A program made the position numbers and the translations under genes. Shown in pieces: positions 1 through 64,000 of a DNA stretch of 64,000 bases (the first letter of the stretch is position 1; each line of letters begins with the position of its first letter). This DNA comes from Clostridioides difficile (lineage in GTDB: Bacteria > Bacillota > Clostridia > Peptostreptococcales > Peptostreptococcaceae): NCBI RefSeq assembly GCF_001299635.1, contig NZ_JRHN01000054.1, positions 62,001 to 126,000 of the forward strand, in the 5' to 3' direction. The notes beneath the pieces are model-generated. The model was not told the DNA's origin and ran no database searches. It saw only the letters and a program-made list of their open reading frames with translations.

Positions 1-842
1 TCAGGCTCTTTTGTTGTAAAATATTGCAACATCATCCCTGGGTATGCAATAATTTTAGTGAATCTATTGTCATATTTTCCAAGAATCCTGATTACCTCAT
101 AAGATAAACCTGCTACTATTGGCACACATATGATTCTCATAAATATTCTAAGAATTGGATTTGGCCAACCAAAAAATGCAAATAATATTATTGATACAGC
201 CATAACTATAAATAAAAAATTTGTACCACATCTAGGATGTAACCTTTTAAATTTTCTAGCGTTTTCTACTGTAAGTTCTAAATCATTTTCATAGCAATAT
301 ATAGATTTATGTTCTGCACCATGATATTGAAATACTCTTTCTATATCCTTGCTTCGTGAGATTAGTACTATATATGCAAATAATATAACTATTCTTATAA
401 TACCTTCTATTAAATTGAGCATAAAGTCATTAGGCATTACTTTAGAAAAAGCTCCTCCTACTAATGTAGGTATGAAAATAAATAATCCAGCAGAAAGTAG
501 CATTGCTATGACCAATGAAAATATTATAATGATATCATTCGCTTTATCTTTAAAGATTTTCTTTATAAATAAATCAAATTTATCTTCTTCAGCTTCTTCC
601 ATAAAAAACTCTGAAGAAAAATTCAAACTTTTTATACCTTGAATCATTGTATCTATCATAACAAAAGAACCTCTAACAAAAGGTATCTTATCTATATTCT
701 TATCTCTTACCCAACTTTTTATTCTATCTTCTTTTAGTGCTATTTCTCCGTCACTTTTTCTAACAGCTACTGCTCTTTTGTCTTTTGACTGCATCATTAC
801 ACCTTCAATAACAGCTTGCCCACCTACAGCTTGTTTTGCCAT
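1..842 (-). CDS. DUF1385 family membrane protein (YqhQ-like), C-terminus cut by window edge
   Basis: The N-terminal 280 residues are present and the reading frame runs off the left edge. It starts at ATG 842, with SD GAGGTG a few bases upstream. The protein begins MAKQAVGGQAVIEGVMMQ, the usual opening of the DUF1385/YqhQ family. It then has hydrophobic stretches around residues 90-145 and 195-270 and the family motif YHGAEHKSIYCYE near residue 175. The family is a clostridial and bacillary integral membrane protein of unknown function. It often sits next to rpmE, prfA and prmC, which fits the rpmE neighbour here. The family assignment is secure; the function is unknown. Confidence 0.85.
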   Translation of the reverse strand, partial: MAKQAVGGQAVIEGVMMQSKDKRAVAVRKSDGEIALKEDRIKSWVRDKNIDKIPFVRGSFVMIDTMIQGIKSLNFSSEFFMEEAEEDKFDLFIKKIFKDKANDIIIIFSLVIAMLLSAGLFIFIPTLVGGAFSKVMPNDFMLNLIEGIIRIVILFAYIVLISRSKDIERVFQYHGAEHKSIYCYENDLELTVENARKFKRLHPRCGTNFLFIVMAVSIILFAFFGWPNPILRIFMRIICVPIVAGLSYEVIRILGKYDNRFTKIIAYPGMMLQYFTTKEP

Positions 843-951
843 CCACTCACCTCATTTTATTGTATTTAGAATACTCAATTTTACATATTTATTATTATAA
901 TACAAAAAGACAATTTAAAGTAGAATATGAATGTTTTTTTGTAATAAAATA

Positions 952-973
952 GGAGTTGGCTTCCTCCAACTCC
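952..973 (-). terminator. Intrinsic terminator after rpmE
   Basis: A perfect 8-bp stem (952-959 with 966-973) and 6-base loop lie just past the rpmE stop. On the minus strand a T-rich tail (TATTTTATT) follows. This should end rpmE transcripts before the DUF1385 gene. Confidence 0.75.
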
Positions 974-986
974 ATTTTTATAAAAA

Positions 987-1187
987 TTAATCCATTTTGA
1001 ATCTTTTTTTGAATTTGTCGATTCTTCCACCTTTTTCTATGTTCTTTTGTTTTCCTGTATAGAATGGATGGCACTCTGAACATATTTCAACTTTTATTTC
1101 GTCCTTAGTTGAACCAGCAGCAAATGTGTTCCCACAAGCACAACGCACTTCAACTGGATTGTATTTTGGTTGTATTTCCTTTTGCAT
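987..1187 (-). CDS. rpmE: 50S ribosomal protein L31, zinc-binding type
   Basis: The 66-residue protein starts [11 protein letters not shown], as L31 proteins do. It carries the four zinc ligands of the Cys-containing class (C16, C18, C36, C39). L31 sits in the large-subunit central protuberance and bridges the subunits. The frame is open three codons further to a GTG at 1196, but the SD GAGGTG overlaps that codon and is correctly spaced only for the ATG at 1187. It has its own promoter (1259-1287) and terminator (952-973), so it is probably monocistronic between rho and the DUF1385 gene. I am confident in this call. Confidence 0.96.
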
Positions 1188-1258
1188 TATAGTCACCTCT
1201 TCTCTTTATTTAAAAAAATTAATTATATTAACTTTCTTTTTACATTATCAACTACATT

Positions 1259-1287
1259 ATTATAGCACAACTTATTATGCCATTCAA
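1259..1287 (-). promoter_or_regulatory. Sigma-A promoter of rpmE
   Basis: On the minus strand the -35 TTGAAT (1282-1287) is followed by exactly 17 bp and the -10 TATAAT (1259-1264). A TG dinucleotide precedes the -10 (TGCTATAAT), giving an extended -10. It lies about 70 bp upstream of the rpmE start. Confidence 0.75.
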
Positions 1288-1339
1288 GTGATTTTTCCAT
1301 TACTTTATATAATCTATATTTACATTTATATTACTGACT

Positions 1340-2929
1340 TTACAAATTCTTTATTGATTTTACAAACTCTTTATTGTCTTTAGTTCTTTTGATAAGCTCA
1401 ATAACTTTATCTGTAATTTCCATTACTGAATTATTACTCATTTCTCTTCTTAATCTCCAAAGAGCTGTCTTTTCTTCATCATCAAGCAATAAGTCATCTC
1501 TTCTTGTCCCAGATTTGTAAATATCTATTGCAGGGAATATTCTTTTTTCAGCTAATTTTCTATCTAGGTGTAATTCCATATTTCCTGTACCTTTAAATTC
1601 CTCAAATATTACATCGTCCATCCTAGAACCAGTTTCGACTAATGCTGTTCCTAGTATTGTCAAAGAACCACCTTGTCTAATGTTTCTAGCTGCTCCAAAG
1701 AACTTTTTAGGTCCATGAAGTGCACCAGGGTCAATACCTCCAGACAAAGTTCTACCTGTAGGAGATATTGTAAGGTTATACGCTCTTGCTAATCTAGTTA
1801 TACTATCTAGCAAGATTACCACATCTTTCCCATGTTCAACTAATCTTTGAGCTCTATTTAGTACCATCTCTGCAACTTTAACATGATGGCTTGATACTTG
1901 GTCAAAGGTAGAGTATATAACATCTCCTTCAATGGATTCTTTCATGTCAGTAACTTCTTCTGGTCTTTCATCTATAAGAAGTACTATAAGTTCAACATTT
2001 GGATGATTTTTAGCTATGCTATTTGCAACACTTTTTAGAAGAACTGTTTTCCCAGCTTTTGGAGGTGCTACTATTAATCCCCTTTGTCCTTTTCCTATAG
2101 GAGAAATTAAATCTATAATTCTTGTAGCTATTTCATTTCTATTAGTTTCCAGTGTAAGTCGCTCTTCTGGGAATATTGGTGTTAATGTCTCAAATGCATT
2201 TCTTTGTATAGCTGTATCAGGGTTTTCATCATTTATTTTTTGAACGTATAAAAGCGCTCTAAATTTCTCTCCACTTTTTGGATGTCTAGTTATCCCTTTA
2301 ATTTTATCTCCTGTTTTCATATTAAATCTTCTTATTTGAGATGGCGAAACGTAAACATCTCCTTCAGTAGATAAATAATTTGAACCTCTTAAAAAACCAA
2401 AGCCATCTGGCAAAATTTCAAGTACACCTACTACTTCATCTTCTTTTGATGTGTTAAATTCATCAACTATTTTAGATTCATCAACTTGTTTAGGCATATA
2501 ATAGTTTTTATTATTATTTCTGACCATTCTATTAGATATATTTGATGCCTTATTACAATCATTTACATTCGTTGTCTTATTATAATCGTTTCTTTGGTTT
2601 CTGTTTTCTTGGTTTTGGGAAATATTTTGAGTATCTATTTCTTTCTTGTTGTATGATTTGGTAGGGCTCTTATATTCAATTTCTTTTTCTATACTCTCAC
2701 GCTCTATATTTTCTTTTCTATTTTTTATGTCTTCTTTAATCTCTTCATTTTTTTCTTTAATCTCTTCGTTTATTTTTTCCTCATTTTTACTTTTAGAATT
2801 TATAATCTCAATTAACTCATTTTTCTTATATGTAGTAATTGATTTTATTTTTAATTCTTTAGCTATCTCTCGTAGCTCAACTAAGGTTTTACTACCTAAT
2901 CCTTCTAATACTTTATCATCTAAAATCAA
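1340..2929 (-). CDS. rho: Transcription termination factor Rho, TTG start, with Asn/Lys/Glu-rich insertion
   Basis: A 529-residue RNA-dependent hexameric ATPase/helicase that ends transcription. Parts in order: an N-terminal Rho_N domain (about 1-45), a low-complexity insertion (about 46-150, first K/E-rich then N/Q-rich), a cold-shock-like RNA-binding fold (about 165-235, GFGFLRG), and the RecA-type motor with Walker A PPKAGKT (about 289-295) and a [11 protein letters not shown] segment. The longest open frame starts at ATG 2944, but the sequence AGGAGG (2936-2941) lies inside it. That is an SD placed 6 bases before TTG 2929, so TTG 2929 is taken as the start. E. coli Rho is 419 residues; the excess is the insertion. 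It has its own promoter at 3026-3055. Confidence 0.95.
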
Positions 2930-3025
2930 AAAAATCCTCCTCATCTATATATTCATTTATATACATACTTATTTTGGAAATTGAAGGCATGAAAAAGAAA
3001 AGTTTTATTTAAACAGTTAAGTCTA

Positions 3026-3055
3026 ATAATATCACTATTTATACATTATGGTCAA
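3026..3055 (-). promoter_or_regulatory. Probable sigma-A promoter of rho
   Basis: Minus strand: -35 TTGACC (3050-3055), 18-bp spacer, -10 TATTAT (3026-3031). This leaves a leader of about 90 nt before the rho SD. The stretch from 3056 to 3215 is AT-rich with no gene or structure that I can support. Confidence 0.55.
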
Positions 3056-3215
3056 TAAATAAAATTTAAAACACTATCATCTATTATATTATTGTATTTC
3101 AAGTCCAATCTTAGCACATTTTTATAAATTTATCACTATATTTATATCTTATAATAATATTTTCCCTTAAAATATGCAACTATTATAAAAAATTTTTTTT
3201 ACATTTATAAATTCT

Positions 3216-3277
3216 AAAAACCATATATAACTAAAATATTGTAAGTTTTTAACTACATTAAGTTATATATGGTTTTT
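3216..3277 (-). terminator. Terminator after the small membrane-peptide gene
   Basis: A 17-bp perfect inverted repeat (3216-3232 with 3261-3277) with a 28-base loop, flanked by A and T runs. It lies 35 bp beyond the stop of the 36-residue gene and upstream of the rho promoter, so it should end the gtaB transcript. Confidence 0.65.
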
Positions 3278-3312
3278 ATATTTATGTATATTCATTGTAG
3301 TTATTTGTCCTA

Positions 3313-3423
3313 TTACATGGTTGCAATCATGCTTAAAACAGCTGTTATGCTTGTTAACACAAGAATCCCTACAATCCCAACAGCTATTATTCTATTAATT
3401 TTTTTCTGACTTGATTTTGCCAC
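3313..3423 (-). CDS. Small 36-residue single-span membrane peptide (DUF4044-like)
   Basis: A GTG-initiated frame encodes MAKSSQKKINR followed by a hydrophobic segment (about residues 12-30) and a stop, 36 residues in all. The SD AAAGGTGATG lies about 5 bases before GTG 3423. The layout, a short basic N-terminus plus one membrane helix, resembles the Firmicute DUF4044 family of tiny membrane proteins. I infer that relation from layout, not from a search. It starts 20 bp after the gtaB stop with no promoter between, so it is probably co-transcribed with gtaB. Function is unknown. Confidence 0.7.
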   Translation of the reverse strand: MAKSSQKKINRIIAVGIVGILVLTSITAVLSMIATM

Positions 3424-3443
3424 AGTACATCACCTTTCACTAA

Positions 3444-4409
3444 TTATTTTTGAATTTCAAGTTCTCTAACATCAGAGACCTCAGATAAACCTAATTCTTC
3501 ATCTGTACTATTGTATAACACATTTTTATCTTTATCAAATTCGTCACATACATGTTTTAGATACTTTATAAAATCTTTCTTAAGGTCCTCTTTCTTTAGA
3601 GCAAAATCAACAGTAGCTTCTAAAAATCCTAACTTATCACCAACATCATATCTTTTTCCTTCAAAATCGTATGCATACATAGCTTCTTTTTTAGACAATA
3701 TTTTTAGAGCATCTGTTAGTTGCACCTCTCCACCTTTACCTGGTGGTAAATCCTTAAGAATATCAAATATTTCAGGAGTTATTATATATCTACCTAAGAT
3801 AGCAATATTTGAAGGAGCTTTTCCTGGCTCTGGCTTTTCTACCATATCTTTTACCTTATAAACTCTACCTTCTATATTTTTTGCCTCTATTATACCATAT
3901 TTATTAGTATCTTCTGAATTCACTTTTTGAACTCCTAATATTGTAGTTCTATATTCTTCATATGCATCTGTTAATTGCTTTAAACAAGGTACATCATTAT
4001 CTACAATATCATCACCTAACATTACTGCAAAAGGTTCATCACCTATAAAGTGTCTAGCACAGTAAATTGCATCTCCTAATCCTTTTGGCTCTTTCTGTCT
4101 TATATAATGTATGTTAATCATGTTAGATATATTTTGGACTATCTCTAACAATTCCTTTTTACCTTTTTTCTCCAAGTCAAGTTCCAATTCTACGGATTTA
4201 TCAAAGTGGTCTTCAATAGATTTTTTATTTCTACCAGTTATTATTAGTATTTCCTCTATTCCTGAGGCCACAGCTTCTTCTATTATGTATTGTAGCGTTG
4301 GCTTATCAACTATTGGTAACATTTCTTTTGGTTGCGCCTTAGTAGCTGGCAAAAACCTAGTCCCTAAACCTGCTGCTGGTATTACAGCTTTTTTAACTTT
4401 AATTTGCAT
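3444..4409 (-). CDS. gtaB: UTP--glucose-1-phosphate uridylyltransferase
   Basis: A 321-residue nucleotidyltransferase making UDP-glucose from UTP and glucose-1-phosphate, for polysaccharide and glycolipid synthesis. It carries the signature PAAGLGTRFLPATKAQPKE near the N-terminus, the MLGDD metal/nucleotide motif, and GEVQLTDAL in the C-terminal half, all typical of the GalU/GtaB family and of full length. The longest frame begins at GTG 4424, but GGGAGATG (the SD) falls inside that extension, so ATG 4409 (MQIKVKKAVIPAAG) is chosen. A 36-residue membrane peptide gene follows closely. The upstream side is closed by the pepF terminator. Confidence 0.95.
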   Translation of the reverse strand: MQIKVKKAVIPAAGLGTRFLPATKAQPKEMLPIVDKPTLQYIIEEAVASGIEEILIITGRNKKSIEDHFDKSVELELDLEKKGKKELLEIVQNISNMINIHYIRQKEPKGLGDAIYCARHFIGDEPFAVMLGDDIVDNDVPCLKQLTDAYEEYRTTILGVQKVNSEDTNKYGIIEAKNIEGRVYKVKDMVEKPEPGKAPSNIAILGRYIITPEIFDILKDLPPGKGGEVQLTDALKILSKKEAMYAYDFEGKRYDVGDKLGFLEATVDFALKKEDLKKDFIKYLKHVCDEFDKDKNVLYNSTDEELGLSEVSDVRELEIQK

Positions 4410-4438
4410 AGAATCATCTCCCACTAATTAATAAATAA

Positions 4439-4463
4439 AAAGTCCTATCTTCAATAGGACTTT
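4439..4463 (-). terminator. Intrinsic terminator after the oligoendopeptidase gene
   Basis: A perfect 10-bp stem (4439-4448 with 4454-4463), 5-base loop, then TTATTTATT on the minus strand. It lies between the pepF stop and the gtaB start. Confidence 0.8.
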
Positions 4464-4524
4464 AAACTTTTAGTATATTTTAACATTAATTCGATATATT
4501 TACCATGTGGATTATAATAATCTT

Positions 4525-6414
4525 TTATAATAGCTTTTCAAGTTCTGCTACTAAACTGTCAAATTTTTTAATTGTATTTTCTATAGGTTTTGTATTAGTT
4601 AAGTTTATCCCACTTGATTTTAACAAGTTTATTGGATAATCTGAGCTTCCTTTTTTAAGAAAATTTATATAGTTGTCTGAGCCATTTTTTAATATGTCTT
4701 GAGCAAAACTTACTCCTGCACTACAACCTGTTGCATATTTATAGACATAGAAACTATTGTAAAAGTGTGGGATTCTAGCCCATCCGACCTTAGATAATTG
4801 GTCTAATTCATAGCTTTGTCCATAATATTTTTTAAGAAGTTGTCCCCAAACATCATTTAGTACTAGTGCATTTACACTTTTCTCTTTTTCAACTAACTCA
4901 TGTATAGTCTTTTCAAATTCAGCATACATTGTTTGTGTATAAAGAGTATCTTTTATCAAGTCTAAATATTGTGTTATATAATAAGCTTTTTCATCATTAC
5001 CTTTGGCTTCTCTTATAAGCATTTCATAAAGTAAAGCTTCATTAGTTGTAGATGCAACCTCATGAGTAAATATAGATGGATTTGAATTAAAATAATTTTG
5101 ATTCTTAGAACTTAAATATTCGTATACAGCATGACCAAGTTCATGAGATAATGTTGAAACTGAACTTAATGAATTATTATAATTCAAAAGTACATATGGA
5201 TGATTTTCATAAACAGATAAGCAATATCCACCACTCACTTTATTTTCATGTGAATAAACATCTACCCATTTTTCATTGAAAGCTTTATAGACTACATCAT
5301 TATATTCTTTTCCTAGAGGTGATAACGCTGAATATACTATACTCTGTGCTTTCTCATAGTTAATATTATTATCAACAGCCTTAACTATAGGCACAAACAT
5401 ATCATATGAATGGACCTTATCTAATTTTAAGACTTTTTTTCTTAAATCTATATATTTGTGTAAACTGTCCATGTTCCCATTTACAGTTCTTATTAGATTA
5501 TTGTATACTTTTTCATCTACATTATCAGATTCCAAATACATTTCTAGCGAAGACTCATATCCTCTCTCTTGAGAATAAAAAATGTTCTTTTTAACTTGAC
5601 CAGTAATCAAGCCTGCAATTGTATTTAGATTATCATTGTAAGTTATAAGTTCATCTTGATAAGCTTTTTTTCTATTTTCTCTATCTGATGATTCTAGCTC
5701 ACTAGCATATTGAGCTGGTGTTAAATTAGTTTTTCTATCCATATTTCTAAACAATTCATAAACTTGACTTGGAAGACTACTTATAGAAGACACTTTGCTT
5801 AGGATGTCTTCTGACTTATCATCTAAATAATGTACTTTGTTTCTTCTTATATCTCTTAAATATGCACCATATTTTCTATTTATATTTTTATTTGAAATAA
5901 TTTTCTTATAATCTTTGTTTGATAATTTTAATATCTCTAATTCTAAATCTGAACAAATTCCCATATAGTTTCCATAAGATTTACTCATAATATCATTCAT
6001 ATCTAAGTATTTATATGAATTTTTATTAGTATCTTGTTTTAATTTTACATAGGCAGATAGTCTATTTAATCTTATATCAAGTTTTTCCTTGATATTTAAG
6101 GCAAAAGACAAATGTGTTGGCGATTTTGTTACTTTACCTATGTAATTTTTTAACTCTTTCGTATCTTTATCAAAACTCTTAAGTTCTTTTTTCCACTGGT
6201 CATCACTTTTAAACAAGGATTGTAAGTTCCAACATGTTTTTTCATAATCTATTTCTTGTTTTTTTTCAGCATCATCTTCAGTATCATTATTCATGACAGT
6301 AACTGCTCTATCATTATTCTTTTGATATCCTTGGTCAGCTTTTATACTTATTATTAACATGCAAAAAATAGAAATAAATAAAGGTATTATTGCTTTGCAC
6401 AATTTTCTATTCAT
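4525..6414 (-). CDS. pepF: Exported oligoendopeptidase F-like M3 metallopeptidase
   Basis: A 629-residue zinc peptidase of family M3. The zinc motif is HELGHAVYEYL near residue 424, with the downstream glutamate in TNEALLYEM and the C-terminal histidine and tyrosine region HFYNSFYVYKYATG, all typical of PepF. It starts at ATG 6414 (MNRKLCKAI). The SD AAAGGATGG sits inside a longer frame that would begin with TTG. Unlike ordinary cytoplasmic PepF, it opens with a signal-peptide-like stretch: basic MNRK, a hydrophobic core (about residues 6-24), and a possible cleavage after IKA near residue 26. It is therefore probably secreted or membrane-attached. Its SD lies in the arm of a hairpin (6415-6462). 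Confidence 0.88.
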   Translation of the reverse strand: MNRKLCKAIIPLFISIFCMLIISIKADQGYQKNNDRAVTVMNNDTEDDAEKKQEIDYEKTCWNLQSLFKSDDQWKKELKSFDKDTKELKNYIGKVTKSPTHLSFALNIKEKLDIRLNRLSAYVKLKQDTNKNSYKYLDMNDIMSKSYGNYMGICSDLELEILKLSNKDYKKIISNKNINRKYGAYLRDIRRNKVHYLDDKSEDILSKVSSISSLPSQVYELFRNMDRKTNLTPAQYASELESSDRENRKKAYQDELITYNDNLNTIAGLITGQVKKNIFYSQERGYESSLEMYLESDNVDEKVYNNLIRTVNGNMDSLHKYIDLRKKVLKLDKVHSYDMFVPIVKAVDNNINYEKAQSIVYSALSPLGKEYNDVVYKAFNEKWVDVYSHENKVSGGYCLSVYENHPYVLLNYNNSLSSVSTLSHELGHAVYEYLSSKNQNYFNSNPSIFTHEVASTTNEALLYEMLIREAKGNDEKAYYITQYLDLIKDTLYTQTMYAEFEKTIHELVEKEKSVNALVLNDVWGQLLKKYYGQSYELDQLSKVGWARIPHFYNSFYVYKYATGCSAGVSFAQDILKNGSDNYINFLKKGSSDYPINLLKSSGINLTNTKPIENTIKKFDSLVAELEKLL

Positions 6415-6462
6415 AAAAAGCCATCCTTTCAATAAATTTACTTAATAATAGGATGGCTTTTT
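6415..6462 (-). terminator. Terminator-like hairpin whose 3' arm contains the pepF Shine-Dalgarno
   Basis: A 13-bp perfect stem (6415-6427 with 6450-6462) with a 22-base loop. On the minus strand the descending arm is AGGATGGCTTTTT and the pepF ATG follows immediately. The element can therefore act as an intrinsic terminator for transcripts arriving from spoIIE, and as an SD-sequestering hairpin in any read-through RNA. A transcript starting inside the loop would escape both effects. The hairpin is seen directly; the regulatory role is inferred. Confidence 0.65.
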
Positions 6463-6515
6463 TTAGATATATTATTCAATTATTCATACTATATAAATAA
6501 ATATCGAATTAATAG

Positions 6516-6750
6516 TTATCCACATAATAATCAACATATTCACAGGCTTTGTTTACCTAGAAATTTAGTTATTTCAACATGAATCTCTTTTGATAATAGC
6601 TTTTGTTTTTTCTTTTTTTACATTTTATTAACATTTATGCCATACTTATCAACAAATTTTGTTGATTTATATGTTTTTTTTGTTAATAACTATACTTTTT
6701 TCAAAAGTCTATTAACATATTATACACAAGTTATCCACATATTATACACA
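6516..6750 (+). other. Cluster of DnaA-box-like 9-mers in the spoIIE-pepF gap
   Basis: Two exact TTATCCACA boxes (6516-6524, 6731-6739), two TTATACACA boxes (6720-6728, 6742-6750) and a one-mismatch TTATCAACA (6646-6654), all in the same orientation. A weaker ATATTCACA is at 6536-6544. The last three boxes start at 6720, 6731 and 6742, so they are spaced exactly 11 bp. There is no gene in 6463-6764, and the surroundings are rich in A/T runs. The boxes match the known bacterial DnaA consensus TTATNCACA. It is not beside dnaA, so a DnaA titration or regulatory site is more likely than oriC. Confidence 0.6.
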
Positions 6751-6764
6751 GAATTTTATAAACT

Positions 6765-9137
6765 TTATTTTGTACATATCTTCGTAACTAAAGCAGTCAT
6801 ATCATCTTCGATTTGTAACGCTTGTAACTCTAATGCTCTATCTAATATTAAATTTGAAATTTCTTTTGGATTTGTAGTCTCTATATTCTTTAAGAAGTAT
6901 ATTAACCAATTATCTCCCAAATTGTTATTTCTTCCTGCATCTACAATTCCATCAGAAACCATTATGACATAGTCTCCCTCCTTAACTTTTACATTTTTTC
7001 TATCAATTTTTACATCAGATAATATACCCACAGGTAATGATGATGATGATATTAAATCGACTTCTCCATCACCTCTTTTTATATAGGTAGAACACGCTCC
7101 CATCTTTATAGTTTCTAAACAACCTCGTTTTAAATCTAAAATTCCTAAATCTAAGGTTGAAAACATCTCCTCTGAAGACTTTAATAGCAACATATTATTT
7201 ATAGTATCTATAACTATTTCGTCTTTAATTTTTGCATCTATCATTTTTTCTAATATATCAATAGTGGCAGAGGATTCTTCATATGCTTTTTTACCTTTTC
7301 CCATACCATCACTTATAGCCATCATATATTTACCATCATTTATCTCCATATATGTGTAATTGTCTCCACAAAGAATATGCCCATCCCTTGACATGGCTGA
7401 AACTTCTGTAACAGCCTTATATTTCTGAGATTTAACGAATGTTGCCTTACATTTACCTCCTAAACAATGGCACCCTATTTTTCTAACAGACATATTTTCA
7501 CCTACTAGGTCTGAAATTATGTTTACAATTTTATCTTCACACATACAACCATCATGACAAGTTTTCTTTTCTATAGATATTTCAAATTCACTGTTACTTT
7601 TCGTTAAGTAACTTACTTTATCAACGGTTATGTCATATCTCTCTAATTGCTCATATATATTTTTTTCTTTTTCTATATCCAGCATTATATCGCTCTCTAA
7701 ATCTTGAGACAATGATTTAATTGATTTTGAAATACTTCTTATTTGATTTGCTATTAATTTTCTACTTTCTGAAAACTTCACACTCCAATCATAATCTAAT
7801 ACAAACATTTTGTAATAGTGATTTGATATTTTCACTATTGACTCTGGTTTCATACATTCCTTTCTAAAGTTTTTAGGTATATCGTTTAGATTTAACTCCC
7901 CTTTCTCTTCAATTTTTTCAAGAATGTTATATATCATAGTGTATGTATGATTAAATCTTGATTCCCAACACATTCTTCTCATACTACAACTTTTACATTC
8001 ATCATTATGAATCATATCTATTACATTTGCTATATCTCTTTGGTCTAGTACCTTATCTTTTTCTCTTATCTTATCAAATGTATCTGCAAGGTCATCGTAA
8101 GTTTTATAAATACTATTTAATCGACTATTAGTTAAGTTCTTACTTCTCATAATATAATCGTATACGATTTCATTTGAAGCTACATTACTTTTTATTAATT
8201 TTTCAATCTTACTAAACAACTTCTCTGGTAACACTATAACTATTAAACAGCCTAACAATATATCTCTTAATTGCATCATATTAGAAGTAATACCAGAAGT
8301 ATATAGGTATATTATTGTCCAACTTAGAATATATCCTAATATACAGAAATATTTATTTATTTTATTAAATGCGCCACTTATTAATCCTGAAAAAGAATAT
8401 ATACCCATATAAATGGCTGATGTTATGTTATTTAAAATGGATGCTACGCCAATAATTACACCACTAGATGCTCCCATCGTAGCTCCTCCTACTATTGAGG
8501 TCAGTAATATCAATACGGTGGACAAAATGGTCCTTATCGATATTCCAAACAAGGATATATCACCTATTCCCATTATGCTAAAGGTTAGCAGTAAACTTAT
8601 TGATATAGCTTCTTCTGTCCGTACGGACATCCTATTGTTGACATTGGCCATCAAACCTATCCCATAAGAAAATACATATACAGATATAAACATTATTATT
8701 GCTTCTACACCTGCTATAAGAAGATTATACATATACCTATTTGAAAAGAAAGCTTGTCCCATGGAAATTGGAAGTAATATCATTGCACTTATAAATGCCA
8801 CCTTAGCAATTGAATCTGATAATTTTAACTTTTTATTCACTGCCATAAATATTGTAAGGCACACAGCATATTTTGCTACATTTCCAAAATCATTAGATGA
8901 TAACAATATTCCTAATAATGTTGATATGAATACAGGTATCTTGTACTTGTCAATCTTTGATGCACATATAAAAAAGGCAATTCCTAAAGGAGCTACAGAG
9001 TCTACTATAATAGACCTACTAAGTAAAAATCCCATTACGGCGAATGCCACCGTAGTAAAATCAATATATCCGCTTATTAATTTTATGACATTTGGTTTTA
9101 CAGTCTTACTCTCCACAACTGCTACACTTCTTTGCAT
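6765..9137 (-). CDS. spoIIE: Stage II sporulation protein E, PP2C-type phosphatase
   Basis: A 790-residue membrane phosphatase that dephosphorylates SpoIIAA in the forespore to release sigma-F. The N-terminal third (about 25-320) is a run of hydrophobic segments, as in SpoIIE. A middle region has several cysteines (HNDECKSCSMRRMCW). The C-terminal PP2C/SpoIIE domain (about 585-790) has AISDGMGKGKKA and VSDGIVDAG with the metal-binding aspartates. The ATG at 9137 has SD GAGGAGG. The SD lies in the 3' arm of a terminator-like hairpin shared with the end of ppx. Length and domain order are as in Bacillus SpoIIE (about 827 residues). Confidence 0.96.
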   Translation of the reverse strand: MQRSVAVVESKTVKPNVIKLISGYIDFTTVAFAVMGFLLSRSIIVDSVAPLGIAFFICASKIDKYKIPVFISTLLGILLSSNDFGNVAKYAVCLTIFMAVNKKLKLSDSIAKVAFISAMILLPISMGQAFFSNRYMYNLLIAGVEAIIMFISVYVFSYGIGLMANVNNRMSVRTEEAISISLLLTFSIMGIGDISLFGISIRTILSTVLILLTSIVGGATMGASSGVIIGVASILNNITSAIYMGIYSFSGLISGAFNKINKYFCILGYILSWTIIYLYTSGITSNMMQLRDILLGCLIVIVLPEKLFSKIEKLIKSNVASNEIVYDYIMRSKNLTNSRLNSIYKTYDDLADTFDKIREKDKVLDQRDIANVIDMIHNDECKSCSMRRMCWESRFNHTYTMIYNILEKIEEKGELNLNDIPKNFRKECMKPESIVKISNHYYKMFVLDYDWSVKFSESRKLIANQIRSISKSIKSLSQDLESDIMLDIEKEKNIYEQLERYDITVDKVSYLTKSNSEFEISIEKKTCHDGCMCEDKIVNIISDLVGENMSVRKIGCHCLGGKCKATFVKSQKYKAVTEVSAMSRDGHILCGDNYTYMEINDGKYMMAISDGMGKGKKAYEESSATIDILEKMIDAKIKDEIVIDTINNMLLLKSSEEMFSTLDLGILDLKRGCLETIKMGACSTYIKRGDGEVDLISSSSLPVGILSDVKIDRKNVKVKEGDYVIMVSDGIVDAGRNNNLGDNWLIYFLKNIETTNPKEISNLILDRALELQALQIEDDMTALVTKICTK

Positions 9138-9185
9138 AAAAAAACCTCCTCTTTTGTTTATATTAAGAATTGTAACAAAGAGGAG
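9138..9185 (-). terminator. Terminator-like hairpin overlapping the spoIIE Shine-Dalgarno
   Basis: CTCCTC (9146-9151) pairs with GAGGAG (9180-9185), extended by a further TTT/AAA and GTT/AAC with a one-base bulge. On the minus strand the descending arm is the spoIIE SD (GAGGAG), followed by GTTTTTTT and the ATG. It should terminate ppx transcripts and would mask the spoIIE SD in read-through RNA. The stem is seen directly; the control role is inferred. Confidence 0.6.
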
Positions 9186-9226
9186 TAATTTTTTTTGTCA
9201 TAATCGGTTTTAAAAATCAAAAAATA

Positions 9227-10147
9227 TTAATACATTTTTTTTGACTTTTGACATATTAAGCCTTCCAAATTATCGTATTCACTTACGGTTATTTCTTCTA
9301 TTTCTAATTTTTCCATTATTATATTCAATATTTTTACACCAGCAGTTATAATATCCGCACGTTTTTCTTGTAGGCCTTTTAAGTTCTTTTTATCACTTAA
9401 TGTCATGTTTATTAATTTTTGTAGAATTTCTTCTATTTCTTTTTTGTGTATTTTACTATTATGTATTTTTTCCATAGAGTAGACCTCTAATTCTTGATTC
9501 ATTGCTGATAATGATGTAATCGTTCCACCTATGCCTATAAGAGTTTTTAATCCTCTTCCTTTTATATAATTTAAAGTTTCATTAATCTCGTTATATATAA
9601 ATGAACTCATATTTTCAAACTCTTCATCTTCAATAATATCATGCTTTAAAAATCTCTCTGTCATTCTAAGAGCACCTACATTTTCGCTTTTATTAAATTT
9701 AATTCCATCTGAGTCGCCTATAATAAATTCTGTTGAACCTCCTCCAATATCTATAACAATAATATTGTCATCACCTTGTATGCCTTCTAAGACACCCTTA
9801 AATCCTAGATTTGATTCTTCTATTCCTGTAACTATATCAACATCTATCCCAGTTTCTTCTTTTGCTAGTTTAACAAAGTAATCTCCATTTTTACTATCTC
9901 TAAGGGCAGATGTTCCCATACAGTATACTTTTTCACACTTTTCATCATTACACTTATCAGAAAATTTTTTTAAGGCATCTATGTTTCTTTGAATAGCATC
10001 TTCTTTTATATATCCTTTACTATCTACACCATGACCAATTCTAGTTGTATTAACAAATTTTTTTCTGTTTGTGAGATTTCCATCTCCATAATCTGCTATC
10101 AATAATCTCATTGAGTTTGTCCCAATATCTATAGCTCCTACTTTCAT
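9227..10147 (-). CDS. ppx: Exopolyphosphatase / guanosine pentaphosphatase family protein
   Basis: A 306-residue member of the ASKHA-fold Ppx/GppA family, which removes phosphate from polyphosphate or pppGpp. Visible motifs are the N-terminal phosphate-1 loop GAIDIGTNSMRLLIAD, the second loop VIDIGGGSTEF, and GIGGTITSL. It is short, containing only the catalytic core as in many clostridial Ppx proteins; the longer E. coli forms carry an HD-like C-terminal extension. The start is moved from TTG 10165 to ATG 10147, because AGGAGG lies within the extension at the right spacing. It stands between divIC and spoIIE, where Bacillus has the S1-domain gene yabR. Which substrate it uses cannot be told from sequence. 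Confidence 0.85.
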   Translation of the reverse strand: MKVGAIDIGTNSMRLLIADYGDGNLTNRKKFVNTTRIGHGVDSKGYIKEDAIQRNIDALKKFSDKCNDEKCEKVYCMGTSALRDSKNGDYFVKLAKEETGIDVDIVTGIEESNLGFKGVLEGIQGDDNIIVIDIGGGSTEFIIGDSDGIKFNKSENVGALRMTERFLKHDIIEDEEFENMSSFIYNEINETLNYIKGRGLKTLIGIGGTITSLSAMNQELEVYSMEKIHNSKIHKKEIEEILQKLINMTLSDKKNLKGLQEKRADIITAGVKILNIIMEKLEIEEITVSEYDNLEGLICQKSKKMY

Positions 10148-10172
10148 TATAAAATACCTCCTCAATAAAAAT

Positions 10173-10204
10173 AAAAAGCCATTCTTAAACTGAATGACTT
10201 TTTT
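10173..10204 (-). terminator. Intrinsic terminator after divIC
   Basis: Minus-strand RNA AAAAAGTCATTC pairs with GAATGGCTTTTT through one G-U wobble (a mismatch if read on the plus strand), with a 7-base loop and then TATTTTTATT. This is a directional terminator between divIC and ppx. Confidence 0.7.
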
Positions 10205-10259
10205 ATTAAATCTTAAATTTTAAAATCAATACATCTGTAAACTTATTAGCAAGTTTTAG

Positions 10260-10544
10260 TCAACGGTTTATATCAACATAAACGGTTTCATTAGGCTTTA
10301 CCATATTTAATCTTTTTCTTGCTATCTCTTCTAAGTCTCCTTCATATGATTTTTCATCTTTCTTTAAGCTGTTTATTTGTATTTCAGTCTTTTTTAATTG
10401 TTTATTTAGACTTGCTATTTCTTTTTTATACTCTTTGGCTTTTGTGTACTCAAATACAAACCCTGTCATCATACTAAAAAGTGATATTCCTAAAAATAAA
10501 CTGACAACAATAATTTGTCCTGAAAATTTTTTTCTTAAGTTCAT
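10260..10544 (-). CDS. divIC: Septum formation initiator, DivIC/FtsB family
   Basis: A 94-residue single-pass protein: a short cytoplasmic N-terminus, a membrane span (about 10-32), a coiled-coil region rich in K/E/L (about 35-70), then EEIARKRLNMVKPNE, the short conserved C-terminal motif of DivIC/FtsB. The family forms a complex with FtsL and DivIB/FtsQ at the division septum. It lies 5 bp after yabQ, as in Bacillus subtilis, which supports divIC over other coiled-coil proteins. The SD AGGG precedes the ATG. Confidence 0.88.
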   Translation of the reverse strand: MNLRKKFSGQIIVVSLFLGISLFSMMTGFVFEYTKAKEYKKEIASLNKQLKKTEIQINSLKKDEKSYEGDLEEIARKRLNMVKPNETVYVDINR

Positions 10545-10549
10545 TTTCC

Positions 10550-11083
10550 CTACACCCTTTTTTTGGTTTTATTTTTTTTCTTCTTATGTTTTGATTTTTT
10601 CTTGCTCTTTAACTTTTTATTTGATTTTCTTTTTATACTTTTCTTTGTTGCTATAAATATATTAGGTATATAAAATATAATATCAAATAGTAGGTGTAGT
10701 GAATAGATTATAACGTAATACAAATTATTTAAAAAACTGACTATGTATTGTACAACTTTTTTTAAAAAATTCCTCACAAAACAGATTATTTTATTGATAA
10801 TTGATAAAACAATTTTACTTATGGTGTTATAGTATAAAATAAAACCAATAAACAAAGCCACAAAATGGTAATATCTTAAATCAAAAAATTCTGTAAGGTT
10901 TATTGTTACAAATATTATAGCTGTTGCTAGAAACCAAAATAATACATCAAAGATTATCGCGAAATAATTGATAAATTTAAAGTTTCCTCTTAGACCTCTA
11001 TAAAAATCAAACAATACCCCTATAAGTATTCCACCATAAATAGTAGCATAAAAAATGCTTACATCTTGAGTGAAAGGTATCAT
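10550..11083 (-). CDS. yabQ: Spore cortex biosynthesis protein YabQ
   Basis: A 177-residue membrane protein with hydrophobic segments at about 8-25, 36-62 and 68-95. It begins MIPFTQDVSIFYATIYGGILIG and has FDFYRGLRG, as YabQ proteins do. The last 30 residues are almost all K, S, N and R, a strongly basic cytoplasmic tail. YabQ is needed for spore cortex formation in Bacillus, where it sits in the outer forespore membrane. It follows yabP with no gap and precedes divIC by 5 bp, matching the conserved yabP-yabQ-divIC order. Confidence 0.9.
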   Translation of the reverse strand: MIPFTQDVSIFYATIYGGILIGVLFDFYRGLRGNFKFINYFAIIFDVLFWFLATAIIFVTINLTEFFDLRYYHFVALFIGFILYYNTISKIVLSIINKIICFVRNFLKKVVQYIVSFLNNLYYVIIYSLHLLFDIIFYIPNIFIATKKSIKRKSNKKLKSKKKSKHKKKKNKTKKRV

Positions 11084-11338
11084 TTATCTAAATACCTTTT
11101 TCAAGAAACTCTCTTGTGGCTTTTTAGGCTTTGCATACACCATAGAATTTATAGTTCCATCTATGCTAATTATATTTTCGTCTATACTTAGCTTGCTCAT
11201 ATCTAGGTTCTCGCCTTCAATTACCATCTCACCTACAGAAGTTTTAAGCTCAACTCTTTTGTCATTAAAAGAATATATGTGCTCGACTCCTGAAATAACC
11301 AGCTTTGATCTATCTTTCAAAGTTATGTTCTGTTCCAT
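11084..11338 (-). CDS. yabP: Sporulation protein YabP
   Basis: An 84-residue protein of the YabP/YqfC family. It starts MEQNITLKDRSKLVISGVEH and has GEMVIEGENLDMSKLSID, the typical hydrophilic beta-rich pattern. In Bacillus, yabP is a sigma-E-dependent sporulation gene upstream of yabQ. The ATG at 11338 is preceded by a G-rich SD (GGGGGGAT). The stop is directly adjacent to the yabQ start, so the two are translationally linked. Confidence 0.9.
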   Translation of the reverse strand: MEQNITLKDRSKLVISGVEHIYSFNDKRVELKTSVGEMVIEGENLDMSKLSIDENIISIDGTINSMVYAKPKKPQESFLKKVFR

Positions 11339-11399
11339 AATATCCCCCCAGTAAATATTTCACTAATACTACTATTAATATACTAGAGGACTATCAATT

Positions 11400-11642
11400 T
11401 TATTCTAAAATTTCGTACATTTCTTTTGCATCATTTTTTAGCACATGCTCTTTTACTTCATTTATCTTAAGCCTCATCTTTTTCTCTCCAAATTGTATTT
11501 CTAAGGTGTCTCCAATATTCACTTCTGAAGAGGATTTAGCAACTTTTCCATTTATAGTGACAATTCCCTTATCACATGCATCCTTAGCAACAGTTCTTCT
11601 CTTTATAATCCTAGATACTTTTAAAAACTTATCTAATCTCAT
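11400..11642 (-). CDS. yabO: S4-domain RNA-binding protein YabO (RqcP/Hsp15-like)
   Basis: An 80-residue protein made almost only of an S4 RNA-binding fold (MRLDKFLKVSRIIKRRTVAKDACDKG is split here as MRLDKFLKVSRI and RRTVAKDACDKG). The Bacillus ortholog YabO, renamed RqcP, assists alanine tailing in ribosome quality control. I infer the same role here from family and location. The frame opens at GTG 11651, but AGGAAGGTGAT is an SD fitted to ATG 11642, which is chosen. The gene lies between hup and yabP in the conserved cluster. Confidence 0.88.
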   Translation of the reverse strand: MRLDKFLKVSRIIKRRTVAKDACDKGIVTINGKVAKSSSEVNIGDTLEIQFGEKKMRLKINEVKEHVLKNDAKEMYEILE

Positions 11643-11667
11643 AATTATCACCTTCCTTAGTTCTATA

Positions 11668-11700
11668 GAAAAAGTGTGGCAAATTTATCCACACTTTTTC
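11668..11700 (-). terminator. Intrinsic terminator after hup
   Basis: A perfect 12-bp stem (11668-11679 with 11689-11700) and 9-base loop, ending in TTTTTC on the minus strand. It sits between the hup stop and the yabO SD, so hup is expected to give an abundant short transcript with partial read-through into yabO. Confidence 0.8.
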
Positions 11701-11713
11701 ACAAGATTTCTAA

Positions 11714-11992
11714 TTATCCATTTATTATATCCTTTAATCCTTTTCCAGCTTTGAAAACTGGTGCTTTAGAAGCTGGTATATCTATAACTTGCTCTGGATC
11801 TCTTGGATTTCTTCCTTGTCTAGCAGCTCTTTCTCTTGTCTCAAATGTTCCAAATCCAACTAATTGAACTTTTTCGTTATTTACTAGTGCATCTTGAACA
11901 GAACTCATAAATGCGTTTAATGCAGCCTCTGCTTCCTTCTTTGTTAATCCACTTTTTTCTGCCATCTTTGATACTAATTCAGCTTTATTCAC
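11714..11992 (-). CDS. hup: Nucleoid protein HU
   Basis: A 92-residue histone-like DNA-binding protein. It opens MNKAELVSKMAEKSGLTKKE, contains GFGTFETRERAARQGRNP (the DNA-binding beta-arm), and ends in PAFKAGK-like PVFKAGKGLKD. It starts at GTG 11992, with AGGAGG 8 bases upstream. In Bacillus the yabN-yabO neighbourhood lacks this gene at this point; clostridia commonly carry hup between mazG and yabO. The following terminator suggests high independent expression. Confidence 0.96.
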   Translation of the reverse strand: MNKAELVSKMAEKSGLTKKEAEAALNAFMSSVQDALVNNEKVQLVGFGTFETRERAARQGRNPRDPEQVIDIPASKAPVFKAGKGLKDIING

Positions 11993-12080
11993 GATATTTA
12001 CCTCCTAAAAATGTTTATAATATAGACTTCTATCTTTGTGATAAAAGTTCTAGATTTTTGACAAATTTCCTTCCACAATT

Positions 12081-13529
12081 TTATTGTTTTTTAGCCTGAT
12101 TCCAAAATTCATCCATCTCTTCAAGTGTCATGTCTTCTAATTTTTTATTTAAATTCATTGCACTTTTCTCCACAAACTCAAATCTATTTATGAATTTATC
12201 GGTAGTACAGTTCAAGGCTTCTCCTGAGTCTATGTCTAAAAATCTAGCTAGATTTACTATCGAAAATAATAAATCGCCTAGTTCTTCCTTTATGTATTTT
12301 ATATTCCCGACCCTGTGTTCGTCAAGTAATTCCTGATATTCTTCTTCAATTTTTTTAAATACATCTTCTACATTGTCCCAATCAAAGCCAACAAGGGCTG
12401 CTTTATGTTGAACTTTACTAGCCTTCATAAGAGCTGGTAAATGCTTTGGTATCCTTCTAAGGCTATCTGTTATAGTGCTTTCGCCCTTCTCTTCTTTCTT
12501 TAATTCTTCCCAAGTTTTTTCAAACTTAGACATATCTAGTTTTACACCACTAAATATATGAGGATGTCTATTAATTAATTTTTTACATATTCCATTTACT
12601 ACTTCTTTTAAATCAAAGTAGCCTTCCTCATTTCCTATCTGGCAATGGAATATAACTTGTAAAAGAACATCTCCTAGTTCTTCTACCATTTCATCTATAT
12701 CATTATTATCGATTGCATTACAAAGTTCATATGATTCCTCTATAACAGAATTTTTTAATGATTGATGTGTCTGTTTTTTATCCCATTCACATCCAGATGG
12801 ACTTCTAAGTGTATTAACTATTATTTCTAAGTCATGTACTGTATTATACATCTTTTTAGAACTTTTGGGTATATATAAGCTAGTTAAATAGTCAAAAAAG
12901 TTTTCATTTCTGTCCAATTCACACAGTTTTATAAACTTTTTACTTTCTAAATCTTTGACACCTGCTCCATTTACTATACATACTTCTTGGTTATAGTCAT
13001 AATATTCCATAAGCTTTAACTTTACATTAGATGCTATAAATTTATCATATACTTGAGTTATTATCATACTAGTATTCAAATCTATATATGAATTTTCTAT
13101 TTCAAAAGCATCTATCAATTTAAATCCCTCAGATGGGTCTATAGCCAAATAGTTAAACATAGCGTCTACAAAGCTCATAGAAGGCAATATTTCTACTGTT
13201 ATGTGCTTTTCATTGGCTATTCTTTCTATTATACTTACAGTCTTTTCTGCGACTCTTGGATGACCAGGAACAGCATATATTAAATCACCCTTTGTAGATT
13301 CTTCTATGATAAACTCAGATATTTTTAAATAAACATTTTCAAAATTTTCTTCATTTTCATAAAAATAGTCTAATGAAGTGTATTGTATAGTTTCTTTAAG
13401 TTTATCAATTATTGGATGTTTCTCTGTTCTAAAAAAAACTCTTGGGCTATTTCTTAAAGATTCTAACGCACCTTGGCTTATAAGAGAATAATCTCCTGGT
13501 CCAAGACCTACAATACTTATCTTACCCAT
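12081..13529 (-). CDS. mazG: YabN: tetrapyrrole-methylase domain fused to MazG pyrophosphohydrolase
   Basis: A 482-residue fusion. The N-terminal half (about 1-215) has SIVGLGPGDYSLIS and YAVPGHPRVAE, typical of the SAM-dependent tetrapyrrole methylase fold. The C-terminal half (about 225-482) contains two MazG-like repeats, with LRSPSGCEWDKKQTHQSL, EESYELCNAID, EELGDVLLQV and a second EELGDLLFS. MazG hydrolyses nucleoside triphosphates to monophosphates and pyrophosphate and so cleans the nucleotide pool. The methylase half has no known substrate. The start is moved from GTG 13556 to ATG 13529 because AGGAGTGATG fits the latter. It lies between spoVB and hup as in the yabM-yabN order of Bacillus. 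Confidence 0.92.
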   Translation of the reverse strand: MGKISIVGLGPGDYSLISQGALESLRNSPRVFFRTEKHPIIDKLKETIQYTSLDYFYENEENFENVYLKISEFIIEESTKGDLIYAVPGHPRVAEKTVSIIERIANEKHITVEILPSMSFVDAMFNYLAIDPSEGFKLIDAFEIENSYIDLNTSMIITQVYDKFIASNVKLKLMEYYDYNQEVCIVNGAGVKDLESKKFIKLCELDRNENFFDYLTSLYIPKSSKKMYNTVHDLEIIVNTLRSPSGCEWDKKQTHQSLKNSVIEESYELCNAIDNNDIDEMVEELGDVLLQVIFHCQIGNEEGYFDLKEVVNGICKKLINRHPHIFSGVKLDMSKFEKTWEELKKEEKGESTITDSLRRIPKHLPALMKASKVQHKAALVGFDWDNVEDVFKKIEEEYQELLDEHRVGNIKYIKEELGDLLFSIVNLARFLDIDSGEALNCTTDKFINRFEFVEKSAMNLNKKLEDMTLEEMDEFWNQAKKQ

Positions 13530-13635
13530 AACATCACTCCTATTAGCAAATTTCACTTTATTTTTATATTATTATACAAATAAGGAGCTTTACTATTTGT
13601 ATAGTATTTCCTTTATTTGCATATATATTCCTATA

Positions 13636-15249
13636 TTATCTTATAAGCTTAACTTTTTTTAACAATTTATATAATTTATCACCTTTTGGCATAGTCAAAA
13701 TCTCTTCTTTTTTAATTCCACCTATTCCAAGTATAACTACTACATATACAATTCCACCAACACATATTGCAATTATTGTAGATATACTATTTCCCAAGAA
13801 TCCAACTAAAGCTCCATAACTCAATTTAACCATTATAAACATTGTCAAAACTGTTATAAATGGCTTTATTATAAATTCTTTTTTAGGGAAGCTTACATTC
13901 ATGTGCTTTTTAACGTATAACAAGTTAATCATAGCTGCAACAAAGTATGCTGTAACTGTACCAAATGCAGACCCTAATACATTAATATCTGGTATTCCTG
14001 TTAAAGTATAACTTATCACAATCTTACATAACATACCAGCACATAAGGCAATTACAGGTACTATTGGTTTTCCCATACCTTGAATTATACCAGTTAATGT
14101 TTGTATTAGTCCTAAAAATAATACACATGGAGTAAGAGTAAATAAAATAGTTCCTACAGAAGATGGTTCATGTGGAAACAAAAGACCCATTATTGGTATT
14201 GCTAAAGAAGCCATACCAAACGCACAAGGTAATACTATAAGTAGAGTTACCTTAACTGCACTCTTAGTATCTTTTCTAGCTTTTGTCTTGTTTCCTAATG
14301 CATATGCTTTAGAAATTGCTGGAACTAAACTCATACTCATTGCAGTTGTTATAACTGCTGGTAAATTTATTGTGGCCATTGCCATACCTGTCAACTGACC
14401 AAACATTGAGTTTGCTACTTTGTATGTATAGCCTGCTTCCATAAGTCTTCTTATCACGATAACATTATCTATCATATTCACAAGTGGCATTACTGATGCT
14501 CCTATTGTTATAGGAATAGCAACAGTTAAAAGCTTTTTAAAAATATAAGAAACTCTCTCATCTTTAAATCTTTGACTTGCATCTATCTCTGCTCTACGCT
14601 CTTTTCTCCCTAGCATATAAGCAAACATCAAATAAACCATAGATGCTACTGAACCTATTGTAGCTCCTGATATAGCACCAGCCGCCCCAAAAGTTTGACC
14701 TAGACTTTTCATAAGTAAATAAGCCAAAGTAAGACCTAATACAACTCTAAAAAATTGCTCTGCAACTTGAGACACAGCAATCTTAGTCATATCCTGTCTC
14801 CCTTGAAAATATCCTCTATATGCAGACATTGCAGGAACAAATAATAATGCTGGAGCAATAGCTTTCATAGAGTATAATGCACCTGGATTTTTCATTACGT
14901 TTGTTACTATGTAGTCAGCACCAAAAAATAATATACAAAATGATATTATTCCAGTAATAAATAAAACTGTATGTGATACTTTAAATATCTTATTTGCACC
15001 TTTAAAATTTCCAACAGCAACTTTTTCTGAAACCAACTTTGCCACAGCTGTTGGGAATCCAGCAGTAGCTAATGTTAAAAATAGAGTATACACAGGATAA
15101 GCAGCCTGATAGTATCCCATTCCTTCTGAACCAATCATGTTACCAAGAGGAATTCTAAAAAATCCTCCCATTATTTTTACGATTACACCCGCTAGTCCAA
15201 GTATAAGGGCTCCTTTTAAAAAAGAGTCTTTATTTTTGTTATTGTTCAT
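13636..15249 (-). CDS. spoVB: Stage V sporulation protein B, MATE/MOP-type lipid II flippase family
   Basis: A 537-residue polytopic membrane protein with about 14 hydrophobic segments. Motifs of the polysaccharide-export/MurJ-like superfamily are present: GALILGLAGVIVKIMGGFFRIPLG, split here into GLAGVIVKIMGGFFRIPLG, and SAYRGYFQGRQDM. SpoVB is needed for spore cortex assembly in Bacillus and is thought to move lipid-linked peptidoglycan precursors. ATG 15249 has SD GGAGG 7 bases upstream; the longer frame from 15279 has none. It lies just downstream of spoVT, the conserved order. SpoVB paralogs are common in clostridia, but this location marks the true one. Confidence 0.92.
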   Translation of the reverse strand: MNNNKNKDSFLKGALILGLAGVIVKIMGGFFRIPLGNMIGSEGMGYYQAAYPVYTLFLTLATAGFPTAVAKLVSEKVAVGNFKGANKIFKVSHTVLFITGIISFCILFFGADYIVTNVMKNPGALYSMKAIAPALLFVPAMSAYRGYFQGRQDMTKIAVSQVAEQFFRVVLGLTLAYLLMKSLGQTFGAAGAISGATIGSVASMVYLMFAYMLGRKERRAEIDASQRFKDERVSYIFKKLLTVAIPITIGASVMPLVNMIDNVIVIRRLMEAGYTYKVANSMFGQLTGMAMATINLPAVITTAMSMSLVPAISKAYALGNKTKARKDTKSAVKVTLLIVLPCAFGMASLAIPIMGLLFPHEPSSVGTILFTLTPCVLFLGLIQTLTGIIQGMGKPIVPVIALCAGMLCKIVISYTLTGIPDINVLGSAFGTVTAYFVAAMINLLYVKKHMNVSFPKKEFIIKPFITVLTMFIMVKLSYGALVGFLGNSISTIIAICVGGIVYVVVILGIGGIKKEEILTMPKGDKLYKLLKKVKLIR

Positions 15250-15334
15250 AACATAACCTCCATACTGTTTATATAACAAACTTTAATATACCATATTTTT
15301 AATGCTATATTCAATATTTTACACAAAAACTTCA

Positions 15335-15359
15335 AAAGACCTTCATTTAAAAGGTCTTT
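15335..15359 (-). terminator. Terminator after spoVT
   Basis: A 9-bp stem (15335-15343 with 15351-15359), 7-base loop, and moderately T-rich tail (TTGAAGTTTTTG) on the minus strand, 10 bp past the spoVT stop. Confidence 0.6.
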
Positions 15360-15368
15360 ATGATAAAA

Positions 15369-15908
15369 TTATTGAACTTGTTTTCCTAAAAAGTTAGCAG
15401 CTATTTTTAAAGATTTTTCTTCACTCTCTGCAATTGTATCTTTATCTTTTGAAACGACTACAATTGAACCTATACAGTCTCCAGATGCACTAATTATAGG
15501 CATTATAACTTGACTAGTGTATTCTTTTTGGTCTTCTTTAAATAAAGGTAAAATATTTTTATCTTTTGAATATTTTACTGTTCTTTCACTTATTATTGCT
15601 TCTAACTCATCACTTATACTTTTGTCTTTATAATCTTTTTTAGGAAGTTTAGATACAGCTATTATAGAATCTAAGTCTGTTATCAATACACCATATCCTA
15701 GTACTTCAGCTAATGTTTCAGCATATTCTTGAGAGAATTCATTTAATTCCCCTATTGGAGAGTATTTTTTAAGTATGACTTCTCCATCTTTTGCTGTGAA
15801 TATCTCTAAAGGGTCTCCTTCTCTAATTCTTAATGTCTTTCTTATCTCTTTTGGTATAACTACCCTTCCAAGATCATCTATTCTTCTAACTATGCCTGTT
15901 GCTTTCAT
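15369..15908 (-). CDS. spoVT: Stage V sporulation protein T, AbrB-type regulator with GAF-like sensor
   Basis: A 179-residue transcription factor. The N-terminal swapped-hairpin AbrB domain (about 1-50) reads MKATGIVRRIDDLGRVVIPK with IRKTLRIREGDPLEIF. The C-terminal half (about 57-175) is GAF-like. In Bacillus it is made under sigma-G and tunes forespore genes; in C. difficile it is also needed for spore maturation. The frame opens at 15926, but GGAGGG sits inside that extension and points to ATG 15908. It is flanked by terminators on both sides, so it is probably a single-gene unit ahead of spoVB. Confidence 0.96.
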   Translation of the reverse strand: MKATGIVRRIDDLGRVVIPKEIRKTLRIREGDPLEIFTAKDGEVILKKYSPIGELNEFSQEYAETLAEVLGYGVLITDLDSIIAVSKLPKKDYKDKSISDELEAIISERTVKYSKDKNILPLFKEDQKEYTSQVIMPIISASGDCIGSIVVVSKDKDTIAESEEKSLKIAANFLGKQVQ

Positions 15909-15971
15909 ATTTTTTAATCCCTCCATAAATTACTTTAAGTTTATTTTTACCATTGTTAAGAAAAATATACA

Positions 15972-16006
15972 AAAAAAGCTATATCTTATCTAGATATAGC
16001 TTTTTT
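15972..16006 (-). terminator. Intrinsic terminator after prsA
   Basis: A 15-bp stem (15972-15986 with 15992-16006) and 5-base loop, with T runs at both ends. It separates prsA from spoVT. Confidence 0.85.
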
Positions 16007-16031
16007 AAGCATATTACTCTTTTTTTAGTTT

Positions 16032-17027
16032 TTAGATTGTGATTTTATCTATTACTTTTTCATCTTTTTCTACTTTAGCTTCTTTAGTTAATTTTTCTAT
16101 TTGCTCTTGATACTTATTTTTTAATAATTGGTCTTTTATAGTTTCTTTTGCATCTTCAAATGAAGTTTGCTCATTTACTCTATCTGTTACTTTAATTATA
16201 TGATATCCATATTGAGTTTCAACTAAATTAGATACTTCACCCTTTTTCATAGAAAAAGCAGCTTCTTCAAACTCAGCAACCATTTGACCTCTTGAGAAGA
16301 AACCTAATTTACCACCATCACTTGCTGTAGAGTCTTGTGAATATTTTTTTGCTACTTTGGCAAAATCTTCACCTGATTTAACTTCTTTAAGAGCTTCTTC
16401 AGCCTTTTTCTTAGCTTCTGCTTTTTTATCATCTGAAAGTGGTTTGTTGTTATCATCTACTGTTTTCAATAAAATATGAGAAGCTTCTACTTCATCTTTT
16501 TTAAATTCATCTTTATGTGAATCATAATATTTTTTCAGTTCTTCATCTGATATCTTAGTCTTTTTAGTAAAACTACTTTGATAATTTTGCATAGCTAAAT
16601 CTTTCTCTTGTTGGTCTCTTAAAAATTCGTCATCTATTCCTAGTTTTTTAAGTTGTTCTTTATATTTTTCGTCTTTGCTCATAGCATCTTTTAAATCTTT
16701 AAAACTTTTCTCAACATCTTCTTTTTTAGGAAGTAAGTTATCTTTTTTAGCTTGAGAATATATTACTTCTGTAGTTATAAGTTGGTCAAGAATTAAATCC
16801 TTAAACTTGTCCTTATATTTTACACCTTTTTCAACTTCCTTATCCCATATATCTTTTCCATAAGTTTGTTCCATAGAATCTTTATAAAGAGCTATAGTCT
16901 TTTTAAATTCATCTGATGATATCTTTGACCCTTCAACTGTCGCCACAGTTTCTCCTTTACTAGAACTACAGGCAGTCATAGATACTACCAAAATCATAGC
17001 TATTGCCAACGTTATTACTTTTTTCAA
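16032..17027 (-). CDS. prsA: PrsA-type foldase lipoprotein (parvulin peptidyl-prolyl isomerase)
   Basis: A 331-residue lipoprotein that helps secreted proteins fold outside the membrane. The signal peptide MKKVITLAIAMILVVS ends in a lipobox with cysteine at residue 20 (MTAC). A SurA-like N-terminal region (about 30-170) is followed by a PpiC rotamase domain (about 178-270: ASHILLK, YSQDSTASDGGKLGFFSRG, GYHIIKVTDR). It starts at TTG 17027 with AAGGGATG upstream. It directly follows mfd, an arrangement also seen in other clostridia. The family assignment is strong. Confidence 0.93.
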   Translation of the reverse strand: MKKVITLAIAMILVVSMTACSSSKGETVATVEGSKISSDEFKKTIALYKDSMEQTYGKDIWDKEVEKGVKYKDKFKDLILDQLITTEVIYSQAKKDNLLPKKEDVEKSFKDLKDAMSKDEKYKEQLKKLGIDDEFLRDQQEKDLAMQNYQSSFTKKTKISDEELKKYYDSHKDEFKKDEVEASHILLKTVDDNNKPLSDDKKAEAKKKAEEALKEVKSGEDFAKVAKKYSQDSTASDGGKLGFFSRGQMVAEFEEAAFSMKKGEVSNLVETQYGYHIIKVTDRVNEQTSFEDAKETIKDQLLKNKYQEQIEKLTKEAKVEKDEKVIDKITI

Positions 17028-17057
17028 ATTTAAAACATCCCTTCTTAAATTTACAAG

Positions 17058-20000
17058 TTATTTTGCCTTGCACATTTTTTCTAATAATTCTTCTAATTCT
17101 GTAACTATATTATAACCTATTTTCTGTTTAGTTCTATACTTTGTTATTGGAACTAATAATATTTCATCTTTTAATTGTCTTATTTTTTCTATTTTCAATA
17201 TTTTACACAACGATTTTATATAAGCTATTGTAAGTAATGTCTGAACTGGTTTAGGTATATCAGAGAATCTGTCCTCAAGTTCTTCTTGTATATCCAGCAT
17301 ATCCTCTTTGTTTTCAATAGAAGCAATTTTTTTGTACATTTCAATTTTAATCAATTCATCTTTTATATAATTATCTGGAATGTATGCATTTACGCTTAAG
17401 TCTATTTCAACATCAATTTCTTCAACAATAGGCTCACCTTTAACCTTTTTAATTGCATCATTAAGCATTTTAACATACAAATCATAACCTATAACCGCCA
17501 TATGACCATGTTGTTGAGAACCTAAAATATTTCCAGCTCCTCTTATTTCAAGGTCTCTCATTGCTATTTTAAAACCTGAACCAAACTCTGTAAACTCTCT
17601 GACAGCTTTTAATCGTTTCTCAGCTATTTCACTCAGAGTTTTGTCTTTTTCATATAAGAGATATGCATATCCTTGTCTTGAGCTTCTGCCAACCCTACCT
17701 CTTAATTGGTAAAGTTGAGCTAATCCCATTTTATCTGCATCATATATAATCATTGTATTTGCATTGGATATGTCCATACCTGTTTCGATTATTGTAGTAC
17801 AAACTAGTACATCATAATCTTTATTTAAAAATCCTAGGATTATATTTTCTAATGATTTAGAAGTCATTCTTCCATGTGCAACAGCTACTCTAGCATCTGG
17901 TACGAGCTTTTGAATCATGCTTGCCATCTCTTCAATATGCTCAACTCTATTGTATACGAAAAATACCTGTCCACCTCTACTTAATTCTCTCTCTATTTCA
18001 TCTTGAATTACACTTTCCTTACTCTCTGTAACATATGTTATTACAGGATGTCTTTCTTGTGGAGGTTCTTCTATAACACTCATATCTCTTATTCCACTTA
18101 GAGACATATGTAAGGTTCTTGGTATAGGAGTTGCTGAAAGTGTAAGTACATCTACTGTAGATTTAATTTTCTTTAAAGCTTCCTTATGTTTTACCCCAAA
18201 TCTTTGCTCCTCATCAATAACTACAAGACCTAAGTTTGGTAAATTTATATCTTTTGATATTATTCTATGTGTCCCAATCAAAATATCTACTAATCCTTTT
18301 TTAGCATCTTCAATAATTTGTTTTTGTTGTTTTGGAGTTTTAAATCTGCTTAAAACTTCAACTCTTAAAGGATAATTTTCAAATCTTTCTTTAAATGTAT
18401 TATAATGCTGTTGAGCTAATATGGTTGTTGGAACTAGCACAGCAACTTGCTTTTGGTCCATACAAGCTTTGAAAATACTTCTAATAGCTACCTCTGTTTT
18501 TCCATAACCAACATCTCCACATACAAGTCTGTCCATTACCTTACTTGATTCCATATCTTTTTTAGTTTCTTCTATTGCTTTTAATTGGTCTTCTGTCTCT
18601 TGATATGGAAACAACGATTCAAACTCCGCCTGCCAAGGTGTATCTTTTGAGAACTTATATCCTTGTATTTTTTCACGTTTTGCATAAAGTTCAATTAAAT
18701 CCTTTGTCATGTCCTCAATTTCTTTTTTGACTTTTGCTTTTGCCTTTGTCCATTCATTGGTTCCAAGCTTATTTAACTTAACTTTTTCTACCTCTGCACC
18801 GATATATTTCTGTACTTTATCCATCTGGTCTATTGGTACATATAGATTATCTCCACCTTGATAAACTATTTTCATATAATCTTTTTTAATAGCATTGACT
18901 GTAATCTGTTCAATCCCTGTGTATCTACCTACACCACTATTTTCATGTACTACATAATCACCAACACTTAAATCTAAAAAGGATTCGATTTTTTTCCCTT
19001 TTTTAGCTTTTTTATTACTCGCTTTAGATGCTCTTTTATAAACGCCTATCATTTCATTATCTGTTATAACAGCAAACTTTATGGATTTATACTGGAAACC
19101 GCTATTTATATGTGCAGGTACAATTATAATTTGAGAGGATTTAATTTCAAGGTCTCTATCTTTAGAAACAGTTGTTTCTAAGCCTTTATCCAACAAATCT
19201 TTACTCAACTTAGTTGCTCTTTCCAATGTATTTGTTGCTAAAATTATTTTGTATCCATTGTATTTCAGACGATTTAATTCTTCAATTAACAAATCTACTT
19301 TTCCATTGAATGTAGGAACTTCTCTACTTTCAAAGTTGATTATAGATTTTATAGAAAAATTATTTATAGACTTTGGCAATAGTGAGTTTAAAACTACAGA
19401 TTTGTCTTTTACTAGATATTCTAAGTCTGTATAATGATATAATAATTTTCCTTGGTTTTTAATAGCCAAGCCTCTTTCAAGATTAAGTTTATAATTTTCT
19501 CTAAACTCATTTATATAATTTTCACATCTCTCTTTAAGTCTTGTTATATCATTTATAAATACTATTGCATCATCTGCTAGATAAGTAAATATACTTTTGT
19601 TTTCTTCTGGATAAATATAATCTATATAGTTTTCTACTCCTTCAAAATAAGTCTTGCTTGATATATAGTCTATATTTTGAAATGTACCTTCATCAGTAAT
19701 CTTAGTTGTTTCTTTTTTTAGTTTAACTAATGCATCTGTAGTTTTCTCTGGATAAATAAATTCTCTGGATGGGGTAATAGAAAACTGTTGTAATTTATCA
19801 ATTGATTTTTGCGAATATACGTCAAAAGTTCGTATGGAATCTATCTCATCATCAAATAATTCCATACGAATTGGATTTGTATATTCAAGTGAAAATACAT
19901 CTATAATTCCACCTCTTATACTAAATTGACCAAACCCCTCTATTTTTGAAACTCTTTCATATCCTAATGAAACTAGTTTTTCAGTTAATTTTTCTAAATC

Positions 20001-20444
20001 TAAGCTGTCTCCCACCTTATAATGAGATACACTATCAAGTAAAACTTGTTTTGGTATGTATTTTCTTAAAACCGCTTCAATAGAAGTTACTAAGATTATT
20101 TTTTCCTTATTTGCCAGTTTTAATAATACCTTTAATTTTTTTGCCTCTTCGTTTCTGTCCTTTGCATCTAAGTGATAAAAATAAATATCTTGAAAGCCTA
20201 AATATTCAACTTTATCTTCAATATAAAAACTTAAATCTTCATATACTTTCTTAGCTTCTAAATCACTACTAGTTATAAAAATCATTTGTCGTGATAAATC
20301 ATTAAATATAGAATAAGATATATGAGGTTTTTGTACTGGTAAAAGTCCATTAACTAATAATGAACCTTTTGTATTTTTTATACAGTTTATTATATCTTTA
20401 TACTCTTTTGAATTTTGCAAAGGATATAAAAAAACATCATTCAT
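17058..20444 (-). CDS. mfd: Transcription-repair coupling factor Mfd
   Basis: A 1128-residue DNA translocase that removes stalled RNA polymerase at lesions and recruits UvrA. Domains in order: a UvrB-homology module (about 1-330), the CarD/RID polymerase-binding module (VGDYVVHENSGVGRYTGIE, about 480-540), RecA-like motor lobes with Walker A CGDVGYGKTE (about 645) and the DEEQRFG box, a TRG motif region, and the C-terminal inhibitory domain. Normal length is about 1150. The ATG at 20444 has SD GAGGGAG. It starts 16 bp after pth, the usual pth-mfd pair of Firmicutes. Confidence 0.97.
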   Translation of the reverse strand: MNDVFLYPLQNSKEYKDIINCIKNTKGSLLVNGLLPVQKPHISYSIFNDLSRQMIFITSSDLEAKKVYEDLSFYIEDKVEYLGFQDIYFYHLDAKDRNEEAKKLKVLLKLANKEKIILVTSIEAVLRKYIPKQVLLDSVSHYKVGDSLDLEKLTEKLVSLGYERVSKIEGFGQFSIRGGIIDVFSLEYTNPIRMELFDDEIDSIRTFDVYSQKSIDKLQQFSITPSREFIYPEKTTDALVKLKKETTKITDEGTFQNIDYISSKTYFEGVENYIDYIYPEENKSIFTYLADDAIVFINDITRLKERCENYINEFRENYKLNLERGLAIKNQGKLLYHYTDLEYLVKDKSVVLNSLLPKSINNFSIKSIINFESREVPTFNGKVDLLIEELNRLKYNGYKIILATNTLERATKLSKDLLDKGLETTVSKDRDLEIKSSQIIIVPAHINSGFQYKSIKFAVITDNEMIGVYKRASKASNKKAKKGKKIESFLDLSVGDYVVHENSGVGRYTGIEQITVNAIKKDYMKIVYQGGDNLYVPIDQMDKVQKYIGAEVEKVKLNKLGTNEWTKAKAKVKKEIEDMTKDLIELYAKREKIQGYKFSKDTPWQAEFESLFPYQETEDQLKAIEETKKDMESSKVMDRLVCGDVGYGKTEVAIRSIFKACMDQKQVAVLVPTTILAQQHYNTFKERFENYPLRVEVLSRFKTPKQQKQIIEDAKKGLVDILIGTHRIISKDINLPNLGLVVIDEEQRFGVKHKEALKKIKSTVDVLTLSATPIPRTLHMSLSGIRDMSVIEEPPQERHPVITYVTESKESVIQDEIERELSRGGQVFFVYNRVEHIEEMASMIQKLVPDARVAVAHGRMTSKSLENIILGFLNKDYDVLVCTTIIETGMDISNANTMIIYDADKMGLAQLYQLRGRVGRSSRQGYAYLLYEKDKTLSEIAEKRLKAVREFTEFGSGFKIAMRDLEIRGAGNILGSQQHGHMAVIGYDLYVKMLNDAIKKVKGEPIVEEIDVEIDLSVNAYIPDNYIKDELIKIEMYKKIASIENKEDMLDIQEELEDRFSDIPKPVQTLLTIAYIKSLCKILKIEKIRQLKDEILLVPITKYRTKQKIGYNIVTELEELLEKMCKAK

Positions 20445-20460
20445 TTAAATCTCCCTCTCA

Positions 20461-21021
20461 CTATCCATTGTATTTGTTCATAGACATATCTATATTTTCT
20501 CTTATTATTGAGTCAATAGCACATGCTGCTTTTTCTAGTGCTTCATTTATATTATCAGATTCTTCTTTTCTAAATCTAGAAAGCACAAAGTCGGCTAAAT
20601 CTTGCCCAATTGCTGGCTTAGATACACCTACTCTTACTCTTGGAAAATCATTTGAACCTAGGCATTTAGTTATAGACTTCATACCATTATGTGTTCCCCC
20701 ACTTCCCTTTTTTCTTATACGTATTTTTCCAACCTCTAAGTCTATATCATCGTATACTACTACTATATTACTTAAATCAACCTTATAATATTTATATATA
20801 TCTATTAATGTTTCTCCACTTAAATTCATATAAGTTTGTGGTTTTACTAATAATACTTTTTCAGTACCTACTCTACCTTCACCAATTAAAGCTTTATGCT
20901 TTATTTTAGTGACACTAATGTTGTATTCTTTTGCAAGAATATCTATAACATCAAATCCAACGTTATGTCTAGTCTTCTCATATTTCTTTCCTGGATTACC
21001 TAACCCTACTACTACGTACAT
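20461..21021 (-). CDS. pth: Peptidyl-tRNA hydrolase
   Basis: A 186-residue esterase releasing peptides from tRNAs that dropped off the ribosome. Motifs are [19 protein letters not shown] with catalytic His19, [27 protein letters not shown], and [11 protein letters not shown]. Length is normal. ATG 21021 has SD AGGAGG. It lies 13 bp after pilD2, so it may be read from the pilus operon as well as from its own promoter. Confidence 0.97.
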
Positions 21022-21034
21022 TTCTTACCTCCTG

Positions 21035-21685
21035 TTATATAAATTTGTATAACAAACTATAATAAAAATCAAATATATTATACTCTGTAAATATTATTAT
21101 AATTGTTGATAAGGAAATAAAAGGTGTAAAAGGAATCTGCCTTTTTATGCTTATACCTTTAAATATTTTAGGTATGTATAAAACAACAAAAAACAAAAAC
21201 GCTAAAATAAATGATAAAACTATCACATAAAAACCATAATTATTTCCCAATGCAAAGCAACATAAGCTATAGAGACCTACATCTCCATAGCCTAATCCTT
21301 TTGTTAATTTAGCAATAATATAAGGTATAATAAAGCCTATTGCTAGTCCAATTATATGATTTATATAGTCAAACTTAACAATATTGCAAAATACCAAAAA
21401 AATTATACCTTGAACTATTATACCACTAACTATTGTTATATCATATACATATATTGTGTAGTAATCTATAATGGATATAATTATTAGAAATGGAATTAAT
21501 ACCATATATTGTACACATTCTACACTAATTCCAAACTTTAGATATATTAATACAGATAAAACTACAGTTATTATGTAAATAAAAAACATATTATATAGAT
21601 TTTTCTTTCCTCTAGCACAAAAAATATCTAGAGATTTATTTATCAAATGCGCAAAAAATAAGGAAATTATTATTATATACTCCAT
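21035..21685 (-). CDS. pilD2: Prepilin peptidase-like A24 aspartyl protease without methylase domain
   Basis: A 216-residue, almost wholly hydrophobic protein. It keeps the A24 catalytic aspartates: D74 in SIIDYYT (with D82 nearby) and D135 in LGYGDVG. It lacks the N-terminal CxxC zinc/methyltransferase domain found in the neighbouring PilD1. It matches the second prepilin peptidase annotated at the end of the C. difficile pilus cluster. It could be an independent peptidase or a partner of PilD1. No strong SD is visible ahead of ATG 21685. It is separated from pilD1 by about 100 bp. Confidence 0.82.
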   Translation of the reverse strand: MEYIIIISLFFAHLINKSLDIFCARGKKNLYNMFFIYIITVVLSVLIYLKFGISVECVQYMVLIPFLIIISIIDYYTIYVYDITIVSGIIVQGIIFLVFCNIVKFDYINHIIGLAIGFIIPYIIAKLTKGLGYGDVGLYSLCCFALGNNYGFYVIVLSFILAFLFFVVLYIPKIFKGISIKRQIPFTPFISLSTIIIIFTEYNIFDFYYSLLYKFI

Positions 21686-21763
21686 AGTCTACAGCACGTT
21701 AGTAATAGGGTTAATAATAATATTGTCCTTATTGAATACTTTAATTCATTTTTATAAAAATTA

Positions 21764-21779
21764 AAACTTGATTAAGTTT
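21764..21779 (-). terminator. Weak terminator candidate after pilD1
   Basis: A 6-bp stem (21764-21769 with 21774-21779) and 4-base loop, followed on the minus strand by a T-rich run. It lies 10 bp past the pilD1 stop and may only attenuate transcription towards pilD2 and pth. Confidence 0.35.
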
Positions 21780-21788
21780 AACTATTTT

Positions 21789-22571
21789 CTACATAATCAT
21801 AGAAAAATAAAGTTCAAGTAACTGTTTCCCACATAAGATTGTTATTAATGCTCCAATTGATATAAATGGACCATAAGGTATAACAGAATTGTATTTCTTT
21901 CTCTTTATCTTACTTAAGATTATCACACAAATTCCATATACTGCACCTACATAAACGCTTAGTAGGGCAGTCAAAAGACCATTTTTAACACCCATATAAA
22001 GACCTATCATTGCAAATAGTTTAATATCTCCTCCACCCATACACTCTTTTTTTACTATAAATTCAATAAGAAGCACAATAAGCCAAACGCTTCCTCCACA
22101 GATAAAAGCTCCTATAATGGAATTCTTAATTGGTATTTCTTTAAAAATGAGATTAAAAATTATAGCAAATATAGCTCCAAAAATCAGTATTCTATCTGGT
22201 ATTATAAAGTGGTCAATATCTATAAATGTTATTATAATCAGTAAAGACACAAGAACTAAATAATAAATGGTTGTTGTAGATATTCCATATATCATAAACA
22301 CTGTTAAAAATAAAATTCCTGTAATTAATTCTACTAGAGCATATCTACTAGAGATTTTCTCACAACAATATCTACATTTTCTACCACTTATTAAATAGCT
22401 TAGTACTGGTATTAAGTCTATAGGCTTTAATCTAGTGTTACAACTCATACAATGGGATGGAGGTCTAGAAATAGATATACCTTCTGGAATCCTAAAAATG
22501 CAAACATTAAAGAAACTTCCAAATACTAGTCCAACTATAAATACGTATAAATTAACGATTATAATGTCCAT
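21789..22571 (-). CDS. pilD1: Prepilin peptidase / N-methyltransferase PilD1
   Basis: A 260-residue bifunctional membrane enzyme that cuts the leader from prepilins and methylates the new N-terminus. The N-terminal region has the zinc pair CMSC (C41, C44) and CRYC (C66, C69). The A24 protease aspartates are in FIDIDHFIIPD (about 117-126) and MGGGDIK (about 179-184). ATG 22571 has SD GGTGGAG and overlaps the 3' end of pilT by 20 bp, indicating coupled translation. The length matches the family. Confidence 0.94.
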   Translation of the reverse strand: MDIIIVNLYVFIVGLVFGSFFNVCIFRIPEGISISRPPSHCMSCNTRLKPIDLIPVLSYLISGRKCRYCCEKISSRYALVELITGILFLTVFMIYGISTTTIYYLVLVSLLIIITFIDIDHFIIPDRILIFGAIFAIIFNLIFKEIPIKNSIIGAFICGGSVWLIVLLIEFIVKKECMGGGDIKLFAMIGLYMGVKNGLLTALLSVYVGAVYGICVIILSKIKRKKYNSVIPYGPFISIGALITILCGKQLLELYFSMIM

Positions 22572-23634
22572 TATAATTTACTCCACCTATCATCCTTGTC
22601 ATAAACTCTTGGTCAGTACATCTACTAAGTGCCATATCTTTTGTAATCTTTCCGTTTTTATAAAGTTCCATTAAATCTTGGTCCATAGTCTTCATACCTG
22701 CTTTAACCCCAGTCTGTATCATGTTTGGAATCTGATATGTTTTTCCTTCTCTTATTAAGTTTTTTATTGCTGGAGTAGCAAACATCAATTCAATAGCAGC
22801 TATTCTACCTTTTCCATCAGCTGTAGGAAGTAATTGTTGTGACACTACCCCTTCACAAACTGTAGATAACTGAGTCTTTATTTGTTGCTGTTGAGATGGT
22901 TGGAACATATCAACTATTCTATCTATTGTCTTAGCTGCTCCAACTGTATGTAGTGTTGAAAATACCAAATGCCCTGTTTCTGCTGCTGTTAATGCTATTG
23001 ACACAGTCTCAGGGTCTCTCATCTCTCCTATTAGTATTACATCTGGGTCTTGACGCAAGATAGCTCTAAGAGCTGAGTGAAAACTTTCTGTATCAGTTCC
23101 TACTTCTCTTTGATTTACCAAGCTTTGTTTATGATGATGTACATATTCTATTGGGTCCTCAAGTGTAATTATATGTTTTTGCTGTGTTTCATTTATTATA
23201 TTTATCATACTTGCAAGTGTTGTACTTTTACCACTTCCTGTTGGACCTGTAACTAAAACTAATCCTTTATGCCTTTCAGTAAATGACCTTATATTTTCTG
23301 GAAGACCTAATTTCTCAAAAGTTGGTATCTCTGCTGTTATAGTTCTTATTGCTATTGCGTAATCGCCTTTTTGTCTATATGAGTTTACCCTAAATCTTTC
23401 ACCTGTTTTTAGAGAAGCTGAAAAATCAGCTTCTCCATGTTCTTCTATTACTTTAAACATAGATTCCCCTGCTATGTCTTTTGCCATTTGCATTGTTATT
23501 TCTGGTGTAAGTATCTGCTCACTTAGCTTTACAAATCCACCTTTTACTCTAGCTACAGGATTCGTTCCAACCGTTATGTGTATGTCTGATGCGTTCAGTC
23601 TTATACCTTGCTCCAATAAATCATAAATATACAT
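22552..23634 (-). CDS. pilT: Twitching motility / retraction ATPase PilT
   Basis: A 360-residue secretion-type hexameric ATPase that depolymerises type IV pili. Motifs: LNASDIHITVG near the start, Walker A TGPTGSGKSTT (about 125-136), ITLEDPIEYVH (Asp box), RQDPDVILIGEMRD (Walker B), TAAETGHLVFSTLHT (His box), and the PilT-specific AIELMFATPAIKNLIREGK. This distinguishes it from PilB, which lacks the AIRNLIRE-type motif. The ATG at 23634 follows SD GGAG. There is a 104-bp gap to pilK, and its 3' end overlaps pilD1. Confidence 0.96.
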   Translation of the reverse strand: MYIYDLLEQGIRLNASDIHITVGTNPVARVKGGFVKLSEQILTPEITMQMAKDIAGESMFKVIEEHGEADFSASLKTGERFRVNSYRQKGDYAIAIRTITAEIPTFEKLGLPENIRSFTERHKGLVLVTGPTGSGKSTTLASMINIINETQQKHIITLEDPIEYVHHHKQSLVNQREVGTDTESFHSALRAILRQDPDVILIGEMRDPETVSIALTAAETGHLVFSTLHTVGAAKTIDRIVDMFQPSQQQQIKTQLSTVCEGVVSQQLLPTADGKGRIAAIELMFATPAIKNLIREGKTYQIPNMIQTGVKAGMKTMDQDLMELYKNGKITKDMALSRCTDQEFMTRMIGGVNYNGHYNR

Positions 23635-23738
23635 AATATTTAATCTCCATATCTTTTATTAGTTTACTTATTTTTTAGTAATAAATATACAAAGTTAATT
23701 TATTACTTATTCGTTTATACTAAGTTGTGTTTTTGTGT

Positions 23739-25277
23739 TTAGTTTACTTTTTTGTATGAACTTATGTCATGGCTAATTGAAATTTTGTCTTTTATATCAT
23801 AATTATCTAATATATTTGAATCTACATTTATATTAAATTTAACTTTAGCCTCAACTTCATATTTTGAATTTGAGTTTTCTTCAACACCTAATCCGAGAAT
23901 TTTTTCTTGTCCTTCTTTAATTTCTACCTCTTTTATTCCATCTTCATCCCCAGTTACTATTAAACTCAATTCTGACCCTGAGCCATTTTCTTTTAATTCT
24001 GGCCAACCTTCTTTTGTCATATCATAGTCAGCTTTGTAAAAAGGTATTTTTATAGTAGTGTCTTCTGTTTTATCAACGTCTTGAGGTTTTAATTCTTTCA
24101 GTCTGCACTTTATTTCTGCTAAAAGATCATTTTGTATATAATTGAAGTTTGTTATCAAAGCCATATTGTCATATCTAACTGGTATCTTCTCATAAGACAT
24201 ACTTTTTAACTGATTGCATTGTTCTGATATCTCATATAATAAATCTTTATATTCTAGAAAAGCTTCTGCCGTATTTTTATTACCATTAGATATATTATCA
24301 CTTAACTGTTCAAATTTTCTTACATTATTTCTCAAATGAACTCTTAAGGAATTAAATCCTTCAGTTTGATTTGGTAAATCTTTCAATAATACTTCTAATT
24401 TCTCCCATGTATCCTTCCAATTATATTTCTTACTATTCATTATAGAACTTTGTATTAAGTCATAATATTGTTGAGAATTTGGAATTCCATCAGATACCTC
24501 TACTTTTGGGTCATCAATATGAAATGTATGCCTATACTCAATCATATTTTGCATTGCCAAGGAAATATTATCTAGTGCCTTATAAGTGTATGAAAATGTA
24601 GGATTTAATTGTTCTTTTTCAACTTTACCTTCATCTAAGAACATTTTTAAAATAATATCATTATTTATTAACTTTGTTTCAGTAATCGTAGTTGAATTTA
24701 TATCTCCATCCAAAACACTTTCACTTATTTTATTTATATCTCCAGAAGTATAATTCTTCAAGATTGCTAATATAGAATCTCTATGTGATAGAATATTTAT
24801 ATTTACTTCTTCAAAATCTCTATCATCAAGTATATTTAAATCCTGTAATTTTTTTAACTCTATACTAGCTTTTTCTAAATCTGAAGAAGCCTTACTTAAA
24901 TAAGACTTTACATTATTCATATAACCTAATCTTTCTTTTGGAAGATTTTCATCATCTTGATTATTAATATCTGTCTCTGATATATTCCTTAATGTTGACC
25001 TAGATATAGATTTTTCTTTATTTTCATTCTTAAACTCATTATCTATTTTTTCAAGCTCATCATATAATTTTGTATATGTTTTATCAATACTATTTTCCAC
25101 ACATGTTTCTGCCAAATACTTTGCTTGTATACCCTCATTAGTAGTCTTTGTAGATTTTATTCTATTAGCTATCTGATTTGAAAATGTCAATCCCACAATA
25201 GAAAGCAATGCCACCACTACCAAAACTAAAACTAAAGCTGCCCCTCTTTCACTTTTAGATTTATTCCACTTCCTCAA
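23739..25277 (-). CDS. pilK: Type IV pilus minor pilin-like protein PilK
   Basis: A 512-residue protein with a type IV pilin-like N-terminus: basic MRKWNKSKSERG then AALVLVLVVVALLSIVG (span about 13-33), with a helix-rich acidic body of K, E, D, N and L. Pilin cleavage would fall after the glycine at 12. A large minor pilin of this kind (PilK/GspK-like) caps the pilus or primes assembly. It starts at TTG 25277, with GGGGGTGAG upstream. Position between pilU and pilT matches the C. difficile pilK gene. The body has no motif I recognise. Confidence 0.82.
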   Translation of the reverse strand: MRKWNKSKSERGAALVLVLVVVALLSIVGLTFSNQIANRIKSTKTTNEGIQAKYLAETCVENSIDKTYTKLYDELEKIDNEFKNENKEKSISRSTLRNISETDINNQDDENLPKERLGYMNNVKSYLSKASSDLEKASIELKKLQDLNILDDRDFEEVNINILSHRDSILAILKNYTSGDINKISESVLDGDINSTTITETKLINNDIILKMFLDEGKVEKEQLNPTFSYTYKALDNISLAMQNMIEYRHTFHIDDPKVEVSDGIPNSQQYYDLIQSSIMNSKKYNWKDTWEKLEVLLKDLPNQTEGFNSLRVHLRNNVRKFEQLSDNISNGNKNTAEAFLEYKDLLYEISEQCNQLKSMSYEKIPVRYDNMALITNFNYIQNDLLAEIKCRLKELKPQDVDKTEDTTIKIPFYKADYDMTKEGWPELKENGSGSELSLIVTGDEDGIKEVEIKEGQEKILGLGVEENSNSKYEVEAKVKFNINVDSNILDNYDIKDKISISHDISSYKKVN

Positions 25278-25297
25278 AATCTCACCCCCAAGTAAAA

Positions 25298-25825
25298 TTA
25301 TTTATCTTTAAATATTTCAGTTACAATTTTAACTTCTTTTTTACTTGAATAGTCATTCATACTTTTCCCAATTGCAGTTATTTTATATATTTGACCATTT
25401 TTATCTTCTACAGTAATCTTTATCTTATTTGCAATACTTTCTTTGTCAATTAAATCTCCATTTTTATCTTTTATAGTTGTAATCTTTTCGTATGGAGTAT
25501 CATATAGACTCACATCATCCTTACTAAGTACTTTATCATACACTACTTTTTTTGACTTATCTATTAGTTTTTCATACACAACATTCCCATCTTCTTGTTT
25601 ATCTAAACTATCAAAATCAAATTCTCCACTCTTTATTTTTCCCCTCAGATTTTCTATTTCACTTTGAACATAGTTTAAGGAACTTATATCTGTGTCATTT
25701 TTAGTGTTAGCTTTGTTATTAGTATTGATAATGTTAAAAAATGCAAATAGTATAATTACCATAATAGCCAGGGCTACCAGCACTTCAATTAAGGAAAATC
25801 CTTTTTCATTACTCTTTTTACCCAT
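25298..25825 (-). CDS. pilU: Type IV minor pilin PilU
   Basis: A 175-residue pilin-like protein. The class III leader MGKKSNEKG precedes FSLIEVLVALAIMVIILFAF, with glycine at -1, phenylalanine at +1 and glutamate at +5, the hallmarks for PilD processing. The rest is a small hydrophilic domain with no cysteine. SD AGGTTG precedes ATG 25825. It is the second of three minor pilins between pilO and pilT. Confidence 0.88.
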   Translation of the reverse strand: MGKKSNEKGFSLIEVLVALAIMVIILFAFFNIINTNNKANTKNDTDISSLNYVQSEIENLRGKIKSGEFDFDSLDKQEDGNVVYEKLIDKSKKVVYDKVLSKDDVSLYDTPYEKITTIKDKNGDLIDKESIANKIKITVEDKNGQIYKITAIGKSMNDYSSKKEVKIVTEIFKDK

Positions 25826-25861
25826 ATTTTATCAACCTACTTATTTTTAAATAAATTCTTA

Positions 25862-26422
25862 TTACCCAATTCTAGACATAACATCAAATGTATAAGTCTT
25901 ATTGTTTAAATCACTGTCTTTCTGACTTTCTTGTGTTGATTCATTATAGTATATACTTACAGTATAAATAGATTTATCAGTTTGCTTCTCTATTTTAAAT
26001 GGTGTTTCCTTCATTTCTTTATTATTTTGAACTAGTGGTTGATTAGAGATTATTTCTTCTCTAACTACATTATCAGCATCAGAAGTATTTTCTTGAATTC
26101 TCGTTACAGAATATACTCCTGTATTATTTTTGGTTTCTATAGAAACTTCATACCTTACAATATTATCTGGTGTCTCTATATTATATTCATAATTATCACC
26201 TGAGCTAGCTTTGGTTACCTCTTTACAGTTTTCTAAATCCCTATTTAGATACTTATTAATCAAATTAACATTTACTTGAGCATCTGTAATGATTTGTTGT
26301 TTCTTTACTGCTAATGTTATACCATTAAACACTTTATAAGAAATACTTAAAACTATAGTCAATATAAATACAGCTACGATTATTTCTAATAAGGTAAGAC
26401 CTTTTTCATTATTTTTGTACAA
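25862..26422 (-). CDS. pilV: Type IV minor pilin PilV
   Basis: A pilin-like protein of 186 residues. It has a short leader ending in NNEKG, then LTLLEIIVAVFILTIVLSI, with glutamate at +5 after cleavage behind the glycine. The longest frame begins at GTG 26431, but that GTG is part of the likely SD (ATAGGTGAT). The TTG at 26422 is 6 bases further on and is preferred. Either start yields the same mature protein. It precedes pilU by 36 bp. Function beyond minor pilin is not visible. Confidence 0.82.
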   Translation of the reverse strand: MYKNNEKGLTLLEIIVAVFILTIVLSISYKVFNGITLAVKKQQIITDAQVNVNLINKYLNRDLENCKEVTKASSGDNYEYNIETPDNIVRYEVSIETKNNTGVYSVTRIQENTSDADNVVREEIISNQPLVQNNKEMKETPFKIEKQTDKSIYTVSIYYNESTQESQKDSDLNNKTYTFDVMSRIG

Positions 26423-26454
26423 GTTTATCACCTATCTTTAAAGCCCATTTAGCT

Positions 26455-27363
26455 TTATTTTGCACTAGACTTAAATGGATTATATTTTCCTGGTCTCCAT
26501 GAAGATGGATTATCTGTATCAAGTATCATAGTAGTATTATCCTTAGTGTACATTATAAATTTGAATGTAGCATCCACTACACCTTCTGCTTCTGGAGCTA
26601 CAACTTCTTTTTGTATTTCTTTCTCTGTAGCTGCTCTAAGTACACAAGTATTACATAGATAACTAGTAGACCTATCTAAAAGCTTATCATTTTTTAGAAT
26701 TTCTCCTTCTTTTATCAATGGACAATCATTATATAAGTGCCATCTATCTTCGCCTTCTACCCAATATATTTTTGTATCTTTATTTATGTTCACATTTTTA
26801 ATTAAATCCTTACTAGTTGTCGTTTCTTTTTCTTCTTTTTCTGGCTCTATATATGAAGTCATTGTATAATCTAATATCTGAGTGACATTTTTTTGTTCTT
26901 CTAAGTAAGCCATTAATTTCTTGACGTTTCTATAATCACCTCTAACACTTATTGTTGTTGATATACCATAAAAATGTTCATATTCTCTAACGTTTCCAAC
27001 ATCGTAACTAGTTAAGTCTATATTGTATGCTTTCATTTTTTTGTCTAGACCTATTAAAAAAAGACCATCTTGCATATCATATAAAAGATTTTTACTTTTT
27101 TCTTTAAGTTCACTTTCAATTTCCTTAAGTTGTTTTTCATATTTTGGCATAAGAGCTGTTTTCTCTTTATACGTATTTAATTTTTCTGTAGATTGTTTTA
27201 CAGAATTTTTTGTAGCAACATATTTTTGGTATTGAGGATAAAGCCCAAAGTAGCCATATGATAAAATAGCTAATAAAATTATGACTTTTATAAGAATTCC
27301 TTTTAGAGTAACCTCCACTTTGAATATGTCTTTTATATCTTTTTTAAATATATCTTTATTCAT
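26455..27363 (-). CDS. pilO: PilO-like pilus alignment protein with a candidate zinc site
   Basis: A 302-residue bitopic membrane protein. It has a cytoplasmic N-terminus, one span (about 22-41), a coiled coil (about 50-95) and an extracytoplasmic domain, the PilO plan that links the PilM/PilN platform to the pilus. Its start overlaps the pilMN stop by 8 bp. Between residues 205 and 245 there is an insertion with WHLYNDCPLI and LCNTC. H209, C214, C237 and C240 form a plausible zinc or redox site that ordinary PilO proteins do not have. The PilO call rests on position and architecture. Confidence 0.82.
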   Translation of the reverse strand: MNKDIFKKDIKDIFKVEVTLKGILIKVIILLAILSYGYFGLYPQYQKYVATKNSVKQSTEKLNTYKEKTALMPKYEKQLKEIESELKEKSKNLLYDMQDGLFLIGLDKKMKAYNIDLTSYDVGNVREYEHFYGISTTISVRGDYRNVKKLMAYLEEQKNVTQILDYTMTSYIEPEKEEKETTTSKDLIKNVNINKDTKIYWVEGEDRWHLYNDCPLIKEGEILKNDKLLDRSTSYLCNTCVLRAATEKEIQKEVVAPEAEGVVDATFKFIMYTKDNTTMILDTDNPSSWRPGKYNPFKSSAK

Positions 27364-29068
27364 TAGTTAATACACCTTCTTTCAGGTATAATGTCATGTT
27401 AAATGTATAATTAGAATCTTCTTCATTATTTTTTATGCTATGTAATTTAACATCCTCAAAATAATACAATCCCTTTAGTTTATATAAAAATTGACCTACA
27501 TAAGAAGAATCTTTAGCATTTCCTTCTATGTTTATGATATTTGGTATCTTGTCATATAATGGTGTCTTATCATCCTTATCTGTATCTGTATCATTAGTTT
27601 CACTATCCCCAGTTAATGCTTCTGATATATTTGTAGTCTTCTCTTCACTTAAATCACTACTAGTTTTATTTCCATCACTATTGCTTTTTGTGTTTGATTT
27701 TGTTTCATTATTACTTGATTTATTTGTAGTAGCTTTATCATTATTTGAGTTTTCAGTTTTATTAGTAGTTCCAAAATTTTGATAAGTAGTTGATAAACTT
27801 GTTAGCTCAACTCTACTTGGAGTATTTTTATCTATATCATCCAATAAATTTTCCCACTTCACCTTTTTCCCAATTAACATATCATATACTTTTATTTCTT
27901 CAGTTTTGCTTTGTATCATCTTTTCTATATTTCCAATCTGATAATATGCAGATTCAATACTTCTTATTTCATCATTAACATTTTCAAGCTCTTTATTAGC
28001 TAAGCTATTTGAAAAAATCAAACATAAATATGGAATAGCAAGAACTAAAATAACTATTGGTGCTATTTTTAGTATATTTTTCACTTGCTTGGCTTTCATC
28101 TGTTTTTTGAGTATATCCATTGGTAAAAAGTTTATATTTTCAAAATCCTTTTTACCTTTAGGTTCTATCATACTTCCTAGAAGCTCTACAATTGAATTTA
28201 TATCATCTTCATCTATATCTCCAGTTATCATATCGGATATATCCATTATTTCAGTAAGACCTTGAGAAACATAATTTGAAAATGCAGAACTAAAAGCCTC
28301 ATAAATCAATTTATTGGAATATCTTTTTCCTAATATTAATATGGTATCTGTAACCTTACCAAAGTTTCTTGACGAATAGTAATTCATAAGACCTTTTGAT
28401 TCTTCTACTACATTTAATAATTGCATTTCCATATCTTTTGCAGTTATTCTTATCGGTATATTATCACTAATAAATAAAGTATCTTTCTTATATATATTTA
28501 TAATTGTACTATTGTCACTTATGTTAGTTACCATTATATCGTTGTAATCCAAATTTTTAAGAATTCTTAAATAAGCTGTTGATAATGTGTCTATTCTATC
28601 CAATATTAAATCGAACTCATGCATTATCTCTACAATTGCATTTATTTCTTCCTTTTTTATAGCTCCAATGATAAGATTTAGACTTGACTCCTCACTAGTT
28701 GAACTATCTGATGTTTCACTAGATACTTCATATGAAAACACATATTCATCTGATTCCAAAGCCATCATCTCATCCATTTCTAGCTTCATAAATCCATCTA
28801 AATCCTTTTTATCCATCTTAGGGAGTTTTTGGGGTTTTAGAATTACATCTCTTGTATTTAAACAAAAAACTACATGTCTTGATTTTAACTTAATATTTTC
28901 TAATGCGTATCTCAATAGAGCATACTTTTCCTTAGAAAAATCTTGTGCAATATCCTCTATTGAAAACGCATTAAAATTTTTTATATAAAACTTATCTTTA
29001 TCATGTTTATATCTGCCCTCAACTATGGAAATAGAATCGCCATAATATGATACATAAACCTTGTTCAT
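27356..29068 (-). CDS. pilMN: Fused PilM-PilN pilus assembly platform protein
   Basis: A 570-residue fusion. The first 300 residues or so form an actin-like PilM domain (LSTAYLRILKNL, GLMNYYSSRNFG). A short linker leads to a membrane span (about 325-350, VILVLAIPYLCLIFS) and a PilN-like periplasmic coiled-coil domain. About 85 residues (roughly 450-535) are very rich in N, S, T, D and K. In most bacteria PilM and PilN are separate, with PilN's short N-terminal tail bound by PilM; here they are one chain. SD AGGAGGG precedes ATG 29068. Confidence 0.87.
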   Translation of the reverse strand: MNKVYVSYYGDSISIVEGRYKHDKDKFYIKNFNAFSIEDIAQDFSKEKYALLRYALENIKLKSRHVVFCLNTRDVILKPQKLPKMDKKDLDGFMKLEMDEMMALESDEYVFSYEVSSETSDSSTSEESSLNLIIGAIKKEEINAIVEIMHEFDLILDRIDTLSTAYLRILKNLDYNDIMVTNISDNSTIINIYKKDTLFISDNIPIRITAKDMEMQLLNVVEESKGLMNYYSSRNFGKVTDTILILGKRYSNKLIYEAFSSAFSNYVSQGLTEIMDISDMITGDIDEDDINSIVELLGSMIEPKGKKDFENINFLPMDILKKQMKAKQVKNILKIAPIVILVLAIPYLCLIFSNSLANKELENVNDEIRSIESAYYQIGNIEKMIQSKTEEIKVYDMLIGKKVKWENLLDDIDKNTPSRVELTSLSTTYQNFGTTNKTENSNNDKATTNKSSNNETKSNTKSNSDGNKTSSDLSEEKTTNISEALTGDSETNDTDTDKDDKTPLYDKIPNIINIEGNAKDSSYVGQFLYKLKGLYYFEDVKLHSIKNNEEDSNYTFNMTLYLKEGVLTNE

Positions 29069-29082
29069 TTGTCCTTTCCCTC

Positions 29083-30291
29083 CTACATAGCATCATATAT
29101 ACTAAGCATTGGCATAAATATTGATACAACCAGTACCGCAACTATAATACCAACTGCAATTATTAAAACAGGTTCTATCATTGATGCCATCCTATTTAAA
29201 TAAATTTCGGATTCATACTCATAGAATTCGGCCATCTGTCTGCTTATATTTTCTAACTCCCCTGTCTGCTCTCCTATAGCTATCATCTGCACTAATACAG
29301 AATCAAAATAGGTATATCTCTCTAAGTTTTCTGCTAAGCCCTCACCTCTTGTTATTCCATCTTTAGCTGATGACAAAATCTTTTCTGCCATGGTATTATT
29401 TACACTATCTATAATATAATCAAGTCCCTGAACTAATGGGTACCCTGTTGATACAAATAGATACAATGCTCTTGAAAAACGTGTAGCTACCATACAGTTT
29501 ATTCCTTTTCCTAAAATAGGTATCTTATTTATGACTCTATCTTTATGCGCTCTACCAATTGGTGTTTTTAAATATTTCTTAAATTGGTAAATGGACAGTA
29601 TAATAGCTAGAAGTACTATTATCCAAAACTTCTTCATAAACATACCAAACCCCATAACAATTCTTGTTATAAGGGGAAGGGTTGCACCTACTGTTGTAAT
29701 TGAATTAACCATCTTAGGCACCATAAATGCTGTAAATATAAAAATCATTATAAATGAAGAAATTAAAACTATTAATGGATATGTTGCTGCATTTCTAAGC
29801 TTTTGCTTAATTCTATGTTCACTTGAGTAAAATGAAGCCATACTTTTTAGTACTTCATCTAATTTACCTGTGGCCTCACCTGTAGCTACCATAGCCCCAA
29901 GTAATTTTGGAAACTTTGATTTTGATGAAAGCATTGAATCTGCAATAGTAGAACCTATTTTTATTTCTGCCACTATACGATTAATTTCTTCTCTCAAGGT
30001 AACATTAGTTGACCTTCTGGCTAATGTTTCTAGTCCTGAGATACTATTTATACCTGAAGATACTATAATAGCAAACTGTCTACAAAAGTGGCTTATCTGG
30101 TCAGCTCCTAAGTCTTTTTTTCTCTTTCTACTAAAGACACTTATATTTTTACTTTTACTTTCTTTAATTTCGAGAACTCTAAGATTTCTTTTTCTAAGTA
30201 GATTTCTAGCTTCATTAAAATCATTGGCTTCAATCACATCAGTTTGCTTTTTTCCATCCTCTTTTATCACTGTATACTTAAAACTTTTCAT
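29083..30291 (-). CDS. pilC1: Type IV pilus inner-membrane platform protein PilC
   Basis: A 402-residue protein of the GspF/PilC family with the duplicated T2SSF domain (about 65-190 and 268-390). Membrane spans lie near 168-190, 215-235 and 370-395. Motifs include FCRQFAIIVSSGI, MVATGEATGKLDEVL and its repeat MIAIGEQTGELENI. It couples PilB/PilT ATPases to pilin insertion. The length is normal. It is 14 bp from pilMN and 11 bp from pilB1, in one operon. Confidence 0.95.
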   Translation of the reverse strand: MKSFKYTVIKEDGKKQTDVIEANDFNEARNLLRKRNLRVLEIKESKSKNISVFSRKRKKDLGADQISHFCRQFAIIVSSGINSISGLETLARRSTNVTLREEINRIVAEIKIGSTIADSMLSSKSKFPKLLGAMVATGEATGKLDEVLKSMASFYSSEHRIKQKLRNAATYPLIVLISSFIMIFIFTAFMVPKMVNSITTVGATLPLITRIVMGFGMFMKKFWIIVLLAIILSIYQFKKYLKTPIGRAHKDRVINKIPILGKGINCMVATRFSRALYLFVSTGYPLVQGLDYIIDSVNNTMAEKILSSAKDGITRGEGLAENLERYTYFDSVLVQMIAIGEQTGELENISRQMAEFYEYESEIYLNRMASMIEPVLIIAVGIIVAVLVVSIFMPMLSIYDAM

Positions 30292-30302
30292 AATATCATC
30301 CT

Positions 30303-31979
30303 TTAATCAGTCATCAAAATTATTCTAATCATTTCTTCTACTGTTGTCTTTCCATTTAAAACCTTTTTAACTATATCCTCTTTTAGACTAATCATACCTT
30401 GTTGTCTAGCTACCTTTAAAATTTCTCTTTGATTGGCAGATGAATCTATTAACTCTTTTATTTCTGGTGTTATTTCAAGCATTTCAAATATACCTAGACG
30501 CCCCTTATATCCTGTATTATTGCATCTTTCACATCCTTCTCCTTTATAAATAGTTACTGATTCATTTATATCAATACCAAGAGCCTTTTTTTCTCCGATA
30601 TCTGCTTCATATGAAACCCTACAATGCTCACAAATTTTTCTTGTAAGTCTTTGAGATATTACCCCTAAAACGGATGAAGTTATCAAAAAACTTTCTACAT
30701 CCATATCTAAAAGACGAGAAATTGCTCCAACTGCTGTATTTGCATGTAATGTGCTTAAAACTAAATGTCCTGTAAGAGAAGCTCTTATTGCTATTTCCGC
30801 AGTTTCAGTATCCCTTATCTCCCCAACCATTATTATATCTGGGTCTTGACGCATAAAAGCTCTAAGTCCACTAGCAAAGGTAAGACCTGCTTTTTCATTT
30901 ATTTGAGATTGATTTACGCCAGGTAATTCATACTCTATAGGGTCTTCTATAGTTAGGAGGTTCCTATTTTCTGTATTTAATTGATTTAACATTGAATATA
31001 ATGTAGTTGTCTTTCCACTTCCAGTAGGACCAACTACCAATATAAGCCCATAAGGAGTGTTTATCAACTCGTCATATATCTTAGAGCCATGTTCATCTAT
31101 TCCTAGTACTTCTTTACTAACCATAAAATTACTCTTATCAAGAACCCTCATGGCTATCTTTTCATCCCTATTAGTTGGCATTGTAGAAACCCTAAAATCT
31201 ATAGGTTTGTTATCTACTTTTAAATAGATTCTGCCATCTTGTGGGATTCTCTTTTCAGATATATTTATATCTGACATTATTTTGATACGACTTACTACTG
31301 CTTTGTATGGCGCTGAGTTCATTCTCATATATTCCCTTAGCATACCATCTATCCTAAATCTAACACGCATGTAATTTTCGCTTTGTTCTATATGTATATC
31401 ACTTGCTTCCATTCTTACAGCATTTTCTAGTATGTTGTTTACTAATCTTACTATTGGAGCTGCGTTTACATCTTCTTCAAGTATTACTGTTTCTCTTACT
31501 CCACCAGTTCTATTCTTGTTGTACTCAGTCATTGCCTTATTTATTTCTGAATGAGCATAAGCATGACCTATTGCTTTGTTTATATCTTCTGCACTCGATA
31601 TAAATATTTCTACATCTTTACCTGACATACGTCTTACATCTTGAACTGCTTCTCTATCTTGTGGGTCTGACATGGCTAGACATATCTTGTCTCCATCGAT
31701 TTTGAATGGAAATATCGCATATCTTTTACATATATTTTCTGGAACCATTTTTGTAGCTAATGTGTCTATTTCTGTTCCTTCTAAAAATACACTTTCTATA
31801 TCCAAAAGTTCTTTTAATACACTTATTAATAAGTTGCTATCTATAAGACCTTCTTGTACTAGAAATTCTCCTAGTCTTTTTCCACTGTTTTTTTGCTCTG
31901 ATAATGCCCATTTAAGCTGGTCTTCTGTTATGTATCCTTTTTCAACCAGTTTGTCTCCTATTCTAACTTTTTTAGCCAC
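30303..31979 (-). CDS. pilB1: Pilus extension ATPase PilB
   Basis: A 558-residue ATPase that powers pilus polymerisation. It has an N-terminal GspE_N/MshEN domain (about 1-150) and a C-terminal motor: VGPTGSGKTTTLY (near 320), TIEDPIEYELPGVNQ, RQDPDIIMVGEIRD, and the zinc tetracysteine CEHCRV/CERCNNTGYKGRLG. The frame opens at GTG 31988, but that codon overlaps the SD AAAGGAGTG. GTG 31979 (MAKKVRIGDKLVEKG) has correct 8-base spacing. A strong terminator (32046-32076) lies between pilA1 and this gene. Confidence 0.95.
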   Translation of the reverse strand: MAKKVRIGDKLVEKGYITEDQLKWALSEQKNSGKRLGEFLVQEGLIDSNLLISVLKELLDIESVFLEGTEIDTLATKMVPENICKRYAIFPFKIDGDKICLAMSDPQDREAVQDVRRMSGKDVEIFISSAEDINKAIGHAYAHSEINKAMTEYNKNRTGGVRETVILEEDVNAAPIVRLVNNILENAVRMEASDIHIEQSENYMRVRFRIDGMLREYMRMNSAPYKAVVSRIKIMSDINISEKRIPQDGRIYLKVDNKPIDFRVSTMPTNRDEKIAMRVLDKSNFMVSKEVLGIDEHGSKIYDELINTPYGLILVVGPTGSGKTTTLYSMLNQLNTENRNLLTIEDPIEYELPGVNQSQINEKAGLTFASGLRAFMRQDPDIIMVGEIRDTETAEIAIRASLTGHLVLSTLHANTAVGAISRLLDMDVESFLITSSVLGVISQRLTRKICEHCRVSYEADIGEKKALGIDINESVTIYKGEGCERCNNTGYKGRLGIFEMLEITPEIKELIDSSANQREILKVARQQGMISLKEDIVKKVLNGKTTVEEMIRIILMTD

Positions 31980-32045
31980 AGATTTCACTCCTTTACTATC
32001 TCAATTATATCATCATTTGTGATTGGATATTAAAGAAAATAGTAT

Positions 32046-32076
32046 AAAAGACAGGAAGATTTTCTTCCTGTCTTTT
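32046..32076 (-). terminator. Strong hairpin terminator between pilA1 and pilB1
   Basis: A perfect 14-bp stem (32046-32059 with 32063-32076) with a 3-base loop. The T tract on the minus strand is only four bases, so read-through into pilB1 is likely. This fits a high ratio of major pilin to assembly proteins. Confidence 0.75.
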
Positions 32077-32116
32077 TTATCTAGTAATTTAAAACTAATA
32101 CATGTTTTTTATTTAA

Positions 32117-32602
32117 TTACAAATCAGTATTTTCTATAAGTATTAAATATATTGTAGTATCTGTAATACCATTTTTCTCTGAATCTGTTAAACTCTTTTT
32201 AAATTCTCCATCTGTATATATTTTATTTTCACCTATATCACTTATTAATTTATCCATTTGTGCTTTTGTTAATGTAGCCTCTTCTACTTTAAGCCCTAAT
32301 TTGTTTCCAACAACGTTAAGTCCATATGATTTTCCTATATCTGGTTTAGTTGGTACAGTTTCCATATATCCATTAAGATCATCTAAATCATTTGCCGTAA
32401 CTGGCAATTTATTAGTGTCTGAATATAAAGACAATGCTGCACTCTTAACTGAACTATAATCAGACTCAACACTTGCTACCTTAGCTTTGTTTATATTACT
32501 AAATAAAGCTGGAACTGCTACTACTGCTAATATACCTATAATTGCAATTACTACCAATAATTCCACCAAAGTGAAACCTTTTTTATTCTTTCTTAACTTC
32601 AT
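32117..32602 (-). CDS. pilA1: Major type IV pilin PilA1
   Basis: A 161-residue prepilin. Leader MKLRKNKKG, then FTLVELLVVIAIIGILAVVA with glutamate at +5, so PilD cleaves after glycine 9. The mature protein has the long N-terminal helix and a hydrophilic head with no cysteine, as for C. difficile pilins. SD GAGGGGG precedes ATG 32602. It is preceded by a promoter, a c-di-GMP-II riboswitch and a roughly 280-nt leader, and followed by its own terminator. C. difficile PilA1 varies in sequence among strains. Confidence 0.94.
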   Translation of the reverse strand: MKLRKNKKGFTLVELLVVIAIIGILAVVAVPALFSNINKAKVASVESDYSSVKSAALSLYSDTNKLPVTANDLDDLNGYMETVPTKPDIGKSYGLNVVGNKLGLKVEEATLTKAQMDKLISDIGENKIYTDGEFKKSLTDSEKNGITDTTIYLILIENTDL

Positions 32603-32649
32603 TTTTATTCCCCCTCAATTTTTTTAATTAATACTTACTTATAATATAC

Positions 32650-32691
32650 CTGGTTAAAATCTAAGTAAAGTTATTTACACGTACTAACCAG
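32650..32691 (-). promoter_or_regulatory. Stem-loop in the pilA1 leader
   Basis: CTGGTTA (32650-32656) and TAACCAG (32685-32691) form a 7-bp stem between the riboswitch terminator and the pilA1 SD. It is not followed by a T tract. It might protect the processed pilA1 mRNA 5' end; this role is a guess. Confidence 0.4.
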
Positions 32692-32717
32692 ATTTATTTC
32701 TAGCATATAACCATTTT

Positions 32718-32845
32718 AAAACAAAAAATGCTATGAAAATAAAAGTATCCATAAATAAATACAATTCCATAGCCGGTTGCACCACTAACTCCATATGTCC
32801 CAAGGTGCCCAAATCACAGAACATATATCAACGTTTCTATTTTTA
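32718..32845 (-). promoter_or_regulatory. c-di-GMP-II riboswitch with terminator expression platform, upstream of pilA1
   Basis: Reading the minus strand, the class II (GEMM-II) core is recognisable: TTTGGGCACC (about 32804-32813), GAGTTAGT, GGTGCAACCGG (about 32775-32784), and 5' AGAAACG (about 32832-32838). GCACC pairs with GGTGC as in the published class. The 3' P1 strand GGCTATGG (about 32767-32774) can instead pair through GCTATG (32768-32773) with CATAGC (32730-32735), which is followed by ATTTTTTG. Ligand-stabilised P1 would prevent this terminator, so high c-di-GMP should turn pilA1 on. That agrees with published C. difficile work on c-di-GMP control of pili. Confidence 0.9.
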
Positions 32846-32889
32846 TTAAATTCAGGGTAATGCATAATTATATATACATATCCACTTAT

Positions 32890-32918
32890 ATTATATAATA
32901 GTTACCAAATTTTATCAA
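32890..32918 (-). promoter_or_regulatory. Sigma-A promoter of pilA1
   Basis: Minus strand: -35 TTGATA (32913-32918), 17-bp spacer, -10 TATAAT (32890-32895). Initiation near 32883 would place the riboswitch about 40 nt into the leader, which agrees with its role. Confidence 0.8.
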
Positions 32919-32992
32919 CTAAGTTTATATTATTTATATATACCAATTTTTTACATATTGAAACACAACTTCTAGAGATATTTATACTATAC

Positions 32993-33432
32993 AAAAAAGA
33001 AACATCTCCTTACAATTATCATATATCGTAAGGAGATATTTATAAATTATCATTTAGTTTTATCATCGTCATTTCCATCCTTTGCTAATATTTATTTGAA
33101 AGCTAGAAGCTATTACAATATAGTATTTTATTAAAATCATCTATTATAAACATTCTATCTCTTTTAATTATGATTCAGCCACAATCACTATATAAACGAA
33201 ATTCTTCATTTACAGATATGCTTATTGTGCAAAATTACTTTCTTTACAGTAACTTTATATAATCCAGAACCCTCTCACAAACATTAAAGATATAGAATAG
33301 ATACTATTTTCAATTCTTATAAATAAACTTTCAATAGATTTTTTTATTCCTTATAGATTGTGACTGAATCATTTAATTATTAAGGGTTCATCTTCTGACC
33401 TTCCCATTGGAAACACCTCTTTCTTTATTTAT
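32993..33432 (-). ncRNA. Candidate structured noncoding RNA with its own promoter and terminator
   Basis: About 440 nt lie between a good promoter (33439-33467) and a terminator (33004-33037), in a gap with no normal gene. A 16-nt segment (33356-33371) pairs with 33171-33186 through one G-U, closing a domain of about 200 nt. An imperfect extension into flanking TAATTA-type sequence is possible. GAACCC (33384-33389), outside this helix, can pair with GGGTTC (33267-33272) inside its loop, which would be a pseudoknot. The 5' end also holds an SD and a 12-codon frame (MGRSEDEPLIIK, ATG near 33406), and near the 3' end a 10-codon frame with an AAAGGATGG SD. I cannot assign a family. A raiA-like clostridial RNA of about 200-230 nt is one option to test. 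Confidence 0.6.
33004..33037 (-). terminator. Intrinsic terminator of the candidate ncRNA
   Basis: A perfect 10-bp stem (33004-33013 with 33028-33037), 14-base loop, then GTTTCTTTTTT on the minus strand. Confidence 0.85.
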
Positions 33433-33438
33433 ATTTAC

Positions 33439-33467
33439 ATAATACTACATAATCTGAAATTTTTCAA
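33439..33467 (-). promoter_or_regulatory. Sigma-A promoter of the candidate ncRNA
   Basis: Minus strand: -35 TTGAAA (33462-33467), exactly 17 bp, -10 TATTAT (33439-33444). No annotated gene follows within 800 bp, so it most likely serves the RNA at 32993-33432. Confidence 0.75.
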
Positions 33468-33623
33468 TACTTTTTCTAAATATTTTTTATATTCATAATA
33501 TTCATAATTTTATTTACTTCTTATACTTATTTTTACTTAAATTCACCAAAGTTTCAAACTATAATCCTTTTCTAAAATTACATATACACATCTAAAATAT
33601 TCCTATAAATTAAAATAACAAAA

Positions 33624-33664
33624 AAGAGTTGTCCAAAAGTTTTATATCCTTTTAAACAACTCTT
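33624..33664 (-). terminator. Intrinsic terminator after prs
   Basis: A 9-bp stem (33624-33632 with 33656-33664), with further A/T pairing inside, then TTTTTTGTTATTTT on the minus strand, 15 bp past the prs stop. This insulates prs from the ncRNA unit. Confidence 0.8.
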
Positions 33665-33678
33665 ATAAATCTAATAAA

Positions 33679-34629
33679 TTAGAATAATTTACTTACTGAT
33701 TCGTTAGAGAATATCATTCTTATAGCATCACCAAATAAAGGAGCTACAGTTTTTATCTTTATCTTATCAATTCTTTTCTCTTCAGGAAGTTGTATAGTAT
33801 CAAGAACTATTAACTCACTTATCTCTGAATTAGAAATTCTTTCAATAGCTGGTCCTGATAATACACCATGAGTACAACAAGCATAAACATCTTTTGCACC
33901 AAATTCTTTAAGTGCATTTGCTGCATTAACTATTGTTCCTGCTGTATCTATCATGTCATCTAATAGTATAACATTTTTACCTTTAACGTCACCTATTAAG
34001 TTCATAACTTCACATACATTAGCTTTTGGTCTTCTCTTATCTATTATAGCTATTGGCACTTCTCCATTTAAAGTATTGGCAAATTTTCTTGATCTAGTAA
34101 CACTTCCTAAATCAGGAGATACTACTACTAAATCTTCTATTTTCTTTTCATTGAAGTAATCTGCTAATATTGTTCCACCTAATAAGTGGTCTAGTGGTAT
34201 ATCAAAGTATCCTTGTATTTGAGCTGCATGTAAATCCATTGTTAATACTCTGTCTGCTCCAGCAGCAGTTATTAAGTTTGCAACTAATTTAGCAGTGATT
34301 GGATCTCTTGCCTTAGCTTTTCTGTCTTGTCTTGCATATCCATAGTAAGGAATAACTGCTGTTATTCTTCCTGCTGATGCTCTCTTTAATGCATCAATTA
34401 AGATTAATAACTCCATTAAGTTATCATTTACTGGACTATTAGTAGATTGTACTACAAACACATCACAACCTCTTACTGTCTCATTCATGTTTACACATAT
34501 TTCACCATCACTGAATGTACCTACTTCACAGTCTAGCACTGATACACCTATATAGTCAGCTATCTTCTGCGCTAACTCTTTCGATGAATTACCTGCAATA
34601 ATTTTAATCTCGCTTCCGCTAGTATTCAT
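33679..34629 (-). CDS. prs: Ribose-phosphate pyrophosphokinase
   Basis: A 316-residue enzyme making PRPP from ribose-5-phosphate and ATP for nucleotide, His, Trp and NAD synthesis. It has [20 protein letters not shown] at the N-terminus, the ATP-binding [20 protein letters not shown], and the PRPP loop [14 protein letters not shown]. Normal length, ATG with SD AGGAGGG. It follows glmU by 93 bp, the conserved glmU-prs pair. Its product also links to the purR and phn genes in this window. Confidence 0.97.
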
Positions 34630-34722
34630 TTATGTAACCCTCCTGAAAATTTTAAAATCCTAGTGAATATAATTTATAATAATTTCGAGCTAAATTTATT
34701 AGCCAAAATAATAAACTAATGA

Positions 34723-36102
34723 TTACTTACCTTCTGCATCTTTTTGATTCTTCTTTTCTACCCAGCCTTCTTTAATAACTTGTCTTTCTCTAGCTATTGC
34801 CAAAGCTCCATCTGGAACATCGTGTGTTATTGTTGAACCAGTTGCTATATATCCCTTTTCTTCTACAACTACTGGTGCAACTAGGTTAGAATTTGAACCT
34901 ATAAATGCATTATCTTTTACTATTGATTTAAATTTATTTTTACCATCATAGTTTACAAAGACTACTCCACATCCAATGTTTACATTTTTACCAACATGTG
35001 CGTCTCCTATGTAAGAAAGATGAGATGCCTTTGAACCATCTTCTATAACAGCATTTTTTACTTCAACAAAATCGCCTATTTTTACATTGTTTCCTAAGTT
35101 ACTCTTTGGTCTTAGATATGCATATGGACCAATAGTAGTATTTTCTCCAACTTTACTATCAATTATAGTTGAATTTTTTACTTCTGTACCATCACCTATT
35201 TCTGAATTTGTTATAGATGAATTTGTCCCAATTATACAATCTGAACCTATCTTTGTTTTCCCTTGTAACATAACTCCTGGATATATTATAGTATCATTAC
35301 CTATCTCAACATCAGATTCTATATAGGTAGAGTTAGTGTTTATTATAGTCACTCCATTTACCATATGAGATTCATTTATTCTTCTTCTCATAATCTCTTC
35401 TGCTTTTGATAATTCTACTCTTGAATTAACACCCATAAGCTCTTCAATAGTTGAACCTGCAAATGCACCAACTTTAAGACCTTTATCTCTCATTATTTTA
35501 GCAGTATCAGTTAAATAATATTCGCCTTGTGCATTGTTATTATTTAACAAATCTAATGCTTCTCTAAGACTCTTACCATTGAAACAATAAATTCCAGAGT
35601 TTATCTCACTTATCATTTTTTCTTCTGAATTTGCATCTTTTTGTTCCACTATTCTAAGAAGGTCACCCTTCTTATCTCTTATTATTCTACCATAACCTGT
35701 TGGATTTCCAACTCTTGTTGTAAGAACTGTGGCATGATATTTATTTTCTATATGATATTCAAATAATTTTTTTAGTGTCTCTTCCTTTATAAGTGGAGTA
35801 TCTCCACAAAGTACAACTATTATATCTTCATCATTAATATATTCTTTAGCCATCTTTACAGCATGTCCTGTTCCAAGCTGTTCTGTTTGCATAGCTATTA
35901 TAGTTTCTTCTGCTAGTTTTTCTTTTACTACCTCAGCTTCATGTCCCAAAATCACAACAGTATCTTTTACACCAGATTTTTTTGAAACATCTATAATATG
36001 GTTGACCATTTCTTTTCCACATACTTTATGAATAACTTTTGGGTATTTAGACTTCATTCTTGTTCCTTTGCCTGCGGCAAGGATTATAGCTTTAAAGTTC
36101 AT
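34723..36102 (-). CDS. glmU: Bifunctional UDP-N-acetylglucosamine pyrophosphorylase / glucosamine-1-phosphate acetyltransferase
   Basis: A 459-residue enzyme giving UDP-GlcNAc for peptidoglycan. The N-terminal uridyltransferase domain has IILAAGKGTRMKSKYPKV and LCGDTPLI. The C-terminal left-handed beta-helix (about 250-445) has hexapeptide repeats and the acetyl-CoA site with SYIGDAHVG and NYDG. ATG 36102 is chosen because TGGAGTG sits at the right distance; the frame extends to 36123 without an SD. It lies between spoVG and prs as in Bacillus. Confidence 0.97.
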   Translation of the reverse strand: MNFKAIILAAGKGTRMKSKYPKVIHKVCGKEMVNHIIDVSKKSGVKDTVVILGHEAEVVKEKLAEETIIAMQTEQLGTGHAVKMAKEYINDEDIIVVLCGDTPLIKEETLKKLFEYHIENKYHATVLTTRVGNPTGYGRIIRDKKGDLLRIVEQKDANSEEKMISEINSGIYCFNGKSLREALDLLNNNNAQGEYYLTDTAKIMRDKGLKVGAFAGSTIEELMGVNSRVELSKAEEIMRRRINESHMVNGVTIINTNSTYIESDVEIGNDTIIYPGVMLQGKTKIGSDCIIGTNSSITNSEIGDGTEVKNSTIIDSKVGENTTIGPYAYLRPKSNLGNNVKIGDFVEVKNAVIEDGSKASHLSYIGDAHVGKNVNIGCGVVFVNYDGKNKFKSIVKDNAFIGSNSNLVAPVVVEEKGYIATGSTITHDVPDGALAIARERQVIKEGWVEKKNQKDAEGK

Positions 36103-36270
36103 TGATACACTCCATTCAATCAATTTAATTTTATTCGTATTATTCTCTCAATCAATATACATTATAATACATTTATTTGACAATTTGTATACAACATATA
36201 CATTATCACTAATAATATAGCACTTTTTTACTAAAAAGTACATATTTTAATACAAATTCTCCATTTAAAA

Positions 36271-36292
36271 AGAGCCTAAATGTTCGGGCTCT
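36271..36292 (-). terminator. Intrinsic terminator after spoVG
   Basis: A GC-rich stem AGAGCC (36271-36276) with GGCTCT (36287-36292) extended by a G-U pair, then TTTTTAAATGG on the minus strand, about 20 bp past the spoVG stop. Confidence 0.75.
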
Positions 36293-36313
36293 CTCCATTT
36301 TATATATTTATTA

Positions 36314-36592
36314 TTATTCAGCAGCTACTTCCCATTGAACTAATGCTTCATGATACGCTTGTAAAACTGCATCTTCTAAAACTTGTCTCATTTCTGCATT
36401 TATTGGATGAGCTATATCTCTGAAATTTCCTTCGCCTACTTTTCTGCTAGGCATTGCTATAAATAGGCCATTATGGCCTTCTATAACTTTTATATCATGT
36501 ACTACAAACAAATTATCGAAAGTTATTGAAACTATACATTTCATCTTACCTTCTTCTGTTAATTTTCTTACTCTTACGTCAGTTATCTTCAT
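36314..36592 (-). CDS. spoVG: Regulatory RNA/DNA-binding protein SpoVG
   Basis: A 92-residue protein beginning [27 protein letters not shown] (quoted in part: [16 protein letters not shown]) with [20 protein letters not shown], the highly conserved SpoVG core. It affects septation, virulence and antibiotic traits in various Firmicutes and binds nucleic acid. SD GGGGG precedes ATG 36592. A consensus sigma-H promoter lies 90 bp upstream, so it should be switched on at the start of sporulation, as in Bacillus. Confidence 0.97.
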
Positions 36593-36681
36593 ACCAAAAT
36601 ATCCCCCTTTGATTTTGACAGAAATTAATTTATATTAAAATTATTATCGCTGGAATAAATTAATATAAACTGTTTTTTAAG

Positions 36682-36711
36682 TAATTCTATGAACAACTAG
36701 GGATATCCTCT
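36682..36711 (-). promoter_or_regulatory. Sigma-H promoter of spoVG
   Basis: Minus strand: AGAGGATAT (36703-36711), 12-bp spacer, ATAGAATTA (36682-36690). Both fit the sigma-H consensus RNAGGAWWW-N11-12-RNNGAATWW at every fixed position, and spoVG is the classic sigma-H gene. Confidence 0.85.
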
Positions 36712-36747
36712 TTTTATTTTTACATATTTTTCTAAATATTTTTTTTA

Positions 36748-37629
36748 TTAATCTTCATCTATCTCAAATTCAAATTCTGAATCTTCTTCCTCATCTAAAT
36801 CTTCATTTCTATATTCATCTTTAAAAGTCTTTAAGTTTGGCTCTACTACTATTTTATCTCCATCGACATCCAACTGAATTAATGAGATATAATCTTTTAC
36901 CATCTTTTCTGAAGGGTTTGTTGTAGATATGAATACTCCAGTACCTATAACTTCTGCACCAAATTCATTCATAAGGTCTACCATTCCTTTTATAGTACCT
37001 CCACCCCTCATGAAATCATCTATAATTATAACCTTACTGTCTGGCTTAAGGGCTTTTCTTGGCAAACTCATACTCTCAACCTTAGAGCTTCTATTACCAC
37101 TCACATATGTCATACTAAGAGTAGGACCTTCTGATACTTTTATATCTTTTCTTATTATTACTAGAGGTAAATTCATAGCTTTAGCAGTCATAAGTGCCAT
37201 AGGTATACCTTTTGTCTCCATTGTTACAACATAATCTGCATCTACATAATCAATATTTGAGGCAAATATCTTTCCTATTTTAGCAGCTATTGTAGGGTCA
37301 TAAATTAAATCAATCAAGTATAAAAAACCACCAGATAATATTCTAGACTTGTCGCATATTTTCTCACATAATTCCATTAAGAACTCTGCATTTTCTGCTA
37401 TAGAAGTTTTAGGTATATATTTTACTCCTCCTGCTGCTCCTGAGATAGTTATAACTTTACCTAAATGAAGTTTTTCAAATACATTCTTTACAACTAATAA
37501 ATCTTCACTTATTGTTGATTTTGCTGCATTAAATTGATTTGTAAAATAACTTAATGTATATATTTTATTTGGATTGTCAGATAGTATTTTAACTATCGCT
37601 CCAATTCTCTCTGTTCTTTTAAATTTCAT
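36748..37629 (-). CDS. purR: Purine operon regulator PurR
   Basis: A 293-residue PRPP-responsive repressor. The N-terminal winged helix (about 1-75) is followed by a phosphoribosyltransferase-like domain with the PRPP-binding loop KVIIIDDFMRGGGTIKG (about 205-220). This is the Firmicute PurR, unrelated to the E. coli LacI-type protein. The C-terminal 20 residues are nearly all D and E. ATG 37629 has SD AGGAGG. It is upstream of spoVG and divergent from murC. Confidence 0.95.
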   Translation of the reverse strand: MKFKRTERIGAIVKILSDNPNKIYTLSYFTNQFNAAKSTISEDLLVVKNVFEKLHLGKVITISGAAGGVKYIPKTSIAENAEFLMELCEKICDKSRILSGGFLYLIDLIYDPTIAAKIGKIFASNIDYVDADYVVTMETKGIPMALMTAKAMNLPLVIIRKDIKVSEGPTLSMTYVSGNRSSKVESMSLPRKALKPDSKVIIIDDFMRGGGTIKGMVDLMNEFGAEVIGTGVFISTTNPSEKMVKDYISLIQLDVDGDKIVVEPNLKTFKDEYRNEDLDEEEDSEFEFEIDED

Positions 37630-37692
37630 TGCTATTTCCTCCTACAAGTACCTTTATATAACGTTAAACTAACTAATGCATAACAATTCTTA

Positions 37693-37705
37693 TTGTGGTA
37701 TAATA
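37693..37705 (+). promoter_or_regulatory. Extended -10 promoter element, probably for murC
   Basis: TTGTGGTATAATA contains TGGTATAAT, a perfect extended -10 (TATAAT at 37699-37704) reading rightwards to murC 140 bp away. No convincing -35 is present. The same 13-mer occurs inverted at 37787-37799. Confidence 0.55.
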
Positions 37706-37786
37706 TTACTTATGTTTTATTATATTCAAAAATAAAATACATATAATATTATATGCATATTAATTATAAAATATTGAACATTATAT

Positions 37787-37799
37787 TATTATACCACAA
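37787..37799 (-). promoter_or_regulatory. Extended -10 promoter element, probably for purR
   Basis: On the minus strand the same 13-mer TTGTGGTATAATA (TATAAT at 37788-37793) reads leftwards to purR. The two promoters face each other, so their transcripts would overlap by about 70 nt. Confidence 0.55.
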
Positions 37800-37847
37800 A
37801 AATAGTTCATATTGTAGGACTTAATTAAAAAGAAAGGTGGTTTTATT

Positions 37848-39200
37848 ATGAATATACACTTTATAGGAATTGGCGGTATCAGCATGAGTGCATTAGCTGA
37901 AATATGTATCAATAAAGGTTACCAAGTTTCAGGTTCGGATTCAAACGAATCATACCTATTAGACAAACTTAGAGACCAAGGGGCAACTATCTATATCGGT
38001 CAGAAAAAAGAGAACATATCAGATAATGTAAATATGGTTGTTTATACAGCAGCAGTTCATCCAGACAATGAAGAACTTATAGCTGCTAAAGAAAAAAATA
38101 AATTAGTAATGAACAGGGCTACTTTTTTAGGCCAAATCATGAGGGAATATAAGAACTCTATAGCAGTTTCTGGAACACATGGAAAGACTTCTACAACATC
38201 TATGTTATCTACAATCTTTGAATATGCAGATTTAGACCCAACTATACTAGTTGGTGGTAACTTAAGTATGATAGGTGGTAATGTTAAGATAGGTAATTCT
38301 GACCACTTTATAACTGAAGCATGTGAATATGTAGATAGCTTCCTTAATTTTAACCCTAAAATATCTATAGTCTTAAATGTTGAGGAAGACCATCTTGATT
38401 ATTTCTCTGGTATAGATGAAATCAAGGCTTCTTTTAACAAATTTGGTAAGCTATTACCTCCAGATGGCTATTTCATAATAAATGGTGATGATGAGAATGT
38501 TGATGACATATTGTACGATGTTAAGGCTACTATTATAAAATATGGTAGAGACTCTGATAATGATGCTGTAATAAAAGATATTCACTTTGACAATGGTGGT
38601 CATGGAATATTTAAAATAGAATATCAAGGAAGAGACCTAGGAGAATTTGAACTTTCTGTATATGGTCTTCATAATATATACAACGCATCTTCTGCTATAA
38701 TGGCAGCTCTTGTTTCTGGTATTGATTTAGAGACTATAAGAAAAAATATAAAGATTTATAAAGGCGTAGGAAGAAGATTTGAGACTAAAGGATATTATAA
38801 AAATGCTTTAGTAATAGATGATTATGCACATCATCCAACTGAATTAAAAGCTACTTTAGCTGCTGCTAAAAAATTAAAAAAATCCACTTTATGGTGTATC
38901 TTCCAGCCACATACTTATACTAGAACAAAATCTCTTTTAGGTGAATTCTCAGAAGCATTCTATGCAGCTGATAAAGTTATAATAACAGATATATATGCTG
39001 CTAGAGAAAATGACCCAGGAGACATACATTCTAAAGACTTAGTTGAAAAGTTATATCAAAACAATGTAGATGCTATCTACATAAAAGAATTTGAAGATAT
39101 AGTAAAATATTTACGTGAAAATGTTAATGATAATGATTTAGTAATAACTGCTGGTGCTGGTCCAATTTATAAAGTTGCAGACTTGTTGGTTGAAAAATAA
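37848..39200 (+). CDS. murC: UDP-N-acetylmuramate--L-alanine ligase
   Basis: A 450-residue Mur ligase that adds the first amino acid of the peptidoglycan stem peptide. It has the N-terminal Rossmann motif [16 protein letters not shown], the ATP loop [13 protein letters not shown] (about 109-121), and [26 protein letters not shown] is before ATG 37848. It is one of only three plus-strand genes here and meets the minus-strand unknown gene tail to tail over a shared terminator. Confidence 0.97.
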
Positions 39201-39218
39201 TATATAAAAAGTAATTTA

Positions 39219-39245
39219 GGCTATCAAATATCTCATTTGATAGCC
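39219..39245. terminator. Bidirectional terminator between murC and the convergent gene
   Basis: An 11-bp perfect stem (39219-39229 with 39235-39245) and 5-base loop between convergent stops at 39200 and 39257. T-rich flanks on both sides, so it can serve both strands. Confidence 0.75.
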
Positions 39246-39256
39246 TTCTTAAAATC

Positions 39257-40054
39257 TTATTTCTTTCCAATTTCAAATATCTCGTTTTTAAGGTAATCAA
39301 ACAAACTTGTATGAACCTCATAGTAAGATACAGTTTTTTTAGAAGTGACTTTCACATAATCTTTTCCCATTGTTTCAACTTTTACAGCAAAATCATCACC
39401 TTTTATGTCTATAGTAAAGTTATATTCACTTCTTTCCTTACTTTTCTCAGGCTGAACTTTCCCTACAACCCTCTTTGAAATCATCTTATGCGCTAAATCA
39501 TCGAACTTCCATCTATGAACTTTTTTAATTTCTTTTCCATGAGATATAGTCACTTCTTTCCAATCTTTATAGTGACTTAAGAGGTCAAATGAAGTATATA
39601 TACTTTCATCTAAAAGCTTCTTAAAAACACTCTTAGAATCAACTGGAACTTTATAATACTCTTCTTTGTTTACAGTATATACTCTAAAAAAGTTAAGGTC
39701 TGTAGAAAACTTAACACCATCATCAGAATAACCTTCATAAACTGCTTCATAAGAAGATGTGGTATTTCTTACTTTCTTAAAATCTGAGAAAAAGAACTTT
39801 ATCTCATCCCACATATCTTCTTCGATTTTTATGTTTTCTATATTCTTATCTGATATATAAATCTTCTTCTTCTCTTTTATCTGAGTCATTAAAGACCGAG
39901 TATCTTCTTCTTCTCTTTCTACCTTTTTTGGAACTTCACTTTTATCCTTTTCCATATTCAATCCTATTTTGAAGGATATAAAGTATATTATAAAGAAAAC
40001 AACCACTCCTATTAATATCGCAGCTTTTTTCTTTAGTTTTCTTTTCTTACTCAT
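39257..40054 (-). CDS. Membrane-anchored protein of unknown function
   Basis: A 265-residue protein that I do not recognise. The first 10 residues are very basic (MSKKRKLKKK), followed by one membrane span (about 11-30, ILIGVVVFFIIYFISF). The remaining 230 residues are hydrophilic, rich in K, E, D, S and V, with no cysteine. This predicts an N-in, C-out single-pass protein with an extracytoplasmic domain. SD GGGGTGG precedes ATG 40054. It follows the cation-efflux gene by 69 bp with no clear terminator between them, so the two may be co-transcribed. Confidence 0.8.
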   Translation of the reverse strand: MSKKRKLKKKAAILIGVVVFFIIYFISFKIGLNMEKDKSEVPKKVEREEEDTRSLMTQIKEKKKIYISDKNIENIKIEEDMWDEIKFFFSDFKKVRNTTSSYEAVYEGYSDDGVKFSTDLNFFRVYTVNKEEYYKVPVDSKSVFKKLLDESIYTSFDLLSHYKDWKEVTISHGKEIKKVHRWKFDDLAHKMISKRVVGKVQPEKSKERSEYNFTIDIKGDDFAVKVETMGKDYVKVTSKKTVSYYEVHTSLFDYLKNEIFEIGKK

Positions 40055-40123
40055 TTAACCACCCCTAGAGTTTATAATCATAAAACAATTATATAACTTT
40101 TTACACTTTTTTTTAAGGTTTAA

Positions 40124-41020
40124 TTATTTATTACACTTATTTCCTTGACAATTAGTACATGGTTCAACGTGAACCGTTATACCTTTTACAAATTCCATGT
40201 GTTTTATTATATGTTTTTCAAGTTTAGTAGCAATGTCATGACCTTGCTTAACTGTCAAGTTTTCATCAACACATATAGTCAAATCCACATATGCCATAGC
40301 TCCATGTTTTCTAGTCTTTATATCTCCTAGATTCTTAACGCCTTCTGTATCTGCTACAATATAGTTTAATTCTTTTATTTCTTCTTCATCAACTGAAACA
40401 TCCATCAATTCATTAACAGAACTTATAAGTATATCTATTCCTACCTTAGCTACAAATATAGCCACTACAACTGATGCAATTGGGTCTAAAGGCTTAAAAC
40501 CTAAAATAGAACCTCCTATCCCTATAAAAGCAGCTACTGAAGATAATGCATCTGACCTATGATGCCAAGCATCAGCTTTTAAGGCTGGAGAATTTATCTT
40601 TTTAGCAACTTTTATTGTTATTCTATATTGATACTCTTTTATCAAAATTGAAATAACTGATACTACTAATGGTAATATTGATGGAACACTTAGTGCATCT
40701 AAGTTAAATAAAGATTTAATTGCCTCTATACCTATTGTTATAGAAACAAATATAAGTAATATTGATAATACGAATGATACCAATGTTTCTGCTTTCTCAT
40801 GCCCATAATTATGTTCTCTATCCCCTGGTCTAGAAGATACATAATTACCTATTAATACTCCTATCGAACTTATGATATCTGATGCTGAATGTAAACCATC
40901 TGCAATCATTGCACTAGAGTTACCAATAACTCCAGCTATCATCTTAATTATTGTTAATGCTATATTCCAAAGTATTGATTGTATAGTTATTTTATTTGCT
41001 TCCTCATACCTTGTTTCCAT
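40124..41020 (-). CDS. Cation diffusion facilitator family transporter
   Basis: A 298-residue CDF protein exporting divalent metals (zinc, manganese, iron or cobalt) in exchange for protons. Six membrane spans lie within the first 210 residues, with metal-site residues in ADGLHSASDII (TM2) and KADAWHHRSDALSS (TM5). The cytoplasmic C-terminal domain (about 210-290) ends in an unusual Cys/His tail VHVEPCTNCQGNKCNK, which may bind metal. The TM2 site is H-x3-D and the TM5 site HHRSD, so the substrate cannot be fixed by eye. Confidence 0.92.
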   Translation of the reverse strand: METRYEEANKITIQSILWNIALTIIKMIAGVIGNSSAMIADGLHSASDIISSIGVLIGNYVSSRPGDREHNYGHEKAETLVSFVLSILLIFVSITIGIEAIKSLFNLDALSVPSILPLVVSVISILIKEYQYRITIKVAKKINSPALKADAWHHRSDALSSVAAFIGIGGSILGFKPLDPIASVVVAIFVAKVGIDILISSVNELMDVSVDEEEIKELNYIVADTEGVKNLGDIKTRKHGAMAYVDLTICVDENLTVKQGHDIATKLEKHIIKHMEFVKGITVHVEPCTNCQGNKCNK

Positions 41021-41156
41021 TTTTATTCCTCCTTCTAAAACGACTCTAATATTATATCAAAAACATACATCTGGATATAAATTAAACTTACTATTACATG
41101 CAAATGTATACTCTTTACTTTCAATAGAGATTATCAATCTTCTATAAAATGAAAAA

Positions 41157-41178
41157 TCACCTAGCTTAAGCTAGGCGA
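41157..41178 (-). terminator. Intrinsic terminator after the M20-family peptidase
   Basis: A 9-bp stem with one G-U (41157-41165 with 41170-41178), loop TTAA, then TTTTTC on the minus strand, 27 bp past the stop. Confidence 0.75.
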
Positions 41179-41204
41179 TATATATTATACACTATTATTT
41201 AAAT

Positions 41205-42320
41205 TTATGCTTCTTTTATTATCTCTACTACCATTTTAGCAGAATCATATAAATCTTTTATAGCTATATGTTCGCTTAATGTATGAGCATTTTTCATACC
41301 TATTCCTAAAGTTATAGCTTCGATACCATTTTTACTTAATATATTTGTATCACTACCTCCTCCTGTAGATTCAGTATGACCTTCTATACCTAAGTTTGAA
41401 AAAGCTTTCTTTGCAAGTTTTATTATTTCAGAATCCTCACTAACATCAATTGGAGTATATGCTCTGTTTACATCTATTTCAATTTGAGCTCCAAAATCTT
41501 TGGCAGCTTTTTCAAAAGTATCTACCATATGTTTAGTTTGAACATCCAATTTATCTTCTTTTAAACTTCTAGCTTCTGCAACTATATTAACTTCACCTGT
41601 TACTATGTTTGTAGCTGTTCCGCCGTTTATAATTCCTATGTTAGCAGTTGTTTCTTCATCTATTCTAAGTAAATTCATATTTTCTATTGCTCTAGCTGCT
41701 ACCATTATAGCACTTATACCAGCTTCAGGCTCAAGACCTGCATGAGCAGTCTTTCCTAATATCTTAACATTTATTACATCTTGTGCAGGAGCTTTTACTA
41801 TTATTTCTCCAGGAGAACCTCCACTATCTAATACAAAAGCATATTTAGAATCTATTTTTCCATAGTCTAAATTTTTAGCACCAACTAATCCACATTCTTC
41901 ACATATAGAGAATACAACTTGTATATCAGTATGTTCTATGTTATTTTCCTTTATATATCTTAAGCCTTCTAATATAGCTGCTATACCTGCTTTATCATCA
42001 GAACCTAATATTGTAGTACCATCACTTTTTATTATTCCATTTTCTTCATCCACTATAGGTTTTACTCCTATACCTGGAGTTACTGTGTCCATATGTGAAC
42101 TAAATAATATTTTCTTACCTTCTTTGTTTCCTTTTAATGTAGCTATTATATTGCCAGTTTCTCCATTTGTTTTTTCACCAGCATTATCTACTGCAACTGA
42201 ACAACCTATTTCTTCTAATTTTTTAACTAATACTTTAGCAACATTCCCCTCTTTTAAAGATAAACTGTCTATCTGTATTAATTCAAGGAACTCATTTAAA
42301 ATTCTTTGCTCGTTTATCAT
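41205..42320 (-). CDS. Peptidase T-like M20 metallopeptidase
   Basis: A 371-residue dinuclear zinc peptidase. Metal-site motifs are FSSHMDTVTPG (about 75-85), ILGSDDKAGIA, and FSICEECGLVGAKNL (catalytic glutamates), then VLDSGGSPG and the C-terminal TESTGGGSDTNIL with NAHTLSEH. It belongs to the tripeptidase-like PepT2 group, which cleaves small peptides in the cytoplasm. The open frame reaches 42386, but TGGAGG is an SD fitted to ATG 42320. It has its own promoter (42358-42386) and terminator, so it is monocistronic. Confidence 0.92.
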   Translation of the reverse strand: MINEQRILNEFLELIQIDSLSLKEGNVAKVLVKKLEEIGCSVAVDNAGEKTNGETGNIIATLKGNKEGKKILFSSHMDTVTPGIGVKPIVDEENGIIKSDGTTILGSDDKAGIAAILEGLRYIKENNIEHTDIQVVFSICEECGLVGAKNLDYGKIDSKYAFVLDSGGSPGEIIVKAPAQDVINVKILGKTAHAGLEPEAGISAIMVAARAIENMNLLRIDEETTANIGIINGGTATNIVTGEVNIVAEARSLKEDKLDVQTKHMVDTFEKAAKDFGAQIEIDVNRAYTPIDVSEDSEIIKLAKKAFSNLGIEGHTESTGGGSDTNILSKNGIEAITLGIGMKNAHTLSEHIAIKDLYDSAKMVVEIIKEA

Positions 42321-42357
42321 AATTTTCCTCCATAATATAATAGGTATTTCAACATAT

Positions 42358-42386
42358 ATTGTAGTGTAATATTTAAATATTATCAA
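42358..42386 (-). promoter_or_regulatory. Sigma-A promoter of the PepT-like peptidase
   Basis: Minus strand: -35 TTGATA (42381-42386), exactly 17 bp, -10 TACAAT (42358-42363), about 40 bp before the start codon. Confidence 0.7.
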
Positions 42387-42470
42387 TAGTTTTTAAGTTT
42401 TTATATTACTTTCATTAATTTATTTTAGTAAAATGAAAGTTAAAGCTAAATTCTTGCATTTTCACTATTT

Positions 42471-43760
42471 CTATCTGACTATATTTCTTTGTCTAGAATC
42501 TATAAAACATAACCAGTATCCTAAACTATTTGTTCTATTGTCACAAGCTTGGTATCTTAAGAATCCTGTACTTCCATTGTCTGGCTGTTCACTTCTATTT
42601 CCCGGAATAGCATATATATAATGTTTTCTTTTATTATATTCATCATATTGAACTCCAAATAAGTAATGTCTATATTTATATGAATTTAATACTGCATCAC
42701 TATACATCGTATAATTCAACACATTTAAATATCCTAAATGTGGCATTGTATATCCACATAAAGTTGTAGGGTTTATCTCTATTTTCCACCATCTTGTCTT
42801 ATCTATATAATCTGTCGCAAAAGGTTTTACTTCTCTAAAAAGTTTCAAACCTTTCTTTATTTGTCTAGGCATAAGTAATGTTCCAGCTTGTTTATTTCCA
42901 CTATCTCCTTGACTTATTCCATTAGCTCTTTTTATTTTTTCAATATTATTTAACTCTTTTTGAGCTTTCTTTGATTTAGTAGGTTTTGAAGAAACGATAG
43001 CTTCTTCTTCTCTACTTATTTCAAAATCTTCTTCATCATCTTCGTCATATTCCTCATCATACTCCATATCTCTATATTCTTCTTGTGCTTTAACCTTATT
43101 ATAATTTTCTATTTCCTTATAGTTATTAAATTCTTCTATTTCCTCATCACTAGAATCTTCTATATCCGTTCTTGCTTTTAACTCTCCCTCTTCAACGTCT
43201 TCATCATCTTCCCAATAATCTTCATACTCATCTTCATCATATTCTTCTATAATATATTCTTCATCGTCATTCCCTTCTTCTCTATCACTCTCTTCCTCAG
43301 CGTCTGACTCTTCATATTCTTCGTCTTCTTCCAATTCTTCATATTCTTCTTCATATTCTTCTTCATATTCTTCTTCTATCTCTTGGAATAATATGTCCTC
43401 ATAATTTTCAATCTTATTTCCTTTAAATCCAATTAAAGGTATGTTTCTTTCATACAATAACGCAATACCTTTTATCTCATCATCGTAATCTTCTAAATCT
43501 AAAACAAATTCACCTCTTCCTTGTTCATTTAAAATTATATTTCCCAAGTCTATCAATCCATGGTCACCTTTTATTGCCACTGCTTTATACCCATCTTTAA
43601 CATATTTTAGATTTTCTACATATAATGCAATAATTGCTTTTTCATCATTTACTTCAACTTTTGCAAAAGCTTTTGGCAGTACTCGTTCTTTGTATCTAAA
43701 GTTTATGTCTTTAGCTTCTAGTATTATATAGTCTCTTTTAAACTTTCTTTTAGAACCCAC
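42471..43760 (-). CDS. Two-domain protein with a long acidic Glu/Asp/Tyr linker, function unknown
   Basis: A 429-residue protein starting at GTG 43760 behind GGGGGG. The N-terminal domain (about 1-115) is beta-rich, with IILEAKDINFRYKERVLPKA and ERNIPLIGFKG. The middle (about 125-270) is almost entirely E, D, Y and S, including the repeat EEEYEEEYEEEYEE. A basic stretch follows (about 270-310). The C-terminal domain (about 310-429) is aromatic-rich and well folded, with KTRWWKIEINPTTLCGY, GVQYDEYNKRKHYIYAIPG and LGYWLCFIDSRQ. I recognise the C-terminal pattern from uncharacterised clostridial proteins, some thought to be linked to spores, but cannot name a function. It lies between pepT-like and rsmA genes. 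Confidence 0.8.
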   Translation of the reverse strand: MGSKRKFKRDYIILEAKDINFRYKERVLPKAFAKVEVNDEKAIIALYVENLKYVKDGYKAVAIKGDHGLIDLGNIILNEQGRGEFVLDLEDYDDEIKGIALLYERNIPLIGFKGNKIENYEDILFQEIEEEYEEEYEEEYEELEEDEEYEESDAEEESDREEGNDDEEYIIEEYDEDEYEDYWEDDEDVEEGELKARTDIEDSSDEEIEEFNNYKEIENYNKVKAQEEYRDMEYDEEYDEDDEEDFEISREEEAIVSSKPTKSKKAQKELNNIEKIKRANGISQGDSGNKQAGTLLMPRQIKKGLKLFREVKPFATDYIDKTRWWKIEINPTTLCGYTMPHLGYLNVLNYTMYSDAVLNSYKYRHYLFGVQYDEYNKRKHYIYAIPGNRSEQPDNGSTGFLRYQACDNRTNSLGYWLCFIDSRQRNIVR

Positions 43761-43814
43761 TGCAATCCCCCCTTAACACAGTTTCTCTAAACAATATATG
43801 TTGATAAAATAAAA

Positions 43815-43844
43815 AAAAGTACCTTCTATTTAGAAGATACTTTT
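43815..43844 (-). terminator. Terminator overlapping the end of rsmA
   Basis: A 13-bp stem on the minus strand with one G-U (43815-43827 with 43832-43844), loop of 4, then eight T. The ascending arm contains the last codons of rsmA and its stop lies within the hairpin. Confidence 0.75.
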
Positions 43845-44695
43845 GTATTTATTATATTTGAAAGAACTGCAAACTCTTCTATACTAAGAGTTTCACCCCT
43901 TCTTTTTTCGTCTATATTAGCTTCTTTTAATATTTCTCTTATTTCATCTTTATTAAGAAAACCAAGTCCTCCCAACGAATTGAGAAGAGTTTTTCTTCTT
44001 TGTCCAAAAGATGCTTTTACTGTTTTAAAAAATAGTTCTTCATTATGAACATCATATTTTTTTTCAGCTCTTACATGTAGACCTATAACTGTAGAATCTA
44101 CATTTGGTTGTGGTATAAACATATGTCTTGGAGCTTTTGCTACAATCTCTGTTTCACAATAATATTGAACAGCTATAGATAATGCTCCATAATCTTTAGT
44201 GCTTGGCATAGCATTCATTCTATCTGCAACTTCTTTTTGAACCATGACCACTATATCTGTTACAGGTATATCTTCTTCTAAAAATTTCATAACTATTGGG
44301 GTAGTTATATAGTATGGGAGGTTTGCCACAAGCTTAACTGGTCCACCATTTAATTTTTCTTTTATTAGTTCTTGTATATCTACTTTTAATATATCTTTGT
44401 TTACTACTTCTGTGTTATCTAAATCTGACAATGTGTCTTTCAGTATAGGGATTAAATTCCTGTCAATTTCTATAGCTACTACTTTTTGTGCTACTTTACC
44501 CATTTCACGAGTAAGTGTACCTATACCAGGCCCCACTTCTATTATATTATCGCCTTCTTTAATTCTAGCTCCAACCAGTATTTTATCAATTATATTACTA
44601 TCTATCAAAAAATTCTGACCTAGAGACTTTGAAAATTTAAAATTATATTTTTGTACTACTTCTTTTGTTGCACTATGTGAAGATAGTCTATCCAT
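43826..44695 (-). CDS. rsmA: 16S rRNA adenine dimethyltransferase (A1518/A1519)
   Basis: A 289-residue SAM methyltransferase (KsgA). Motifs: KSLGQNFLIDSNIIDKI, EVGPGIGTLTREM (SAM loop, about 54-66), AIEIDRNL, and the catalytic VANLPYYITTP (N-L-P-Y). The C-terminal domain has SFGQRRKTLLNSL. It makes four N6-methyl groups in small-subunit helix 45, late in ribosome assembly. ATG 44695 with SD AAAGGAG. It follows rnmV, the usual pair in Firmicutes. Confidence 0.97.
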   Translation of the reverse strand: MDRLSSHSATKEVVQKYNFKFSKSLGQNFLIDSNIIDKILVGARIKEGDNIIEVGPGIGTLTREMGKVAQKVVAIEIDRNLIPILKDTLSDLDNTEVVNKDILKVDIQELIKEKLNGGPVKLVANLPYYITTPIVMKFLEEDIPVTDIVVMVQKEVADRMNAMPSTKDYGALSIAVQYYCETEIVAKAPRHMFIPQPNVDSTVIGLHVRAEKKYDVHNEELFFKTVKASFGQRRKTLLNSLGGLGFLNKDEIREILKEANIDEKRRGETLSIEEFAVLSNIINTKVSSK

Positions 44696-44853
44696 TATTT
44701 ACTCCTTTTAACTTATTTTAAGATTTAATTTTTTTAATTATACATATTCGTATGTATTTAAAATAAAGTATTTATTAGAAATATTTTATCTTAAATTAAC
44801 CTGTTATTTTACATCCATTTTATATAATATTTTTCACATACTAAATATTACAC

Positions 44854-45384
44854 TTAGAGCTGTTTTAATGCATCTATAAATTCTTCTCTTTCAACTCCAT
44901 AATTATTCAATCTATTTAAAAATTGTTTTGCGTTTCCATATCCAATTCCAAGTATTTTGCCAAGTGTATCTCTTCTAAGTGATGCATCTTCATTGCCTAT
45001 AAGACCATTTCTAATTAAATCAACTTGTTTAAATTCATTTCTTTTTTCTGTATTTTCAGTTCTGACTTTATTTAAAGCAGCTATTATACTTTTAGGAGTA
45101 GCATTTTCAATACCTATATCTCCATCTTTTTTAGCTTCTTCTCTTGGTAGAAATGCATGTTTACATCCTGGAACTTCTGATGCTATTTTTTTTCTTATTT
45201 TTTCACCTGCAAAGTCTGGGTCTGTAAATATTATAACACCACGTCTCTCATTAGCAGATTTTATACGCTCCATTACACCTTTTGGAAATCCAAATCCACC
45301 TGTAGTTATAAGTTCTGCATCTATTGCTCTCTTAACTGCTGTAACATCATCTCTACCCTCTACTACGATTATTTCTTTTATCAT
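44854..45384 (-). CDS. rnmV: Ribonuclease M5, 5S rRNA maturation
   Basis: A 176-residue Toprim-domain nuclease that trims 5S rRNA precursors. It has IIVVEGRDDVTAVKRA with the catalytic glutamate, TGGFGFPKG, and the metal-binding IIFTDPDFAGEKIR, which are the Toprim E and DxD motifs. SD AAAGGTG precedes ATG 45384. It is the first gene of the rnmV-rsmA unit and has a promoter at 45431-45459. Confidence 0.95.
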   Translation of the reverse strand: MIKEIIVVEGRDDVTAVKRAIDAELITTGGFGFPKGVMERIKSANERRGVIIFTDPDFAGEKIRKKIASEVPGCKHAFLPREEAKKDGDIGIENATPKSIIAALNKVRTENTEKRNEFKQVDLIRNGLIGNEDASLRRDTLGKILGIGYGNAKQFLNRLNNYGVEREEFIDALKQL

Positions 45385-45430
45385 ATAAATTCACCTTTTA
45401 TTCATTTTTAGTTTTTCTTTACATCTCTTT

Positions 45431-45459
45431 ATTTTAAAGTTTTTATTTGATTTAATCAA
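45431..45459 (-). promoter_or_regulatory. Probable promoter of rnmV
   Basis: Minus strand: -35 TTGATT (45454-45459), 17-bp spacer, -10 TAAAAT (45431-45436). The rest of the 360-bp gap (45460-45650) is AT-rich with no gene or RNA that I can support. Confidence 0.55.
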
Positions 45460-45651
45460 GGTACTAAACTATTTATTTTTATTTGAAAACATATCTTATT
45501 AAAAAATTATTTTATTAGATTAATATAGACTTTGTTTTTATAATCTTATTTCCAAATATGATTAAAGATATTCTTTTGCATATTCAATCTGTAAATATAT
45601 TTTCTTAATATTCATTATATCCTTCTGTCAATAGAATATTTATATATAAAA

Positions 45652-45680
45652 AAGTGAATTCCATCTATTGGAATTCACCT
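45652..45680 (-). terminator. Terminator of the phosphonate operon
   Basis: A 9-bp stem (45654-45662 with 45670-45678) extended by a G-U pair, 7-base loop, then TTTTTTATA on the minus strand. It lies about 65 bp past the last gene of the phn operon. Confidence 0.8.
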
Positions 45681-45744
45681 TTTTATATTTGTAAATTATC
45701 ATTTTATTTTGGTATACTTTATTTTAAGTTAATTTACTATAAGT

Positions 45745-46812
45745 TTAACTCTCTTTTTCTGTTTTTCCATCATATTTTGATATCCATTTATTTAATATAG
45801 TTTCTCTATTTTTTGCTGCTGATTTTAAATCATTATCTATCATTTGTTCTAATGGCTTTTTAGGGAATCCTTCTGGAATTGGATTTCCTGTAGAAACTGT
45901 AGTAACAGCATAATTCTTAGAGTATTCATTCATTGCATCCTTACTTATCGCCCAATCCAAAAATACTTTTGAGGCTTCTTTTATATCGTCTTTTTTCACA
46001 AGCGCATTTGCTTCTATATCCCATCCAGAACCTTCTTTTGGAAATACAACTTCTACTGGATAGCCTTCCTCTTTTAGTTTTATACCTCTATATCCAAAAG
46101 ATATACCTATAGGGTATTCTCCAGAAGCTGCTGATGTAGCTGGAGCTGAACCAGATTGAGTATATACACCAATATTTTCATGCAATTTATCCATATATTC
46201 CCATGATTTTTCTTCTCCCATAATTTGTATAAGCGCTGATACTGTTAAATATCCTGTACCAGAAGAAGATGGATTAGGCATAGATATAAGCCCTTTATAC
46301 TCTGGTTTTGTTAAATCTTCATAAGAACTAGGAACTGGTATATTTTTATCTTTTAATTCTTTAGTATTTACTGTTATACCTGTCATCCAGGCATCTATTC
46401 CAACCCAAGAAGGAACTTCCTTATCATCCTTAAAAGCAGACTCTATTTCCTCAGAGCCTTTTGGAGCATATGGCTCTAACATTCCTTGGTCATCTGCAAC
46501 TAACAAGCTTGTAGCTGCAACTCCCCATACAACATCTGCTTGAGGATTATCTTTTTCAGCAAGTAGTCTAGCTGTTATATCTCCTGTTGATGCTCTAACG
46601 ATATTTAATTTTATATCTGGATATTGTTTTTTAAATGTTGCCAGATATGGTTCTATACTATCTTCTTCAATTGCTGTATAAACTGTTAAATCCCCTTTTG
46701 TCTTACTATCAGTCTTTGAATCTGAACCTGATGAGGCAGTACTACACCCAGTTATTACACTCAATAAAAGTGTTGATAATACTCCTAAAGAAACTAGCTT
46801 CTTAAATTTCAT
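45745..46812 (-). CDS. ABC transporter substrate-binding lipoprotein, 2-aminoethylphosphonate/iron type
   Basis: A 355-residue lipoprotein. Signal peptide MKFKKLVSLGVLSTLLLSVI with a lipobox TGC at residue 23, then a Ser/Asp/Lys spacer and the mature domain starting DLTVYTAIEEDSIEPYL. The fold is that of FbpA/PhnS2 (AfuA) periplasmic proteins. ATG 46812 has SD GGGGAGG; the frame to 46848 is an overrun into the permease gene. It is the last gene of the C-P lyase operon, so phosphonate (probably 2-aminoethylphosphonate) is the likely ligand. The homologous iron proteins make iron(III) the alternative. Confidence 0.87.
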   Translation of the reverse strand: MKFKKLVSLGVLSTLLLSVITGCSTASSGSDSKTDSKTKGDLTVYTAIEEDSIEPYLATFKKQYPDIKLNIVRASTGDITARLLAEKDNPQADVVWGVAATSLLVADDQGMLEPYAPKGSEEIESAFKDDKEVPSWVGIDAWMTGITVNTKELKDKNIPVPSSYEDLTKPEYKGLISMPNPSSSGTGYLTVSALIQIMGEEKSWEYMDKLHENIGVYTQSGSAPATSAASGEYPIGISFGYRGIKLKEEGYPVEVVFPKEGSGWDIEANALVKKDDIKEASKVFLDWAISKDAMNEYSKNYAVTTVSTGNPIPEGFPKKPLEQMIDNDLKSAAKNRETILNKWISKYDGKTEKES

Positions 46813-46823
46813 TTTTACCTCCC

Positions 46824-48512
46824 CTAAGCAACATCTTTTTGTTGCCATTTTTGTGTGTTATTTTTCAACTTCTTTGTGACAAATTCGTACAAAAGCCTTA
46901 CTACTATATTTGTTAAAAGCACTAATACTGCCATAGCAGCCGATGGTCCTATATATCCTATCTCATCTAACTTTAGTATTGATATTGATGCAGTCTGAGT
47001 TTGAGGAGTATATAAAAATATTAATGCTGAAACAGTAACCATTGAATTTACAAAATAATATACTACTATTTCAAGTATTGATGTTATAGACATTGGAACT
47101 GTTATGTTAAAAAACACTTTATAAAATGGTATATTTATAGATTTTGCAACTAATTCATATTCTTTATCCAACATCTTTAAAGATGAATTTGAAGTTATAA
47201 AACATACTGAATAAAAATGAACTATATTTACTATTACTAGTATTGCTGTACTTCCATACAGAAAGTTTAATGGGTTATTTGATGAGTTAAAAAAAGTTAT
47301 GTATGATATACCCAAAACTAATCCAGGCAATGCCATAGGTATCATCGATAAAAAGTAAGCAGTTTGTCTTAATTTAGGAAATTTATCTACCTTTTCTATC
47401 ATATATGCACTAAAAAATACAAATATAGTTCCAAATATTGCTGTCAATGTTGATATTTTTAAACTACTTAAATAAGTTTTTATCCCACTTCCCAAGATAC
47501 CTTTAAATGCATAATGTTCCATTGTAAAACTTAAATTATATGGCCATAGCTTTATAACTGAACCTACAACTGAAACGAATATCAAAATAAAGATTAATAA
47601 AGTTATAAAACTACATGCTATTAAAAACATTCTATCTCTAAGCTTGTTTTCCTTAATTTTATATGGCATAGATTTTGCAGTTATAGTCATTCCTTGCTTT
47701 TTACTTGCCATCTTGTCTAATGTAAAAGCTATCAATACAGGAATCAACATTACCATAGAAACAGTTGCCCCCATTGGTATGTTAAATTGTCCTACTACTT
47801 GTTTATATATGTCAGTAGCCAACACATTATAGTTTCCTCCAACTACCTTTGCTGCCCCAAAATCTGTAAATGCAAGTATAAAAGATACAAAGAATGAACT
47901 CACTAGCGAGTACTTTATACCTGGAATTGTAATTTTACAGAATTTCTTAAATTCACTAGCCCCCAAGCTATCCGCCGCTTCATAAAGTCTATAATCTGCC
48001 ATTGAGAGTGCAACAGATAATATTAAGAATGCTTGTGGAAATGTAAATAGTATCTGAGAAATGATTATTCCTAATGGACCATATAATTGAACTTCAAACC
48101 CCATTGCGGTAAAGATTCCTTTATTTCCAAAAAGGTATATAAGTGAGATACCATATAACATGGTTGGTGCAAAAAGTGGAAACATCCCCATTGTTTTAAA
48201 AAAGTTCTTAAACTTTATATTTGTTCTCGTTATTGCATACGAATATATAAATGCTAAACATAATGATATTAAAGATGAAACTGTAGATACAAAAATTGAG
48301 TTTTTAAATGATGCTATAAGACTTGGGTTTTCAATATACTTACTAAAGTTTGAAAATCCTATAAAATTTCCATTTGTATCTAAGAATGCATTTTTTAATA
48401 ATGATACTAATGGAAACAATATAAATATTATTAGTAAAACTACTGAAAAAACTAAAAAACATTTTTGTATCGTGCTATCACCTATTCTTCTTTTGTTTTT
48501 TACTGTTATCAT
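46824..48512 (-). CDS. Fused double ABC permease, phosphonate/iron type
   Basis: A 562-residue membrane protein with two BPD_transp_1 domains in tandem (about 50-265 and 330-545), each with the EAA-type loop (EAADSLGASEFKKFCKITIP and ELVAKSINIPFYKVFFNITVP, quoted in part). About 12 membrane spans. A homodimer is not needed because one chain supplies both halves. This is the FbpB/PhnU2 architecture. ATG 48512, 17 bp after the ATPase gene. Confidence 0.9.
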   Translation of the reverse strand: MITVKNKRRIGDSTIQKCFLVFSVVLLIIFILFPLVSLLKNAFLDTNGNFIGFSNFSKYIENPSLIASFKNSIFVSTVSSLISLCLAFIYSYAITRTNIKFKNFFKTMGMFPLFAPTMLYGISLIYLFGNKGIFTAMGFEVQLYGPLGIIISQILFTFPQAFLILSVALSMADYRLYEAADSLGASEFKKFCKITIPGIKYSLVSSFFVSFILAFTDFGAAKVVGGNYNVLATDIYKQVVGQFNIPMGATVSMVMLIPVLIAFTLDKMASKKQGMTITAKSMPYKIKENKLRDRMFLIACSFITLLIFILIFVSVVGSVIKLWPYNLSFTMEHYAFKGILGSGIKTYLSSLKISTLTAIFGTIFVFFSAYMIEKVDKFPKLRQTAYFLSMIPMALPGLVLGISYITFFNSSNNPLNFLYGSTAILVIVNIVHFYSVCFITSNSSLKMLDKEYELVAKSINIPFYKVFFNITVPMSITSILEIVVYYFVNSMVTVSALIFLYTPQTQTASISILKLDEIGYIGPSAAMAVLVLLTNIVVRLLYEFVTKKLKNNTQKWQQKDVA

Positions 48513-48529
48513 TTATTCACCTCTAGCTA

Positions 48530-49525
48530 TTAAGCACATCCCTCTGATTTATACTCTACGATTCCTTCTTTAGGTATCTTAAAGCTTATTTTAGAACCTA
48601 TACATAGTTTCATCTGTTCAGCAACTTTTGAAACTACATCTAACTTCATTTGCTTAGAACAGTACTCAACTGTAATTCTATAATTAAAGCCTCTAAATTC
48701 AATATCCAAAATCTCACCAATTTTTACATCCTTATCTTTAGAGTCCTTATTAAACTCTACTTTTATATCTTCTGGTCTAATAGCTATTTTATTAATACCA
48801 TCATCTATAAAATTTATTGTTCCTATAAAATCAGCTACAAAAGGTGTGTTAGGATTTTTATACACTTCTTTTGGTGTTCCAACCTGTATTATTTCTCCAC
48901 TATTCATAACCACCATTTTGTCAGCCAAACAAAGCGCTTCTTCTTGGTCATGAGTTACCATTATAGTTGTGATTCCTAGCTTTCTATGTAGACTTCTAAT
49001 CTGCTCTCTTAGTTTCAATCTTACTTTTGCATCTAATGCAGATAATGGTTCATCAAGAAGTAAAAAGTCTGGTTCTAAAGCAATTGCACGAGCTAATGCT
49101 ACTCTTTGTTGCTGTCCTCCAGATAATTGTGATGGATATTTTTTCTCGTATCCACTCAATTCTACAACTTCTAGCACTTCTTTAACCTTCTTATCGATGT
49201 TAGATTTACTTATATTTTTATTTTCTAATCCAAAAGCTATATTTTTGTAAACATTCATGTTTGGAAATAGTGCATATGACTGAAAAACTATACCAAAATT
49301 TCTACTTTCAGGTGGCGAATTAGTCATATCCTTATCATTTATTATTATTTTTCCATCATGCTTATCCTCAAGACCTGCAATTATTCTAAGCAATGTACTT
49401 TTACCACAACCACTTGGACCTAATAAACAGATAAACTCTCCTTTTTCAATATCAATAGATATATCTTTTAACACTTTGACTTGTCCATAACTTTTACTTA
49501 TATTTTTTACTTGTAAAAAAGACAT
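48530..49525 (-). CDS. ABC transporter ATPase, phosphonate/iron type
   Basis: A 331-residue ATP-binding subunit. Walker A LLGPSGCGKSTLLR (about 34-47), signature LSGGQQQRVALARA, Walker B FLLLDEPLSALD, His switch MVTHDQEEA, followed by a C-terminal TOBE-like domain (about 240-331). It belongs to the spermidine/iron/AEP (PotA/FbpC/PhnT2) clade. The start codon abuts the stop of the PHP gene, so the two are translationally coupled. Confidence 0.92.
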   Translation of the reverse strand: MSFLQVKNISKSYGQVKVLKDISIDIEKGEFICLLGPSGCGKSTLLRIIAGLEDKHDGKIIINDKDMTNSPPESRNFGIVFQSYALFPNMNVYKNIAFGLENKNISKSNIDKKVKEVLEVVELSGYEKKYPSQLSGGQQQRVALARAIALEPDFLLLDEPLSALDAKVRLKLREQIRSLHRKLGITTIMVTHDQEEALCLADKMVVMNSGEIIQVGTPKEVYKNPNTPFVADFIGTINFIDDGINKIAIRPEDIKVEFNKDSKDKDVKIGEILDIEFRGFNYRITVEYCSKQMKLDVVSKVAEQMKLCIGSKISFKIPKEGIVEYKSEGCA

Positions 49526-50362
49526 TTATAAAACCCCTCCTAAAGCCAACCTAAACTTAAATAAGTCTTCTCTATTTAAGCTCTTGCTTCCAAGTTCATA
49601 GTTATGCTGAGAATAATCTCCATGGTAATCTGAACCTCCTGTAATTACCAAGTTGTACTTCTTAGCATAAAAAAGTGATTCTTTTTCTAATTCTTTATTG
49701 TGCGAAGGATGATATACTTCTATACCATCTAATCCTACTTTTACCATATCTTCAATAGCACTGAAATTATCCATTTGACCAGGATGAGCTAATACACAAA
49801 TTCCACCAGAACTCTTTATAGCTTTTATTGCATCTCTATAATCCACATACTTTAAGGATACATATGCCTTGCCATTTCCTCTATGAAACAATTCTTTATA
49901 TAGACTAGAATATATATTATCTGTATATCCTTTATCTATGAGAGCTTTCATTATATGCTGTTTAAATATTCCAGTCCTTGATGAGTATTTCTTTACATCT
50001 TCTAGCGATATTTTGTACCCTAAATCCATAATTTTATTTACCATCTTAACAGATGCTTTATGTCTATCACATACCATTGGATTACATAAGTTTTTTATTT
50101 CTTGACTGTCTAAATCTATGTTATACCCTAGAATATGAACTCTTTTTCTATTTTTATAATCATAAGCTGAGATTTCTATCCCTGGTATTATTGTCACTCC
50201 ATAATGTTCTCCAAGTACAAGAGCTTCATCTAATCCAGATAAAGTATCATGATTTGTTATTGCTAGTACATTTATATTCTTTTCTGATGCTTTTTTTATT
50301 ATTTCTTCTGTAGTTAAATTATTATCTGATATACTTGTATGACAATGTAAATCCGTTAACAA
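49526..50362 (-). CDS. PHP-domain phosphoesterase, likely 5-phosphoribosyl 1,2-cyclic phosphate hydrolase
   Basis: A 278-residue PHP-fold metal phosphoesterase. Metal residues are visible in TDLHCHTSISD (H6, H8), ITNHDTLSG, CVLAHPG and GSDYHGD. It starts at TTG 50362 with GGGAGG. It sits directly after phnM, where E. coli uses phnN and phnP. A related PHP enzyme from Eggerthella is reported to hydrolyse both ester bonds of the cyclic phosphate made by PhnJ. On that precedent I infer the same role here. General PHP nucleotidase activity is the alternative. Confidence 0.85.
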   Translation of the reverse strand: MLTDLHCHTSISDNNLTTEEIIKKASEKNINVLAITNHDTLSGLDEALVLGEHYGVTIIPGIEISAYDYKNRKRVHILGYNIDLDSQEIKNLCNPMVCDRHKASVKMVNKIMDLGYKISLEDVKKYSSRTGIFKQHIMKALIDKGYTDNIYSSLYKELFHRGNGKAYVSLKYVDYRDAIKAIKSSGGICVLAHPGQMDNFSAIEDMVKVGLDGIEVYHPSHNKELEKESLFYAKKYNLVITGGSDYHGDYSQHNYELGSKSLNREDLFKFRLALGGVL

Positions 50363-50365
50363 TAT

Positions 50366-51535
50366 TTATACCTCCCTTTTATAAACTGTATTTCCATTTA
50401 CAATAGTATTTACAATCTTTGGATACTCACTATCAATATCTAACAAGACTAAATCGGCTTTTTTATTTTCTTTTATGCTACCTCTTTCATCATATATGCC
50501 TACTGCTTTAGCTGGATTTGAAGTAAATAAATTGACTGCTTTATTTAAATTGTTAGTTTTTTCTGCAACTATACACATAGATTTTATCATAGCTGATGGA
50601 AGATAATCTGAACAAACAATATCACAACAATCTTCCAATATAGCATCCATTGCTTTTAAGTTGTTATTATGAGATTTTCCCCTTACAATATTAGGTGCTC
50701 CTAAACAAGTTAAGACTCCTAGCTTCTTTGAATGTTTTGCAACCTCAAGAGTTATAGGAAATTCAGATACATTGACGCCTATATTTTTTATAAAATCTAC
50801 CTTTTCTAACGTATCATCATCATGTGAAGCAATATTTATGTTTTTATTTTTTGCTTTTCCTATAACATTAGCTATTTTATTCCAATCCAAATTATCATGT
50901 AAATCTACTAAACCATTTAGCCATGTATCAACATAATTTTCTGTAACTCCCCATACTTTAGTAGCATACTCTCTATAAAATGCTGGATTTGTATATTGAC
51001 CTTGGCCTGGAGAATGGTCCATTATTGATAAATAGTCTATTTTGTTCTGTTCCAATAATTCTGAAACCTTATCTAAACCTTCATGATATAATACTTCATA
51101 TCTTAAATGTACTTTATGATTTATACTCTTACTATCTATGTTTTTATATGAATCGATATTTTCAATCATCTTTAAAGAATTATCAATACTTCTAACTCCT
51201 ACTCCATCTCCTAAAGATATAGAATGATAAACTGTAGTTATTCCATTTGCAGGTAGTTTTTTATCAAGCTCATAAAATGCCATATTAAATGGTAATAATG
51301 TACTTGGTCTTGGCTCTATTTCCTTTTCAATGGCATCACTATGAATATCTATAATACCAGGTATGACATATAAGTTTTTTGCATCTATTATTTCATCTAT
51401 CTCATTAAAATCAAATGCATAATCAATCTTATCATTTGATACTTTTTTTATTGTATCTCCTTCTATAATTAAATGAGCATTTTCAAGTATTATATCCTCT
51501 AATACAATATTTGCATTATGAATTAGTTTTATCAT
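50366..51535 (-). CDS. phnM: Alpha-D-ribose 1-methylphosphonate 5-triphosphate diphosphatase
   Basis: A 389-residue amidohydrolase-fold enzyme that removes pyrophosphate from the phosphonate-ribose triphosphate formed by PhnI/G/H/L. It has the metal motif VIPGIIDIHSDAIEKE (HxD type), SIMDHSPGQGQY, and ASHDDDTLEKV. E. coli PhnM is 378 residues. The ATG at 51535 is directly next to the phnL stop. Confidence 0.94.
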   Translation of the reverse strand: MIKLIHNANIVLEDIILENAHLIIEGDTIKKVSNDKIDYAFDFNEIDEIIDAKNLYVIPGIIDIHSDAIEKEIEPRPSTLLPFNMAFYELDKKLPANGITTVYHSISLGDGVGVRSIDNSLKMIENIDSYKNIDSKSINHKVHLRYEVLYHEGLDKVSELLEQNKIDYLSIMDHSPGQGQYTNPAFYREYATKVWGVTENYVDTWLNGLVDLHDNLDWNKIANVIGKAKNKNINIASHDDDTLEKVDFIKNIGVNVSEFPITLEVAKHSKKLGVLTCLGAPNIVRGKSHNNNLKAMDAILEDCCDIVCSDYLPSAMIKSMCIVAEKTNNLNKAVNLFTSNPAKAVGIYDERGSIKENKKADLVLLDIDSEYPKIVNTIVNGNTVYKREV

Positions 51536-52249
51536 CTAGGCTACCCCACTTTCACTCATAGTCCCTTTTGCCATAGTAAAGGTCTTATCTATAACAGTTT
51601 CCATAAATTCTATGTCATGGAAAATTCCTATCATTGTAGTTCCTTGACTTTTAAGTTCCAACATTTTTTCTTTTACATATATTTTAGATTGATTATCAAG
51701 TGATGCAGTTGGTTCATCAAGTAACAAGAGTCTAGGCTTTTTAACCATTGCTTGAGCAAGATTTAATCTTAGCTTTTCTCCACCAGAGAAATTATTTGGA
51801 TAAGCATCCCATAAATTTTCCTTTATTTCAAATTGATTTAGTATATCCTTTGCCATGTCATATGCACAAATCTTTTCAAATCCGCTCTCAATTAATGAAT
51901 GTACTACTAGTTCAATTGCAGTTATACGTGGCAGTGTCTTTAAAAACTGTGATACATACCCTATTTCCTTTTTTCTAAGGTTTATCATTTCTCTGTCTCC
52001 AATTTTAGCTAAGTCTACATTTCCATATATTTCTGAGTTAAATATTATTTCTCCAGTTGTTGGTATGTATGTTTTATAAATACTTTTTAATATAGTTGAC
52101 TTACCTGCTCCAGATTTACCTATTATTCCTAAGAACTCCCCTTTTAAAACTTCAAAATTTATATTATTACATGCTTTTATAGTCTTGTTTAATGCATGTA
52201 GTTCAAAATCTTTACTAAAATTATTTACCTTAAGTATAGTTTCTTTCAT
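51536..52249 (-). CDS. phnL: C-P lyase complex ABC-type ATPase PhnL
   Basis: A 237-residue nucleotide-binding protein of the C-P lyase complex, not a transporter. Walker A IIGKSGAGKSTIL, the PhnL-like VSQFLKTLPRITALE (here RITAIE), signature NFSGGEKLRLNLAQ, and Walker B LLLLDEPTASLD. ATG 52249 is preferred, with a G-rich but distant SD. ATG 52267, six codons further upstream, has no SD but cannot be ruled out. It lies between phnK and phnM, the universal order. Confidence 0.92.
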   Translation of the reverse strand: MKETILKVNNFSKDFELHALNKTIKACNNINFEVLKGEFLGIIGKSGAGKSTILKSIYKTYIPTTGEIIFNSEIYGNVDLAKIGDREMINLRKKEIGYVSQFLKTLPRITAIELVVHSLIESGFEKICAYDMAKDILNQFEIKENLWDAYPNNFSGGEKLRLNLAQAMVKKPRLLLLDEPTASLDNQSKIYVKEKMLELKSQGTTMIGIFHDIEFMETVIDKTFTMAKGTMSESGVA

Positions 52250-52289
52250 TTTATTTAAAGCCCCCATTTTACTTATTTACAAACAATAT

Positions 52290-53156
52290 TTATAACAGTG
52301 AATTTATAAGTTGCTGAGTGTATGGGTGTTGTGGGTCTTCCATTATTTGGTCTGTAAGACCAGACTCAATCACACTTCCATTTTTCATTACAATTGTTCT
52401 ATCTGCAAGCATCTTGATAACATCAAAGTCATGAGATACAACTACCATAGAAATCTTTAATTCTCTTTGAATTTCTCTTATTAAATCCAACACTTCTGCT
52501 TGTACAGATACATCTAAACCTGTTGTAACTTCATCTAGTAACAATATTGGAGGATTATTTGAAAGAGCTTTTGCTATTTGAACTCTCTGTTGCATTCCTC
52601 CACTAAAATATTTTGGTTTATGGTCTATTCTCTCTACAGGTATATTAGTTTTTATTAGAAGTTCTTTGGCTCTATCTCTTATTTTTTCAACATTATACAA
52701 GTTTGCCATTAATAATTTTTCTGCTATATTACCACCACTGCTAAAGTCCAAATTTAAACCAAGATGAGGATTTTGATACACAATACCCATAAAGTGATTC
52801 TTTATATATCTCTTTTTCTGGTCTGAAAGCTCTAATATATTTTCATCTTTATTGTAATGTGATATATATACTTCTCCACTATTTGCATGTTCTTGAAAAA
52901 ACAGTATCTTTAACAGTGTACTTTTTCCTGAGCCAGATTCACCTACAATCCCAAGGACTTCTCCTTCATAAAGTTCCAGACTTACATTATTACATGCGAC
53001 TATAGAACCACAATATTTACATATATTATTGCTTTCATATCCTGTACTTTCAAAACACTTCTCACATCCATCTCCATAAATAAGATTGATATTTCTTCCT
53101 ATTAATACTTGTTTGTCTATGTTTTCTACTCTTTTCGTTTTATTTATATTACTCAT
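52290..53156 (-). CDS. phnK: C-P lyase complex ABC-type ATPase PhnK with CxxC insertion
   Basis: A 288-residue ATPase that binds the core C-P lyase complex. Walker A GIVGESGSGKSTLLK, signature YFSGGMQQRVQIAKAL, and Walker B LLLDEVTTGLDVSVQAEV match PhnK. Compared with E. coli PhnK (about 252 residues) it has an insertion near residues 25-55 with CEKC and CKYC, four cysteines that could bind zinc. Such insertions occur in some other PhnK proteins. Start ATG 53156 uses SD GGAGGTG and overlaps the phnJ stop by 8 bp. Confidence 0.94.
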   Translation of the reverse strand: MSNINKTKRVENIDKQVLIGRNINLIYGDGCEKCFESTGYESNNICKYCGSIVACNNVSLELYEGEVLGIVGESGSGKSTLLKILFFQEHANSGEVYISHYNKDENILELSDQKKRYIKNHFMGIVYQNPHLGLNLDFSSGGNIAEKLLMANLYNVEKIRDRAKELLIKTNIPVERIDHKPKYFSGGMQQRVQIAKALSNNPPILLLDEVTTGLDVSVQAEVLDLIREIQRELKISMVVVSHDFDVIKMLADRTIVMKNGSVIESGLTDQIMEDPQHPYTQQLINSLL

Positions 53157-54018
53157 TCCAAGCACCTCCGATTGTCACATCTACACCGTTATTTCTTAAC
53201 CTAACTTTTTCACAATAACTTGTATCTGAGCAACTATAGTACTTTTCATTGGTGTCACTATCGTATACTTCATCCAAAAATGTATTTGTACTTTTACATA
53301 AACTACAATGCTTTCCTTCAAATTTTTCCTCTTCAAATTTGTAATCTTCAAATTCTAAAGGTTCCACTTTTGTGTATGGAGGAATTGCGTATATCCTTTT
53401 TTCTCTCCCTGCTCCAAATAAGAATAAATTATCTGACATGTTTAATTTTTTTATGTCGAACCTTGGTATTGGAGATGGATTCATTAAATATCTATCATTT
53501 ACTTTACATGGGTATTCAGCGGCTATTGATATATCATCAAATCTTACTATATCTTCATAAAGATATACCCACATCCTACTGTAATCTTCTTCTGAATGCA
53601 TTCTTCTCGTTTCGACTTCACTAGGTTCCACTATTCTAAGTGTTTCTGGTATTGGTACTTGAAATATTAGTATTTGGTTAGATTTTAGTTTTTCTTCTGG
53701 TATTCTATGTCTTGTTTGAATCAGTGTAGATTCTAACGTATCTTTTGTAGTTTCTACATTACTTACACCTGCAACGAAACTCCTTATATTACAAGCATTT
53801 GTAGAATCATCACTTCCCTGGTCAATTACTTTTACTACATCATTTTTACCAATTAATGATAGTGTTAATTGTAAACCTCCAGTACCCCATCCCTTAGCAA
53901 TAGGCAACTCTCTTGAACCAAAAGGAACTTGATAACCAGGTATTGATACTGCTTTTAATATCTTTCTTCTTATTTCCTTTTTTGTGTTTTCGTCTAAAAA
54001 ACCATAGTTATATATCAC
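53149..54018 (-). CDS. phnJ: Carbon-phosphorus lyase, radical SAM subunit PhnJ
   Basis: A 289-residue enzyme that cleaves the carbon-phosphorus bond of alkylphosphonates. It keeps four cysteines, C238, C241, C263 and C269, spaced exactly as the E. coli PhnJ iron-sulfur and thiyl-radical cysteines (C-x2-C-x21-C-x5-C). Other landmarks are GWGTGGLQLTLSLIG and DDSTNACNIR. It starts at GTG 54018. All key residues are present, so the lyase should be active. Confidence 0.96.
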   Translation of the reverse strand: MIYNYGFLDENTKKEIRRKILKAVSIPGYQVPFGSRELPIAKGWGTGGLQLTLSLIGKNDVVKVIDQGSDDSTNACNIRSFVAGVSNVETTKDTLESTLIQTRHRIPEEKLKSNQILIFQVPIPETLRIVEPSEVETRRMHSEEDYSRMWVYLYEDIVRFDDISIAAEYPCKVNDRYLMNPSPIPRFDIKKLNMSDNLFLFGAGREKRIYAIPPYTKVEPLEFEDYKFEEEKFEGKHCSLCKSTNTFLDEVYDSDTNEKYYSCSDTSYCEKVRLRNNGVDVTIGGAWNE

Positions 54019-54037
54019 CTAAACTTACCTCCATAAA

Positions 54038-55123
54038 CTATTTTATTCTTTCTACATCCGCTTTAAAATCTACATAATGAGGAAGTTTAAAGTGAGATAT
54101 AAATCCTAATGAATCTATTCCATCTATATGAAGCAATACAAATTCTTCATCTTGTGCTAGTTTTTCACTATTTGGTTCTAGAGATTTATCCAGTATAGCC
54201 ATAGATATAGCCTTATTCTCATTGTTCCCCATACAAAGACCATATCCTAAAGACATTTTATTTTTATCTCCCAAATTATTTTTAGAATTTTCAGTCTTAT
54301 TCTGTGACGCTTTGGATACTATTTCACATTCAGTAACCAACATATCACCTATTGTTATTTGCTCATCTTCATAGATTGGATGTTTTATTTTTACAGATAC
54401 ATTACCTGTTCTAAGTTCACTTATATATGGATGTTCATCACCAAACCCTCTTACAATAGCATAAGCAAATCCTGATACTACTCCACTTTCACCTCTAGTT
54501 AAAGCTTGTAATTTTGCTGACCTAGAAACTGGAAATCTTAGACTATTCCTTGTAATATCATCTATCACTTCCTCTGATTTATCTGAACACACTTCTTCTT
54601 GCAATAAATTTTCTTCTCTAAATATATTAGATATCTTTGTAAACTTAGGGATTTCATCTACTTTTTCTAATTCATTTATAAAATTATTTTTAAATTCTCT
54701 ATTCTTTTTCTCATCTTCTTCTAATAATTCTACATTTAGTATTCTATTCTCATAATCTCTTGTTGCTCCAAGGTATTGTCCTCCTGGTATGTCTTTAAAT
54801 GTAGCTGATATTCTTCTCTTTATCCTCATTTCTTCTGTGTTTATAGGTTGTGAATATGTAACTCTAGGCATTGTTGACCTTAAAGCTCTTATATAAAAAG
54901 ATGCTTCTAATATATCACCTTGAGCTTGTTTTATAGCTAAGGCAGATAATTCTTTATTGTATAAACTTCCTTCAGACATTACTTTGTCTACAGCATAAGA
55001 CATCTGTTCCTTAATCTGCTTTACATCTATAGGTAAACTCTCTCCTTTTACTCTATAAAATTCAAGTATATTTTTAGCCTGTAATATAGCTTCTTCTCCA
55101 CCTTTAACTGCTACATAAGCCAT
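54038..55123 (-). CDS. phnI: Alpha-D-ribose 1-methylphosphonate 5-triphosphate synthase subunit PhnI
   Basis: A 361-residue subunit that, with PhnG, H and L, replaces adenine of ATP with the phosphonate. It starts MAYVAVKGGEEAI and has ALAIKQAQGDILEASFYIR, GGQYLGATRDYE, and GYGLCMGNNENKAISMAILD. E. coli PhnI is 354 residues. ATG 55123 follows GGGAGG and lies 2 bp past the phnH stop. The longer frame to 55141 is rejected. Confidence 0.95.
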   Translation of the reverse strand: MAYVAVKGGEEAILQAKNILEFYRVKGESLPIDVKQIKEQMSYAVDKVMSEGSLYNKELSALAIKQAQGDILEASFYIRALRSTMPRVTYSQPINTEEMRIKRRISATFKDIPGGQYLGATRDYENRILNVELLEEDEKKNREFKNNFINELEKVDEIPKFTKISNIFREENLLQEEVCSDKSEEVIDDITRNSLRFPVSRSAKLQALTRGESGVVSGFAYAIVRGFGDEHPYISELRTGNVSVKIKHPIYEDEQITIGDMLVTECEIVSKASQNKTENSKNNLGDKNKMSLGYGLCMGNNENKAISMAILDKSLEPNSEKLAQDEEFVLLHIDGIDSLGFISHFKLPHYVDFKADVERIK

Positions 55124-55125
55124 TG

Positions 55126-55701
55126 TTATAGTACCTCCCAACTTAATTTTGATGACCTTGGTATAAAAGCAAGTTCTCCCTTTTTATCTACTAAAATTAA
55201 ATCTACTCCTATTGGATAATCTTTATTTATAGTAGACAACCTCTCTAGAAATTCTTTTTTAATGCCATGTAAATAGAGACTATTTTTAGATTTTATACCA
55301 GGACCACTTAAATCAAGCTTTATATACTTAGTTTGATAATCTATTGATAAATCATTTACTTGATGTATTATGGTAGCACTCTCATCAGGATATTCAAAAG
55401 AACCTATTCTAACTTCTAGTATATCTATTTCTGAATTAGTATCTAAAAATATATAATCTGACCTTTTATAATCTGCTTGATTTGACATTGTAAGTGCTCT
55501 TATATTTTTTATATCTTCTTGTGTATGATTCTCTACATAGAAGGTAACTTCTTGGTCTAATAGAGTAATTGCTATACCAATTGCTCCATTTGATAGTTTT
55601 GTATTATTTTCTATATTTATATTATCTATATTATTTAATTTCCCAGGAAATGAAGCACTATCTAGCAGTTTTCTATATATTTCTTGTGTATAATTTACCA
55701 T
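55126..55701 (-). CDS. phnH: C-P lyase core subunit PhnH
   Basis: A 191-residue protein (E. coli 194). It has YRKLLDSASFPGKL at the N-terminus, LLDQEVTFYV, and GPGIKSKNSLYLHGI, the PhnH pattern of a PLP-transferase-like fold without PLP. It forms the core PhnGHIJ complex. SD AGGAGGAG, between phnG (14 bp) and phnI (2 bp). Confidence 0.92.
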   Translation of the reverse strand: MVNYTQEIYRKLLDSASFPGKLNNIDNINIENNTKLSNGAIGIAITLLDQEVTFYVENHTQEDIKNIRALTMSNQADYKRSDYIFLDTNSEIDILEVRIGSFEYPDESATIIHQVNDLSIDYQTKYIKLDLSGPGIKSKNSLYLHGIKKEFLERLSTINKDYPIGVDLILVDKKGELAFIPRSSKLSWEVL

Positions 55702-55715
55702 GACTCTCCTCCTAT

Positions 55716-56147
55716 TTAATCCATAGTATTGAATTGAACTTTTGTTTTATTAATTAAGCTAAACTCATCAATAATCTCTTGCTCATATCTCAAGTTCTCT
55801 TCATATACACTTTTATTTATATAATTTTTTAGCTCATCAAATTTAGTGTTATTGCTATGTAAAACTGCATCTATAGTTGCTAAATAAACAACTTTCTTAT
55901 CATCATTTTCTGCAACTATTCCATAACCTAAACTTTCGTCTACTTTTACGCTACATTCTGTAACTAATATCTCTCCTAAATTAAAAGTTGTATTATTTAC
56001 ACTTTCATTGGCTCTTACCATTACTGTAGCTAAGTTAGGGTCTTTGATTATAGAAATGCTTGATATATCTTTTATCATTGAATATATTTTTTCTAGTTCT
56101 CCTAAATCCATATTTATCAATATCTTAGTACTATCAATTGTATACAA
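55716..56147 (-). CDS. phnG: C-P lyase core subunit PhnG
   Basis: A 143-residue protein that opens the operon. It has MVRANESVNNTTFNLGEILVTE and GYGIVAENDDKKVVYLATIDAV, the PhnG family pattern (E. coli 150 residues). It starts at TTG 56147, with AGGAGG upstream. Sequence divergence is higher than for the other subunits, but order and motifs support the call. Confidence 0.88.
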   Translation of the reverse strand: MYTIDSTKILINMDLGELEKIYSMIKDISSISIIKDPNLATVMVRANESVNNTTFNLGEILVTECSVKVDESLGYGIVAENDDKKVVYLATIDAVLHSNNTKFDELKNYINKSVYEENLRYEQEIIDEFSLINKTKVQFNTMD

Positions 56148-56321
56148 GATTTTGCCTCCTTAATTTACCTTTCGTTTACTTATCTAAGAATATAATAAAC
56201 AACTTAAGTTAAATAGATATTATGTTTCAGTTAAGTCTAATGGATATCTTGTAAATTCTTTTTTAACAATGTTAAGAAAATATATATTAAAAAGATAAAA
56301 TAAGTCACTAGAAATAAAAAA
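56148..56321 (-). promoter_or_regulatory. Upstream region of the phosphonate operon, no clear promoter
   Basis: The gap holds no gene. It contains a 10-bp palindrome AACTTAAGTT (56201-56210) about 55 bp before phnG, and loose TTAACA/TTTACA-type hexamers further upstream that resemble PhoP-box units. The hexamers are not regularly spaced at 11 bp. I could not define -35 and -10 boxes with confidence. It probably carries the operon's promoter. Confidence 0.35.
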
Positions 56322-56350
56322 AGTATACCATTCAAACTGAATGGTATACT
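56322..56350 (-). terminator. Strong intrinsic terminator after tatD
   Basis: A perfect 13-bp stem (56322-56334 with 56338-56350), 3-base loop, then TTTTTTTATTT on the minus strand. It ends the metG-tatD operon and insulates the phn operon. Confidence 0.9.
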
Positions 56351-56403
56351 CATCTTGTACTTATAAATTGCTCATTTCATATGTCATTATAAATTTTAAT
56401 TGT

Positions 56404-57174
56404 TTATTTTATATTAAAAAACTTCTTTGCATTTTCTTTTGTAGCTCTGCATACTTCTTCATAGGATATTCCTTTTTCTTGAGCTATTTTATCAGCGACA
56501 AAGGCTACTTGAGAAGGGTTATTTCTCTTTCCTCTGTGTGGCTCTGGTGACATATATGGTGAATCAGTCTCTATAAACAGTCTTTCTAGAGGAATTTCTC
56601 TTACTACTTCTCTAGTTTTCTTGTTATTCTTAAAAGTAACTGTTCCTGGAATTGATATATAACAACCCATTTTAACATATTCTCTAGCTAACTCTACATT
56701 GCCACTATAACAGTGAAGTACACATCCTATTTCAGGACTCTTAGTGTTTTTTATTATCTCAAAAGTATCTCCATGTGCATCTCTATCATGTATTATTATT
56801 GGAAGTTTTAACTCATTAGCTAACTCAATTTGCTTCTTAAACCACTCTTTTTGCTCTTCTCTTGGAGAATAATCATAATAGTAATCTAACCCAATTTCTC
56901 CAATAGCTACAACTTTTTCATTTTCAGTTGCAAGTTTTCTTAAAGTATCTATTGCCGTATCATCTAGCTTTGATACATCATGTGGATGTACTCCAACTGC
57001 TGAATATATAAAATCATACTTTTTTGCTAGTTCAATTGCTGTTATTGATGTTTCTATATCCGCACCTGGATTTACAACCAAATCTACACCTTTTTCTTTT
57101 AATGAACCAATCAGTTCATCTCTATCTTCATCAAAACTTTCATCATTTAAATGTGCGTGTGAGTCAAATAACAT
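56404..57174 (-). CDS. tatD: TatD family metal-dependent DNase
   Basis: A 256-residue amidohydrolase-fold nuclease. Metal motifs are FDSHAHLND (H6, H8), AIGEIGLDYYYDYS, PIIIHDRDAH, LHCYSG and IETDSPYM. The family cleaves DNA from the 3' end and is linked to repair and apoptosis-like DNA degradation. The SD AAGGAG precedes ATG 57174, 29 bp after metG, so it is in the same T-box-controlled unit. The metG-tatD pair is conserved in Firmicutes. Confidence 0.95.
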   Translation of the reverse strand: MLFDSHAHLNDESFDEDRDELIGSLKEKGVDLVVNPGADIETSITAIELAKKYDFIYSAVGVHPHDVSKLDDTAIDTLRKLATENEKVVAIGEIGLDYYYDYSPREEQKEWFKKQIELANELKLPIIIHDRDAHGDTFEIIKNTKSPEIGCVLHCYSGNVELAREYVKMGCYISIPGTVTFKNNKKTREVVREIPLERLFIETDSPYMSPEPHRGKRNNPSQVAFVADKIAQEKGISYEEVCRATKENAKKFFNIK

Positions 57175-57203
57175 CTTTAATCTCCTTACTGTTTAATTGC
57201 CTA

Positions 57204-59141
57204 TTAACGAACCTCGCATCCATCTTTAGCTCCTTGTGTAAATGGTAGAACATATGGGTCTCCATCATCACCTGCTGCTAATATCATACCTTGAGATTCT
57301 ACACCTCTTAATTTAACTGGCTTTAAGTTGCATACTACTGTAACTTCCTTGCCTACCAAATCTTCTGGCTTATAGTATTCAGCTATTCCTGATACTATTT
57401 GTCTTGTTTCTGGTCCAAGTTTAACTTGTGACACTAATAATTTATTTGCTTTTGGATGCTTTTCACAGCTTATTATTTTTCCTACTCTAAGCTCTATTTT
57501 GTCTAAATCATCAATAGTAATTTCTGCTTTATGTTCTAATGGTTTTTCCTCTACTGGAGGTTTTCCAGAAAACATCTCAGTTAATTCTTCTATTTCTTTT
57601 TCTACATCTAATCTTGGGAATAAAGGCTCACCTTTAAATACCTTTACATTTTCGCCAATAAGTCCAAATGTCTTTGTACTTTCCCATGTAGTTATATCAT
57701 CTTGACCTTTTATTCCTATATGCTCATATATTTTATTAGCTGTTTCATTCATTATAGGATTTATTAATGTAGCGATTATTCTTATAGATTCACATAAATT
57801 ATATAAAACTGTGTCTAATTCATCTTTCTTAGCTTCATCTTTAGCTAGTGCCCAAGGCATAGTTTCATCTATATATTTGTTAGTTCTTCTAACTAATTTC
57901 CATACACTCTCTAATGCTTCATGGAATTGCATCTTATCCATCTCAGCTTCAAAATTTTCTCTAGTTGATACAGCTTGTTCTTTTAAATCTGCATCAAAAT
58001 CAGTTGAAACTTTTGCTGTTGGTATTATTCCATTATTGTACTTTTCAACCATAGCCACAGTTCTACTTATTAAGTTTCCTAAATCATTTGCCAAATCATA
58101 ATTTATTCTTGTTACAAAGTTTCTATGAGTATAGCTTCCATCTTGTCCAAATGCAAACTCTCTTAATAAGAAGTATTTAAGTGTATCTATTCCATATCTT
58201 TCTATTATAGGCTCTGGATAAACCACATTACCTTTTGATTTACTCATCTTATCATCAGCAAATAATATCCATCCATGCCCAAATACTTGCTTTGGAACTT
58301 CTAAACCTAAAGCCATTAAAAGTGCTGGCCATATTATTGTATGGAATCTCACTATTTCTTTACCTACTATTTGGACATTGGCAGGCCAATATTTTTTAAA
58401 CTCTTCATCATTGTCAGTCATATATCCTAATGCTGTTATGTAATTACATAAAGCATCTACCCATACATAAATTACATGTTTTTCATCAAAAGGAACTTTT
58501 ATTCCCCAATCAAAAGTCGTTCTTGTTACACTTAAGTCTTCTAATCCTTTATCTAAGAAGTTTGCTACCATTTCGTTTTTTCTAGCAGCAGGGAAACAGA
58601 AACTATCATCCTTAAATAACTCTTTTAATCTATCTTCATATTTAGATAGTCTAAAGAAATAAGATTCTTCTTTTACTAAGTATGTTTCTCTTCCACAATC
58701 AGGGCATTTATTTCCTTCCAATAATTGAGATTCTGTCCAAAAGCTCTCACAAGGAGTACAATATCTACCTTCATATTCTCCTTTATATATATCACCTTGC
58801 TCATATAATTTAGTAAATATTTTTTGTATTATGTCTGTATGTCTTTTTTCTGTCGTTCTTATAAAATCATCATAAGATATATCCATAGTATTCCATAAAG
58901 CTTTTATATCTTTTATCATTCCATCAAGATATTCTATCTCTGACATTCCTTGTTCTATAGCCTTCTTTTGGATTTTTTCACCATGCTCATCTGTTCCTGT
59001 TAAGAACTTTACATCGTATCCACAGAAACGCTTAAATCTAGCTATCGTATCTGCTGCTACTGTTGAATAAGTATGACCTATGTGTAATCCTCCACTTGGA
59101 TAGTATATTGGTGTTGTTACATAAAAACTCGGTTTGCTCAT
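57204..59141 (-). CDS. metG: Methionyl-tRNA synthetase
   Basis: A 645-residue class I synthetase. HIGH motif HIGHTYS (about 19-25), zinc knuckle CTPC...CPDC (about 127-147), KMSKSKGN (about 296-303), then the anticodon-binding helical domain and a C-terminal OB-fold tRNA-binding domain (about 540-645, IELRVGKI). The MetRS2 form with one CxxC-x-CxxC pair is common in Firmicutes. SD AGGAGG precedes ATG. A methionine T-box leader lies directly upstream. Confidence 0.97.
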
Positions 59142-59200
59142 ATTATTTACCTCCTAATTTTTTTATCGTTCTAGTTTTATAAATATTTCATTGAAATAAT

Positions 59201-59499
59201 AAAAAATCGCCTCCTATGAGCTAACATAGGGGCGAGATTATTCACGGTACCACCCTAATTCATCTATAATAATTATGTTTCACATGAAATGTAGAAATTC
59301 ACTTTATAGACATCTTAGTAGACTATAACGTGTCCAACCGTTTTATCTTAGCATATATGCTCAGATAAAAAGCTCCAAGACCATCTTCAATAAAGCTTTT
59401 GACACTAGCTTTCACCTAATCTAGCTCTCTGATAGAAAAAACCTTTATTTACTCTTCTTTTCATAGCTTATAATTTATATTACTATTTATTTCTATATA
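59201..59499 (-). promoter_or_regulatory. Methionine-specific T-box leader of metG
   Basis: On the minus strand the invariant T-box AGGGTGGTACCG is at about 59245-59256. It is followed by the terminator hairpin TCGCC/GGCGA arms (59207-59235) and six T. The 5' part has AGAGAG and the stem I bulge GGTGAAAGC. The likely specifier is ATG (59384-59382) in TTGAAGATGGTC. TGGT fits an A discriminator base, as in tRNA-Met. Uncharged tRNA-Met should prevent termination and raise metG and tatD. Confidence 0.92.
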
Positions 59500-59505
59500 A
59501 TCACT

Positions 59506-59534
59506 ATATTATAAAATTTTTCCCACATTGTCAA
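59506..59534 (-). promoter_or_regulatory. Sigma-A promoter of the metG T-box transcript
   Basis: Minus strand: consensus -35 TTGACA (59529-59534), 17-bp spacer, -10 TAATAT (59506-59511); TATAAT with 15-bp spacing overlaps it. The -35 lies 5 bp from the spmB stop. Confidence 0.75.
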
Positions 59535-59538
59535 CAAA

Positions 59539-60060
59539 TTATACAAATATTACATAGCAAATAAAAACAGCTGCTATAACACCAGCAACATGGGTAATCA
59601 TAGCACATGATAATGTATGTCTAGTGTTTTTTATCTTTAGGCTTCCATAGTATATTGCCATTGTATAAAATATAGTTTCAGAAGAACCTACAATTGTAGC
59701 TCCCATTTTTTCTACTAAACTACCTATTCCAACCCTATTTGCAAGTTCACTATACATACCTAAAGCACCACTTCCAGATAAAGGTTTTACACTTATTAAA
59801 CCTATTAATTCTTTTGGTATACTAAGCACATTTGCTATTGGTGTAAATAACCATTCTAACATATCAAGACCTTTACCTGTTTTGAATATTCCTATTGCCA
59901 AAAATATTCCTATTATATATGGTAGAATATCCCAAGCTGCTTTTAGCCCATCGATTGCTCCTTTTACAAAGCTATCATACACATCTATTTTTTTATATTT
60001 ACCATAAACTACTATGTACAAAATTATTATTGGTATAAGTAAGTTTGAAAATACTTCCAT
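59539..60060 (-). CDS. spmB: Spore maturation protein SpmB
   Basis: A 173-residue membrane protein of the nucleoside-recognition (Gate) family, with hydrophobic segments near 5-20, 45-65, 95-115, 130-150 and 152-172. It has DSFVKGAIDGLKAAWDILPY and LSGSGALGMYSEL. In Bacillus, SpmA and SpmB affect spore core dehydration. It starts 15 bp after spmA. The call rests on sequence pattern and pairing. Confidence 0.93.
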   Translation of the reverse strand: MEVFSNLLIPIIILYIVVYGKYKKIDVYDSFVKGAIDGLKAAWDILPYIIGIFLAIGIFKTGKGLDMLEWLFTPIANVLSIPKELIGLISVKPLSGSGALGMYSELANRVGIGSLVEKMGATIVGSSETIFYTMAIYYGSLKIKNTRHTLSCAMITHVAGVIAAVFICYVIFV

Positions 60061-60075
60061 GTATCTACATCCCCT

Positions 60076-60660
60076 TTATCTATATCTTTTTTGAAAAAAT
60101 TTACACGTTATTATCGCTATTGCTGTAGATATAATGGTTGCAAATAAAGTTGTAAAGATTATTTCACTTGGATTTTGAGCTCCCATATCCATCCTTAGTT
60201 TAATTATAGTAAATGGAATTATCTGTATAGATGATATATTTATTACCATAAACATAATCATATCATTAGTTGCTGTATCTTTTTTATTGTTTAAAGTTTG
60301 AAGTTCGCTCATTGCCTTTAAACCAAATGCTGTTGCACCATTTCCAGCTCCCAGCATATTTAAAGCAATATTCATAACTATATAAGACATTGCCTTGTGA
60401 CCTTTTGGAATAGAAGGAAATAATCTTCTCATTATAGGATTTAATTTCTGACCTATCTTTTCGATTAGACCTGATTCTTTTGCAATATTCATTACACCCA
60501 TCCAAAGTGCCATGATACCAGCTAAGCTTATTGCAAATTCTATACCTTTTGATGTCTCACTCAATATAACTTTATTTAATTCACCCATATTTTTAGAAAT
60601 CAAACTTCCTATTATTCCTATTGATACCATATAAAACCATATTTTTCCTATCCTAATCAT
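60076..60660 (-). CDS. spmA: Spore maturation protein SpmA
   Basis: A 194-residue membrane protein paired with SpmB. It has the family pattern GIMALWMGVMNIAKESGLIE and NMLGAGNGATAFGLKAM. The ATG at 60660 directly abuts AGGAGG, which is shorter than the usual 5-9-base spacing; the upstream AAAGAGG may serve instead. No better start exists before residue 11. Divergent from pncB over 131 bp. Confidence 0.92.
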   Translation of the reverse strand: MIRIGKIWFYMVSIGIIGSLISKNMGELNKVILSETSKGIEFAISLAGIMALWMGVMNIAKESGLIEKIGQKLNPIMRRLFPSIPKGHKAMSYIVMNIALNMLGAGNGATAFGLKAMSELQTLNNKKDTATNDMIMFMVINISSIQIIPFTIIKLRMDMGAQNPSEIIFTTLFATIISTAIAIITCKFFQKRYR

Positions 60661-60791
60661 CCTCCTCTTTAAATAATTTTATGATAGTTAGGTAATACTT
60701 TATACTTGAAAGTTGTACTATATTATGTTTTAGTATAAGTGTGGGAGTTTTTATAATTTTTAATATTTAATAATAATTAAGGAGAGAAATA

Positions 60792-62222
60792 ATGAGAAAT
60801 CTAACACTTCTTACTGATTTATATCAGCTTACTATGTTAAATGGCTATTTTGAAAAAAATATTCACGAAGACATTGTTGTATTCGATATGTTTTTTAGAA
60901 AAAACGCTTGTGATGGAGGGTATACTATAGTTTGTGGTATTGATCAGGTTGTTGAATACATAGATAATCTTCATTTTTCAGATGAAGATTTAGAGTACTT
61001 AAAAAGCTTAAATTTATTTTCTGATAAATTTCTAAAGTTTTTAAAAGAATTTAAGTTCACAGGAGATATATATGCTGTTGAAGAAGGAACTATCATGTTT
61101 CCTAATGAGCCATTGATTACTGTTAAGGCACCATTATATCAAGCTCAACTTATTGAAACAGCATTGTTGACTATAGTCAATTTTCAATCTCTTATTGCTA
61201 CTAAAGCCTCTAGAGTTTGTTTTGCAGCTCAAGGAGACCCTGTATTTGAATTTGGGTTACGTCGTGCACAAGGTGCTGATGCAGGTATATATGGAGCTAG
61301 AGCTGCTGTAGTTGGTGGTTGTACTGGAACTGCAAATGTATTAGCTGGGAAAATGTTTGATATTCCTATAATTGGTACACATGCGCATAGTTGGGTACAA
61401 AAATTTGATACTGAACTTGATGCATTTCAAGCATATGCTGATGTTTATCCAGACAAATGCTTACTTCTTGTAGATACTTATGATGTATTAAACAGTGGTG
61501 TACCTAATGCAATAAAGGTGTTTAAAAATATTTCTGAAAAAGGATACAAACCTATGGGTATAAGGCTAGATTCTGGAGATTTAGCTTATTTATCTAAAGA
61601 AGCAAAAAAACAATTAGATAGTGCTGGCTTTTCAGATATTAGTATCACTGCATCTAATGACCTTGATGAATACACTATATCATCACTTAAAGCAGAAGGA
61701 GCTACTATAAATTCATGGGGAGTAGGTACAAAACTCATTACATCTTTTGATTCACCTTCTCTTGGAGGAGTTTACAAATTAGCTGCATCTTGTGAAAATG
61801 GAACTCTTGAACCTAAGATAAAGATTTCTGAAAATCCAGAAAAAATAAATAATCCTGGTTACAAGAAAGTTATAAGAATATATAACGAAGACAATAAAGC
61901 AGAGGCAGATTTAATTATGTTACATGATGAAGTTATAGATGAATCTAAACCTTTAGAAATCTTCCATCCTACATATACATGGAAAACGAAGACATTTACA
62001 AAATATAAAGTTAAAGAGCTTCTTAAACCACTGTATATAAAAGGAATATGCAAATATAATAAAAAACCTGTTCTTGAAATAAAAAATCATGTACAATATG
62101 AATTAAGTACTATCTGGGAACAATACAAAAGACTTTCAAAACCACACATTTATAAGGTTGATTTATCTAAAGATCTTTGGTATTTAAAAACAAAAATGAT
62201 AGATTCTAAAAAAGTTTTATAG
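60792..62222 (+). CDS. pncB: Nicotinate phosphoribosyltransferase
   Basis: A 476-residue NAD-salvage enzyme joining nicotinate to PRPP. It opens MRNLTLLTDLYQLTMLNGYF, the NAPRTase signature, and has EFGLRRAQGADAGIYGARAA, HAHSWVQ, and RLDSGDLAYLS. It belongs to the longer Firmicute/plant type. SD AAGGAGAG before ATG 60792. It is followed 36 bp later by an Lrp-type regulator, so the two may form a small operon. Confidence 0.96.
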   Translation: MRNLTLLTDLYQLTMLNGYFEKNIHEDIVVFDMFFRKNACDGGYTIVCGIDQVVEYIDNLHFSDEDLEYLKSLNLFSDKFLKFLKEFKFTGDIYAVEEGTIMFPNEPLITVKAPLYQAQLIETALLTIVNFQSLIATKASRVCFAAQGDPVFEFGLRRAQGADAGIYGARAAVVGGCTGTANVLAGKMFDIPIIGTHAHSWVQKFDTELDAFQAYADVYPDKCLLLVDTYDVLNSGVPNAIKVFKNISEKGYKPMGIRLDSGDLAYLSKEAKKQLDSAGFSDISITASNDLDEYTISSLKAEGATINSWGVGTKLITSFDSPSLGGVYKLAASCENGTLEPKIKISENPEKINNPGYKKVIRIYNEDNKAEADLIMLHDEVIDESKPLEIFHPTYTWKTKTFTKYKVKELLKPLYIKGICKYNKKPVLEIKNHVQYELSTIWEQYKRLSKPHIYKVDLSKDLWYLKTKMIDSKKVL

Positions 62223-62258
62223 CATTAATTATTTTTATTTAAGGGGGACTGTTTATTT

Positions 62259-62687
62259 ATGGATGTTACAGATTATAGAATCATAGAAATTTTACAGGAT
62301 GATGGGAGAATTTCTATGAAGGACTTAGGAAAAATAGTTGGTTTAACTTCTCCTGCAGTTTCAGAAAGAGTCAAAAGATTAGAAGAATCTGGTGTTATAG
62401 AAGGATATAAAGCTATTGTTAACCCAGATTCATTAGGTAGAGTTATAAAGGCGTTTATTCATATTTCTCTTCCAAGTAATGGATATACAGAATTTATCGA
62501 GTCAGCTGGAAAAGACCCTAGAATTGTAGAATGTCACCATATAACAGGTGATGATTGCTTACTTCTAAAAGTAATTGTAAAAGATATGTACGAATTAGAA
62601 AATGTGATTGATACTATAAAGAAAATTGGTTCTACTAAGACCTCTGTTATACTATCAACACCGATACAAGCAAAATCAATATTGTAA
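62259..62687 (+). CDS. Lrp/AsnC family transcriptional regulator
   Basis: A 142-residue regulator. N-terminal helix-turn-helix (about 1-60: RISMKDLGKIVGLTSPAVSERVKRLE, quoted in part as VGLTSPAVSERVKRLE). The C-terminal RAM ligand-binding domain (about 65-140) has HHITGDDCLLLKVIV. SD AAGGGGGA precedes ATG 62259. Its target and ligand are unknown. Sitting after pncB it could respond to an NAD-related or amino-acid signal, but Lrp proteins are not reliably linked to neighbours. Confidence 0.92.
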   Translation: MDVTDYRIIEILQDDGRISMKDLGKIVGLTSPAVSERVKRLEESGVIEGYKAIVNPDSLGRVIKAFIHISLPSNGYTEFIESAGKDPRIVECHHITGDDCLLLKVIVKDMYELENVIDTIKKIGSTKTSVILSTPIQAKSIL

Positions 62688-62766
62688 TATAAGTTAAATA
62701 CTAATGGTTTATTAATTAATAGACCATTAAGTATCCTTAATGAAATTCCAATTTTTGATATAAAAA

Positions 62767-62802
62767 AAGTTGTCTTTCATAATTTTATAACAAAGACAAC
62801 TT
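62767..62802. terminator. Bidirectional terminator between the Lrp gene and the HD gene
   Basis: An 11-bp perfect stem (62767-62777 with 62792-62802) and 14-base loop in the convergent gap. The minus-strand tail has seven T, the plus-strand tail TTCTTTTA. A second, weaker plus-strand hairpin lies at about 62703-62728. Confidence 0.8.
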
Positions 62803-62874
62803 CTTTTATGTTTTTGAAATCTACATAGTTTAAACTTTAACTAACCATTTAAAATTCAATTATATTGACTAAAT

Positions 62875-63579
62875 TTATACATGTGTATAATTACTTTTAT
62901 ACAAGTAATTTGTTAGAATGTATTCCATATATGTCTTTAACACGCTCACTTCTTCGCTTTTGTCTAATAGCTTTATTGTAGAAACTATATCTGCATATCC
63001 AAGTAGTATTATTCCTATAGTATCTTCACCCATTAGATTAAATACATTAATTAATTCTTTTCTACTCAAATCATTTTTCTTATACAAAGACAAAAGTATC
63101 ATGTGATGTCTTACATATTTACTTATAAGTTTATATGTTTCTGTTGATAACTCTAACTTTATCCCCATATTGTCTACTATTTGAGCACCTATTTTTTCAT
63201 GATTTGTAAAATGAACTCTTCCTGTTTCATCTAAAGTCATGCTATCAGGCTTACCTATATCATGTAAAAATATTCCCAACTTTAGTGCATGTAACTTATT
63301 TATACCATCCTCAACATATTCATCTAAATAATTTAACACATGTTCTTTTAAATGTATTGGGAAAAAATCTTTATCATTTAGAACGATTTCTAATTCTCTT
63401 AATGCATTTATAGAGTGCTCAAAGCAATTAACAACATGATATTTACATTCTCCTACAGACTTCATACATTTTACTTTAGGTATTATTTTTTCCAGTTCAT
63501 CCTTTTTATCCAACTCTATAAACGTTTTATGTGTATCTTTTCTCTTTAAACTTTCTATTATAATTTTTTCTATTTCCAT
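62875..63579 (-). CDS. HD-domain phosphohydrolase-like protein
   Basis: A 234-residue protein with an HD metal-binding domain: CFEHSINALREL, ALKLGIFLHDIGKPDSMT, TNHEKIGAQIVDNMG and YVRHHMILL (about 50-165). The motifs resemble the HD part of bacterial CCA-adding enzymes, but the polymerase head is absent, so it is a stand-alone phosphohydrolase or phosphodiesterase. SD GAGGTG before ATG 63579. It follows rsmI by 22 bp and may be co-transcribed. Its substrate is unknown. Confidence 0.85.
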   Translation of the reverse strand: MEIEKIIIESLKRKDTHKTFIELDKKDELEKIIPKVKCMKSVGECKYHVVNCFEHSINALRELEIVLNDKDFFPIHLKEHVLNYLDEYVEDGINKLHALKLGIFLHDIGKPDSMTLDETGRVHFTNHEKIGAQIVDNMGIKLELSTETYKLISKYVRHHMILLSLYKKNDLSRKELINVFNLMGEDTIGIILLGYADIVSTIKLLDKSEEVSVLKTYMEYILTNYLYKSNYTHV

Positions 63580-63601
63580 AAAATCACCTCAGATTCAGGT
63601 T

Positions 63602-64000
63602 TTATAAATCCAGAACTTGTTTATAAACTACATCCTTTTTTAATTTTCTATCTTTACAAACTATTTTTATTGCATCTTTTTTGTTCATACCACTTTCAAT
63701 TAGTTTTAAAACATATTCCCTATCTGTAAGAGCATCATAATCTTCTTTTTTTGACTTTTCACCATGAAAGCCTTCTACTATTAATACGAACTCTCCTCTT
63801 ACTTCTTTTTCATCAAATATTTTTATAACAGTTTCTATATCTTCTCTGATTATCTCTTGATATTTTTTTGTAAGTTCTCTATTTATGGAAATTTTTCTAT
63901 TTCCAAGAATCTTAAACATATCTTTTAGTGTATCCTTCAATCTATGTGGTGATTCATAGAAAATTATAGTTCTACTTTCTTCTTTTATTTCTTCTAGTTG
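63602..64000 (-). CDS. rsmI: RsmI, 16S rRNA (cytidine1402-2'-O)-methyltransferase, C-terminal part
   Basis: The frame is open to the right edge, so the N-terminus lies outside. The visible 132 residues begin QLEEIKEESRTIIFYESPHR, the second half of the SAM-methyltransferase fold, with RLKDTLKDM, GNRKISINRELTKKYQEIIR and GEFVLIVEG, all typical of RsmI (YraL). A short C-terminal helical domain (DREYVLKLIESGMNKKDAI) follows. The TTG or ATG codons inside this frame are not the start. It modifies C1402 of 16S rRNA together with RsmH. Confidence 0.93.
   Translation of the reverse strand, partial: QLEEIKEESRTIIFYESPHRLKDTLKDMFKILGNRKISINRELTKKYQEIIREDIETVIKIFDEKEVRGEFVLIVEGFHGEKSKKEDYDALTDREYVLKLIESGMNKKDAIKIVCKDRKLKKDVVYKQVLDL

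Follow-up and report, generated by a model that had tools for sequence, protein, structure and literature searches.

A predicted ~440-nt structured RNA of Clostridioides, encoded between prs and the c-di-GMP-II riboswitch of pilA1

The window analyzed here is a 64,000-nucleotide stretch of a Clostridioides difficile genome, whose minus strand carries in order spoVG, glmU, prs (34629-33679), a predicted RNA, a c-di-GMP-II riboswitch, pilA1, and the pilus assembly genes. Coordinates refer to the window, and the RNA and its parts all lie on the minus strand. Pfam matches support prs, a pilin, two ATPases that we read as PilB and PilT, PilC, and a prepilin peptidase, with the gene names at the pilus locus assigned by interpretation of these matches. 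In two earlier reports, CD3513 is the pilin behind the riboswitch Cdi2_4 (PMC3649979) and CD3516 is spoVG (PMC7438776), and gene order suggests that prs is CD3514. The riboswitch, at 32762-32847 on the minus strand (RF01786, 75.9 bits), is the neighbor of the predicted RNA and is separate from it, and pilA1 is preceded by a separate promoter-like site, TTGATA-17-TATAAT, matching the consensus at 11 of 12 positions. Elsewhere in the window there is a T-box leader (RF00230, 112 bits) at 59473-59225 on the minus strand.

Between prs and the riboswitch lies a sigma-A type promoter, TTGAAA-17-TATTAT, at 33439-33467, and an intrinsic terminator at 33000-33041 (−20.3 kcal/mol), consisting of a 17 bp stem-loop followed by CTTTTTT. 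Both had been pointed out in an initial annotation of this DNA and both are present. The promoter is unremarkable in its consensus match, with 17 promoter-like sites in 32500-33800 compared with 10.9 expected; its two hexamers and the 17-nt length of the spacer are unchanged in all seven homologues. The terminator search returned a single candidate where 0.1 was expected from shuffled sequences. The annotation further held that no real gene lies between these two signals, and this is correct for open reading frames of at least 60 amino acids. If the start is placed from the −10 box and the end from the U tract, the RNA extends from 33432 to 32993, a length of ~440 nt. By prediction it has a promoter and terminator of its own, as an independent small RNA does, and the region between prs and the c-di-GMP-II/pilA1 leader is thus a predicted separate transcription unit, which we infer to be transcribed.

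In an alignment of seven genomes 46 of the 433 ungapped columns of the RNA are variable (10.6%), as compared to 21% (67 of 322) of the third codon positions of prs. In the same seven genomes the c-di-GMP-II riboswitch varies at 10 of 85 columns (11.8%), the leader downstream of it at 13.9%, the RNA promoter region at 13.5%, and the segment from the pilA1 promoter to the riboswitch at 25%; the spacers are the least conserved, with 38% of 74 columns variable from the terminator to the pilA1 promoter, and 47% upstream of the RNA promoter. By these figures the constraint on the RNA is close to that on the riboswitch and the leader behind it. The aligned part of the pilA1 coding sequence (32602-32117) is 40% variable, far above the RNA, the riboswitch, and prs. 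Insertions and deletions of 1-2 nt occur inside the body of the RNA and argue against a single coding frame. A 21-nt stretch at 33078-33098 is predicted to be unpaired and is invariant at 20 of its 21 columns, making it a candidate interaction or ribosome-binding site. A second stretch of 44 nt, at 33338-33295 (alignment columns 89-132), shows no variation in the seven genomes and lacks a partner with which it pairs confidently; the pairing that RNAalifold gives to part of it would compete with the possible pseudoknot described below.

A 461-nt stretch containing the RNA folds with a z-score of −4.48, none of 100 shuffled sequences being equally stable, and the P2 domain gives −4.55 (0 of 200). 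In the fold predicted from the window sequence by itself (the window-only fold), the closing helix P1 joins GUUUCCA at 33408-33414 to UGGAAAU at 33077-33071, and it never varies among the seven sequences. The helix P2 pairs 33371-33356 with 33186-33171, as the annotation had proposed, forming 16 bp with one G-U; two of its pairs vary, and both are retained through one-sided changes. Within P2 are two hairpins, P3 (33231-33256), where two pairs vary and both are kept, and P4 (33191-33214), where four vary and all are kept. P5 is an irregular hairpin at 33104-33157 with one varying pair that is kept; an inner pair of this arm, left out of the set of helices chosen for evaluation, is broken in two of the seven sequences.

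How well the alignment supports this fold depends on which pairs are counted. In seven chosen helices, with 78 pairs, all 546 cells are paired; no pair shows a compensatory double change among the seven sequences, and ten vary one-sidedly. All ten changes retain the pair where 38% would be expected to do so, a result that flatters the fold because the set was picked with the alignment in view, and pairs broken somewhere, including an outer pair of P2 and an inner pair of P5, were omitted. When every pair of the window-only fold is counted, 932 of 958 cells are paired and pairing survives 16 of 27 changes, with 33% expected for each (p about 0.004). The centroid fold gives 14 of 24 with 37% expected (p about 0.03), and the RNAalifold consensus contains no double change in 140 pairs, seven of which are broken or gapped in some sequence. 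Sliding the partners of the chosen helices lowers the paired fraction to 38-48%, a drop that is partly expected because the structure was derived from the sequence, and a shuffle control is uninformative because the changes are one-sided. The one-sided changes that are kept support P2, P3, P4, one pair of P5, and one pair of the terminator. Outside these core helices the predicted fold is poorly kept, with 11 of the 27 changes breaking a pair of the window-only fold, and several of the peripheral stems are probably wrong.

The annotation also drew attention to the segments GAACCC and GGGTTC, which are found at 33389-33384 and 33272-33267 and, in the RNA, could form a pseudoknot crossing P2. 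The folding program did not predict it. Both strands are without variation across the seven sequences, and 27 of 2000 shuffled sequences contain a 6-bp crossing helix with four or more G-C pairs, so the pseudoknot is plausible.

Of the eight genus genomes searched, seven contain the RNA, each as a single full-length match. A DNA search recovers full-length matches in 7 of 61 relatives and the same seven among 71 genomes of the family, and a covariance model of the P2 domain finds the same seven among 297 genomes of the order (with 8 candidates scored per listed genome, and 270 of the 297 genomes not listed singly); these three sets overlap, and each includes the genus member without the RNA, G004. 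An unfiltered search with the model, covering 24 loci, gave nominal E-values of 0.0048 (L035) and 0.011 (L012) for the two strongest matches outside the genus as compared to 1.3e-41 for the window copy, and these two alignments are missing most of P2 and were taken as chance matches of AT-rich DNA. A gapped pattern scan of genome contigs returned twelve stretches, two of which are C. difficile; two others (L068 and L072, with G+C contents of 0.525 and 0.477) look unrelated on reading, and the remaining eight were dismissed on organism name only. Neither a blastn search of phage and plasmid records nor a search of viral contigs for one exact 18-base pattern gave a match.

Thirty prs loci were read downstream (two of them offering just 195 and 300 bases), and seven have the RNA and 23 do not. 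An Rfam scan of 19 of these 23 identified eight loci with a c-di-GMP-II riboswitch, in six of which it lies between prs and the first pilin-like open reading frame, showing that the riboswitch-pilin unit exists independently of the RNA. Riboswitches of this class were also seen before later pilin-like reading frames, or two to a locus, at L053 (474-554 and 1285-1365), L046 (3207-3290), and L054 (3497-3579). The RNA itself looks like a gain in Clostridioides. In G004 (locus L040) prs is 100% identical (rounded), and 257 nt further on there is an open reading frame like the PilT of the window; no c-di-GMP-II match was found downstream of prs, and the best PilB match is 49% identical, this genome having no close PilB. 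The gene order and the scans together indicate that the RNA, the riboswitch, and pilA1 are jointly missing at the prs locus of G004.

No family of Rfam 15 reaches its gathering score over the RNA, either in the window or at four homologous loci, and the matches that overlap it are all far below their cut-offs; this agrees with the initial annotation, which had recognized no family. Its suggestion of a raiA-like RNA is not borne out, as raiA (RF03072) has no match in 32600-33700 up to an E-value of 10 and the one raiA match of the genome is on another contig (G000:C5:27989-28196, 183.6 bits), a position in agreement with a report that puts raiA of C. difficile beside CD0133/CD0134 (PMC11477304). 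The 6S RNA (RF00013) does not match here and is at G000:C24:36856-37036, and the c-di-GMP-II aptamer model (RF01786) does not match the RNA itself. On the opposite strand CRISPR-repeat models scored weakly, at 17.4 to 24 bits against cut-offs of 36 and 45; these scores, and one miRNA and one snoRNA score near 16 bits, were taken as chance. The RNA therefore appears to belong to none of the described families tested.

Among characterized systems, the raiA RNA (ModT) is similar in being an independent structured clostridial RNA of more than 200 nt with its own SigA promoter (PMC11706538), but it is widespread, being reported from more than 2,500 species, whereas the prs-pilA1 RNA was found in one genus. 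The Cdi2_4 riboswitch (RF01786) is the immediate neighbor, on the same strand and similarly conserved, but the two are separated by a terminator and a further promoter-like site, and the RNA is absent from relatives that keep the riboswitch. The intergenic small RNAs of C. difficile found by RNA-seq (PMC3649979, PMC11651100) are of the same kind, and in the first report most have no Rfam family. The names CD630_n01100, SQ2429, and SQ2503 were considered, and nothing found in PMC11651100 ties any of them to the prs-pilA1 interval. We found no RNA described at this interval in the portions of the open-access literature available to us, including those of PMC11706538, PMC3649979, PMC10267692, PMC11651100, PMC11477304, PMC8428550, and PMC7438776, and it may well stand in the supplementary lists of RNA-seq studies.

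We interpret these observations as indicating a Clostridioides-specific, independently transcribed, ~440-nt structured RNA that is most likely a trans-acting regulator, and put the probability of this reading at roughly 0.56. The trans action is inferred by exclusion of the alternatives. Several observations speak against this reading. A crude duplex between the RNA and the pilA1 leader, the sole target tried, is no better than in shuffled sequences in any of the seven genomes (30 to 95 of 100 were as good), in a weak test since the duplex program ignores internal folding. Compensatory double changes are absent among the seven sequences, the fold is poorly kept outside the core helices, and the RNA is missing from G004 along with the start of the pilus locus, which would fit a local role as well.

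A second reading gives the RNA a dual function, as a structured molecule and as the message for one or two tiny peptides, with P1 masking the regions where their translation would start. Two putative small open reading frames with ATG starts, each preceded by a Shine-Dalgarno-like sequence, are open in all seven homologues: sORF-A (MGRSEDEPLIIK, 12 codons, 33369-33407) is near the 5′ end of the RNA behind GAGGUG at 33419-33414, and sORF-B (MTMIKLNDNL, 10 codons, 33040-33072) is just before the terminator behind AAGGA at 33082-33078. In the window-only fold P1 pairs the spacer of sORF-A with the spacer and start of sORF-B, so linking the two start regions. The Shine-Dalgarno sequence of sORF-B is invariant and predicted to be unpaired, and the sole change in its coding sequence is synonymous. 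At least two such reading frames occur in 55 of 2000 shuffled sequences if a 5-base Shine-Dalgarno match is demanded, but in 224 of 2000 if four bases suffice; for sORF-B this control used an inner start that gives 8 codons, because the spacing of the 10-codon start in the alignment was beyond the limits set. Against coding, the variable columns of sORF-A are distributed 3, 2, and 2 over codon positions 1, 2, and 3 with no third-position bias, the peptides are very short, and constraint on the RNA alone could account for the invariance of both reading frames. The two conserved reading frames are a lead to possible peptide coding and could make the RNA an mRNA, and we consider the dual function unlikely. 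The layout would resemble that of RNAIII of Staphylococcus aureus, which is of similar length, has long-range pairing between its 5′ and 3′ regions, and contains an internal small open reading frame and no large gene; the prs-pilA1 RNA differs in lacking any Rfam match at cut-off. It is also conceivable, and in our estimation quite unlikely, that the RNA is a hub confined to Clostridioides, in which P1 masks two miniature starts and the pseudoknot locks the structure, such that, in the neighborhood of the pilus and c-di-GMP functions, opening of P1 would link translation of the peptides with an RNA acting in trans.

It is rather improbable that the RNA acts in cis on the pilus operon, as a long leader from which transcription occasionally passes the terminator and continues into the riboswitch and pilA1. 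It is adjacent to the operon and co-oriented with it, and G004 lacks the RNA, pilA1, and a close PilB together. However, the terminator is strong and no alternative partner for its arm was found beyond chance (173 of 300 shuffled sequences did as well), which offers no sign of antitermination. The poorly conserved spacer between the terminator and the pilA1 promoter, the separate promoter-like site of pilA1, and the six of 19 scanned relatives that lack the RNA but have the riboswitch ahead of the first pilin, downstream of prs, also argue against a leader. The initial annotation had favored a separate RNA, and this view holds up: the RNA has its own promoter and terminator, pilA1 is preceded by a separate promoter-like site and a riboswitch, and the relatives without the RNA show that a cis role is not needed.

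The size of the RNA, its long-range closure, the possible pseudoknot, and the invariant stretches without confident pairing would also be expected of a new class of large ornate RNA or ribozyme, one that works through its structure together with a protein or another RNA and not by pairing with mRNA. We regard this as very unlikely, as the searches located the RNA in a single genus, and it has a low G+C content and shows no compensatory double change among the seven sequences. That it is the non-functional remnant of a gene or mobile element since lost would fit a genus-specific gain with no homologue elsewhere in the searches made, but is hardly credible given that its variability is well below that of the flanks and of prs third positions, which largely refutes it, and that no phage or plasmid record matches and each of the seven genomes has a single full-length match.

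Returning to a trans-acting regulator, the RNA would fold into a closed body composed of P1 and of P2 around P3 and P4, possibly locked by the GAACCC/GGGUUC pseudoknot, with an exposed, AU-rich, and nearly invariant 3′ stretch preceding the terminator. The closed body may confer stability or bind a protein, and the exposed stretches may contact an mRNA or a chaperone. If it is expressed, an important gut pathogen would have a large, strongly constrained structured RNA that was not found in its relatives, and this RNA would provide a defined candidate for a genus-specific regulator encoded between prs and the c-di-GMP-controlled pilus operon.
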